A stretch of 35,377 nt of DNA from a virus. The DNA lies in IMG/VR virus record IMGVR_UViG_3300030060_002129, positions 1 through 35,377 of that record; one strand, 5' to 3'. Positions 1-35,377 of the stretch are shown piece by piece. The notes beneath the pieces are model-generated. The model searched no databases. It saw only the letters and a program-made list of their open reading frames with translations, and had not been told where the DNA came from. The translations under genes and the position numbers were made by a program. The stretch's first letter is position 1. Every line of letters begins with the position of its first letter.

Positions 1-355
1 CACCTTTTAGTGCAACAAAGTTAATAACGATAGCTTCACTTAATGAACCACCAGAAACATTAGAAACTGTGATTTTAAATGAGCCAGCTGCAATACTATT
101 TGCACTCACGATATAAGCGCCTGCTGTTCCAGCAGAACCATGACAAGCTACAACCACATCTGTTGCTGCAACTTTACTGTTTGTAACTGTAAAAGAAACT
201 TCTGCCGCATCAGCTAATGCTGCATTGTTCATGGTTATTTGACCTGACTCTGTATTAGAAATTACAGTAGTCGCTTTATTGGTAGCCTGAGTGACAGTAC
301 CGCCATTTGTTGTGCCAACTAATGAGCCAGCAGTTACTTCAAATAATGAAGGCAT
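1..355 (-). CDS. Virion-associated hypothetical protein, 3' end missing
   Basis: The frame opens with ATG at 355 and stays open for 118 codons to the window edge, so the C-terminus is missing. The product begins MPSLFEVTAGSLVG and is rich in Ala, Thr, Ser and Val without charged clusters, as expected for a beta-rich surface protein. Segments such as ITMNNAALADA and NSKVAATDVVVACHGSAGTA resemble a small domain often seen in phage virion proteins, stand-alone or attached to others. It lies 12 bp downstream of the capsid gene in the same leftward transcript, where decoration proteins usually sit. A head-decoration or fibre role is inference from position; no catalytic motif is visible. Confidence 0.7.
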   Translation of the reverse strand, partial: MPSLFEVTAGSLVGTTNGGTVTQATNKATTVISNTESGQITMNNAALADAAEVSFTVTNSKVAATDVVVACHGSAGTAGAYIVSANSIAAGSFKITVSNVSGGSLSEAIVINFVALKG

Positions 356-367
356 AATTAATTACCT

Positions 368-1405
368 CTAATCTTGGTTAGATACGTTTGTAGCACGAAC
401 AATACCGATGTTCTTTGTCTCATACACTTTCGACCATGATGCAACAGTCTCTAATACAGTTCTATTAGGATTGACAGTTGAAACAGCGTACTTAAGACCC
501 ACTGGATGATAGATGTAGTGGAGATCCACTGCCATTGCCTCTTCCAAAGCAAGAATATCTCTATCAGTTTGTGTTCTGATTGGTGCCTGCTCTCCAGTAA
601 CTACTGCTCCTTGTGTAAAGAAGAAAGTAGAGTACTCAGTTGAAGATCCAGAACCAGTTGTAGGTATATCGTCAGAAACAATTACATTTAGACCCATGAA
701 TGTATTTACAGCTGTTGGTCCATCAAATGCTCTTGTAGTGCTACCTGAAGCTGCTGCTGTATCAGGAGCGCCTGTATTATCGTAGATACGATCAATAGCA
801 TTTCTCTCTACTAAGTCATAAAAGACTTTTGAATGCATTGCAATAGCTGTCAACTTACCACCTTGATCGCCTAGTAAAGCTTGTGCTTTAGCAACGTGTC
901 TAGGGCTTAAAGTTGTTGGACTATCACCAGACTCTGAATCAATAGTTAAATCAAATAATGCTGAGTTACTATCGTTAGCGTTGATAGATCCAAATGCACC
1001 AGTTAAGCAAGAATATAAATCCTTCTGCTTTTGGTTGTTGACGTATGCCGCCATCTTCTGAGCAATAGCAGCCATTGGATCAACACCGCCACCAACTGCA
1101 AGAGCAGCTAAGTCACGTGAACTGAACGCACGACCTCTATGAAGTACAGCTGCAATTTGGTTATCAGCTGTAATTTTTGCTGGTGTTAATGATGTTGAGT
1201 CTGTTAAAACTTCAAAATCCCCAGTTAAGTTAGCTTTGTAGAAAGGTATCTTTACAAAGTCCCCGCCTCTTTCTGCGGATAGATTCAATTCTGCCAAAGG
1301 TTGTACTACCCCACTCTGTAGGAAGCTGTCAGTTTGAGTTGTAGCTTCGATTAAGTAGGGAGTAAACACCTCAGGAATTATTAAATCACTGCGTAATGTC
1401 GCCAT
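368..1405 (-). CDS. Major capsid protein
   Basis: 345 residues starting MATLRSDLIIPEVF, a start style typical of phage coat proteins whose N-terminal arm is followed by a hydrophobic 'PEVFTPYL' segment. The sequence contains VKIPFYKANLTGDF, a long Ala-rich helix around residues 90-125 and a C-terminal beta-rich stretch with LHYIYHPVGLKY, consistent with the HK97 fold used by tailed-phage shells. It follows the scaffold gene and precedes a small virion gene, the standard capsid position. No protease domain or signal is seen. The assignment rests on order, length and coat-like composition rather than on a sharp motif. The start has no clear Shine-Dalgarno sequence. Confidence 0.85.
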   Translation of the reverse strand: MATLRSDLIIPEVFTPYLIEATTQTDSFLQSGVVQPLAELNLSAERGGDFVKIPFYKANLTGDFEVLTDSTSLTPAKITADNQIAAVLHRGRAFSSRDLAALAVGGGVDPMAAIAQKMAAYVNNQKQKDLYSCLTGAFGSINANDSNSALFDLTIDSESGDSPTTLSPRHVAKAQALLGDQGGKLTAIAMHSKVFYDLVERNAIDRIYDNTGAPDTAAASGSTTRAFDGPTAVNTFMGLNVIVSDDIPTTGSGSSTEYSTFFFTQGAVVTGEQAPIRTQTDRDILALEEAMAVDLHYIYHPVGLKYAVSTVNPNRTVLETVASWSKVYETKNIGIVRATNVSNQD

Positions 1406-1431
1406 TAGAATTTAATAAATATGTTTACTTC

Positions 1432-1466
1432 GAGGCACAACCTCTGACGTAGCACAACCACGTTGT
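1432..1466 (-). promoter_or_regulatory. Two small hairpins in the scaffold-capsid gap
   Basis: The 68-base gap between scaffold and capsid genes holds two perfect small inverted repeats: ACAAC-CAC-GTTGT at 1454-1466 and GAGG-CACAA-CCTC at 1432-1444. In the leftward mRNA they would form adjacent 5-bp and 4-bp hairpins about 30-60 nt upstream of the capsid start. Neither is followed by a U tract, so they do not look like a terminator. A role in mRNA processing or stability of the capsid message is possible but unproven. Confidence 0.3.
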
Positions 1467-1473
1467 TACTATA

Positions 1474-2145
1474 CTAACCGCTAACTGCGTTTTTGAGCAT
1501 ATTATATTTATTTATGTCTGTTCTAAATAACCTACTTTGCTCTGTAAGGTTAAAAGATTCTTTGGCAAATGGATTTTTTTCACCAGATGCAATAGTTTCT
1601 GTTTGAACTTTAGTTGTTGTTGCTCCTCCTCCCTGTGGTCTTGGATTTTTCTGTACCCAAGCTGGCATCTTAGACATTGCCCACTCTTTTACAGGTGTTC
1701 TGTTGTAGCCATCAACTACAACAACGGTTCCATCTGTCTCTCTAGCTAATTGTTCTTTATCAATACGAGACAAAACATATTGCGGATCGTGAACAACATC
1801 AGCAAGTGCAGTTACTGCTGGAGCTTCTACCTCAAGCTGTCTCTGTCTGCTCTCTAGCTCTTGTATCTTTTTGTTCTTAGCCTCTTCAGCCTCTCGGTAC
1901 TGTTGAGCTTGTTTTGCAATAGCTTCATCATACCTGCCTTTAGCCTCTAACTCTTCTTTTTCTTTCTGCTGTTTGAAAGCAATAAGGGCATCTACATCAA
2001 CATCTGGCGGTACAGCTTTTGCTGCCTCCTTCGCTTTTTTGTAATCGTCTAAAATTTCTCTGTTGCTTTTTCTGAGTGCTTCAACTTCTGCCATTAACGC
2101 TGCAGTATCTACAGGTGGATTTGGTTTGATTGGTTCGTCAGCCAT
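1474..2145 (-). CDS. Capsid scaffolding protein
   Basis: 223 residues, highly charged, with a long predicted coiled coil at about residues 18-105 (runs of EAEEAKNKKIQEL type) and a proline/glycine-rich C-terminal part containing NPRPQGGGATT. Scaffolding proteins of tailed phages show this acidic, helical, low-complexity profile and are encoded directly upstream of the major capsid protein, as here. It would line the inside of the procapsid and be released at DNA packaging. No serine protease motif is present, so it does not look like a protease-scaffold fusion. The assignment is by composition and position. Confidence 0.8.
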   Translation of the reverse strand: MADEPIKPNPPVDTAALMAEVEALRKSNREILDDYKKAKEAAKAVPPDVDVDALIAFKQQKEKEELEAKGRYDEAIAKQAQQYREAEEAKNKKIQELESRQRQLEVEAPAVTALADVVHDPQYVLSRIDKEQLARETDGTVVVVDGYNRTPVKEWAMSKMPAWVQKNPRPQGGGATTTKVQTETIASGEKNPFAKESFNLTEQSRLFRTDINKYNMLKNAVSG

Positions 2146-2174
2146 AAATAAAAAATTTACAATTATTCACAATA

Positions 2175-2456
2175 CTAGCTCCACTTCGTGCGGTCTGCCC
2201 AAAAAGCTGCTGACATTTTACCTTTGGCAATATTTTTAGCGTGTCTAGCCTTAAAACTTTTGCGTTTTGCCTTATCTGCTTCTGATTCTCCCTTTCTGGG
2301 TGGTTTAGTCTTAGCACCTTGCATACCAAACCTAATTAATTTAATTTTATCCCCTTCTTTCGCTAATACAACATGAGACTTTGTAGGGTGTGATGGAGTT
2401 CTTTTAGGTTTGTTAAAACCAGCAAGTCCAAACCTTTTCAGTCTAGGATCACTCAT
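2175..2456 (-). CDS. Small basic protein of a conserved marine-phage family
   Basis: 93 residues, strongly basic, with motifs KRTPSHPTKSHVV, KLIRFGMQG and KARHAKNIAKGKMSAAFWA. I recognise this pattern from cyanophage and other marine phage genomes, where it is a protein of unknown function (a DUF6321-like family, from memory). The His/Lys-rich KARHAKNI segment suggests nucleic-acid binding but proves nothing. Its ATG overlaps the stop of the 51-aa gene upstream (ATGA at 2453-2456), so it is probably translationally coupled. It is the last member of the mini-gene cassette before the scaffold gene. Confidence 0.85.
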   Translation of the reverse strand: MSDPRLKRFGLAGFNKPKRTPSHPTKSHVVLAKEGDKIKLIRFGMQGAKTKPPRKGESEADKAKRKSFKARHAKNIAKGKMSAAFWADRTKWS

Positions 2457-2608
2457 TTGCCTTTTTTCCTCATTGCCAATCTATGCGCCTCTGTAAATGA
2501 CATTCCCTCTCTCATCTTACGTTTCATAAAATCCATGTGCGCTTTAGTATGACCATGCACTTTTTGATGTTTAGCTAGAGTATTTTTTTGTCTTGTAGTT
2601 AGTTTCAT
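2453..2608 (-). CDS. 51-aa basic mini-protein
   Basis: ATG at 2608 opens 51 codons, beginning MKLTTRQKNTLAKHQKVH and containing HTKAHMDFMKRKMREG and SFTEAHRLAMRKKGK. The pattern of an H-rich first half followed by 'M(R)xGxSFxEAHxxAMxKxGK' is familiar from very short proteins of marine cyanophages, function unknown. Both ends overlap neighbours by ATGA, with the 86-aa gene upstream and the 93-aa gene downstream, which strongly supports a real coupled gene despite its size. It is probably a small helical nucleic-acid- or protein-binding peptide; this is inference from charge only. Confidence 0.8.
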   Translation of the reverse strand: MKLTTRQKNTLAKHQKVHGHTKAHMDFMKRKMREGMSFTEAHRLAMRKKGK

Positions 2609-2865
2609 CTTCTTTTGTTATACCTAGAATAAATTGCTGCGTCTGCTGTTCTAGCTTTATCTCCTCTCATGTAACTATTAACTCTTCCCATTGCCCAAGC
2701 TGCCATAGGTACGTTTCTTGATCCACTAGACAAATAAGCGCCCTGACCTTTTCTATACACCGCTGCAAGTTCTCCATAAAAAAACTTTGTACCATCAGCT
2801 TTCTTTTTAAGGTTAGCTTTTACGCTTGCGCTTAGTGGTTTTCTTCTTTTTGCTTGTGGAGACAT
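2605..2865 (-). CDS. Small basic protein with LSSGSR motif
   Basis: I place the start at ATG 2865 (MSPQAKRRKPLSASV), giving 86 residues; the frame is open upstream to 2904 but those codons look unlike protein. Motifs are LSASVKANLKKKA, AVYRKGQGAYLSSGSR and WAMGRVNSYMRGDKA. From memory this matches a marine-phage family of unknown function in which 'YRKGxxAYLSSGSR..sxxqWAMaRVNSF' is conserved. The gene overlaps the upstream 76-aa gene by 53 bp and ends in an ATGA overlap with the 51-aa gene. The role is unknown. A link to head assembly is suggested only by its place between the MuF and scaffold genes. Confidence 0.8.
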   Translation of the reverse strand: MSPQAKRRKPLSASVKANLKKKADGTKFFYGELAAVYRKGQGAYLSSGSRNVPMAAWAMGRVNSYMRGDKARTADAAIYSRYNKRR

Positions 2866-3043
2866 TTTGTTTAGTACGTGATTTAGATACAGCTTGAATA
2901 TCAATATACTGTCCTTTTCTATAAGCCTCGGCAGTTCTCTTAATCTCAGCAGCTTTTGCTGATTTGTTTTTAGAACCAGACAGGTACTTTTTAGGTAGCC
3001 CTGTCTTTTTGTCCTTTGGAACTCGCCTTAGTTTTCTAGTCAC
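2813..3043 (-). CDS. Lysine-rich mini-protein (RVPKDKKTGLPKKY motif)
   Basis: 76 residues from a GTG start at 3043 (GTGA overlap with the upstream 32-aa gene). It opens MTRKLRRVPKDKKTGLPKKYLSG and ends in a Lys/Arg tail, KKKKTTKRKRKS. The 'RVPKDKKTGLPKKY' block is one I recognise from short cyanophage proteins of unknown function. About one residue in three is Lys or Arg, so it probably binds nucleic acid. Its 3' end overlaps the next gene by 53 bp in another frame, so the tail is encoded by bases that also code for the next gene's N-terminus. Confidence 0.75.
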   Translation of the reverse strand: MTRKLRRVPKDKKTGLPKKYLSGSKNKSAKAAEIKRTAEAYRKGQYIDIQAVSKSRTKQNVSTSKKKKTTKRKRKS

Positions 3044-3138
3044 TTTTTAGTTTTTTTCTTAGTTTTAGGCTTCACTTCACAGTTTTCAGCCTTTGGCTTG
3101 GGTTCGTCATAAGTTTGAACCTTAAATGTATAACCCAT
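3040..3138 (-). CDS. 32-aa lysine-rich peptide
   Basis: ATG at 3138 opens MGYTFKVQTYDEP, then a Pro/Lys stretch and a KPKTKKKTKK tail, 32 residues in all. The start sits in a TAATG overlap with the stop of the 23-aa gene and the end in a GTGA overlap with the 76-aa gene. Such exact linkage at both ends is the main support for a frame this short. The function is unknown; the peptide could be a DNA-neutralising or assembly peptide, or it may exist only to carry translation through the cassette. Confidence 0.6.
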   Translation of the reverse strand: MGYTFKVQTYDEPKPKAENCEVKPKTKKKTKK

Positions 3139-3209
3139 TATTTTTTACCACCCTTTTTTACTTTCTTTTTTTTACCCTTTGGTTTCATTGACCCATAGTG
3201 AGAAGGCAT
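3138..3209 (-). CDS. 23-aa basic peptide MPSHYGSMK
   Basis: ATG at 3209 encodes MPSHYGSMKPKGKKKK followed by VKKGGKK, 23 residues. Peptides beginning 'MPxHYG/MPYHMGK' with a poly-lysine tail occur, from memory, in many marine phage genomes next to the other mini-proteins found here. The TAATG overlap with the 32-aa gene supports translation. Nothing more can be said about its function. Confidence 0.55.
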   Translation of the reverse strand: MPSHYGSMKPKGKKKKVKKGGKK

Positions 3210-3234
3210 AACAATAAAAGTAGCTGTAACTATA

Positions 3235-3366
3235 TTACTTCCTTTTACGTTTTTTAGCAGTTGTTAATGCAATGGCTTGAGCCTGCTTAAGTGTCTTACC
3301 TTCTCTCATAAGCTTACGAATGTTAGCTGAGATAATTTTTTGTGATTTACCTTTTCTTAGTGGCAT
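3235..3366 (-). CDS. 43-aa mini-protein MPLRKGKSQK (DUF6496-like)
   Basis: ATG at 3366 encodes 43 residues: MPLRKGKSQKIISANIRKL, then MREGKTLKQAQAIALTTAKK and a KRKRK tail. The pattern 'MPLkKGkSqkvIsaNI.eLm..GkpqkQAvAIAL..A' is one of the most widespread mini-proteins in marine phages (a DUF6496-like family, as I recall it), and this copy fits it throughout. It probably forms two short helices. Function unknown. The start is only 2 nt downstream of the stop of the 63-aa gene, in the same leftward transcript. Confidence 0.85.
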   Translation of the reverse strand: MPLRKGKSQKIISANIRKLMREGKTLKQAQAIALTTAKKRKRK

Positions 3367-3368
3367 AG

Positions 3369-3560
3369 CTATCCAAAGTATTTGTTAAGTATGTCAAAGT
3401 CTTCGTCTTCTTTAGCATCTACATACAAACCTTCAATGATTTGTTCAAATTTTTTTCTATTACTTCCTCTAGTTTGTTGCATTGCATCGTGAATACGTTT
3501 TACTACTGATCTGTTTTTAGGAAACTTATTTGAAAGTTCTAATGCTTCACGTGGTGTCAT
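3369..3560 (-). CDS. Hypothetical 63-aa helical protein
   Basis: 63 residues, MTPREALELSNKFPKNRSV onwards, mixed charge, ending in the acidic DAKEDEDFDILNKYFG. Predicted all-helical. The ATG overlaps the stop of the MuF gene (ATGA at 3557-3560), so it is probably translated by the same ribosomes that finish the MuF protein. No family recognised. It is the first of the run of tiny genes and the only acidic-tailed one in it. Confidence 0.7.
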   Translation of the reverse strand: MTPREALELSNKFPKNRSVVKRIHDAMQQTRGSNRKKFEQIIEGLYVDAKEDEDFDILNKYFG

Positions 3561-5845
3561 AAGTTTTTCATGGCCTCTTCAAAAGTTTCATCTACCCATT
3601 TATACAAACGTGGTGCATTCTTTTGCAACCCCTCTGGATTAAAAATATACTGTGTGAAAGATTCTGCAAATTGTTCTGCTACATTCTTGCGACTATATTC
3701 AGTTGGATATGTCATGCCCTTTAAATTCATAAAGCGCCTACCTAGCTTGGGCATACCAGCTTGAAAGTGTACTTGGTGTCCCATCTCATGAACAAAAGTA
3801 GAGAACCAGTCTATAGTTTCGTCCATTGGGTCAGAATTAGACCATATTTCATCTTTCAAGCCTAGTTTTCTTGTCTGTAATCTCCGTTCATATGCAGAAC
3901 CTTTAATCTTACTTAATTTAAAATTGTTATCTAATGTATTAGCCGCACTTTTTTTAATTCTCTTTGCAGATGCTGCACTAATTTTTTTTGCTCCATCTCT
4001 TAATCTGGTATGAACCATTGCAGAGTTTGTAATGGTATAGCCATTTGTGCCGCCAGTAGCATTACCGAATAAACTATTAACAACCTTTCTCTGAAAATCT
4101 GTATCAATCATTCCACCTTGTTTTAACAACTTAATATTTCTTTCAAACATTCTTTCATGGCTACCTATTTTTAAATTTCCACGACCATTCCACAATGTTT
4201 TCCAATCTTTCATGTCTTGAATCAAATCTTCATTTGGAATCTTATCTATTGCCCTAAATCTCTTAATAACAGTTTCATTAGACTTTTCAAAAGCTTTTAG
4301 ATTATCTCCTGTCAAAAATCTTCGCCTTAAGTTAGTAATATCTGCAGTTTTTTCATATTTCATGTTGTATTGATTTACAATATTGCCTTTTTTCATGAAT
4401 GCTCGCATCTTCTTAATATGCTTTTCAGTCAAGCCGCCTAGAGTCTCCATTCCGTTTAAGCTATCCTCTGTAAACTCCTGAATATCTCCTAATCTGTTCT
4501 TAGTTAGCCAAGTATCAACACCTTCAGTAGACATAGTTGGTGATGTCTTAATCTTGGGCGCTTTTGCAACTGGTGCTGCTACCTTTTTAGCCACTACAGG
4601 CTTGGCATATATTTTTTCTAACTTATCAAGTGGTAGTTCTGTACCGTCATTCCTTATCATTTTTCTTATTGCCGCGTGTCCAGAGCCTTCTTTTTTTGCT
4701 AATTTCTTAAAAAATTCTACTTTTTGTTCTGTTCCTAGAGTCTTAACTTGTAGTTTTTTATCTTGCTGCAGTAACCAATCACCATACTGTGTGCCTTGTG
4801 GGACTCTTCCAGTAGCACTTGGTCTGCTAACTACCTTTCCTACAGGTGGCTCTGTTAAATCTTCAAACCCTTTGCGCTTACTTAATCCTTCATAGTCAAC
4901 AACTGGAACTGTGGTAGACCTACAGTTGAAATGCTGTGGTGGTGTTGGTCCCTTATTATACTGAAACTTTCTACCATCAAGCCTTTTACATACGTTGCTA
5001 GTCTTGCTATCTAGCGTTGCAACATATTCATATCTTGGTGCAATTTTTTTATTAGCTGCATATACAGATTGAGAAGCCTGATTCTGTACCTGATTAACAG
5101 ATGTTCTTACTATAGTTTTGATTTGATGACTAGCTAATTTAACAGCCTGACCACCTGCTGCAATTTTTTGTTTTGTAGTAGCAACCGCGTCAAATTGTAA
5201 AGTACCCGCCAATCTTTTGGCAATAACGTCTACTGACTCTCCACTAAAGACACCAGCTCTAATAGTTCTAGCCAATAAAGCCTGATTCCTTCTTGATATC
5301 CCTCTGAAAGCTTTTTCTACTGTTTCGCCATTAGGCAAAGTCATCATTGCACCCTGCCTAGCTGTTAGCTCAAACTTACCCGACCCAAACTTAATAAAAT
5401 CATCTTCAGTAAATTGTTTGCTGGTAAATACATTGACTTTTGTAGGGTCTGTTTTAACAAATGAAGTTGCATACCTTTGATTAACAGCAACTGAGTTTAT
5501 TGGAATACCGCCAGACTTTACAGCTTTTTGTAGTTCACCTTCTATAAATCCTGTCTGTATCTTTGCTAATCCTTCCATTTCTTTTATCATTTGCTTTGTT
5601 ACGTCTTTGTTCCATCTGTCCATACTTGCTTTGGATTGTGCAAGTATTGCTCTTAATCTTTTTCTTGTCTGAGGTGCTACTGCTATATCTACCCCTGCTT
5701 TCTTCTGCCTTTTGTCTAATGCAACTAATTGTTTGGTAGCATCGTAAATTACTTGAATATAGTTTTCTACAAATTTATTAGCTACAGCGTTACTGTATCT
5801 ATTTAGGTCAATAGTTTCCCTAAAGAATACCTCTGGAATACTCAT
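3557..5845 (-). CDS. MuF-type minor head protein with C-terminal HExxH metallopeptidase-like domain
   Basis: 762 residues, roughly twice the length of a plain MuF protein. Residues about 180-320 carry the MuF head-morphogenesis signature: RTSVNQVQNQAS helix, ATLDSKTSNVCKRLDGR (C286) and PPQHFNCRSTTVPV (H305, C308). A Lys/Ala/Pro linker lies at about 415-435. The C-terminal 320 residues form a separate domain with HEMGH at 686-690 in FVHEMGHQVHF and a downstream AEQFAESF (E724 and E728), the layout of a gluzincin-type zinc peptidase. MuF proteins sit inside the head near the portal and can be ejected with DNA. A peptidase tail suggests a protein delivered into the host or a maturation protease. 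The metal-binding residues are visible; activity is inference. Confidence 0.85.
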   Translation of the reverse strand: MSIPEVFFRETIDLNRYSNAVANKFVENYIQVIYDATKQLVALDKRQKKAGVDIAVAPQTRKRLRAILAQSKASMDRWNKDVTKQMIKEMEGLAKIQTGFIEGELQKAVKSGGIPINSVAVNQRYATSFVKTDPTKVNVFTSKQFTEDDFIKFGSGKFELTARQGAMMTLPNGETVEKAFRGISRRNQALLARTIRAGVFSGESVDVIAKRLAGTLQFDAVATTKQKIAAGGQAVKLASHQIKTIVRTSVNQVQNQASQSVYAANKKIAPRYEYVATLDSKTSNVCKRLDGRKFQYNKGPTPPQHFNCRSTTVPVVDYEGLSKRKGFEDLTEPPVGKVVSRPSATGRVPQGTQYGDWLLQQDKKLQVKTLGTEQKVEFFKKLAKKEGSGHAAIRKMIRNDGTELPLDKLEKIYAKPVVAKKVAAPVAKAPKIKTSPTMSTEGVDTWLTKNRLGDIQEFTEDSLNGMETLGGLTEKHIKKMRAFMKKGNIVNQYNMKYEKTADITNLRRRFLTGDNLKAFEKSNETVIKRFRAIDKIPNEDLIQDMKDWKTLWNGRGNLKIGSHERMFERNIKLLKQGGMIDTDFQRKVVNSLFGNATGGTNGYTITNSAMVHTRLRDGAKKISAASAKRIKKSAANTLDNNFKLSKIKGSAYERRLQTRKLGLKDEIWSNSDPMDETIDWFSTFVHEMGHQVHFQAGMPKLGRRFMNLKGMTYPTEYSRKNVAEQFAESFTQYIFNPEGLQKNAPRLYKWVDETFEEAMKNL

Positions 5846-5848
5846 TTA

Positions 5849-7282
5849 TCATTCTTCCTCTGGTACCTCCTCTTCTTCATCTTCAGGCTCTGGATCAGGC
5901 TCTTCAGGTGATTCTGATTCTGTTAGGCCACCGCTTTGTGTACCCTCAATCTCTTCCTCTACGTCAAAGTCATCTCCCAAGACCTCCCCAGCAGATAACT
6001 GGTTCAATAATGTTTCTTGTGTAATAGTGCCAGCAGTAAACAGAGTTAGTAGGCTGGTTATTTCCTGTGGCTGTAATCTTGCAGAAACAAAGTCTCTATT
6101 AACAAAGGAGCTACCCGCATTAGCTTCATTTAGATATTCGCTGTGAAATCTTAAGCAGTTATCTATCAGGTCTTGCATCTGCTGTGCTATTACCATCATG
6201 GTCGAATCATTCTGCGATCTATCTATCTGCTTGGCCTCTGCTGATTCTCCCACTAACTTCTGACCTAGTACAGCTGCTAATGATAGTGTGTTTATTTGGT
6301 CTTTAATATCTGCTAATCTCTGAAACTGGCTATCATAACTGTCTCCTGATGGGCTAATATATTCCATTCTTGACTCTGGTGGCAGAGATAGTGCCTCACT
6401 GGGTCCAGTAGTTATCTCGTCAGCATTGGGATATCCAAAGACAGCAAGTAGTGGTACAGAACTGATGTGTAAAATATTATCTAAATCAGATTGTATTTGA
6501 TAATGTTTAAGGTTTAGTTCTGCAATGTCATAGAGTGGGCTGCGGCTTTCGTAATAACCAACTCTATTAGAGTAAGCAACTGCAAAAGGGATCTTATCTT
6601 TAAGACTCATTTCTCCCTCATCAAATAATTTATATTCGTTTTTCTTTTCATCTTTCCTGTGAATTTCGTATCTACCTCTTTCTAATACCCTAATTTGCTT
6701 GATTATCTTGTCTCCGTACTTTCCATCAGGTTCTACCACTTGTTCCATTAGTCTTAGCTGTGTTAACTGCCTTTCGCCCTCTATAATCTGAGACCGCCAA
6801 CCTAATATATCCTTCGGTGTATAAGTAACCCAATATGGCCTAGTCTTATCGCCTTCTTTAGGGGCATCTACTAAAACACCTACATGACCAAAGCTTATAG
6901 CCTGCCTAGCTGTCTGGTATAGCCACACATTGAGATCATTACCCTCTAAATCTACATCGAATAATTGCTCTCTTACTAGGTCTGATACGTCATCTAGTCT
7001 AACTGGCTTTCTTACCAGCATACCTGAAAGCATTTTTTCAATACGCTGCAAATATGGTACTACTGTTGATCTGCTTAGTCTTACGTCATAACTATCGTCA
7101 GTCTCTCTAGCTTCCTGTGGTAAATATTTTCTATGTTCGCTTCTGATCTTATATGTACCTTCCTTCAAGTCTGTAATCAAGTCCCAAAATTGAGCCATTC
7201 TTTGATAGGCCGCATTAGGGCTGGCAACTGTTGTAGCAGCTTGTGTTATGGGCTGATTGTAAATATTTAGTGAGCTATACAC
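5849..7282 (-). CDS. Portal protein (DUF4055-like)
   Basis: 477 residues. Features typical of portals are an N-terminal helical part with RMAQFWDLITDL, the YLPQEARETDDSYDVRLSRS block, a middle LxYESRSPLYDIAELNLKHYQ segment (crown/wing region), helical DIKDQINTLSLAAVLGQ, and a very acidic C-terminal tail of Glu, Asp and Pro from about residue 440. The sequence resembles the DUF4055 portal family. It lies between the large terminase (26 bp gap) and the MuF gene, the canonical portal position. The portal dodecamer forms the DNA entry vertex, the terminase dock and later the tail attachment site. Confidence 0.9.
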   Translation of the reverse strand: MYSSLNIYNQPITQAATTVASPNAAYQRMAQFWDLITDLKEGTYKIRSEHRKYLPQEARETDDSYDVRLSRSTVVPYLQRIEKMLSGMLVRKPVRLDDVSDLVREQLFDVDLEGNDLNVWLYQTARQAISFGHVGVLVDAPKEGDKTRPYWVTYTPKDILGWRSQIIEGERQLTQLRLMEQVVEPDGKYGDKIIKQIRVLERGRYEIHRKDEKKNEYKLFDEGEMSLKDKIPFAVAYSNRVGYYESRSPLYDIAELNLKHYQIQSDLDNILHISSVPLLAVFGYPNADEITTGPSEALSLPPESRMEYISPSGDSYDSQFQRLADIKDQINTLSLAAVLGQKLVGESAEAKQIDRSQNDSTMMVIAQQMQDLIDNCLRFHSEYLNEANAGSSFVNRDFVSARLQPQEITSLLTLFTAGTITQETLLNQLSAGEVLGDDFDVEEEIEGTQSGGLTESESPEEPDPEPEDEEEEVPEEE

Positions 7283-7308
7283 AGTTTTGCCTCAATAGTA
7301 CCATGTTC

Positions 7309-8652
7309 TTAATATATTCTAATGCCTGTAGGTTTGCCCGCACGTGCAAATAATGGATTAAACTCTCTCCAAACTAGATAGCCTAGTGCATCATTCATGT
7401 GATCGTAACCAGCGTCTTTATCTGGTTCGCCCTTATCTGTATAACTCTGTAACTCTAGACACTCAATCATACGTCTGCAACTGGCATTGATCTGTAGACG
7501 TATCTGCCCTTTTCCGTTGCATAACAAACCCTGTACGGCAGAGACTCTATCTCTGATTGCTGGATTGCTTTTGGCAGAGAGATTAGTGAAACCATAGGAT
7601 TCAAGAATCTGTATGTCTGTTTTTGCTGCATTAGTACTACGATTGCCGCCTGAAGCATCAGGGTAGACGTAAATCTTATTAGTAGGATATCTACGCTGTA
7701 TTTCCTGTGCAAGTGCGTCTGTATCATGTGCTGACACAATCTCATCAATTATTAACAATTTTTCTTCTAATTTAATTCCTATCACCGCGCTCATATTCCC
7801 AATATTAAAGTCTACTCCTATCCTTAATGGCTCCATCTGGATACTTGGAATAGTATCTACAATATTATCTTCTCTTACAAATCTGCTATATACCTGCGCA
7901 GTTGTGAGATTGGTAAACTCTCCGTTAAGGTAAGCCTGTAACATACTAGGGTCGTAGTTGGCCTGCATTCTTTCTATAAAATCCTCTGGTAAGTGTGGGT
8001 TGTCTTGCGTTCTCATCCTTATTAGCTTTCGGTCTGATCTTTCCTGTGCTGCCTCTGATCCAAATGTATTCCACATCCATCTAAAACCCTCTGGTGTGCT
8101 TGCTGCACAAAACTGTCTGACATTACCAGACCTCAACCTACCTAGAATCTTTGGAAATGCTCTATCACACACAGATGGTGCTACTGTATCTATTTCATCT
8201 GCTAATACAAAAGCTAAATTTAGACCGATTATGCGTGACCAGTTCTCGAAGCTTCTACAAAGTATCTTTGTATCTCCGTCTGGCAAATGCAGTATGTACT
8301 CAGGTAATGGACTAGCCCTGTATGAGTAAGGTATTTCATAGTGTTCTAAAAATTGTTCAAAGTCATTTTGCCAGATGTCTCGAATCAATGAACCTGTTGG
8401 CTCCATTACTGCACCTGTAAATCCTACGTTAAGTGCTGCTAGTTTCACACATACTGCACAAAGCGCTCTAGTTTTACCCGCACCATAACCAGCTGACAAG
8501 CCTAGTATCTCAGTATTGCTGTTATCAAAGAACTCCCTTTGTGGTTCGTGAAGATCGTTTCTAATATTTGCTAATAATTGTTTTATATCAATCGAAACTC
8601 CGCTAGTGCCTGCAATATCTAATACTGATCCTTCTCTAGTTAAGATGCTCAT
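7309..8652 (-). CDS. terL: Terminase large subunit
   Basis: 447 residues. The N-terminal ATPase has a Walker A loop GYGAGKT at 55-61 and Walker B VLADEID at 149-155, followed by a CAASTPEGF coupling motif near 182-190. The C-terminal RNase H-like nuclease shows GVDFNIGNMSA (D281), YVYPDASGG (D332) and AGYDHMNDALGY (D417/D421), the expected acidic triad region. The protein cuts concatemeric DNA and pumps it into the procapsid through the portal. The gene overlaps the small subunit (ATGA at 8649-8652), as usual for a terminase pair. The packaging mechanism (cos or headful) cannot be read from the sequence. Confidence 0.95.
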   Translation of the reverse strand: MSILTREGSVLDIAGTSGVSIDIKQLLANIRNDLHEPQREFFDNSNTEILGLSAGYGAGKTRALCAVCVKLAALNVGFTGAVMEPTGSLIRDIWQNDFEQFLEHYEIPYSYRASPLPEYILHLPDGDTKILCRSFENWSRIIGLNLAFVLADEIDTVAPSVCDRAFPKILGRLRSGNVRQFCAASTPEGFRWMWNTFGSEAAQERSDRKLIRMRTQDNPHLPEDFIERMQANYDPSMLQAYLNGEFTNLTTAQVYSRFVREDNIVDTIPSIQMEPLRIGVDFNIGNMSAVIGIKLEEKLLIIDEIVSAHDTDALAQEIQRRYPTNKIYVYPDASGGNRSTNAAKTDIQILESYGFTNLSAKSNPAIRDRVSAVQGLLCNGKGQIRLQINASCRRMIECLELQSYTDKGEPDKDAGYDHMNDALGYLVWREFNPLFARAGKPTGIRIY

Positions 8653-8972
8653 GTTGTAATCTGTGCAATCTTAGCCATTGAGTTAATACAGCCTAAAGCT
8701 ACGTTTAATTGATTGCTGTTTCTGGCCTCTTTTTGTAGGGTAGAAAGCTGGCTTAAAATGTCCGCGGTAAATTGCCTTCTGTCAATGTCAAAATCTTTCT
8801 TGAGAATGATACGTGCGTCTTGGATGTACTGCTCTGTCTGTCTTAGCTTCAGTCCCCACTCAGCCGCGGTATATTTTATTATTTCAGAGCGCGTTACACC
8901 ACGTGCAAGAAATGCTGCAATTTTGAAAGTTCTATAATCTTTTTCTGATTGTGTAGCCTTCTTTTTTTTCAC
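8649..8972 (-). CDS. Terminase small subunit
   Basis: 107 residues from a GTG start at 8972, in a TAGTG junction with the oxygenase gene. It begins with a basic KKKKATQ stretch, then a helix-turn-helix-like region (FLARGVTRSEIIKYTAAEWGLKLRQTEQYIQDA, about residues 21-53), followed by a helical oligomerisation segment (LSQLSTLQKEARNSNQLNVALGCINSMAKI). This is the architecture of small terminase proteins, which recognise packaging sites and stimulate the large subunit. Identification rests on this architecture and on the overlap with terL. The protein is slightly short compared with many homologues. Confidence 0.85.
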   Translation of the reverse strand: MKKKKATQSEKDYRTFKIAAFLARGVTRSEIIKYTAAEWGLKLRQTEQYIQDARIILKKDFDIDRRQFTADILSQLSTLQKEARNSNQLNVALGCINSMAKIAQITT

Positions 8973-9757
8973 TATTTTTCTAGATTGTGAAAGGAGTCAA
9001 GAGCGTACCAAACGTGAGAGTTTCTATAGCCTCCCTGATGGGTAGGAATAATCGGTGTAACTCCGTGCCTATTACGCCAAGCTGGATATACCAATAATGA
9101 ATTATCAGTTTGATCAAACGTGGCATTGTAATCAGGTACGTGTAAATTACCTCCCTTACTGTTACGCCTTTTGGTAATAATCATATTTATAGCACCTTTT
9201 ACATTGGCGTGGTCTTGGTGAACTGGTGCGGATATGTTGCAATTCGAGATAGTAGAACTAAAATTATTAGCGAAACGCCAGTTATCAGGTATTCTTTGCT
9301 TGATTTTGAATAAATGATTTTCAGCAACAGTTGGGATATATTTTTTTACTATTTCAAAAGATTTGATACCCGCTGCATACATTGCTTTAACAAAAGTATT
9401 AGCAGACTTTACAGAGTGAACAGATGATCTAGAGGCGTATGGCCTTCTCATGTGTGGTTTAGGTGGACATGAACCTAAAATAGTTGAATACTGCAATACT
9501 TCAGCTTTTTTATTGTGTAAGCCACTAGACCTTTTCATTTCTGATTTAGGTACGCGCTTAGTATGTATTTCTCTGTCAGCTATATTCACAAGGTTCTGTA
9601 AATCGTCTGGCAAAGTTTTTATAAACATACCCACAGGAGTACCATCTGGGTCTATTAGAATGCAATCTTCAAAAATATTAGGCTCAAAACCGCCTACACT
9701 ATCTCCAATCTTCAAAGGAGAAGTTACAGGCTTCAGGATAAGTTCAGGTAGTTTCAT
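8972..9757 (-). CDS. Fe(II)/2-oxoglutarate-dependent oxygenase, possibly TET/JBP-like
   Basis: 261 residues. The C-terminal half has the double-stranded beta-helix signature of 2-oxoglutarate oxygenases: H180-x-D182 in APVHQDHANVKGA, a GGNLHVP strand (202-208), and the distal H231 in WRNRHGVTPI, with R245 downstream as a candidate 2-oxoglutarate ligand. The SAPVHQD...GAINMII...GGNL...HGVTPI arrangement is close to the nucleic-acid-modifying TET/JBP-type family found in phages, which hydroxylate methylated pyrimidines. The residues are seen; a DNA substrate is inferred from the family resemblance and from neighbours (ParB-like protein, methyltransferase, terminase). A protein or small-molecule hydroxylase remains possible. 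It overlaps the methyltransferase gene by 4 bp. Confidence 0.75.
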   Translation of the reverse strand: MKLPELILKPVTSPLKIGDSVGGFEPNIFEDCILIDPDGTPVGMFIKTLPDDLQNLVNIADREIHTKRVPKSEMKRSSGLHNKKAEVLQYSTILGSCPPKPHMRRPYASRSSVHSVKSANTFVKAMYAAGIKSFEIVKKYIPTVAENHLFKIKQRIPDNWRFANNFSSTISNCNISAPVHQDHANVKGAINMIITKRRNSKGGNLHVPDYNATFDQTDNSLLVYPAWRNRHGVTPIIPTHQGGYRNSHVWYALDSFHNLEK

Positions 9758-10455
9758 CTTTTAAAACAATAAACCATAATGCATGGCGGGAACCAGCTTT
9801 CACCCCACATATTTATATCTCTCTCTTCATAGTGAATTGTTTTGTATGGTGCTTCAACTTTATATTTTAACTTTTGCTTTTCTATTACTTTCCATATTTT
9901 TGGCAGCATTGGGTCAATATCAAAACTCCATTCATAGACCAGTTTATTAAAGTCGCTTTTTGTATGAGTAAGTATTGGGATCTCTGCGCCTTCTATATCC
10001 ATCTTGCAGTTATCAGCTAATACAGCTTGCTCATCAAAATTTAGACAAGGTACTTTTATAGCTTTATTACTTTTCTTTTTCATTATGGTATTGCGCCATA
10101 CATTACCATTTTGAGCTATGGATAGAGTTGTATCTTTTCTAAAATCATGCACTAAGGCAGCTTGTTTAACTGTTATGGCATTTTGAAAGCCATTTAATTT
10201 TGCATTTTTTTCAATTAATTCACAATTAAAAGGGTCAGGCTCATAGGTAATTACAGATGCACCTTTTGAAGCTGCTAGTAAAGAGAAAGCACCAACATTA
10301 CCGCCACAATCTAGCCAGCTTTCATTATTAAGAACTTCCATACCCTTTTTAAAATAGGATTGATTAGATAAAACCTCTATGAAAGTCTTAATGTCGGAGT
10401 AGCCTTCTCTGTAAAAGAACTGAACTCCGTTTAAAGAAGTTTTGGTTAACTTCAT
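9754..10455 (-). CDS. FkbM-family SAM-dependent methyltransferase
   Basis: 233 residues with the Rossmann methyltransferase signature WLDCGGNVGAFS (motif I, 47-58), VITYEPDPFNCELIEKN (motif II acidic residue at 72) and CKMDIEGAEIP (152-160), the last being characteristic of FkbM-type enzymes. FkbM enzymes generally O-methylate sugars or other small groups; phage copies are common but their targets are mostly unknown. The C-terminus, ESWFPPCIMVYCFKR, completes the fold. It is locked between the ParB-like gene (TAATG) and the oxygenase gene (ATGA), so the three are co-translated. Methylation of a modified base, a lipid or a glycan are all open. Confidence 0.85.
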   Translation of the reverse strand: MKLTKTSLNGVQFFYREGYSDIKTFIEVLSNQSYFKKGMEVLNNESWLDCGGNVGAFSLLAASKGASVITYEPDPFNCELIEKNAKLNGFQNAITVKQAALVHDFRKDTTLSIAQNGNVWRNTIMKKKSNKAIKVPCLNFDEQAVLADNCKMDIEGAEIPILTHTKSDFNKLVYEWSFDIDPMLPKIWKVIEKQKLKYKVEAPYKTIHYEERDINMWGESWFPPCIMVYCFKR

Positions 10456-11072
10456 TAGCTTAATGATTTAAGCGCGTTTACTAGCTCTTGGCCTATATAG
10501 ATACCTTTTTTTCTTGCTTCTGCTACTACTTCTTTTGCTTCTTCATAATCCTCTGGTCTAAATTCTATTTGTATTGCCTTCATTACATCATTAGCGAGTT
10601 CACTGGTAGGGTCATCAAAATCTTCTAGAGATCCATAATCTGGCTCATCAGCAAAGGTTGGCACATCATCGCCCCAGCCGAGTAATGATAAATCAAAACC
10701 ATTTTCCATAAGCGCTTCTAGTTCTTTTTTCAATATGTCATCGTCCCAACTAGAGTTTAAAGCCAGCTGATTATCTGCGATTATGTAAGCTCTACGCTGA
10801 TCTGGTGTTAGATGAGAAAGAGTAATAGTAGGAACTGTCTCTAGTCCTATTTTTTTTGCAGCTGCAATACGACCATGACCACAAACAACATTACCCATAT
10901 CATCAATTAATACAGGATTAGTAAATCCAAACTCTTGAAGTGAAATTGCTAATCTTTCTATTTGAACATCACTGTGTACTCTAGGGTTATCTTTATAAAG
11001 AGTTAAATCTATTATTCTAGATTGTTTAATATCCTCTGGTGAGAATATCGGCAAGTCTGGTGTTGTAGTCAT
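10455..11072 (-). CDS. ParB/Srx-fold protein
   Basis: I set the start at ATG 11072, giving 205 residues, because it forms an exact ATGA overlap with the small gene upstream; a GTG at 11096 would add 8 residues. The N-terminal ParB-like domain shows LYKDNPRVHSDVQIERLAISLQEFGFTNPVLID and the CGHGRIAAAKKIG motif (about 64-76), the catalytic or nucleotide-binding element of this fold. The rest is acidic (DDDILKKELEAL; DYGSLEDFDD). In phages such domains often occur fused to or next to DNA methyltransferases. Here the next gene is an FkbM methyltransferase. Nuclease activity is not established for this subgroup. Confidence 0.85.
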   Translation of the reverse strand: MTTTPDLPIFSPEDIKQSRIIDLTLYKDNPRVHSDVQIERLAISLQEFGFTNPVLIDDMGNVVCGHGRIAAAKKIGLETVPTITLSHLTPDQRRAYIIADNQLALNSSWDDDILKKELEALMENGFDLSLLGWGDDVPTFADEPDYGSLEDFDDPTSELANDVMKAIQIEFRPEDYEEAKEVVAEARKKGIYIGQELVNALKSLS

Positions 11073-11224
11073 AGCGAGATTGTTAACTGTCCACACTTTA
11101 GCTCTTTTTTAGACAGGTACACTTCTTTAGGTCTTGGCTGTAACCATAGCCGCTTTCCGTTTAGGATTCTGTAGTTGCATTTTTGCAAAGGGTCATAGAC
11201 GAGGTAATCTTTAGGTTTTTTCAA
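11069..11224 (-). CDS. Hypothetical 51-aa basic protein (TTG start)
   Basis: An open frame between a stop near 11245 and TGA at 11069-11071 reads KKPKDYLVYDPLQKCNYR, then GKRLWLQPRPKEVYLSKKEL and a short tail. No ATG or GTG is available, so TTG at 11224 is the most likely start (51 residues). Protein-like composition and the ATGA overlap with the ParB-like gene support it; there is no obvious ribosome binding site. Function unknown. It fills most of what would otherwise be a 190-bp gap. Confidence 0.5.
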   Translation of the reverse strand: MKKPKDYLVYDPLQKCNYRILNGKRLWLQPRPKEVYLSKKELKCGQLTISL

Positions 11225-11286
11225 GGGTAGAAACGTATAGGGACTAAATTACAAGGCTCTTACAGAGCAATCTGGTAGGAGTAAAA

Positions 11287-11760
11287 TCAGCTATTTAACG
11301 ATTTAATAGTAAAATTTGCTAATTGATCTTTAACTTGTTGCATTTCTGCGGGTAATTCTGGTTTTTTGCTTTTTAGGTTTTTTTGGATTAATCGACTCAT
11401 TAGTGTAGCAGTATCTTTCCAAGCTTTTTTTCTTATATTATGTAGTTCTCTAATTATATCTTTATCTACATCAATACCTACGTTATTTCTTATATTACCA
11501 TCACCATTTCTAAAACCATGTGCAACTAATTGTGCCTCATCATTATATTTAGGGTAGACGGCTTCGCAATAACAAATAATAGCTAAATCACTGCCAGCTA
11601 CTTTCTTTCCAGCTTCTGTTATGTCGTAATCTGGTAAGTAGTTGTTAATTAATCCATCTGAATTATTTACTATTCCAGTATCATTGCAAGCGTAGCAGTT
11701 GTGAACTGGTGGTCTAAAAGTAATATCTCGATCAATTGCAGATCGTTTGTAGTTTTGCAT
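11287..11760 (-). CDS. Hypothetical protein with possible zinc-binding cysteines
   Basis: 157 residues. The N-terminal third has HNCYACNDTGIV (C-x2-C followed by D-x-G, DnaJ zinc-finger style) and, 40 residues later, IICYCEAVYP (C-x-C), which together could hold one zinc. The C-terminal half is helical and basic (IRELHNIRKKAWKD, KNLKSKKPELP). It lies 6 bp downstream of the wHTH replication-type gene, and such a pair, a winged-helix protein and a zinc protein, often makes up the replication-initiation unit of phages. The role is inferred from context only. Confidence 0.7.
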   Translation of the reverse strand: MQNYKRSAIDRDITFRPPVHNCYACNDTGIVNNSDGLINNYLPDYDITEAGKKVAGSDLAIICYCEAVYPKYNDEAQLVAHGFRNGDGNIRNNVGIDVDKDIIRELHNIRKKAWKDTATLMSRLIQKNLKSKKPELPAEMQQVKDQLANFTIKSLNS

Positions 11761-11766
11761 AAGATT

Positions 11767-12531
11767 TTAAAAGGGTTGGTCACTTGCTTTCTTTGCAAGC
11801 ATGGGATTTAATCTTGACTTAGATTTCTGTTCGCGCAACTCTAAAAACTGTTCGTATTGGCCATTCTTAATCCAACGAAAGCAATCAGGCCACATTGGTA
11901 CAAATTTTCCGTCTCTAATAAGTTTTACTCTGAGTCTTGAATCTGCTTCTAGTGCATCTTCTAATTTTTCCTGTGTTTTTTTGTCTAACTGTTCCCATTC
12001 TCTATAAGCTGGTTTCTTAGATTGAGACACACATTTATTATTTTGAGATTGATACTTTTTCCAAAAAGATTCAAAATTTTCAGAATATCCTTTCTTTTTA
12101 GTTTTTTGTTTTAGTTTAACTTGTTTTACTTCGGGTTCATCTGATACACCACCCCTAGTTGCTGAGATACACTGGGGTAGTTTATCTGGTGAACTGGTTG
12201 CTGAAATGGACTGCGGTTCACTACTGGATAGTTGAGGTGTTGGGACTCTACATTCGTGCCAAACTGTAACTCGATATGCATTGGTCTTTTGGCCGTGTTC
12301 ATCAATTCTGGAAACTTTCTGTAGCCAGCCCAGCGAACATAATTGTTCAACAGTATGAATAACCTTTGTTCTACACATACCTGCATCTTTAGCAATCGTG
12401 CTATAACTAGGCCAGATATTCGGGTAGTAGCTTTGCAGCACCCATAACACCGCTAATTGGTGTGGGTCTATTCTTCCTTTAAGGGCAGTAGGCAAAGATA
12501 CGAATGGAGTATTTTCTGGTATGAAACTCAT
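11767..12531 (-). CDS. Winged-helix replication-initiator-like protein
   Basis: 254 residues. The N-terminal 95 residues form a winged helix-turn-helix: DPHQLAVLWVLQSYYPNIWPSYSTIAKDAGMCRTKVIHTVEQLCSLGWL (recognition helix about 50-62), as in phage replication proteins of the O/DnaD type. A Ser/Thr/Lys-rich linker (about 98-150) leads to a second helical domain with FESFWKKYQ, KKPAYREWEQLDKKTQ and FRWIKNGQYEQF, resembling the C-terminal domain of phage replisome organisers. It is probably a DNA-binding replication initiator that recruits host helicase; a transcription regulator is the alternative. It is the first gene of the long leftward block. Confidence 0.75.
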   Translation of the reverse strand: MSFIPENTPFVSLPTALKGRIDPHQLAVLWVLQSYYPNIWPSYSTIAKDAGMCRTKVIHTVEQLCSLGWLQKVSRIDEHGQKTNAYRVTVWHECRVPTPQLSSSEPQSISATSSPDKLPQCISATRGGVSDEPEVKQVKLKQKTKKKGYSENFESFWKKYQSQNNKCVSQSKKPAYREWEQLDKKTQEKLEDALEADSRLRVKLIRDGKFVPMWPDCFRWIKNGQYEQFLELREQKSKSRLNPMLAKKASDQPF

Positions 12532-12536
12532 TTTCT

Positions 12537-12965
12537 ATGAAGTATGTAATTACTGTTGAAGGTATTGAAGCTGCACCACAGGGCAGTAAAAGGTACATTG
12601 GCCGAGGAATAATGATTGAATCATGCAAAAGGGTAAAGTCATGGAGAGATGCTGTTAGGGTAGAAGCAAATAAAGTTGTTGGGGAATTAATCGAAGAACC
12701 AGTACATATTGATCTAGTTTTCTGGTTTCATAGACCGAAATCTCATTTAAACGCAAAGGGAGAGCTAAAGCAATCAGCGCCTAAATATCCTACTACTAGG
12801 AACAAAGGAGATATAGACAAACTATGTCGTAGCACTTTAGATGCTTTGACATTATCAGCTATTGCTGACGATTCGCAAGTGGTAAGTTTGCAAGCCCGAA
12901 AATATTATTGCAACAAAAAAGAGACCCTACGGCCTCACTCAATGATAACGATACAAACATTCTAA
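12537..12965 (+). CDS. rusA: RusA-type Holliday junction resolvase
   Basis: 142 residues. The RusA signature is clear: VEGIEAAPQGSKRY at the N-terminus, DLVFWFHRPKSH, and NKGDIDKLCRSTLDALT followed by AIADDSQVV (catalytic aspartates in GDIDKL and ADDSQ). The dimeric enzyme cuts four-way junctions and would clear recombination and replication branches before packaging. It is the only rightward gene between 1 and 15.1 kb, and its ATG lies only 5 bp from the divergent start of the winged-helix gene. Its promoter must therefore lie inside that gene, or it is read from a transcript whose start is not visible. Confidence 0.92.
   Translation: MKYVITVEGIEAAPQGSKRYIGRGIMIESCKRVKSWRDAVRVEANKVVGELIEEPVHIDLVFWFHRPKSHLNAKGELKQSAPKYPTTRNKGDIDKLCRSTLDALTLSAIADDSQVVSLQARKYYCNKKETLRPHSMITIQTF
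12609..12637 (-). promoter_or_regulatory. Weak candidate promoter for the leftward 12.5-kb block
   Basis: On the minus strand TTTACC (12632-12637) and CATTAT (12609-12614) are 17 bp apart, each matching four of six sigma-70 consensus bases. It lies about 80 bp upstream of the winged-helix gene, inside rusA. The spacer contains a perfect palindrome ATGATT-G-AATCAT (12612-12624), which could be an operator. The bases also encode RusA, and 6-bp arms will occur by chance several times in a window of this size, so this is tentative. Confidence 0.25.
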
Positions 12966-12966
12966 G

Positions 12967-13083
12967 AGTCGGGGGATAAGTAAGCCACCTCGCGTAGACC
13001 TCCCTGCCTTTTGTAGATTTTTGACTACAATTTTCCTAAGCTTTCAGACCTAGCTTTGCAATAGGTCATCAGGCTCCCCGACT
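12967..13083. ncRNA. Unassigned structured RNA element between convergent genes
   Basis: This 117-base stretch between the rusA stop and the stop of the opposite gene folds into a closed multi-branch structure. AGTCGGGG (12967-12974) pairs perfectly with CCCCGACT (13076-13083). AGCC (12983-12986) pairs with GGCT (13072-13075), leaving an 8-nt bulge on one side only. Inside are hairpins TTGTAG/CTACAA (13011-13016 and 13025-13030) and GACCTA/TAGGTC (13047-13052 and 13062-13067). A second AGACCT at 12996-13001 could compete for AGGTC at 13063-13067. Neither strand has a U tract after the closing stem, so this is not a normal terminator. Which strand is functional is unknown. I do not recognise the class. 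Confidence 0.6.
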
Positions 13084-13246
13084 AAAGTTTATTAAGCTCC
13101 ACTTCCAAAGAGTAGCAGACCCGCGCGATCAATCCAGCATCTAAATATTCTTTTTCTTTCTCGATTCCTTTTACAGTTGGATTCTTTTTTAGAAAGTCCC
13201 TTAGAGCTACGCCATCTTCCGCTCTGAGATACATGAAAATGTTCAT
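13082..13246 (-). CDS. Hypothetical 54-aa protein (preferred frame)
   Basis: ATG at 13246 opens 54 residues: MNIFMYLRAEDGVALRDFL, then KKNPTVKGIEKEKEYLDAGL and a VCYSLEVELNKL end. Composition and helix-like periodicity are those of a real protein, unlike the overlapping 68-aa frame on the same strand. Its in-frame upstream codon is TAG and there is no good ribosome binding site, so the true product may instead begin in the other frame and shift into this one. No family recognised. The stop codon overlaps the last bases of the structured RNA element. Confidence 0.6.
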   Translation of the reverse strand: MNIFMYLRAEDGVALRDFLKKNPTVKGIEKEKEYLDAGLIARVCYSLEVELNKL

Positions 13247-13298
13247 CTATACGTTTGGATAGCGAGAGAATGTAACTTCTTACAAGCTGATCATACAC
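13092..13298 (-). CDS. 68-aa frame overlapping the 54-aa gene; likely real only at its N-terminus
   Basis: GTG at 13298, one base after the stop of the upstream 70-aa gene, opens MYDQLVRSYILSLSKRIDEHF, which reads like protein. Further on the frame becomes Arg/Ser/Trp/Cys-rich (GRWRSSKGLSKKESNCKRN), typical of an out-of-frame reading, exactly where the overlapping frame becomes protein-like. The simplest explanations are a single-base indel or programmed shift near 13230-13240 joining the two, or a short gene overlapping a second one. I list both frames because the sequence alone cannot decide. Confidence 0.4.
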   Translation of the reverse strand: MYDQLVRSYILSLSKRIDEHFHVSQSGRWRSSKGLSKKESNCKRNRERKRIFRCWIDRAGLLLFGSGA

Positions 13299-13299
13299 C

Positions 13300-13512
13300 C
13301 TAATTTAAAATATCATCATAGGGTGGGATATCTTCATTGTAAATTTTGTCGTCAAGCAACCTGATTTCATTGATTATAGAAGTGGTCGCAGCTATGGCTA
13401 CTTCCACCTCATCAAGTTTTCTTTTATCGCAAAGGTAATCTTTCCACTTATGAAGCTCTAGATAGCAAAATTGGCGCTTTACTTCGTATGCTAAAGATTG
13501 TTCAGTTGGCAT
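13300..13512 (-). CDS. Hypothetical 70-aa protein
   Basis: 70 residues, MPTEQSLAYEVKRQFCYLEL onwards, helical, with an acidic C-terminus (DDKIYNEDIPPYDDILN). The start overlaps the upstream 94-aa gene by 11 bp. No family recognised and no membrane segment or metal-binding cysteines. It belongs to the leftward small-gene operon that starts at the 15.0-kb control region, so early expression is likely; the function is unknown. Confidence 0.7.
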   Translation of the reverse strand: MPTEQSLAYEVKRQFCYLELHKWKDYLCDKRKLDEVEVAIAATTSIINEIRLLDDKIYNEDIPPYDDILN

Positions 13513-13786
13513 TTAGACTATCTTGAAATTTGTCATTAGCGTCTTCATAGACCTCTTTAATATCGCGCCCTTCAATCCTTACATCAACATCTAAGCCAAA
13601 CTTTTTAGCACATAATGTCAGGTTATGAAAAACTACAATGAAGAAAGTAGGAACTGTATCTGTAAAATCCCACTCATAGCCATCTTTCCTAGAACAGTTT
13701 TGTACTAGCCTAATTTGATTATCAAGCTGTTTCATACGCGGTGGAAACATTCTTAGGAATCGTTGTTCTTTTTCGTTAAGTTTCAT
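13502..13786 (-). CDS. Hypothetical 94-aa protein
   Basis: 94 residues, MKLNEKEQRFLRMFPPRMKQL onwards, a mix of amphipathic helices with a hydrophobic strand (TVPTFFIVVFHNLTLCA, about 45-61) followed by LDVDVRIEGRD. That could be an alpha/beta mini-domain; the hydrophobic run is too polar to be a confident membrane span. The start is in a TAATG junction with the 56-aa gene. No family recognised. Confidence 0.75.
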   Translation of the reverse strand: MKLNEKEQRFLRMFPPRMKQLDNQIRLVQNCSRKDGYEWDFTDTVPTFFIVVFHNLTLCAKKFGLDVDVRIEGRDIKEVYEDANDKFQDSLNAN

Positions 13787-13956
13787 TAGAAAGGCTGCCC
13801 CCAGTTTTCGTATTGTTTAAGTGTGATTAGACCATCTTTATAAAGTGAATCTGTGTAGTCATTCCACTCAGTTCTTTTTGCTGTGTTATCGCCTCTGCGA
13901 TAGCCCATGGTTTTATAAAGCTGTCTGAAATGTTTTAGTGCTTCTGCTTGTGTCAT
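13786..13956 (-). CDS. 56-aa phage mini-protein (MTQAEALKHFRQLY)
   Basis: ATG at 13956 encodes 56 residues: MTQAEALKHFRQLYKTMGYR, then RGDNTAKRTEWNDYTDSLYK and DGLITLKQYENWGQPF. The pattern 'L..F.elYk......gD..ak.eaWn.ytDsL.kdG.It..QY..W..PF' is familiar from many phage genomes as a small protein of unknown function. It was probably missed by default gene callers because of its size. It is coupled by TAATG to the 94-aa gene downstream. Confidence 0.8.
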   Translation of the reverse strand: MTQAEALKHFRQLYKTMGYRRGDNTAKRTEWNDYTDSLYKDGLITLKQYENWGQPF

Positions 13957-13996
13957 TGTTTTAAGAAAATAAATTTATAAAAAAGGGTGGGAGTAA

Positions 13997-14965
13997 TCAA
14001 ACTCCCCAAACCTGATACCTTTCAACTAGCTTTGGTCTAGTGTCACAGCCTTCATCAAAAATAGCTTTCAACTGATCCATGTTGTTCTGCCAAGTCCTAG
14101 TATCGTTTCTTAAAGTGTTAAGTCTTTCAACATCTGCTGCGGTAACTTTTTTGTAATGCTCTTCGTTAGAAGTATCAAAGTTGTTGTGCTTAAGATTTTG
14201 AATGGTGTCATCATACTCAGCGATCTTTTGGCCTAAAGTCTTGATCTTTTTGTCAGACCATTTTTCCATCTGAACAGCTAACTTAGAGAATCTTTCCCAC
14301 TTTTCAGCTTTTTTAGCATCTTTTTCAGCTTGCAACTTAGCTTGTCTCTCGGCTCTAGCAGCATCTTCTTTAGCTTTCTGTGCGCTCTTGCCTTCCATTT
14401 CAGCGCCATGTCTTTCTGATCTGAACTGTGTGTACTGAGTAAGATGGCCATTAGCTGAGTTTTCACCATATCTGTAATTCCAGATCATGCGAACATAGAT
14501 TTCAAACTTGGTAGCTTCTCTACGCTCTTCGATAGTCCTTTCGTCAGCGATGTAATCATAAACGTGACCATAAACACGACCTTCAATAAGGTCATTAGCG
14601 TGATTTACACGTAAGTCTGAAGTTTTATATATGTACTCTTTTTTTGTATGGTGCTGTGCAATTCTTTGCTCAAGTAAAGCACAAGCTGCATCAGCTTGAG
14701 CCTGTGCATCTTTAATGATGTTTGAATAGTGTGGGTAGAATCTAGGCTCTTCCCAACCAAAGACAGGAGACTTTTCTTCTAGTCTTTGTTCAGCACAGAT
14801 AATGTAACGACCTGTGTAAGTGTGTGGGTATCTGATACCTTCTTTCTTATGTGTGTCAACCTGTAAGTTTTTGTGGTTGCACTTGTCTTGAACCTCAGAA
14901 ATAAAAGCAGTCGTAATTGTGTTTACTAAGTGCTGCTTGAGGTGGTCTGGAGTAGTAAAAGTCAT
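13997..14965 (-). CDS. Hypothetical coiled-coil protein, 322 aa
   Basis: 322 residues. The N-terminal 170 residues are mixed alpha/beta with several His and Tyr. Residues about 180-245 form a strongly charged Ala/Lys/Glu coiled coil (EDAARAERQAKLQAEKDAKK), and the C-terminus is helical with NTLRNDTRTWQNNMDQL. No catalytic motif or known family is recognised. It is the first and largest gene of the leftward operon driven from the 15.0-kb divergent control region. A DNA-binding or host-takeover role would fit its position, but this is speculation. Confidence 0.8.
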   Translation of the reverse strand: MTFTTPDHLKQHLVNTITTAFISEVQDKCNHKNLQVDTHKKEGIRYPHTYTGRYIICAEQRLEEKSPVFGWEEPRFYPHYSNIIKDAQAQADAACALLEQRIAQHHTKKEYIYKTSDLRVNHANDLIEGRVYGHVYDYIADERTIEERREATKFEIYVRMIWNYRYGENSANGHLTQYTQFRSERHGAEMEGKSAQKAKEDAARAERQAKLQAEKDAKKAEKWERFSKLAVQMEKWSDKKIKTLGQKIAEYDDTIQNLKHNNFDTSNEEHYKKVTAADVERLNTLRNDTRTWQNNMDQLKAIFDEGCDTRPKLVERYQVWGV

Positions 14966-14986
14966 TTGCGAGAAAATGTAAAGGGC

Positions 14987-15000
14987 AGCCTCTTCAGGCT
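14987..15000 (-). promoter_or_regulatory. Leader hairpin of the leftward operon
   Basis: AGCCT-CTTC-AGGCT is a perfect 5-bp stem with a 4-nt loop, lying between the candidate leftward promoter and the start of the 322-aa gene (ATG at 14965). In the leftward mRNA the loop reads GAAG. No U tract follows directly, so it may be a 5' stabiliser rather than a terminator. Confidence 0.35.
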
Positions 15001-15008
15001 ATGAATTA

Positions 15009-15037
15009 ATTATGAACCATTATTAGTAAAACCGCAA
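15009..15037 (-). promoter_or_regulatory. Candidate leftward early promoter
   Basis: Minus-strand TTGCGG (15032-15037) and CATAAT (15009-15014) are 17 bp apart. The -10 element is five of six to consensus and identical to that of the rightward promoter opposite; the -35 element is weak (TTG only). Transcription would start near 15002 and lead into the 322-aa gene. Two GTAAAC repeats lie just upstream of its -35, where an activator or repressor could act. Confidence 0.4.
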
Positions 15038-15039
15038 CT

Positions 15040-15101
15040 GTAAACATCAGTAAACCTGTGAAATATTCAGAGATTGTAACTTTCTAATCAAATGGGTTTA
15101 C
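15040..15101. promoter_or_regulatory. Three GTAAAC repeats, candidate operators
   Basis: GTAAAC occurs at 15040-15045 and 15050-15055, exactly 10 bp apart (one helical turn), and once inverted as GTTTAC at 15096-15101, where it overlaps the -35 box of the rightward promoter. The two direct copies lie just behind the -35 of the leftward promoter. This is what an operator cluster for a small DNA-binding protein controlling both promoters would look like. The binding protein is unknown; the excisionase-like HTH protein at 19.3 kb is one candidate. Confidence 0.4.
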
Positions 15102-15125
15102 ATAGTTGTATTGATGCGTCATAAT
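15097..15125 (+). promoter_or_regulatory. Rightward early promoter
   Basis: TTTACA (15097-15102), a 17-bp spacer and CATAAT (15120-15125) match the sigma-70 consensus at five of six bases in each box with ideal spacing. Transcription would start near 15132, about 35 nt upstream of the first ATG at 15167. It should drive the whole rightward block to the terminator near 20 kb. The first gene has no Shine-Dalgarno sequence, a feature common in cyanobacteria. Confidence 0.65.
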
Positions 15126-15127
15126 GA

Positions 15128-15151
15128 GAAGGCGGTAAGTATCCGCTTTTT
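15128..15151 (+). promoter_or_regulatory. Leader hairpin with U tract just downstream of the promoter
   Basis: GCGG (15132-15135) pairs with CCGC (15043+100, i.e. 15143-15146) around a 7-nt loop; neighbouring bases can extend the stem by one G-U and two A-U pairs, and a run of five T follows. It lies at the predicted 5' end of the early mRNA. It could stabilise the transcript end or act as an attenuator. The stem is short, so confidence is modest. Confidence 0.35.
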
Positions 15152-15166
15152 CACTTCGCTAGTTTT

Positions 15167-15385
15167 ATGGAACAGACACTTATACTCAAGCTCAATGACG
15201 AACAGCTTGAAAACTTTGAAAACCTAGTCATGGAGGCAATAAACAACCTTCCTGATGATGAAGAAGAGCTACTAGCAGCTGATCCAGATAGCCCTGCTGG
15301 TACATATAGAGACATTATTAAAGCGATGGCTCAACAGACAAACAGAGGTTGTGCGATCTCTGAGTACATGGGCTGTGAGGTTTAG
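15167..15385 (+). CDS. Small acidic early protein, 72 aa
   Basis: 72 residues, very acidic (LPDDEEELLAADPDSPAG), beginning MEQTLILKLNDEQLENFENL. It is the first gene behind the rightward promoter. Small acidic proteins in this position often inhibit host enzymes or mimic DNA, but no family is recognised here. One strand-like N-terminal segment is followed by helices. The next gene begins within two bases of its stop. Confidence 0.75.
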   Translation: MEQTLILKLNDEQLENFENLVMEAINNLPDDEEELLAADPDSPAGTYRDIIKAMAQQTNRGCAISEYMGCEV

Positions 15386-15387
15386 TG

Positions 15388-15627
15388 ATGTCTAAGAATG
15401 TTACCACCTACGTATGTGAAGCTGGCACACTACTCAAGTCTTATGACACATTTGTTGCTTTTAAGGCTAAAGACTATATGCACTTAGTCACTAAAAAACA
15501 CCATAGCAAGACTACTAGCCGACATATCAGTGATTTTTTGGGCGGTTCTGATGTTGTTAAAGGTGCTGAAAAAGTTTCACAAAATTTGCTAGATACAATG
15601 GGAAAATTTATTGAGGCACACCAATGA
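15388..15627 (+). CDS. Hypothetical early protein, 79 aa
   Basis: 79 residues from ATG 15388; a GTG at 15385 would add one Met. It begins MSKNVTTYVCEAGTLLKSYDTFVAF and continues KAKDYMHLVTKKHHSKTTS, then FLGGSDVVKGAEKVSQ. The pattern of strands followed by a helix suggests a small alpha/beta fold. 'Typical strong TxxSRHIxxFL' spacing resembles phage small proteins but no named family is recognised. It overlaps the next gene by ATGA-type linkage at 15624-15627. Confidence 0.75.
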   Translation: MSKNVTTYVCEAGTLLKSYDTFVAFKAKDYMHLVTKKHHSKTTSRHISDFLGGSDVVKGAEKVSQNLLDTMGKFIEAHQ

Positions 15628-15755
15628 GAAATTTATTTCTAATGATCGCTATGTCAGGGTTGTTCTATACGACCCTTTCTGGCACTCTTTACGACATGAC
15701 AGTAGCAGACTGTAAAGCTGGTGTTGTCGCTGCTTGTGAGGAGATAGCCAGATGA
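15624..15755 (+). CDS. 43-aa peptide with N-terminal signal or membrane segment
   Basis: ATG at 15624 encodes 43 residues: MRNLFLMIAMSGLFYTTLSG, then TLYDMTVADCKAGVVAACEEIAR. The first 20 residues are a basic-hydrophobic signal or anchor, followed by a soluble tail with two cysteines (DCKAG and AACEE). Both ends use 4-bp ATGA overlaps (15624-15627 and 15752-15755), which is strong support for so small a gene. A disulfide-bonded periplasmic or membrane-anchored peptide is plausible. Function unknown. Confidence 0.7.
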   Translation: MRNLFLMIAMSGLFYTTLSGTLYDMTVADCKAGVVAACEEIAR

Positions 15756-15973
15756 AATTTGAAGCTACCAAGGACAAAAAAGAAACTCTTTTTCAAGGTT
15801 TCTATATTTTGTTTGCTGCACCAACAGCCAAGCATCAAGAAGAAGTCGGCCAGATGTTATGTCTTATGCTGATGGATTCAGAAATAACACGCCAAGACGC
15901 GCAGAAAGCGTGTGATAGAGCTATCGCAGCCCACCTTACTGAAAAACAATTGGAGGACACTTTTAATGGCTGA
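15752..15973 (+). CDS. Hypothetical 73-aa protein
   Basis: 73 residues, MKFEATKDKKETLFQGFYIL onwards, largely helical: FAAPTAKHQEEVGQMLCLMLMDSE and DAQKACDRAIAAHLTEKQLED. No membrane segment or recognised domain. It starts in an ATGA overlap with the 43-aa gene and overlaps the next gene by 8 bp. It is part of the early rightward operon; the role is unknown. Confidence 0.7.
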   Translation: MKFEATKDKKETLFQGFYILFAAPTAKHQEEVGQMLCLMLMDSEITRQDAQKACDRAIAAHLTEKQLEDTFNG

Positions 15974-16439
15974 TTTTGATTATCAGAAAATGAATGACTA
16001 TGTTACCGCTGATCCAGAGGTAGCAGAACTTCGTGAAAAAAGAAATTCAACAAGAAAAAAAATTGAACAGCTAAAACATTCTGCACGTAATCACATTGCA
16101 AAAATGCACGGCTTGTATTTAGCAAAAAGTGCAGTTGTTGAAAAAATACAAGTTGAGCCTTGTTCAGATGAAGATGATTTTCTTCTTGAAAGAATCACAG
16201 GTCAATGTGGTGAGTGCTGGGACGATGATTGGCAAACAGCAGCAGAAGTTATTTTTGATGGACAACTTAGCTGTGGTATTGCTATCGGAAACTTAGCAAA
16301 ACAAATTTATAAGTTCATTGAAGACATGAACATAATGCAAGGCTGTATTGACAGATTAGAAGATGGCTTAAGACAGCAATTCAGAGAACAATTTTACAAA
16401 GACCAACAAAAACAAACTACTAAGGAGGTAGAACAATGA
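15966..16439 (+). CDS. Hypothetical early protein, 157 aa
   Basis: I start the gene at ATG 15966 because GGAGG lies 9 nt upstream; the open frame runs back to 15912 without such a site. 157 residues: MADFDYQKMNDYVTADPEVA, a coiled-coil segment (REKRNSTRKKIEQLKH), then an acidic middle (EPCSDEDDFLLERITGQCGECWDDDW) with C-G-E-C spacing and a helical end. It might be an HNH-like or host-interacting protein, but no motif is complete enough to name. The next gene follows with ATGA overlap. Confidence 0.75.
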   Translation: MADFDYQKMNDYVTADPEVAELREKRNSTRKKIEQLKHSARNHIAKMHGLYLAKSAVVEKIQVEPCSDEDDFLLERITGQCGECWDDDWQTAAEVIFDGQLSCGIAIGNLAKQIYKFIEDMNIMQGCIDRLEDGLRQQFREQFYKDQQKQTTKEVEQ

Positions 16440-16837
16440 ACGGAATGCAACATAACGGCCAGCACTTAGATTTTACAAATCCCAAAGTGCAGCAATGGCT
16501 TAAAGATTGTCCTTATGAAATAACATCACTACAACAGTTGATGTTTGAGCCAAAGGATAAAAAACAAGTTGAGCTAGTAGTAGAAATTCCTGTAAATGAA
16601 TGTGCAGTTAATTTTCAATACTATGGCTTAACACTAGGCGCAAAGACTAAAGAGCTAGAAGAAAGGTACGAAAAAATAGATGCAGAATACAAGAAACTAA
16701 TTGTGAAAGAAGTTAGAGAAAGAAATCCTGTGAAGCTACTAGCTTTAGAAGAGAGAACCTCCAAGCTTTTTAAACAAATGCGTGACATAACCAAAGAGTT
16801 AAGAGCGCTTATCGAGGCAGAGAAAACAGGTGTATAA
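16436..16837 (+). CDS. Hypothetical early protein, 133 aa
   Basis: 133 residues with a good AAGGAGG ribosome binding site about 9 nt upstream of ATG 16436. N-terminal half: NPKVQQWLKDCPYEITSLQQL, then strands VELVVEIPVNECAVNFQYYGLTLG. The C-terminal half is a charged coiled coil (TKELEERYEKIDAEYKKL to RALIEAEKTG). No family recognised. Clear Shine-Dalgarno sites on this and the preceding gene contrast with the rest of the window and suggest strong early expression. Confidence 0.75.
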   Translation: MNGMQHNGQHLDFTNPKVQQWLKDCPYEITSLQQLMFEPKDKKQVELVVEIPVNECAVNFQYYGLTLGAKTKELEERYEKIDAEYKKLIVKEVRERNPVKLLALEERTSKLFKQMRDITKELRALIEAEKTGV

Positions 16838-16973
16838 CTCTATCTGTCTTACTCTCTTGGTCGTAGCAGCATATACAAATTTGTTGCTGACCATAAAAAA
16901 AACTGGCAGAGGAGACCCTTTTAACTCCCATACCAGTTCCAACCCCAAGAACCGCACCAAGCGGCCTAATTAA
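16830..16973 (+). CDS. Small membrane peptide, 47 aa (GTG start)
   Basis: GTG at 16830, overlapping the previous stop by 8 bp, opens MYNSICLTLLVVAAYTNLLL, then TIKKTGRGDPFNSHTSS and a basic tail. Residues 5-22 form a single hydrophobic membrane segment followed by a positively charged cytoplasmic side. The frame fills the otherwise empty 145-bp gap before the exonuclease gene. Support is the membrane-peptide composition and the overlap; no database family is recalled. Confidence 0.5.
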   Translation: MYNSICLTLLVVAAYTNLLLTIKKTGRGDPFNSHTSSNPKNRTKRPN

Positions 16974-16981
16974 GTATAACA

Positions 16982-17794
16982 ATGATTATTTCAGAAATCC
17001 AGCCAGTTTCAGTAGATTTTGCAAGCTATCAGGCAGACCCTGCATTTAGTGCTAGTGATCTAAAAATTATCACTAAGCAAAATGCTAGAGCGCTATGGCA
17101 TAGCAAATTTAATGAACTGGCACCTCCAAAACTTCCAACACCCGCTATGAAGTTTGGCACTTTGTTCCATGCTATGTGTTTAGAGCCAGAAGATTTTACA
17201 GCAAGATTTAGAGTTGTAGAAGATAAGCGCACTAAAAAAGGCAAAGAACAAGCTCTCGAATACGAGAAAAAAGGCATAACAGTAATCACACCTCAAGATG
17301 CTGCATTAGCTGACAATATGATGTCATCAATAATGGCTCACTCAACAGCTTATGACTTGCTAGACAAAGGCCAATCAGAACAAAGTTTCTGGTGGTCACA
17401 TAGTGCAACTGGTTTAGACCTTAAATGTCGCTGCGACAAAATTAATGGAGACACCATTGTAGATTTAAAAACTACAGGAGAAGGTGGCGCGTCCCCAGAA
17501 AGTTTTACTAAAACAATTACTAACTTTAACTACCACCTTCAAGCAGCACATTATTTACAAGGCACAAATTGTAAAAGATTTGTCTTTGTAGTAATAGAAA
17601 AAGTATTCCCTTTCAATATAGGAGTCTACCAATTAGATGAAGAATTCCTTGATTTAGGTTATGAAATTCAAGAACAAGCGCTTCTTAAAATATTTGAAGC
17701 TAATCAATCTGGAAAATGGCTCGGCTACACCGATACCGAACCAAACGGAATCCAGACCCTCGACAAACCTTACTGGCTCAGCAACAATGACTGA
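16982..17794 (+). CDS. RecE/exonuclease VIII-like PD-(D/E)XK nuclease
   Basis: 270 residues. The pattern matches the phage exonuclease family related to RecE (DUF3799-type): DPAFSASDLKII at the N-terminus, AMKFGTLFHAMCLEPEDF with H63, and the core GLDLKCRCDKINGDTIVDLKTT, where D152, D161 and K163 are candidate metal-site residues. NYHLQAAHYLQG (motif with Q187) follows. It would resect 5' ends of double-stranded DNA to expose single strands for the annealing protein encoded two genes on. It overlaps the next gene by 8 bp. Confidence 0.9.
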   Translation: MIISEIQPVSVDFASYQADPAFSASDLKIITKQNARALWHSKFNELAPPKLPTPAMKFGTLFHAMCLEPEDFTARFRVVEDKRTKKGKEQALEYEKKGITVITPQDAALADNMMSSIMAHSTAYDLLDKGQSEQSFWWSHSATGLDLKCRCDKINGDTIVDLKTTGEGGASPESFTKTITNFNYHLQAAHYLQGTNCKRFVFVVIEKVFPFNIGVYQLDEEFLDLGYEIQEQALLKIFEANQSGKWLGYTDTEPNGIQTLDKPYWLSNND

Positions 17795-18650
17795 AACTAT
17801 TAACCCCACATTTGGTATTGAGCAGATTACACCTGACTTTGCTGAATATGTTTTAGAAACAAAAAACACCAAAAACAGATCCATGAAACCCGCCAATCTA
17901 AAAAGATTGGTTACTGCTATTGACAATGGTGAATGGATAATTACTAATCAAGGTTTGGCCTTTGATAAAGATGGTAATTTATTAGATGGTCAACACAGAC
18001 TTTTAGCGATTGTAAAAACTGGTAAAACATTGCCAATTATGGTTGCTAGAAATATGGATCCTAAAATATTTAACTGTGTTGATACTGGCACTGCAAGAAC
18101 TGCTGCAGATGGTTTATACATAGAAGGTTGTTCAACATCAAAACACCTTGCAGCAGGTATAAAAGTGTATTTATTGTACAACAGATATCCAAGAGGTAGT
18201 TGGGCTTTTGCCACGGTTCCAACTCATTCAGAAATTTTACAAGAATACAAAGACAATCAAGAAGTTTATGACGAAATTACAAACTTAATGGGTGTTTACC
18301 ATAGAAAATTTCATTTCTTTAACTTGAGCGTTGGTATTCCTATGTATAAATTGATTTCAGAAAAAAATTATTCTGAAGAAATTTTGTCAGAATTTTGGAC
18401 ACAGTTCTCTGAAGGTACAAATTTAAATATAGATAATCCTATTTTGTCTTTTAGAAATCAAATGATGCAAAAAGGGTTTAGACATAGAGGATCTAATTAC
18501 CAAAGATACCAGCTAAACGCTTTCATTAGATTATTCAATCTCTGGATCAATGACGTTAAAAAGACTAAGTTCATGGCACCACCTACTGATCTAAAAGACG
18601 TCTTAAAAATCCAAGATCCAACACTAGATCAAATGGAGGGGACTATTTAA
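17787..18650 (+). CDS. ParB-fold DGQHR-type protein
   Basis: 287 residues from ATG 17787; the frame extends upstream to 17661, but those codons overlap the exonuclease and look non-coding. The N-terminal domain has RSMKPANLKRLVTAIDNGEW, then NLLDGQHRLLAIVKTGKTLPIMV (DGQHRL at 67-72), the ParB/DndB-like nucleotide-binding signature. The remainder is helical with many aromatic residues. Such proteins occur in phage recombination or DNA-modification neighbourhoods, with unknown activity. It sits between the exonuclease and the annealing protein, linked by an 8-bp overlap upstream and a TAATG junction downstream. Confidence 0.75.
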   Translation: MTETINPTFGIEQITPDFAEYVLETKNTKNRSMKPANLKRLVTAIDNGEWIITNQGLAFDKDGNLLDGQHRLLAIVKTGKTLPIMVARNMDPKIFNCVDTGTARTAADGLYIEGCSTSKHLAAGIKVYLLYNRYPRGSWAFATVPTHSEILQEYKDNQEVYDEITNLMGVYHRKFHFFNLSVGIPMYKLISEKNYSEEILSEFWTQFSEGTNLNIDNPILSFRNQMMQKGFRHRGSNYQRYQLNAFIRLFNLWINDVKKTKFMAPPTDLKDVLKIQDPTLDQMEGTI

Positions 18651-19273
18651 TGCAAAAACCAAATTTAAAAGGCACTATCCAACCACAGGATATTTACAAA
18701 AAAGGTAAATACAGTTATGTGTCATGGGCTAGAACATCTGAATATCTTAATGAACTAGCAGCGGGTTGGGAGTTTCATCTAGAAATGCCACCAACTTATG
18801 AAACAACTGGTGTAGTTTGGGCTGCACCTGATGGCACAGGTTATCTTATGGGCTACTTCACAGATCCAGAGGGTAAAAAAGGTGCTATTTATCCATACTC
18901 AATTATGGACAATAGAAACGATCCAATGAAACTAGATAAAATTTCTGCTAGAGACATAACCGACTCTCATAGACGCGGCTTTTGTTTTTGTGCAGCTAAA
19001 GAATTTAATCTAGGTAGTGAACTATGGACAGGTAATGAGATAGTAAAAGCTACAGAGCCTGTTACCCCATCAAAAAGACAAGCTAATGTTCAACCCAAAC
19101 AGAACATAGCAGTTTTGGCACGTGACGCTATTGTGAAATCAACTACTGATGAACAATTAGACAAACACTTCAATACTCTAGTATCAAGGCTAGATGAGGG
19201 AAAAATAAGCCAAGACCAATATAATAAACTTATTGACCTAATCAAAGCTCGGAGGAAAGCATTAACAGCATGA
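18650..19273 (+). CDS. Sak/DUF1071-like single-strand annealing protein
   Basis: 207 residues. YKKGKYSYVSWARTSEYLNEL at the N-terminus and DSHRRGFCFCAAKEFNLGSELWTGNEI (about 105-131) correspond to the conserved blocks of Sak-type Rad52-like annealing proteins ('YlSWa...' and 'rgfcrcaA..fGLg.eLw'). The C-terminus has a short helical segment (DEGKISQDQYNKLIDLIKARRK). It would coat single strands made by the upstream nuclease and anneal them, giving a Red-type recombination pair. The family call is from pattern memory and has not been tested by a profile search. It is linked to the HTH gene by an ATGA overlap. Confidence 0.75.
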   Translation: MQKPNLKGTIQPQDIYKKGKYSYVSWARTSEYLNELAAGWEFHLEMPPTYETTGVVWAAPDGTGYLMGYFTDPEGKKGAIYPYSIMDNRNDPMKLDKISARDITDSHRRGFCFCAAKEFNLGSELWTGNEIVKATEPVTPSKRQANVQPKQNIAVLARDAIVKSTTDEQLDKHFNTLVSRLDEGKISQDQYNKLIDLIKARRKALTA

Positions 19274-19494
19274 ACCAAATCGAACAGCAATTTCTAACAT
19301 CTGACCAGTTAGCTGAGAGATATGGGTTAAGCCCTGCAACTATTGCTGATTGGAGACGAAAAGATCGTGGACCCGAATATTACACACTTCCCAAATATGC
19401 GGTGTCGTCAGGCTCTGCCAAAGTTCGCTATGAACTTGGCAAAATCCTTGAATGGGAAAAAGAAAACAACATTACACCTAAAAACCCTTTTTAA
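19270..19494 (+). CDS. Excisionase/MerR-type small HTH protein
   Basis: 74 residues with a classical small winged helix: FLTSDQLAERYGLSPATIADWRRKDRGPEYY (helix-turn-helix about 10-35), then a wing with SGSAKVRYELGKILEWEKEN. This is the AlpA/excisionase-type DNA-binding fold used by phages as transcription factors or recombination directionality factors. No integrase is visible in the window, so a regulator is more likely than an excisionase. It lies between the annealing protein and the SSB-tailed gene in the same operon. Confidence 0.85.
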   Translation: MNQIEQQFLTSDQLAERYGLSPATIADWRRKDRGPEYYTLPKYAVSSGSAKVRYELGKILEWEKENNITPKNPF

Positions 19495-19496
19495 TT

Positions 19497-19826
19497 ATGG
19501 CTAAAGTACAACCAGCATTTACTGCTAAATTCAGAATCGTTGACAACACTAACCCTGCCAATGATTATGCACCTGAAAAAAATGTAATTTTTGATTTTAC
19601 TCTTGAAAATGCACAAAAAGCCGCAGAGTTTTTTATGAATGCTTATGAAAACGCATTAAAAAATGGTACAACAGTCAGAGTCTATACAGACAAGAAAGAG
19701 TATCGTGAGGAGGCTGGATTTACGCTTTGGGGCGGTATGTGGGGCAATAGTGGTAAACTAGCCCCATTACCTCCAAAAGACTCATCACAGAGCAAGCCAG
19801 CGTCAGTAGATGACCTACCCTTCTAG
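19497..19826 (+). CDS. SSB-like protein with DDLPF tail
   Basis: 109 residues. The body is beta-rich (FTAKFRIVDNTN, KNVIFDFTLENAQ, GTTVRVYTDKKEY, AGFTLWGGMWGN), and a flexible Pro/Ser linker leads to the last five residues, DDLPF. Bacterial single-strand DNA-binding proteins end in an acidic DDDIPF-type tail that docks helicases, polymerase subunits and exonucleases. That tail, the size, and the position behind the nuclease and annealing genes make a phage SSB the best guess. The OB fold itself cannot be confirmed by eye. Confidence 0.65.
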   Translation: MAKVQPAFTAKFRIVDNTNPANDYAPEKNVIFDFTLENAQKAAEFFMNAYENALKNGTTVRVYTDKKEYREEAGFTLWGGMWGNSGKLAPLPPKDSSQSKPASVDDLPF

Positions 19827-19974
19827 ATTCCCTAGCGATCCTTACGAGGGTCAAATATACCATGACCCTGCAACAGACAAAACTTTTGAATGTCAATGTA
19901 GAGACCCTTTAGATCGAATGGTAAACCTACACAAAACACTTTTTGAGTGGGTTGATATTAGTAAAGAAGTTTAA
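19810..19974 (+). CDS. Hypothetical 54-aa protein
   Basis: ATG at 19810 overlaps the SSB-like gene by 17 bp and encodes MTYPSRFPSDPYEGQIYHDP, then ATDKTFECQCRDPLDRMVNL and LFEWVDISKEV. FECQC may be a small metal site; the N-terminal 'FPSDPYEGQIYHDP' looks like an extended binding segment. It is the last gene of the rightward early operon, and its stop overlaps the stop of the opposite gene. No family recognised. Confidence 0.6.
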   Translation: MTYPSRFPSDPYEGQIYHDPATDKTFECQCRDPLDRMVNLHKTLFEWVDISKEV

Positions 19975-20255
19975 TTTTTACCAAACAAAATATAACTAAG
20001 GCGCTTCATTAGAGGCGCTTTTTTTTTAGTTTTTCTTCTTTCAAAATAATTGATTATGTCTTGCTGATTGCACATTATTTCTAATGCGTTAGCTATGAAC
20101 TGTGATTGTTTGTGATTAGCTCGCGCCAGAACACTTGCTAACTCTCTTAGCTCGTCTATGTCTTTGATTTTATGCAGTTCAGCAATAGAACTTTCTACAG
20201 CAAACTCAGACTCTAGACTTGGTCTTTTTGTAAGAATGTTTATAATACTTTTCAC
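19971..20255 (-). CDS. Hypothetical 94-aa helical protein
   Basis: 94 residues from a GTG start at 20255 (GTGA overlap with the 54-aa gene upstream). The sequence is helical: ESSIAELHKIKDIDELRELASVLARANHKQSQFI, ending in a basic KTKKKAPLMKRLSYILFGKN segment. The last quarter of the gene lies over the rightward terminator hairpin, so the same bases serve as coding sequence on one strand and terminator on the other. No family recognised. Confidence 0.75.
   Translation of the reverse strand: MKSIINILTKRPSLESEFAVESSIAELHKIKDIDELRELASVLARANHKQSQFIANALEIMCNQQDIINYFERRKTKKKAPLMKRLSYILFGKN
19998..20028 (+). terminator. Intrinsic terminator of the rightward early operon
   Basis: AAGGCGCTT (19998-20006) pairs with AGGCGCTTT (20013-20021) in a 9-bp stem with two G-U pairs and a 6-nt loop, followed directly by a run of T to about 20027. 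It lies 24 bp after the stop of the last early gene. It sits inside the 3' part of the opposite gene and has no matching U tract on that strand, so it acts in one direction only. Confidence 0.8.
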
Positions 20256-20416
20256 TTATCCTCTGGCCATAGATGCACTGACACATAATCAACAATCTGA
20301 TCGTCTATTGTATTATCTGTAGTCTTTGCTAATGCCTTTAGAAGATCAATAATTAATTTTTTTACTGCATTCGTTTTTACGAATGTCATAAGGATAGGTT
20401 TAAGGATTCTGAGCAT
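20252..20416 (-). CDS. Phage mini-protein, 54 aa (KTNAVKKLIIDLLKALA)
   Basis: ATG at 20416 encodes MLRILKPILMTFVKTNAVKK, then LIIDLLKALAKTTDNTIDDQ and IVDYVSVHLWPEDK. The 'LKPxLxxFxxTxAVKkLxIDLLkaLa..TDNtvDDqxVxxv' pattern is one I recognise from many phages as a small helical protein, sometimes encoded near lysis or membrane genes. It has an amphipathic, not a transmembrane, helix. It is coupled to the 94-aa gene by GTGA. Function unknown. Confidence 0.8.
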   Translation of the reverse strand: MLRILKPILMTFVKTNAVKKLIIDLLKALAKTTDNTIDDQIVDYVSVHLWPEDK

Positions 20417-20481
20417 AATAATCTTGTGTTACTTTCCAAACATAGCTACATTGCTAGTATTAAACAAGAGTTCTAATTTTT
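20417..20481. promoter_or_regulatory. Divergent intergenic region
   Basis: The 65 bp between the leftward 54-aa gene and the rightward membrane-protein gene must hold a start signal for the latter, since the early operon is terminated upstream. The best rightward match is TTTCCA (20433-20438), 16 bp, TAGTAT (20455-20460), four of six in each box. No strong promoter is visible in either direction. Confidence 0.25.
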
Positions 20482-20742
20482 ATGGCAGAAGAACAAGAAA
20501 AAGAGAAAGAAGGTTTTGATTGGGGTGAACTCTTTGGCCATAGTGTCAGGTTTCTTATTTTGACTTGGAGTTTATCAATGATGACTCTTGGATACATGGG
20601 CAAGGTAAGAATTGATGGTGCTTTCACAGCTGGCTTAGTTTCTGGAGTGTTAGGTAGCTATGGAATCTCTGTCGGGAACAAGAAAAATGGCAATTCTCCT
20701 AAAATAGTGGATAATAGTAAAAACAAAGTAGGTATCAAATGA
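20482..20742 (+). CDS. Small membrane protein, 86 aa
   Basis: 86 residues: an acidic N-terminus (MAEEQEKEKEGFDWGELFGH), a hydrophobic segment SVRFLILTWSLSMMTLGYMG (about 21-40), a second one GAFTAGLVSGVLGSYGISVG (about 46-65), and a polar tail. Two membrane spans with short loops are the size and topology of a small holin, but the family is not recognised and other roles are possible. It opens the rightward exported-protein cluster and shares an ATGA overlap with the first exported protein. Confidence 0.7.
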   Translation: MAEEQEKEKEGFDWGELFGHSVRFLILTWSLSMMTLGYMGKVRIDGAFTAGLVSGVLGSYGISVGNKKNGNSPKIVDNSKNKVGIK

Positions 20743-21218
20743 AAAAACTACTTCCATTTATGTTTATGTTTGCAAGTCCTTGTTACGCAGACATAACCTC
20801 AACTATTACTTCTTCTGTAAAACTTGAAGTAGCAGCACCAGGAACTACAGCAGATCGTATAGGCAACTCATATAGTGTCTCAGGTACTGGTGTAACCACT
20901 ACCGATGGTACTACAGCAGGTAGTGTAGGTGGATTAGGATCAGCCACTAATGGTGTAAATAGCTATACAGCTATAACAGCATCTCAGCTTACAGATGGTG
21001 AGTCATTCTCATACACAGTCTCACATACAACAGGTGATACTATAGCTACAACTCTAACCACAGGTGAAGTAAGTCCATTTGGTGATCTTACAAGTACATC
21101 TGGCGGTACTGTTGGAGATCTTGACGGTACTGTAGATAATCATGTTATTTCTATAACAGCAGGTGGTGCTGGTACAACAGCTACTGGACAATATATAACA
21201 TCAGTTACCGTAGACTGA
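20739..21218 (+). CDS. Exported Thr/Gly-rich protein, 159 aa
   Basis: 159 residues with a textbook signal peptide, MKKLLPFMFMFASPCYA, cleaved before DITST. The mature part is Thr/Ser/Gly-rich with no cysteine and alternating strands (SYSVSGTGVTTTDGT, SFSYTVSHTTGDTIATT), suggesting a beta-sandwich or fibrous protein. I recall similar signal-bearing proteins from marine cyanophages, all without known function. It would be exported by the host Sec system during infection, perhaps to the periplasm, the cell surface or the virion. Overlaps the upstream gene by ATGA. Confidence 0.8.
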   Translation: MKKLLPFMFMFASPCYADITSTITSSVKLEVAAPGTTADRIGNSYSVSGTGVTTTDGTTAGSVGGLGSATNGVNSYTAITASQLTDGESFSYTVSHTTGDTIATTLTTGEVSPFGDLTSTSGGTVGDLDGTVDNHVISITAGGAGTTATGQYITSVTVD

Positions 21219-21224
21219 TGAGCT

Positions 21225-21653
21225 ATGCGAAAGCTTTTATTACTGTTTTTTATATATGCTTTACCAGCTAACGCAAATATTGTTCCAAATTTTGTTCAAG
21301 GAAATATGCAAAGTACTACAAATACAACCAGTACGCTATCTGAGACAATTACCAGTAAAGACTTTAAGACAGGTTACGAATATACAGTTACAGGAACAGG
21401 AATTAAACATGATGGAGGAAGTATGTTACCCAATGCAGTTGAAATTACTGGCACTGTAGGAGGTACATCATATAAATGGACAGGATCAGATATGACAACA
21501 AAACCGAATTGGACACTGACAAACCCAACTTCAGGAAACGCCTTTCAGTTTACAGAAACATATCATGGTCCAGGTTTACAGAACATAACAACAATTCAAA
21601 GAGATATAACAACAGAATCCGTTACTACTACTACCTCTGTGTTCTCGCAATAA
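21225..21653 (+). CDS. Exported protein, 142 aa
   Basis: 142 residues with signal peptide MRKLLLLFFIYALPANA, cleaved before NIVPN. The mature part resembles its neighbour: Thr/Gly-rich strands (SETITSKDFKTGYEYTVTGTG, VGGTSYKWTGSD) and no cysteines. It is probably a paralogue-like partner of the 159-aa protein. The last 178 bp also lie within the next open frame in another register, so either a real gene overlap exists or the next gene starts later with a non-standard codon. Function unknown. Confidence 0.8.
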   Translation: MRKLLLLFFIYALPANANIVPNFVQGNMQSTTNTTSTLSETITSKDFKTGYEYTVTGTGIKHDGGSMLPNAVEITGTVGGTSYKWTGSDMTTKPNWTLTNPTSGNAFQFTETYHGPGLQNITTIQRDITTESVTTTTSVFSQ

Positions 21654-22285
21654 TCTTAAGCCCAATAAAAGTTTTAGCTAATGCTGTCAGTCAAAGCAAT
21701 AGTGGATCTGTTACGAATCAGAACTGGAATGTAAACAACGGTAGTTTCCATACAAATCAATATGGTGGTGGGGTTGTATGTCAAGGTGCAATGATGACTA
21801 TAACTCCATTTACAACCTTTAATTCAAACTATCGAAAGCCTTTTCAACATTATTATGAAACTCCTTATTACGATCCAACAGATATTGAAGGTGATTTTGA
21901 TGATGATGGTAATCCTATAGGAGATGGTACACCAGATAATCCAGGTGATATTTTGTTTTATCAACAAAATTATTCTGGTACAAACAAAGATAGTTATGCC
22001 CTTGGTACAGGTATCACTTTAAATTTTTCTATTCCTCTTGATAGAGGATTGCAAAAACAATGTAAGGAAGCTGCTGCAACACAAACTAATATACAAAAAC
22101 AAAAGCTTAAAAACCTAGAGTTAGATTGGCATTTTGCCAGATTAAAGCACTGTGGTGAGAAAAAGTTAGCTGGTATTCAGTTTGCTAAATCAAGTCCTTA
22201 TTATGATCTTTGTAAAGATATAGAAGTTGTACCTAAGAAGGGTCAGATTTTACCTCATCAACATTCTTTGACTTCCGAGAAGTAG
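21476..22285 (+). CDS. Exported cysteine-containing protein; start uncertain
   Basis: The frame from ATG 21476 gives 269 residues. A strong AGGAGGT lies 11 nt upstream, but then about 48 polar residues precede the hydrophobic stretch YYYYLCVLAIILSPIKVLA that looks like a normal signal peptide (cleavage near ANA-VSQ). A start just before that stretch would need ATC or similar, since no ATG, GTG or TTG is in frame. The mature part has VVCQGAMMTI, an acidic Asp/Gly/Asn loop and the block ITLNFSIPLDRGLQKQCKEA...LKHCGEKKLAGIQFAKSSPYYDLCKDIEV, which I recall from cyanophage exported proteins (cysteine pattern near the C-terminus). Function unknown. Confidence 0.7.
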   Translation: MDRIRYDNKTELDTDKPNFRKRLSVYRNISWSRFTEHNNNSKRYNNRIRYYYYLCVLAIILSPIKVLANAVSQSNSGSVTNQNWNVNNGSFHTNQYGGGVVCQGAMMTITPFTTFNSNYRKPFQHYYETPYYDPTDIEGDFDDDGNPIGDGTPDNPGDILFYQQNYSGTNKDSYALGTGITLNFSIPLDRGLQKQCKEAAATQTNIQKQKLKNLELDWHFARLKHCGEKKLAGIQFAKSSPYYDLCKDIEVVPKKGQILPHQHSLTSEK

Positions 22286-22898
22286 CTTTTTTTACGGCAG
22301 TCTTGACAAGGTTTTTAAGCAAATTAACTATTATGGGACTTGTAGCAGCCGTAATTGCAATAAGGCTAGTGCTGATAATAAGAGGAGGAGATGGAATCCA
22401 ACGGTCAATAAATCGACTTTCCTCGAATAAGGTAATACAGGTTTTGCCATCTTCAGAAATTTTATGACCTACAACCTTTTCTAACCTATCTTCTGATGCA
22501 AACATACCTACTCTTAAATCTTTGTCACCAGGGCATTTTATAAAAAACTCTTCATCTTTTTCTTTAGGTAATTTCGGTTCTTTTTGTTCATATTTAGGTT
22601 GCTCATCATTGTTTAATTTTTTATCTTCTTTCTTACCTTCAGTGATTGTTATTTTTCTTCTGTCATACAACAATGGCTGAAATGTAGGCATCGAACCATA
22701 AGGGCATGAAATAGTAGTACCTCTTGGGTCGTCATCATATAAAGCAGTATTTTTTGGACTAGCATCTCTGTGATACCTTACACACCCAGGTAGTTTTAAT
22801 GATGGTGGAGGAACGTTAAGTACCTGATAAGGATTATGTACTGGTATATTTATTTGCGGTATTTTAATATCTGGAATAGATATATTAGGTATCTCCAT
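22233..22898 (-). CDS. Membrane-anchored IPxI/PGC protein, 221 aa
   Basis: 221 residues. The N-terminus has a proline every third or fourth residue (IPNISIPDIKIPQINIPV), followed by LPGCVRYHRDA, DDDPRGTTISCPYGSMPTFQP, a charged Lys/Glu linker (about 88-116), KCPGDKDLRVG, and a single membrane span near 171-194 with a basic C-terminal tail. Four cysteines (39, 65, 122, 154) suggest an exported domain with two disulfides anchored at its C-terminus. I recall the PGCxxYHRD...DDPxGT arrangement from cyanophages, function unknown. Its 3' end overlaps the opposite gene by 53 bp. Confidence 0.75.
   Translation of the reverse strand: MEIPNISIPDIKIPQINIPVHNPYQVLNVPPPSLKLPGCVRYHRDASPKNTALYDDDPRGTTISCPYGSMPTFQPLLYDRRKITITEGKKEDKKLNNDEQPKYEQKEPKLPKEKDEEFFIKCPGDKDLRVGMFASEDRLEKVVGHKISEDGKTCITLFEESRFIDRWIPSPPLIISTSLIAITAATSPIIVNLLKNLVKTAVKKATSRKSKNVDEVKSDPS
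22271..22293 (+). terminator. Weak terminator-like hairpin after the exported-protein cluster
   Basis: ACTTC-CGA-GAAGT (22271-22283) is a 5-bp stem followed, after three bases, by seven T. It overlaps the stop of the rightward cluster and could end its transcript. The stem is short and AT-containing, so it is only suggestive. Confidence 0.3.
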
Positions 22899-23103
22899 CT
22901 TTTACATCACCAATAGAAATAGACCAGCCATCTTCTCCAAACGTACCTTTTTCTATTACTTTAGGTTTTTCTTTCTTCTCAAAACTATCGTGATACTTTT
23001 CGATCTCATTGTCTAGTTCAAGTTGCAGTTTTTTTACTCTTAGCCAAGACACAAGTTTATCAATATAATATTTTATTAGTTTTTTAAAAAATCCAAATAT
23101 CAT
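22885..23103 (-). CDS. Small amphipathic protein, 72 aa
   Basis: 72 residues: a basic-aromatic N-terminal helix (MIFGFFKKLIKYYIDKLVSW), a coiled-coil segment (KKLQLELDNEIEKYHDSFEKKEKPK) and a Gly/Asp-rich end. The N-terminal helix would lie in or on the membrane. The start forms a TAATG junction with the CxxC mini-gene and the end overlaps the IPxI protein by 14 bp. No family recognised; it is probably part of one membrane-associated set with its neighbours. Confidence 0.65.
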   Translation of the reverse strand: MIFGFFKKLIKYYIDKLVSWLRVKKLQLELDNEIEKYHDSFEKKEKPKVIEKGTFGEDGWSISIGDVKDGDT

Positions 23104-23270
23104 TAATCGTAAGCATCTCTTGGTAGATACACTTCCACAAAAGAATTACATTTAGGACAGGAAAGATTAGTCACCATACTGTATTCACCAGATCTTAATG
23201 GATGATCGTCACCATCTAAGCTATGATCTCCACCCCAGATCAGTTCAGTTTTACAGTGCCAGCAATTCAT
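23103..23270 (-). CDS. 55-aa zinc-binding mini-protein (CWHC...CPKC)
   Basis: ATG at 23270 encodes 55 residues: MNCWHCKTELIWGGDHSLDG, then DDHPLRSGEYSMVTNLSCPK and CNSFVEVYLPRDAYD. C3-x2-C6 and C38-x2-C41 form a rubredoxin-type zinc knuckle pair around 'LIWGGDH', with a closing YLP. From memory this is a widespread mini-protein of T4-like and other cyanophages, function unknown. Both junctions are exact overlaps (ATGA with the 107-aa gene, TAATG with the 72-aa gene). It is one of the better markers for a cyanophage. Confidence 0.85.
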   Translation of the reverse strand: MNCWHCKTELIWGGDHSLDGDDHPLRSGEYSMVTNLSCPKCNSFVEVYLPRDAYD

Positions 23271-23590
23271 TGTTCCCACTTACCTTTTGTTTCCCATTCT
23301 ATATACTCTTTATTTCTTTGCTCTATATAATCCCAAAACCATTTATTTGGATCGTTAACATCTGCTACAGGTCTTGGTTTTAGTTTTCTTATCTGCTTTT
23401 CAAATTCATCAGCAATAATCCAATCCATATGTTTCATTACTTGTTCTAATAACTGATTTTCAAAAGCCGGACTTTTCATATACAAAAACACCGTAAACCC
23501 CGATCCAAATGTAATTCCTGATGTTATCAATGCTAAAACAGCTATAAAACGGGTTCTTATACGACTAGGTGTGCGTTGCAATTCTGTCAT
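23267..23590 (-). CDS. Single-span membrane protein, 107 aa
   Basis: 107 residues: a basic N-terminus (MTELQRTPSRIRTRF), one membrane span (IAVLALITSGITFGSGFTVFLYM, about 16-38), and a charged helical domain beginning KSPAFENQLLEQVMKH and ending in a Trp-rich FWDYIEQRNKEYIEWETKGKW tail. It shares the layout 'span, then (M)xSPxFExxL' with the 70-aa neighbour, so the two are probably related by duplication. The ATG overlaps the neighbour's stop. Spanin-like or holin-accessory roles are possible but not shown. Confidence 0.7.
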   Translation of the reverse strand: MTELQRTPSRIRTRFIAVLALITSGITFGSGFTVFLYMKSPAFENQLLEQVMKHMDWIIADEFEKQIRKLKPRPVADVNDPNKWFWDYIEQRNKEYIEWETKGKWEQ

Positions 23591-23799
23591 AGTGGTATAG
23601 AAGGTCCGCTAAATTTTGGTAGTTGTTTTGGTATTTCATCTTTCATTTTATCTTGCAGATCACCCATAACTTTATTTTTAAGGTTACGTTCAAATTCTGG
23701 TGATCTCATATATTGAATTGCTAAGTAAGCTCCTACACTCATTGACGAAACCATCAAAAATGAAATAATAGAAAGAATGTTAGCTATTTTATTAAACAT
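23587..23799 (-). CDS. Single-span membrane protein, 70 aa
   Basis: 70 residues: MFNKIANILSIISFLMVSSM forms a membrane span to about residue 28, followed by MRSPEFERNLKNKVMGDLQDKMKDEIPKQLPKF and a short PSIPL end. 'RSPEFERNL' parallels 'KSPAFENQL' in the next protein, supporting a duplicated pair. I recall similar short proteins starting MFNKIANILSI in cyanophages. Its start codon shares the CATG tetranucleotide with that of the rightward 42-aa gene. Confidence 0.75.
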   Translation of the reverse strand: MFNKIANILSIISFLMVSSMSVGAYLAIQYMRSPEFERNLKNKVMGDLQDKMKDEIPKQLPKFSGPSIPL

Positions 23800-23926
23800 G
23801 AGAGAAGCGTTTGCAAAAGCATTAGTACCTGTTACTATTATAACTTTCTGTGGTATCTGTGCATTAGCACCGTTATATCTAACTTTAGGAATTATGACTC
23901 GTCAAATGACAGAAAAATCTAACTGA
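23798..23926 (+). CDS. 42-aa membrane peptide on the opposite strand
   Basis: ATG at 23798 encodes MREAFAKALVPVTIITFCGI, then CALAPLYLTLGIMTRQMTEK and SN. Residues about 8-32 are a hydrophobic span flanked by charged ends. It is the only rightward gene within a leftward cluster. Its start overlaps the divergent start of the 70-aa gene (CATG at 23797-23800) and its stop overlaps the end of the fibre gene by 8 bp, so it fills the gap exactly. The protein-like composition supports a real gene; the function is unknown. Confidence 0.6.
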   Translation: MREAFAKALVPVTIITFCGICALAPLYLTLGIMTRQMTEKSN

Positions 23927-24713
23927 TCTCTGTTAGGTTAAATTTATATTTTTTACCGCTTACACGATTTATAAGAAACAAATCATCAGCACCTTCTTGG
24001 ATTGACCAGCTACCTTTCGTATTATCTACTTCATTAGCAGTTCCGTTTAGGTTAGACATATTCATATCTTGAGTAGTAACACTTCCCGTCACCGTAATAC
24101 CTGAACTAGATGTGGTTAGCTTTGTTGTTCCACTATGGGAAAGCTCTACATTTCCATCAGGAATAACTTTTATAGCTGTTTGACTAGCCTTTGCTTCTAT
24201 TAATAAATTACCTGTAATATTGGTTATCTTTGAGTCTGTGCCGTCATGCAGCAAGCTTAAATCTCCCCCAACACCTACTTTTACAGGTTGGTTATCATGT
24301 TTTACCCAAACATAACCATTTGAAGCTTCAAGATTATTTGCTTGTGCAACACCCCATATCGAAACACCCCAAGACGCCGTGGTTAATTTAATTTCATTAT
24401 TGTAATACAAATATACTGAGCCATCAGGAAATAGTTTTATTCCCTCTTCTCCAGCTTTAGGTCTTATGTGTAAATTACCAGTTATGTTTTCAATAAATGA
24501 ATCTGAACCATCATGAAACAAGGAAAGGTCATTATCTGTTCCAAATCTAGCTACTACACTATCGTTAAAATCAACACCAGTAGCACCACCTACAGATGCA
24601 CCTGCTGCACCAGTAGCACCTTGAGGGCCTTGTGTTGTTACTGTTACTGTAGTCGCATCCCCTTGTTGTACCGTTACTGAATTGTTTTGTGTAGTTACAT
24701 TAACTGAAGTCAT
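23919..24713 (-). CDS. Tail fibre protein with collagen-like and HDG repeats
   Basis: 264 residues. The N-terminal 28 residues are Thr/Val/Gln-rich; then GPQGATGAAGAS (about 29-40) is a short collagen-like Gly-X-Y stretch. Two copies of a cassette follow: DLSLFHDGSDSFIENITGNLHI (62-83) and DLSLLHDGTDSKITNITGNLLI (151-172), each with xxDGSVYL/PDGNVEL and 'xKLTT' strands. 'LxLxHDGSxSxIxxxTGNL' is the standard repeat of cyanophage side fibres. It is likely trimeric and part of the adsorption apparatus. It overlaps the next gene by ATGA. Confidence 0.85.
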   Translation of the reverse strand: MTSVNVTTQNNSVTVQQGDATTVTVTTQGPQGATGAAGASVGGATGVDFNDSVVARFGTDNDLSLFHDGSDSFIENITGNLHIRPKAGEEGIKLFPDGSVYLYYNNEIKLTTASWGVSIWGVAQANNLEASNGYVWVKHDNQPVKVGVGGDLSLLHDGTDSKITNITGNLLIEAKASQTAIKVIPDGNVELSHSGTTKLTTSSSGITVTGSVTTQDMNMSNLNGTANEVDNTKGSWSIQEGADDLFLINRVSGKKYKFNLTEIS

Positions 24714-25051
24714 GCTGTATAACCCTCTGACATAAAGATTACACCTTTAAGCCAATATTCTTTATCACCACTTGGATTTGTAAGCAAAATATCATAATTA
24801 TATTCAATATTTGTAAAATTTACAGTCTGATCATCGGTGACTTTCCAAGTAAAAGCACCTCCACTAGCACTTGTTATTGTAATTGTTGCATCTGCAACTT
24901 TGTTTGTTCTTGTTTTATCCCATACCTGTGATGCAACTGAATATCCTGTTAAATTTACATTGGCAGAACTACTATCTTTAAGTTGAAAATCAACACTATG
25001 ATCCGACCTTCTTTGAATTATCATGTTATATGTACCTGGAGTTATAGCCAT
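24710..25051 (-). CDS. Ig-like tail or baseplate fibre protein, 113 aa
   Basis: 113 residues starting MAITPGTYNMIIQRRSDHSVDFQLKDSS, then NVNLTGYSVASQVWDK, ASGGAFTWKVTDDQT and YDILLTNPSGDKEYWLKGVIF. This alternation of strands around 'DxxxQLKDxxxxxVxLTGYxxxxQxxxK' is that of the small Ig-like BppU-type domain common in phage fibres and baseplates, including marine phages. It would be a structural adaptor between the tail tip and the HDG fibre encoded directly downstream. No enzymatic motif. Confidence 0.7.
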   Translation of the reverse strand: MAITPGTYNMIIQRRSDHSVDFQLKDSSSANVNLTGYSVASQVWDKTRTNKVADATITITSASGGAFTWKVTDDQTVNFTNIEYNYDILLTNPSGDKEYWLKGVIFMSEGYTA

Positions 25052-25083
25052 TTAAGTGAAACAAATTATAAGCATATATTAAC

Positions 25084-25263
25084 CTATTTTAGGTTAGATT
25101 TTTCTTTGTCAATAGATTGAGTGTTTTTAGTTTCTTTTTCTTCTTCTAAAATCTGTTGATCCAACAACTTTATGGCACCAGTAATTTCATACAAAACTGC
25201 AAATTGCTTTTCTTTCTCTAACAACAGTCGTTGTTTTGTTTCTTGTAATTTTTGTAAATCCAT
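25084..25263 (-). CDS. 59-aa coiled-coil mini-protein
   Basis: ATG at 25263 encodes MDLQKLQETKQRLLLEKEKQ, then FAVLYEITGAIKLLDQQILE and EEKETKNTQSIDKEKSNLK. 'LxxLQxxKxxxxxxxEqxxxxxxxxxGAIexLxxQIxxLEExK' is a familiar short coiled-coil protein next to fibre genes in phages, function unknown. It starts 4 nt after the stop of the 93-aa gene and precedes the Ig-like gene by 32 bp. Accepted on composition and position. Confidence 0.7.
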   Translation of the reverse strand: MDLQKLQETKQRLLLEKEKQFAVLYEITGAIKLLDQQILEEEKETKNTQSIDKEKSNLK

Positions 25264-25266
25264 AAA

Positions 25267-25545
25267 CTAACCATAAAGTGTTTTTCCTTTTGTTATAGCA
25301 GCATCAATATCTGTAAACGATTCGGATGTCCAGATAGATGTGCTTCCATCAGTTTTTGTATAAGCTTTGATTATTTCAAGATGATCTGTATTTCTTTTGA
25401 TCATCTCTTTCCATTCTGTTTCAGTATAAAAAGATTCTGTTCTTGATGAATATGCTGAGTAATTTGCATCTGCATTAATTAGAGTAACGCTATGACCAGC
25501 AGCCGTGTAAATTGCTGCAATTTCATCTGCGGTTTTTTCTTCCAT
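25267..25545 (-). CDS. Hypothetical fibre-associated protein, 92 aa
   Basis: 92 residues from ATG 25545 (a TTG at 25551 would add two). MEEKTADEIAAIYTAAGHSVTLINA, then SRTESFYTETEWKEMIKRNTDHLEI and TKTDGSTSIWTSESFTDIDAAI. It is a mixed alpha/beta small protein with no known motif. It is sandwiched between the S74 fibre and the coiled-coil mini-gene; a fibre chaperone or accessory role is plausible but not shown. Confidence 0.65.
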   Translation of the reverse strand: MEEKTADEIAAIYTAAGHSVTLINADANYSAYSSRTESFYTETEWKEMIKRNTDHLEIIKAYTKTDGSTSIWTSESFTDIDAAITKGKTLYG

Positions 25546-25570
25546 AATCAAAAAAGTAATTAATTAAAGT

Positions 25571-26992
25571 TTACCCTGCTTCAAGGGCTGTGACTTTAGC
25601 AGATAACTCCTGTACTGCTTTTACTAATATTGGTACAAATTTTCCATAAGAAGCTTCTAGTTTTTCTGGATTAGATTTATAAACAGCACCAATATAATCA
25701 TTTTTATCACCTAATGCTGCATCAATTTCTTGTGCTATAAACCCAAGTTCTGTTTTTCCATTATTATCACTAGGTTCACGCATTGCCCAAGTAAACTTTC
25801 TTGGTCTAAGCGCATTTATTATATTAAGGCCATCTTCTGAATCAACAATATCTGTTTTGTCTCTTTCATCAGAAAGTGCGCTTATCGTTTGAACTTGACA
25901 ACGTAGTGCAGTAACACTTGAATTACCAAGAGTAACTTCATTAGTTGCGTCATTAGCACTAGGGTCTGCCTGATAACCTAGAGATGTGCAATTTGAACCT
26001 GTTGTTATAAGATCACCTGCTGTCGATCCTAAAGCTGTGTTTTGTGTCCCAGTAGAGTTTGTTAGAGCATTATGTCCTACTGCTGTACTATTATTAGAAT
26101 CAATGTTTGCATCTAAAGCATCAAAACCCACAGCAGTATTATTAATACCAGTCGTATTATTATCTAAAGAACCAGACCCAACTGCTGTACATGGTCCACC
26201 AGTTGTTTGTGCGCTTAAAACGTTAAAACCAAGAGCAGTGTTATTTGTACCAGTCGTATTTGCATCTAAACTATTTGCACCCACTGCCGTATTTTGTGTG
26301 CCTGTTTCGTTTAAGAGCATAGATGATTTTCCAATGGCAACATTATTATTAGCTGTTGTGTTTGATCCCAAAGCACTTGTTCCCACTGCAGTATTAGAAT
26401 CACCATCAGTGTTTGCATCTAAAGTTGCTGTACCAACCGCAGTATTACTCGTTCCCTCTGTATTTAAAAGCATACTATTGCTACCTACCGCAGTATTGTT
26501 ATCTGCTGTTGTGTTTGCTCCCAAGGCATTTCTACCCACCCCAGTGTTTTGCGCACCTGTTGTATTAGCATCTAAGGCATTTGCACCCACAGCCACATTA
26601 GAGGTACCGCTAGTTAAAACCGTTAAAGTGCTTGCACCAATAGCAGTATTCGACCCACCTGTGACTGCCGCATCCAAAGCATTTTCTCCAAGTACAGTAT
26701 TACTTGCAACAGAGTTTGCACCTTTACCAATATTTACTGAATTTATTGTGCCATCAACAGGAAATGCAGGTGCGCCCGCAAGAGTGAATAAATCTAAAAA
26801 GGCATTATTTGCTGTATTTCTTAACTGCATCATACTTGTTGAAGTATTAGCAAAAAAACCACTTGCAAAGGTTGTACTTGCAGCCGAAGATCCAGAATTA
26901 TTTGTTGCTATTGCTTGTAAAACAGTATTGATGTCAGCCCTGACGTTGGCTCCTGTGGAGTTATCTATTGTATAATCTGAAGCTTGTGCCAT
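25571..26992 (-). CDS. Tail fibre with 17-residue repeats and S74 chaperone domain
   Basis: 473 residues. N-terminal attachment part to about residue 97; then some fourteen repeats of exactly 17 residues with the core NTAVG...LDANTTG (98-340), as in the head region of trimeric autotransporters; then a C-terminal intramolecular chaperone of the peptidase S74 type. Its catalytic SDERDKTDI has S374 and K379, and LGFIAQEI and FVPILVKAVQEL complete the domain. The chaperone would trimerise the fibre and cut itself off at S374. The fibre follows the J-like protein (40-bp gap), as side fibres do, and probably binds the host surface. Confidence 0.9.
   Translation of the reverse strand: MAQASDYTIDNSTGANVRADINTVLQAIATNNSGSSAASTTFASGFFANTSTSMMQLRNTANNAFLDLFTLAGAPAFPVDGTINSVNIGKGANSVASNTVLGENALDAAVTGGSNTAIGASTLTVLTSGTSNVAVGANALDANTTGAQNTGVGRNALGANTTADNNTAVGSNSMLLNTEGTSNTAVGTATLDANTDGDSNTAVGTSALGSNTTANNNVAIGKSSMLLNETGTQNTAVGANSLDANTTGTNNTALGFNVLSAQTTGGPCTAVGSGSLDNNTTGINNTAVGFDALDANIDSNNSTAVGHNALTNSTGTQNTALGSTAGDLITTGSNCTSLGYQADPSANDATNEVTLGNSSVTALRCQVQTISALSDERDKTDIVDSEDGLNIINALRPRKFTWAMREPSDNNGKTELGFIAQEIDAALGDKNDYIGAVYKSNPEKLEASYGKFVPILVKAVQELSAKVTALEAG
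25973..26701 (-). repeat. 51-bp coding repeats in the fibre gene
   Basis: About fourteen tandem units of 51 bp (17 codons) code for the NTAVG...LDANTTG repeats. Spacing of the NTAVG motifs is constant at 17 residues from residue 149 to 302. The DNA units differ from each other enough that protein selection rather than recent slippage maintains them. The complementary strand is open over the same stretch as a result of the repeat composition. Confidence 0.75.
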
Positions 26993-27032
26993 TTGTAATA
27001 CAAAATTTTATTTAATTATATACTATCAGAAA

Positions 27033-30000
27033 TTAACTTCCACGCCCAAAACCAGTTGCTGCATATTTGAAATTCCTGTTTACATTGTTACCGTTAGAAT
27101 CTTTCACATCAATATCAAAACCAGTTCCAGTTATATTTGATAAAACAAAAAAATCTCCCTGTGATTGATTTTCTATTGTTATACCGATTGATGGTAAAAC
27201 AGAATTTGCTGCAACGCTAGTTCCTGATTGACCAGTAAAGAAACTATTTGTAAAAGTAACTGATTTTGTGGAAGTCCCAGAGGCGATAAACCCACCTGCA
27301 GATGCTCCAGCATTACCAAGACTTGTTTCTGTTCTACTTTCTATTTGTGCTGTATAACCTAACTGTTCAATTTCAATTGATTGTGCAATATCTTTTGTTT
27401 CTAAATCACATTTAAATTTAAAACCCCTTGCAATATATTTACCATTTACAAAAGGATTAAACTGACTAAATTCAGCGCTGAAATTACAATTACCACTAGT
27501 TGATAAAGATGTTGCAGAAGTTAATGTGAAAGTATTGGTGGTAATGCTTTGTATTTCATAATCGCCATCAACACCAGTACCAGATGTAAAATCAACCGTT
27601 ACAAAACTACCAACAGAATACCCATGTGAAGATTTTGTAATAGTAATTATCGTCCCAGCAGCCCCTGAACCATTATTTATCGTATAAGTACCAGCAGTTG
27701 AAGTATCAGGGTCTGAATCAGTTGTCGCTACAAGAAGTTTCGCATTTACATCAACAGCAACGGTTGTACCATCAAAATCAGTCCATGTATCTACATTTTC
27801 ACTTCTATCATCAAATAATTGATTATTATAAAAACCTTTGGTAACAAAATGTCTTTGTAAGATTAATGGTTGTTTTCCACCTAAATCCAAAGTATTTGCA
27901 AAAGCATAAGTACCACCAGTTGCAACTGAATTATCTAATAAATCTAAATCTTCTATAGCATCAAAATCCGAAACACCATCAATAGTATCTTCAGAGCCAA
28001 GAACAAGACCGTTAAGACTACTACTAAAAAAACAACCAACCTTTGCACCATTAAAAGGTGTGCTGTCTGTATCTTCTCTATCTGTTAAAACTGTTAATTT
28101 TGGGAATATATCAGGTTGTGTTGAAATATTTTTTATTGACGCGGCATTAGCACTTATACGACCACCATCATCCCTAAATGCTAAAAAATAAGTTCCATTT
28201 ACAATATTTGGAACAATAGTTTCATTTACATTACCTGATAATTCTGGGATAACGTCAACAGAATCTGTAAAAGATGCACCAGTTGTCAGGTTAGAACCAC
28301 GGATTATGACGTTGCCTCCATGTATAACGTCAACATCTGTTGATTTATCAAAACGTAATCTTATGAATTGATCAGATAATGGTTCAATCTGTACATTTTG
28401 TACATCTTCTGGCAGAGCCGTCTTACCTTCAGCATTAAAAGTTAATAATGAAGTACCAGAACTTAATTTTCCTAATGTATTTACAGACTTTACAGCAAAT
28501 TTATAACTGCCTAACCTTGATTCAAAAAGTTCAAAACTTGGTCTTGCTACCCTTAATCTTTCTGGATTATCATTTTCGTATTGAAATTCCAATAAATATT
28601 CTTTAACACCTTGTACTGGTTCCCATGCAACAAATATTTTTGAAACGGCTCTATTGCTAAGTGCAACTATTTGTTCTGTTGCCGTTAGGTTACTTGGTGA
28701 AGGTTTTTCATTTAATAAGGTTGTTATTGTTCTTGGATTAGCAGCAACAGTCGTATCTTCTACTTGTGCGTATTTATTTGTGTCATGAATTACGGCTGTG
28801 ATTGTATATTCAGAATCATTTTTTTCTTCTATAGAAACAACACGATATATCTGAAACTCAACAGAAGTATTTTCTATAGCCCAGACACTGTTTGCCAATG
28901 GTGCAGAAGAAAAAGCAGATGAAACTGTTATTGTTGTTCCAGTTATTGAACTTATTGATCTACTTTCAACAGAACCATCTGATAAAACAACTGAAAGTGT
29001 TGCTGAATTTTCTGTTGTCAGATCAGTATTGTTTGCATCATCTACAACAATAGTAGTTGTATCAGTAACAGATTTTATACGCCCTCCTCTTCTAACGCCT
29101 GCTCTTAATGAATCTGCAATGGCAATAATTGTAGAAGGTCTTACAATTACACCAGCTTCCAAAGTAGTTGTAAAAGAAACTACCTCAGATTCTTTTAAAT
29201 TTGAATACAAAAACCACCTACCAAGTCTATTTGCCTGGCCTCTGGAAGTACAGGCAAAAGCTCTTAAAGTTTTTCTGGTTCTTCCAAACTTTGATGTTGA
29301 ATCTGATAACGCTGTTATATCATCAGTTGTTACGAGTTCGTAATCTATCGTTTGAGTTTCATTATCAAAATAACCAACCTCAACCTCTGTATATTTTGTT
29401 CTCTGTCCTACACCCTGATAAGTAAAACCTTCTTCTGTAACGTTTGAATTATTAAAAATATATTGTGCATCAGATGTATTAGTTGATGTATTAGTTGGCC
29501 TGTCCTGAGATATTTGTAATGATCCATTACTATAAAATGGCATCGCGTTCATCACAGAACATAAATCATTTATCAAGGAATAGGCATCATTTTTTTGATT
29601 CAGAATTACATTGCAACTGAATCTTGGTTCTGTTGTTCCTGTAATTGGATCTGTTATTAATTCACTTGCATAAGCACTTGCAGAATAAAAACTATAAACA
29701 TCTAAGGTATCCTCATCAATAACACCATCAGTTCCACCAAAACCTTTATCTGTTGTTAACAGGTCATAAAGAATCCATGCTGGATCTGCACACCATTCTT
29801 TTTTAATATTTCCGTCAACGTCTGTTTTAAAAGTACCATCAAAAACATAGCCATCAGGGTAAATAACCCTTCCATTTTCACTATCAATTGTCGTATTACT
29901 TGGTACTTTGATTTTTGTACCTTTGATACGGTACATGCGCTTGGGATAGCTTTGAAATTCCTGTGCATTAAATCTTATTCCTACATAAGCAAAACCTTGA

Positions 30001-30695
30001 TAGGTACGAGAATCAGAATTTATTTCAGTAAAAGATAAAAAATTAGTTTTGTTTTGTAGTGTTGATACTGTGCTGTCATCTGTATTTCTGATTACTGTTA
30101 TATCAATTGGAAAACTCATAGGTTTTCCAAACTTTATTTCAAAATCTTTTACAAAGGGACTAGTTGCCTTTCCATTGATAACATTTGCTTCTACTGGGTT
30201 ATGAACTTGTCCATCATTTTCTGTAATTCGTATTGATATTTTTACTTCAGTTCCAACTATATCTCCATTATCCTCAAACTTTTGTAGGCTTGGAATCTGG
30301 ATACTTACCCTTAACTTATCCACATTAGAATCAGTAATTGATCTTGTAACAGAGGTTGCTTTTGTTACTTCCACATTTACTGGAACAGTATTTTCTAATG
30401 CGTTAATTTCTTGTAATGCTGTCTGATCTGACGCTCCATTTTTAACAAAAACTTCTACATCAGAAAAATTTTCTTCACCATTTGCATTTTGCAATGGTGT
30501 TCCATCAAGAAAAACATTTTTTCTAAAGGTATTTGTACCAGCACCACCAACATCTAATATTGAATCTATCTCTCCATATCCAAGTAAATCTAATACAGTT
30601 GCAAATTGTTTACTACGCAGTCCACCATCTATGAGGTCAGGATCAACAACCTTTCTATCAGTTCCAAATAATTGATCATCAACTAATCTAGGCAT
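27033..30695 (-). CDS. Tail tip attachment protein, lambda J-like
   Basis: 1220 residues, the largest gene. N-terminal part has QFATVLDLLGYGEIDSILD and IFLDGTPLQNANGEENF, typical of the J-type hub; WCADPAWILYDLLTTDKGFGG and FYSNGSLQISQDRP (about 300-400) match its conserved core. A fibronectin-III-like domain lies near 660-755 (SNLTATEQ...KIFVAWEPVQGVKEYLLEF...YKFAVKSVNTLGKLSS). The C-terminal part contains a beta domain at 1003-1073 also found in the M- and L-type proteins. J forms the tail tip and host contact. It follows the I-type gene with a TAATG overlap. Confidence 0.93.
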   Translation of the reverse strand: MPRLVDDQLFGTDRKVVDPDLIDGGLRSKQFATVLDLLGYGEIDSILDVGGAGTNTFRKNVFLDGTPLQNANGEENFSDVEVFVKNGASDQTALQEINALENTVPVNVEVTKATSVTRSITDSNVDKLRVSIQIPSLQKFEDNGDIVGTEVKISIRITENDGQVHNPVEANVINGKATSPFVKDFEIKFGKPMSFPIDITVIRNTDDSTVSTLQNKTNFLSFTEINSDSRTYQGFAYVGIRFNAQEFQSYPKRMYRIKGTKIKVPSNTTIDSENGRVIYPDGYVFDGTFKTDVDGNIKKEWCADPAWILYDLLTTDKGFGGTDGVIDEDTLDVYSFYSASAYASELITDPITGTTEPRFSCNVILNQKNDAYSLINDLCSVMNAMPFYSNGSLQISQDRPTNTSTNTSDAQYIFNNSNVTEEGFTYQGVGQRTKYTEVEVGYFDNETQTIDYELVTTDDITALSDSTSKFGRTRKTLRAFACTSRGQANRLGRWFLYSNLKESEVVSFTTTLEAGVIVRPSTIIAIADSLRAGVRRGGRIKSVTDTTTIVVDDANNTDLTTENSATLSVVLSDGSVESRSISSITGTTITVSSAFSSAPLANSVWAIENTSVEFQIYRVVSIEEKNDSEYTITAVIHDTNKYAQVEDTTVAANPRTITTLLNEKPSPSNLTATEQIVALSNRAVSKIFVAWEPVQGVKEYLLEFQYENDNPERLRVARPSFELFESRLGSYKFAVKSVNTLGKLSSGTSLLTFNAEGKTALPEDVQNVQIEPLSDQFIRLRFDKSTDVDVIHGGNVIIRGSNLTTGASFTDSVDVIPELSGNVNETIVPNIVNGTYFLAFRDDGGRISANAASIKNISTQPDIFPKLTVLTDREDTDSTPFNGAKVGCFFSSSLNGLVLGSEDTIDGVSDFDAIEDLDLLDNSVATGGTYAFANTLDLGGKQPLILQRHFVTKGFYNNQLFDDRSENVDTWTDFDGTTVAVDVNAKLLVATTDSDPDTSTAGTYTINNGSGAAGTIITITKSSHGYSVGSFVTVDFTSGTGVDGDYEIQSITTNTFTLTSATSLSTSGNCNFSAEFSQFNPFVNGKYIARGFKFKCDLETKDIAQSIEIEQLGYTAQIESRTETSLGNAGASAGGFIASGTSTKSVTFTNSFFTGQSGTSVAANSVLPSIGITIENQSQGDFFVLSNITGTGFDIDVKDSNGNNVNRNFKYAATGFGRGS
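27477..27689 (-). repeat. Copy 3 of a shared beta domain (in the J-like gene)
   Basis: Residues 1003-1073 read INNGSGAAGTIITITKSSHG, VDFTSGTGVDGDYEIQSI and TTNTFTLTSATS. This is the same 70-residue module seen in the L- and M-type tail proteins; NGSGAAGTIIT and NTFTLTS are shared word for word with the M-type copy. It resembles the beta module that databases often label FCCH-like in phage tail proteins. Confidence 0.7.
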
Positions 30696-31303
30696 TAGGT
30701 TATGCTTTTAACTACTTGGGTAGAATCTGTTCCTGAACTTATTATAATTGATCCACTAAAAACCAAACCATAAATTATAGGAATTGGAACGCCACTGGAA
30801 CTAACGTTTTGAATACCACTGAAAGAATAAGAACCTCTTATTGATGGGTCAATATCACTGACACTTGAAACATCAGGAACAGGATTTTGTGGTGATAAAA
30901 GGTCTGTTATACCGCCAATAACCATTGAAGTCCCAATAGTTGTTAATGCTGTAGTGACTATAGAACTTGTTAAAAAAGCACCTGTGACACTGGCCACAGT
31001 CGTTGCAACAGCAGCAGCCCCACCAAATATTGCTCCAGCTACAGCAGCTAAAGGGCCAGAGCCTATTGCAATCGGAATAATTTGTATATCACCCTGACCT
31101 GTCATTGATAAATATTCTTCTGTGATAACCCTGCCTCCCATTTTTACCTTATATACCTGGTCATTCATATGTTTTTGTACACCTTCAAAATTTGCGATCA
31201 AAAAACTCATCGCCTGTTGAGGTGATTTGACCGCAGCCATAAAATATGACTTTCCTAAAAATTTTCTTAACTTTCCATATACTTTTATTTTTTTAAGCTG
31301 CAT
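30695..31303 (-). CDS. Tail assembly protein, lambda I-like
   Basis: 202 residues. The N-terminal ubiquitin-like part (IKVYGKLRKFLGKSYFMAAVKSPQQAMSFLIANF) and GDIQIIPIAIGSG mark the lambda I family. A long Ala/Gly/Val hydrophobic segment follows (PLAAVAGAIFGGAAAVATTVASVTGAF, about 84-120), then SGVPIPIIYGLVFSGS. The I protein is needed to assemble the tail tip with J, K and L and is partly lost from finished tails. The gene overlaps K by 11 bp and J by TAATG. Confidence 0.88.
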   Translation of the reverse strand: MQLKKIKVYGKLRKFLGKSYFMAAVKSPQQAMSFLIANFEGVQKHMNDQVYKVKMGGRVITEEYLSMTGQGDIQIIPIAIGSGPLAAVAGAIFGGAAAVATTVASVTGAFLTSSIVTTALTTIGTSMVIGGITDLLSPQNPVPDVSSVSDIDPSIRGSYSFSGIQNVSSSGVPIPIIYGLVFSGSIIISSGTDSTQVVKSIT

Positions 31304-32006
31304 ATCTGTAAACTCCTCTAAGTGCCTGTTGGTATCTTAAATCAAAAAGTTCTCTACAACTCAAAGCTTTTATATTATGATTCAATATCATATTATCACC
31401 TATATAAACAGCGACATGATCTAAATTACCTGTGACAGATTGAAAGAGTAAAACATCTCCAACTTTTATATTTTTATTACTTTCTTGTTTTTTAAATCCT
31501 GTAATCGGCAAACCTTTTTCAAACAAAGGGTTTTCAATAAAATCTTTTATACGTTTTGGTCTTTTCCATTCTTTTAACTTTATATTTTTTGTTTCTAAAA
31601 ACCAATCAGAAATTATACTCCAACAATCATATTTGCCCCAGATAAATTTTCTACCTATTAATGAAGGTGCTTTCCAACCTGTAGGCTCAAACGATTCCCA
31701 ATGGTCGTGTTCAATGCTGTATATGTAATATGGAAAACCAAGATGTTCACAGGCTGCCCTGTCTGTATCTGATGGCGTTGCATCCCCGACAGGATGACTA
31801 TGTATTACACCAATAATTTCTCCTGTATCTTCACATTCTACCCAATCATCAGGATCAAGTATAAAAAACTCAAATTTGCCTTCTGCTAAATTTTTACAAG
31901 GCCAAAAAGTTTCTTTGCCTTTGATTATTGCAAGCAAACCACAAGCCTCTTCTGGTGCTTGTTCTTTTGCATAATTTATAAAAGATTCTTTCCAAGTCAT
32001 ATTCAA
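31293..32006 (-). CDS. Tail tip protein, lambda K-like (JAB and NlpC/P60 domains)
   Basis: 237 residues with two enzyme domains. The N-terminal JAB/MPN metalloprotease has EEACGLL (E19/E20) and GVIHSHPVGDATPSDTD, an exact H-x-H-x7-S-x2-D motif (H69, H71, S79, D82). The C-terminal NlpC/P60 peptidoglycan hydrolase has YDCWSIISDWF (C128) and NLDHVAVYIG (H197). This is the lambda K arrangement. The NlpC/P60 domain could open peptidoglycan during DNA entry; the JAB domain may process a tail protein. It is the only recognisable cell-wall enzyme in the window. Confidence 0.92.
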   Translation of the reverse strand: MNMTWKESFINYAKEQAPEEACGLLAIIKGKETFWPCKNLAEGKFEFFILDPDDWVECEDTGEIIGVIHSHPVGDATPSDTDRAACEHLGFPYYIYSIEHDHWESFEPTGWKAPSLIGRKFIWGKYDCWSIISDWFLETKNIKLKEWKRPKRIKDFIENPLFEKGLPITGFKKQESNKNIKVGDVLLFQSVTGNLDHVAVYIGDNMILNHNIKALSCRELFDLRYQQALRGVYRYAA

Positions 32007-32839
32007 AAATTAACAAAAGTTCCAACGGCTGGAAAGTCAGCTTTTGTTACAAGTTTTTTTGGTGCTGATACACCAAACAAATCAAAAGAACTTACAAGCT
32101 CAAATTGTACAATGTTTCTATTTTCAATAGTTTTTCTTTCAATAAAATAAACTTCTCGTGGTAATTCAGCAGACGGATCAACAGAACCACTTTTGTATGG
32201 GTTTACATTAGATGGAAAGTTTACTTCATCTAAATCTTTACTCAAGGCTCTACGCCTTGTCACTTTTGCCCCTGCAAGATCAGATAATGCTGTGGTTTGA
32301 TTTGTAAGCTGTAATATTGATGTGATTGTTCCTAATAAGTTTGAAAGCGTTAATGTTGGCCTTGGCAGTTTACCTTTACCAGAATATTTGAAACCTTCAG
32401 CTTTTACAGGCATCCTTGAATATGTATTTGCCTGCCATACAATGTCCAAACTATCTTTCATATTATTGCCGCTATGGAATAGATAAACAGTAGGATTTAC
32501 TATTGTTGCATTTACATTAAAAGAAACAGTACCACTAGAACTTTGAGCTGATGTTGCTGTTACAGTAAAAGTATTTGTGGTAACTGTTTGAATTGTATAA
32601 ATTCCATCTCTAAAATCGTAATCGACTGAGGGATCACTTGCAGAAAAATCAAGACTTAAAATTAAACTAGCAGAAAACCCATGACTATTAAGTGTAATAG
32701 TTATAGTTTGATCCACTTGTTGATAAACTGCTGTTTTCGCTGTTTTTGTATAGTGAATGTCTGGTTTTAATTCAACAGAATATAATTCAATAATAGATTT
32801 ATTTGTTAATCCCTGAAGTGCGCTTGTAGGTACTGCCAT
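32003..32839 (-). CDS. Minor tail protein, lambda L-like, with inserted beta domain
   Basis: 278 residues. The family core appears as MAVPTSALQGLTNKSIIELYSVEL at the N-terminus and, after residue 113, WQANTYSRMPVKAEGFKYSGKGKLPRPTLTLSN, then KVTRRRALSKDLDE and VQFELVSSFDLFG. Between them, residues 37-113 hold an inserted beta domain (QTITITLNSHGFS...DGIYTIQTVTTNTFTVTATSA) also present in M and J. No cysteine cluster like that of lambda L is evident at the C-terminus, so an iron-sulfur site is doubtful. It overlaps the K-type gene by 4 bp and is overlapped by M at one base. Confidence 0.88.
   Translation of the reverse strand: MAVPTSALQGLTNKSIIELYSVELKPDIHYTKTAKTAVYQQVDQTITITLNSHGFSASLILSLDFSASDPSVDYDFRDGIYTIQTVTTNTFTVTATSAQSSSGTVSFNVNATIVNPTVYLFHSGNNMKDSLDIVWQANTYSRMPVKAEGFKYSGKGKLPRPTLTLSNLLGTITSILQLTNQTTALSDLAGAKVTRRRALSKDLDEVNFPSNVNPYKSGSVDPSAELPREVYFIERKTIENRNIVQFELVSSFDLFGVSAPKKLVTKADFPAVGTFVNF
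32501..32731 (-). repeat. Copy 2 of a shared beta domain (in the L-like gene)
   Basis: Residues 37-113 of the L-type protein: VDQTITITLNSHGFSASLI, LSLDFSASDPSVD and GIYTIQTVTTNTFTVTATS. It aligns with the copies in M and J at HG, DF and NTFT and interrupts the L family core between ELKPDIHY and NPTVYLFHS. Confidence 0.65.
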
Positions 32840-33435
32840 TATGGTTCAAATACTTCTCTAAATGAACAATTTATTATTGCTCTATTGTTATAAGGTATAG
32901 TTTTTGTCCAGGAATCACAAACATATTGACCAGCCCCAGAAAGTGTAAAGTCAACATTAGTTGCAACTGTAACCAATGCACTATCAGCAGTTGTTGAAGT
33001 TAATGTAAAAGTATTTGCATCAGCAGAAGAAGCGACAACATAAGATCCATCAGTAGGGCCAGAACTAAAGTCAACTGTTAAAACATCACCTATGGCCACA
33101 CCATGATTTGTGAAAGTGACAGTGATGATTGTGCCTGCAGCACCACTTCCATTTGATTGAACAAAAGTACCTGTCTTTGCGCTGAAACCTTCTGCTGGTG
33201 GTGTAAATGTAAAGCTTGCCTGATCTGCAACCCTACTTCTTAAAAATGCTTCAATGACATCTGCATTAGTTTCAGACACGTTGAAAGTAAGATCATATAC
33301 TTTAGGGTCTTGAGATAAAGGCAGGCCATATAACGCCCTGAACTCATAACCATCACCAAGAGAAGTAACTCTTACTTTCGGTTTACTTTGTTTTCTCATC
33401 CCATAAGTGGGCTGTATTGATGGAAATGTTGCCAT
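32839..33435 (-). CDS. Minor tail protein, lambda M-like, with inserted beta domain
   Basis: 198 residues, longer than the roughly 110 of ordinary M-type proteins. The core reads FPSIQPTYGMRKQSKPKVR, GDGYEFRALYGLP, DLTFNVSETNADVIEAFLRSR and FTFTPPAEG; it resumes at GQYVCDSWTKTIPYNNRAIINCSF. The extra 75 residues (89-164) lie between TPPAEG and QYVCDSW and form the shared beta domain. M helps attach the tip to the tail tube in lambda. The gene follows the tape measure by one shared base. Confidence 0.88.
   Translation of the reverse strand: MATFPSIQPTYGMRKQSKPKVRVTSLGDGYEFRALYGLPLSQDPKVYDLTFNVSETNADVIEAFLRSRVADQASFTFTPPAEGFSAKTGTFVQSNGSGAAGTIITVTFTNHGVAIGDVLTVDFSSGPTDGSYVVASSADANTFTLTSTTADSALVTVATNVDFTLSGAGQYVCDSWTKTIPYNNRAIINCSFREVFEP
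32944..33171 (-). repeat. Copy 1 of a shared beta domain (in the M-like gene)
   Basis: Residues 89-164 of the M-type protein: QSNGSGAAGTIITVTFTNHG, VLTVDFSSGPTDGSYVVAS and ANTFTLTSTTA. NGSGAAGTIIT and NTFTLTS are identical to the J copy. Its removal would leave an ordinary-length M protein, which argues for insertion. Confidence 0.7.
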
Positions 33436-35282
33436 TATCTATTTAATAAACCCCCTGCCCTTTGTTCATCAATTATAGTTGCCTGCACTACACTGGCAAT
33501 CAGACCGCCTAACTGATCAGCTTCTGATCCGTTACCAGCAACAGATGAGCCTGTGGCATCTACGTTTACAGTGATCATATTATTTGTTGTATTGCCTCCA
33601 CCAATTGCATTGTTAGGAATAATAGTACCAGCGGTTTTTGGTACAAACAATTCTGGCCCACGTTCTCCAACAATCGAAGCTTTCCCAACTGGTGGTCTTC
33701 CACCATCTGCAAACTTAAGAAAACCTCCTAATACACTACCTATAATTCCTCCAATACCTTTTCTTTTTCCACCGCTTGCAGCTTCACCAAAAGCTTCACC
33801 AAAACCACCAATAAGCCTATCTAGCTGAGCATCTATAATTTTATCTCTTATGCGATTTAATACATTTGTCATCGCCTGCCCAAATGACTGTGCACCTGTA
33901 ATAGCCTCTCTTAAATTATTTTTAATACTGCTTTCAATTTCTTCGCCTACAGCGGTCATTGCTTCTTTAAGTTTTTTTGCTGCTTCTTCATTTTTTTTAT
34001 CTATTTCTTCTTGATCTTTTTTCAGTTTGTTTTGCTTTTCAATTTCTGATGTAATTTTTCTTTCTTCATCAAGTTTTGCTTTTATAGGTTCTATTGCTTC
34101 TGTATTTATTTGAAGTTGTCTTTTCAAAGACTGCAATGCTTTTTTGTTACTACTTTCTTCCGCTCGTCTAATTCTTATTAATATTTTTTGCCTTTCAATA
34201 AACAATTTATTGAATTGACTTTTTAACATTTGAATATCACCTTCTTTCAATGCCTTATTAAAATCTCTTTGTTCTTTTGCTGCTTTAATTATTGCAGTAG
34301 TAAAACCACCAACAAGAGTTGCCACTGCTACAAAGGGCAATGCATTTAATGCAATAGTGGCAACGCCACCCGCAAATGCAACTTTCTGTAATCCCGCAGC
34401 TACAACTGGTAAAAGAACAGCAACACCTTTAGCTGCCAAAGCTATAGCAGAAAATATAGCAGCGGTTTTTCCAATAGGTGAATTAATAAAATTAGTTACT
34501 GCAACAGTTAATTCTGTTAAACCTTTGATTATGGGAAGAACTGCTGGTTGCAGTAATTCTCCAAATGCTCTTGATAAATTTTCTGTTTCATTTGATAAGT
34601 TTTTGAACACTTGTGTCGGGTCGTTTTCAATCAAAGCCCTTAAAGATGCGCCACCATCAGATTCAATCTTACGTAATGCTCTTAAAACAACTTCACTTGT
34701 CAATTTGCCTTCAGCAGCAAATTTTTTAAGTTGTCCAACATTTACATCTAATTCATCTGCTATAGGTGCGAGCAATGTTGGTATTTGTTCAGATATACTT
34801 CTAAATTCATCACCAGCAAGCCTTCCTGATCCAAGAGCTTGGGCTAACTGTCTAAAAGCGTTTGATGCTTCTATAGTTGATGCACCAGCTAATTTGGCAG
34901 CCGTGTTAAATCCAAAGAAAGTACTTTTTATATCTTCAACTCCAACATTTAAAGGAGCTAATCTTGCTGTAATATCTGTAATTCCTTCAAGAGCTTCAGT
35001 TGCACTAAGTCCAAATGCTTTCTGAGCGTCAGCAGCTATTTGTTGTGATCGAGCAAAAGTACCAGAGGCTTTTGTTAAAAGTCCTAATCTTACATTTAGT
35101 TTTTCAAAATTAGTTGATGTTTTTATTGCATTTCTAGCTAAAACAGTAAGACCTATCCCACCAAGAGCAGTCCTAAGACCACCAAAAGCAGACTGTAATC
35201 TATTTGTTTGAGCTTGTACTCCATTTAATGCTCTTGTAGCACCACTGGCATCAACTCTGAGTCTTACTACTGCCTCTGCCAC
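33435..35282 (-). CDS. Tape measure protein
   Basis: 615 residues from a GTG start at 35282, with AAGG about 11 nt upstream. The N-terminal third carries the tape-measure domain (RNAIKTSTNFEKLNVRLGLL, AFGLSATEALEGITDITARL, LAQALGSGRLAGDEFRSISEQIPTLLAPIAD). Two hydrophobic segments follow (about 270-330), then a charged coiled coil (about 340-440), and a C-terminal end with SIVGERGPELFVPKTAGTIIPN, a conserved tape-measure tail. At about 1.5 angstrom per residue, a known rule for this family, the tail would be about 90 nm long. It sits upstream of M, as in lambda. Confidence 0.93.
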   Translation of the reverse strand: MAEAVVRLRVDASGATRALNGVQAQTNRLQSAFGGLRTALGGIGLTVLARNAIKTSTNFEKLNVRLGLLTKASGTFARSQQIAADAQKAFGLSATEALEGITDITARLAPLNVGVEDIKSTFFGFNTAAKLAGASTIEASNAFRQLAQALGSGRLAGDEFRSISEQIPTLLAPIADELDVNVGQLKKFAAEGKLTSEVVLRALRKIESDGGASLRALIENDPTQVFKNLSNETENLSRAFGELLQPAVLPIIKGLTELTVAVTNFINSPIGKTAAIFSAIALAAKGVAVLLPVVAAGLQKVAFAGGVATIALNALPFVAVATLVGGFTTAIIKAAKEQRDFNKALKEGDIQMLKSQFNKLFIERQKILIRIRRAEESSNKKALQSLKRQLQINTEAIEPIKAKLDEERKITSEIEKQNKLKKDQEEIDKKNEEAAKKLKEAMTAVGEEIESSIKNNLREAITGAQSFGQAMTNVLNRIRDKIIDAQLDRLIGGFGEAFGEAASGGKRKGIGGIIGSVLGGFLKFADGGRPPVGKASIVGERGPELFVPKTAGTIIPNNAIGGGNTTNNMITVNVDATGSSVAGNGSEADQLGGLIASVVQATIIDEQRAGGLLNR

Positions 35283-35307
35283 AGATAAAAAAAGCCTTTA
35301 TTATATA

Positions 35308-35376
35308 TTACCTTGAATTGTGTTTTTGTCGTTGGGCTGCTTGTTTTTCTTCGTCAGATTTAATTTCATAATATCC
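35308..35376 (-). CDS. C-terminal fragment of a gene upstream of the tape measure
   Basis: The minus-strand frame ending at TAA 35308-35310 reads GYYEIKSDEEKQAAQRQKHNSR and is open to the window edge. It is polar and helical, like the C-terminus of a tail assembly chaperone, which is normally encoded directly upstream of the tape measure, sometimes through a programmed frameshift. A second frame, ending at 35301, is also open but reads less like protein. Only 22 residues are visible. Confidence 0.5.
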   Translation of the reverse strand, partial: GYYEIKSDEEKQAAQRQKHNSR

Positions 35377-35377
35377 A

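Follow-up and report, generated by a model that had tools for sequence, protein, structure and literature searches.

A new structured RNA family in marine picocyanobacterial siphoviruses and their hosts

The 117-bp element between two convergent stop codons of the window (the whole stretch of DNA analysed, a virus record of 35,377 bases) is almost certainly one copy of a new family of structured RNAs of ~90-150 nt; each phage record carries a single copy, in nearly all cases upstream of the terminase genes and on their strand. Over positions 12500-13600 the window was 89-90% identical to the Prochlorococcus MED4 siphophages MED4-117, MED4-184 and P-HS2, and it is a marine picocyanobacterial siphovirus related to the Prochlorococcus phages MED4-117 and P-HS2. 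The original prediction of an unassigned, multi-branched structured RNA was borne out by abundant paired substitutions and by the lack of any Rfam match; the observation is real and larger in extent than was first stated. The element and the genes around it were located as follows.

12967..13083, minus strand: whole structured RNA, 5' end at 13082/13083 and 3' end at 12968/12967, with an outer A-U pair 13083/12967
13082..13246, minus strand: small ORF of 54 aa (phrog_34258), immediately ahead of the RNA and co-directional with it, with a stop that overlaps the element
12537..12965, plus strand: RusA-like resolvase gene (phrog_140), convergent with the RNA
11767..12531, minus strand: replication initiation (O-like) gene (phrog_270), first same-strand gene downstream of the RNA
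8649..8972, minus strand: small gene in the small-terminase position (phrog_34910, no PHROGs function)
7309..8652, minus strand: terminase large subunit (phrog_2), downstream of the RNA on the same strand

The placement between convergent stops was as predicted, with the rusA stop at 12965 and the stop (TAG, 13084-13082) of the opposing 54-aa ORF overlapping the first base of the element. The minus-strand genes of the window covered replication initiation, ParB-like/methylase, queuine tRNA-ribosyltransferase, the TerS position, TerL, portal, head and tail functions. The queuine tRNA-ribosyltransferase family gene (8972-9757, minus strand) adjoined the terminase genes, was conserved across many of these phages and possibly serves 7-deazaguanine DNA modification. 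In addition, a terminator-like hairpin with T6 (14006-13989, minus strand) was found directly after a 322-aa gene, ahead of both the small genes and the RNA.

The family architecture comprised a closing helix (P1) and three arms (P2, P3 and P4), with near-invariant joining segments CCUGAU, UGAAAGY and AUCYAUC. Covariance model R1 matched positions 12968-13082 of the minus strand of the window, a row of its own training set, with 74.1 bits, while the non-training relatives MED4-117 and P-HS2 scored 72.8 and 72.0 bits. The parts of the fold in the window were as follows.

13076..13083, minus strand: P1 5' strand, RNA AGUCGGGG
12967..12974, minus strand: P1 3' strand, RNA CCCCGACU
13071..13073, minus strand: CCU, pairing with the GG-containing strand 13004-13002; near-invariant and weakly tested
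13062..13067, minus strand: P2 5' strand, RNA GACCUA; 4 of 5 modelled pairs compensated
13047..13052, minus strand: P2 3' strand, RNA UAGGUC
13044..13071, minus strand: conserved UGAUG (13071-13067) and CUGA (13047-13044) on either side of P2, the same residues as in the signature of box C/D-type kink-turns (predicted motif)
13040..13041, minus strand: GY side of the 2-bp helix closing the P3 arm, partner RC at 13007-13006; covariation
13006..13007, minus strand: RC side of the same helix; covariation
13025..13030, minus strand: P3 5' strand, RNA UUGUAG; compensated in relatives
13011..13016, minus strand: P3 3' strand, RNA CUACAA
12997..13001, minus strand: P4 5' strand, RNA AGGUC; 4 of 4 modelled P4 pairs compensated
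12982..12986, minus strand: P4 3' strand, RNA GGCUU

The 8-bp closing stem (AGTCGGGG/CCCCGACT) was present at 12967-12974 and 13076-13083, and both 6-bp inner hairpins (13011-13016/13025-13030 and 13047-13052/13062-13067) were found with compensatory changes. Three of the four stems first named for a covariation check, now P1, P2 and P3, were thus compensated, and the fourth, a coaxial AGCC/GGCT stem, was wrong: it was not conserved, the GGCT side being TAGT in relatives such as L005, and covariation supported P4 (13001-12997/12986-12982), CCU/RGG and GY/RC in its place. The GY/RC helix was GC/GC in the window and GU/AC in sister phages; the CCU/RGG pairing was 100% paired with variation limited to U-G/U-A. 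The proposed competing AGACCT copy was not conserved in relatives either, and the idea of a switching fold, which had rested on it, falls with it.

Comparative evidence, not fold energy, decides the reality of the element. Fold energy was only mildly unusual (z of -2.7 for the plus and -1.75 for the minus strand), and thermodynamic folding as sole proof was set aside as too weak to decide, given these z values and the single-sequence folds. An alignment of 34 diverse copies (A1) was evaluated against a six-helix model of 25 pairs, in which 97.2% of the cells were paired and double changes occurred in 15 of the 25 pairs. The double-change cells numbered 114 compared to 35.5 in shuffles (0/500), covariation was 0.403 compared to 0.156 in shuffles, and the signal collapsed when partners were slid. 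RNAalifold independently recovered P1, P2, P4 and part of P3. For 85 distinct host copies there were 226 double-change cells against 76 in shuffles, a host-set alignment that leans towards the model because the host copies were aligned to it. A search pattern leaving P1 free recovered covarying P1 variants in which both sides had changed together (GUCGGGU/ACCCGAC, GCCGGGG/CCCCGGC, ACCGGGG/CCCCGGU and GUCGGGA/UCCCGAC); P1 also occurred as GUCGGGG/CCCCGAC, and a distant host variant had AUCUGGUG/CACCAGAU. Loci fetched by the rusA protein alone nearly all kept the element after rusA, with hairpins that differed in sequence while pairing was kept, and a 16-base minus-strand pattern recovered the same fold in ~100 viral contigs, the neighbouring genes being different in most of them. 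Homologous loci without paired substitutions, or a bare gap at this position, had been named as signs of an accidental fold; the homologous loci examined were rich in paired substitutions. Finally, G-U cells outnumbered A-C cells by 71:4 and 234:38 in alignments A1 and A2, and therefore the functional strand is the minus strand of the window and the molecule is RNA, as a slight G-U hint in the original prediction had suggested.

The UGAUG and CUGA segments point to a putative kink-turn at P2. They flank P2 in the register expected for the box C/D type, UGAUG lying opposite CUGA, and the adjoining G-C pair (G16-C45) was invariant in A1 (34/34). The columns were conserved at 0.94-1.00 in A1 and at 0.95-0.99 in A2, except the second U of UGAUG (0.61). 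Known kink-turns are marked by a sharp kink or a bound L7Ae-type protein, whereas the likeness here lies in the sequence signature, and the predicted motif sits inside a larger junction.

Searches against known RNA classes showed that none of the 4227 families of Rfam 15 reached the gathering cut-off for the element, in the window or its relatives, and relaxed thresholds produced nothing credible for the window; the near-matches IMES-1, ZNRD1-AS1 and sR28 were far below the cut-off and were rejected. No tRNA or tmRNA was detected by ARAGORN, and phi29 pRNA (RF00044) was among the Rfam families that did not match the element. The CUGA/CCUGAU words resemble those of TPP, but their order differs and no Rfam match was found. 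A stimulator of stop-codon readthrough or frameshifting, suggested by the 5-6 nt spacing, was rejected since arm lengths vary irrespective of frame and the host spacing varies. In the open-access full text searched, the motif, its sequence and its position were undescribed, while an unnamed entry in large prediction lists (supplements, preprints, subscription papers) is possible. Overall, the RNA family is well supported, and neither Rfam 15 nor the open literature searched contains it.

Among phages, the covariance model identified exactly one copy in 29 of 30 records, MED4-117 and P-HS2 included; the thirtieth was a wrong pattern pick. Neighbour mapping by tblastn around 211 viral loci showed TerS (112 of 112 loci) and TerL (111 of 112) downstream of the RNA on the same strand, and primase upstream of it in 53 of 53 loci; rusA was placed either convergently just downstream of the RNA or farther upstream. 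Given this same-strand position upstream of the terminase genes, the RNA heads the late operon, with the exceptions of L155 and L175, where it heads an exonuclease VIII operon. In L203 the RNA was ~320 nt upstream of a GpA-type terminase (PF05876) non-homologous to that of the window, and in MED4-117 it heads a ~28-kb co-directional block with structural genes if the ends of the linear record are joined. Synteny in phages followed the late genes while the upstream gene families varied. An independent survey anchored on TerL found the element in all 14 of the marine relatives that had 5 kb or more of upstream sequence, and not in any of ~18 more distant relatives (72-75% TerL identity), which are probably from other habitats or hosts.

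A terminator-like hairpin was located directly upstream of the RNA in the divergent phages L163, L187, L198 and L203 and ~30 nt upstream in L176, so that polymerase in these phages has already gone past a termination site when it makes the RNA. Phage copies showed no enrichment of a promoter-like hexamer at a set spacing before them, as would fit an element embedded in a transcript. As predicted, the element itself is not an intrinsic terminator: its 3' end has no U-tract, and a terminator followed within 150 nt in only 5 of 139 phage copies, so that none is conserved. A hairpin followed by TTTTTT (GAGGCC-GTAG-GGTCTC, 12936-12921, minus strand) lies inside rusA, 31 nt after the RNA; it was rejected as a conserved terminator, as it goes along with the rusA coding sequence and about half of the clade lacks it. 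Between the RNA and the first gene downstream of it, the convergent rusA takes up all the room but 5 bp. In L187 and L198 the genes after the RNA were convergent, and no strong intrinsic terminator was found on the late strand of MED4-117.

Among bacteria, an exact pattern searched in 84,980 species genomes produced 22 loci, nearly all in Synechococcus or Prochlorococcus, and the covariance model showed that 47 of 300 picocyanobacterial genomes carry 1-12 copies. The single-cell assembly AG-670-F04 had 20 copies and Synechococcus WH7803 had three chromosomal copies within 7 kb, at genes located at 850.7-857.7 kb. The RNA also occurred in metagenome-assembled records named Gammaproteobacteria, Blastopirellula and TMED88, probably on cyanobacterial or cyanophage contigs that were binned there. 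Host copies were mostly found 5-25 nt after the stop of a short gene, often with a signal-peptide-like start, and an intrinsic terminator directly followed 42 of 71 copies by a strict rule (0.8 expected). The next gene was on the same strand in 30 cases and on the opposite strand in 20, a weak bias.

Several features of the host loci were also observed. In Synechococcus chromosomes (L279:4400-7560 and L280:4700-7500), unrelated small genes had a common conserved 5' leader, e.g., GCGATGGTATGTGCATCGGGGGGAATGACCTCCACACACCCAATCAATCAAATG, and often also the 3' RNA element, giving cassette-like units with common 5' and 3' flanks. A VapE-like protein (PF05272), typical of phage satellites and integrative islands, was encoded near three RNA copies at L279:8326-10674 (minus strand). 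In Synechococcus UW140 (L229, L230, L232 and L243), contig ends shared a near-identical gene 3' end and the same RNA before diverging, the gene tail being Q/Y-rich in three of the four (e.g., QPGYGYQTV...QQPRYGY); these units are recently duplicated. In Prochlorococcus-like loci (L419:11985-12076, minus strand, L422 and L425) the RNA followed an apparent single gene family starting MDFKxHQLSxSN.

Three 1.7-Mb genomes carried a diverged RNA (50-54 bits) with the wholly different P1 AUCUGGUG/CACCAGAU, and a fourth had a degraded copy. This RNA starts 13 nt after a promoter-like pair, TTGACA/TATAGT, at the head of an operon that encodes matches to PADLOC PDC-M33A, B and C and has a DNA cytosine methylase upstream; the operon is a candidate anti-phage defence operon. 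When this leader variant was folded as a single sequence, P1 and a portion of P2 were all that formed, and the support for its inner helices comes from the model alignment. A conserved palindrome, CCGTACATATTACATATGTACGG, was found before the promoter at loci L426, L427 (G277, G228) and L419 (G199).

The RNA thus occurs behind a promoter, at the front of late operons and between stop and terminator, and these three settings argue for a self-contained RNA domain affecting its own transcript. We tentatively propose that it acts in cis during transcription, by put-like antitermination. Transcription from the early side would run through the last small early gene, and the RNA would fold on leaving RNA polymerase. 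The folded RNA, directly or via a bound host or phage factor, would make the elongation complex ignore pauses and terminators, and the modified polymerase would thereby be able to traverse the region antisense to rusA and the ~28-kb late block. In host picocyanobacteria, the same RNA would serve transcription units of the cell itself. Action on transcription elongation is favoured by the late-operon synteny and the promoter-proximal case; against it, most host copies are at the 3' end directly before an intrinsic terminator, where the purpose of an antiterminator is not obvious, the same-strand bias of the next host gene is weak, and the RNA of L155 and L175 heads an exonuclease operon.

A comparable system is HK022 put, a cis-acting phage RNA in the early transcript upstream of long phage operons (PMC9378689), as is proposed here, and the RNA at the front of a long phage operon has a put-like position. 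HK022 putL lies directly behind promoter PL (PMC9378689), a placement shared by the PDC-M33 leader variant. Put is ~70 nt with two adjacent stem-loops and suppresses termination through the zinc-binding domain of the RNA polymerase beta' subunit, whereas the present element forms a closing helix plus three arms in ~90-150 nt and has no sequence resemblance to it. The epsC/EAR RNA (RF01735) is likewise a compact structured RNA able to lead long operons, but its hosts and fold differ and no Rfam match connects the two. By analogy, the element may work like HK022 put or epsC/EAR while being unrelated to both. The novelty concerns the RNA family, and the mechanism may be of a known kind.

A somewhat unlikely explanation, though one to be taken seriously, is a portable element of mRNA fate, in which the fold would be recognised by a nuclease or by an RNA-binding factor of the host, possibly one that binds kink-turns, and the RNA around it would be stabilised or processed as a result; hosts would place the element 3' in small secreted-protein messages and phages at the early/late junction. 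The 3' host placement, the lack of strong late-strand terminators in MED4-117 and the two phages with convergent genes favour it over antitermination. The box C/D-like signature around P2, the near indifference of host copies to the direction of the downstream gene and the phage RNA directly following the last early gene are also consistent with such an element, whereas the terminator between the RNA and the upstream message in L163 and L203, the 5' leader of the PDC-M33 operon and a phage synteny that tracks late genes while upstream families vary argue against it. The L17 downstream element and other 3' UTR motifs (PMC2864571) likewise follow a stop codon as the host copies do, but the present RNA is not bound to one gene family and is not always 3'.

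It is unlikely that the RNA works in trans, as a phage ncRNA cut out of the transcript or read from it that binds and diverts a host component, the host copies being natural targets or homologues. One copy per phage, very highly conserved unpaired residues and a position relative to genes and terminators that differs between lineages would suit such an RNA, but phage copies have no conserved upstream promoter and rarely a following terminator (5/139), and hosts carry many copies embedded in mRNAs. A ligand-binding regulatory domain of the riboswitch class, setting the expression of adjoining genes, is improbable: the multi-branched fold, invariant junction core and single 5' leader behind a promoter recall one, against which stand the absence of a conserved expression platform, the diverse unrelated neighbours and the mostly 3' position in hosts. 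Still less credence is due to a self-cleaving ribozyme cutting late from early RNA: a compact, highly conserved core in many unrelated contexts speaks for it, but the element matched no Rfam ribozyme family. The CUGAU...UGAAA run resembles the hammerhead core, but A9 is absent, and inspection of A1 showed no stem III/NUH cleavage-site arrangement. A DNA-level site mimicking RNA (packaging pac/cos, integron-like attC or recombination linker), for which closeness to the terminase genes and host copies in gene arrays with differing neighbours might speak, is extremely improbable and largely refuted by the tolerance of G-U on one strand only (71:4, 234:38); attC in particular is a single imperfect hairpin with R/L boxes conserved in structure and not sequence, in contrast to a multi-branched element with conserved unpaired residues, and the P-HS2 element is far from the record ends. 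Also against such a site, 490-bp direct terminal repeats and likely T7-like packaging were reported for P-HS2 (PMC7852597).

Structured RNAs from marine samples and cyanophages have been described before as the manA, wcaG and PhotoRC-II motifs, which adjoin metabolic or photosynthesis genes, manA and wcaG occurring in T4-like cyanophages (PMC2864571). These are in Rfam, where the present element matches none, and unlike them it goes with the late block of siphoviruses, at whose front the terminase genes stand.

It is a doubtful idea that hosts captured the late-operon control RNA of phages as an infection sensor, before PDC-M33 and at small secreted-protein genes. If true, the regulatory state that turns phage late genes on would also turn these host genes on, and the RNA would be a control element common to both sides of the phage-host conflict. 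To our knowledge, the early-to-late transcription switch in these siphoviruses is unstudied. Cultured carriers are at hand in MED4-117 and P-HS2 on Prochlorococcus MED4 and in Synechococcus WH7803, and the RNA provides a concrete, testable handle on early-to-late transcription in widespread ocean viruses and their picocyanobacterial hosts.
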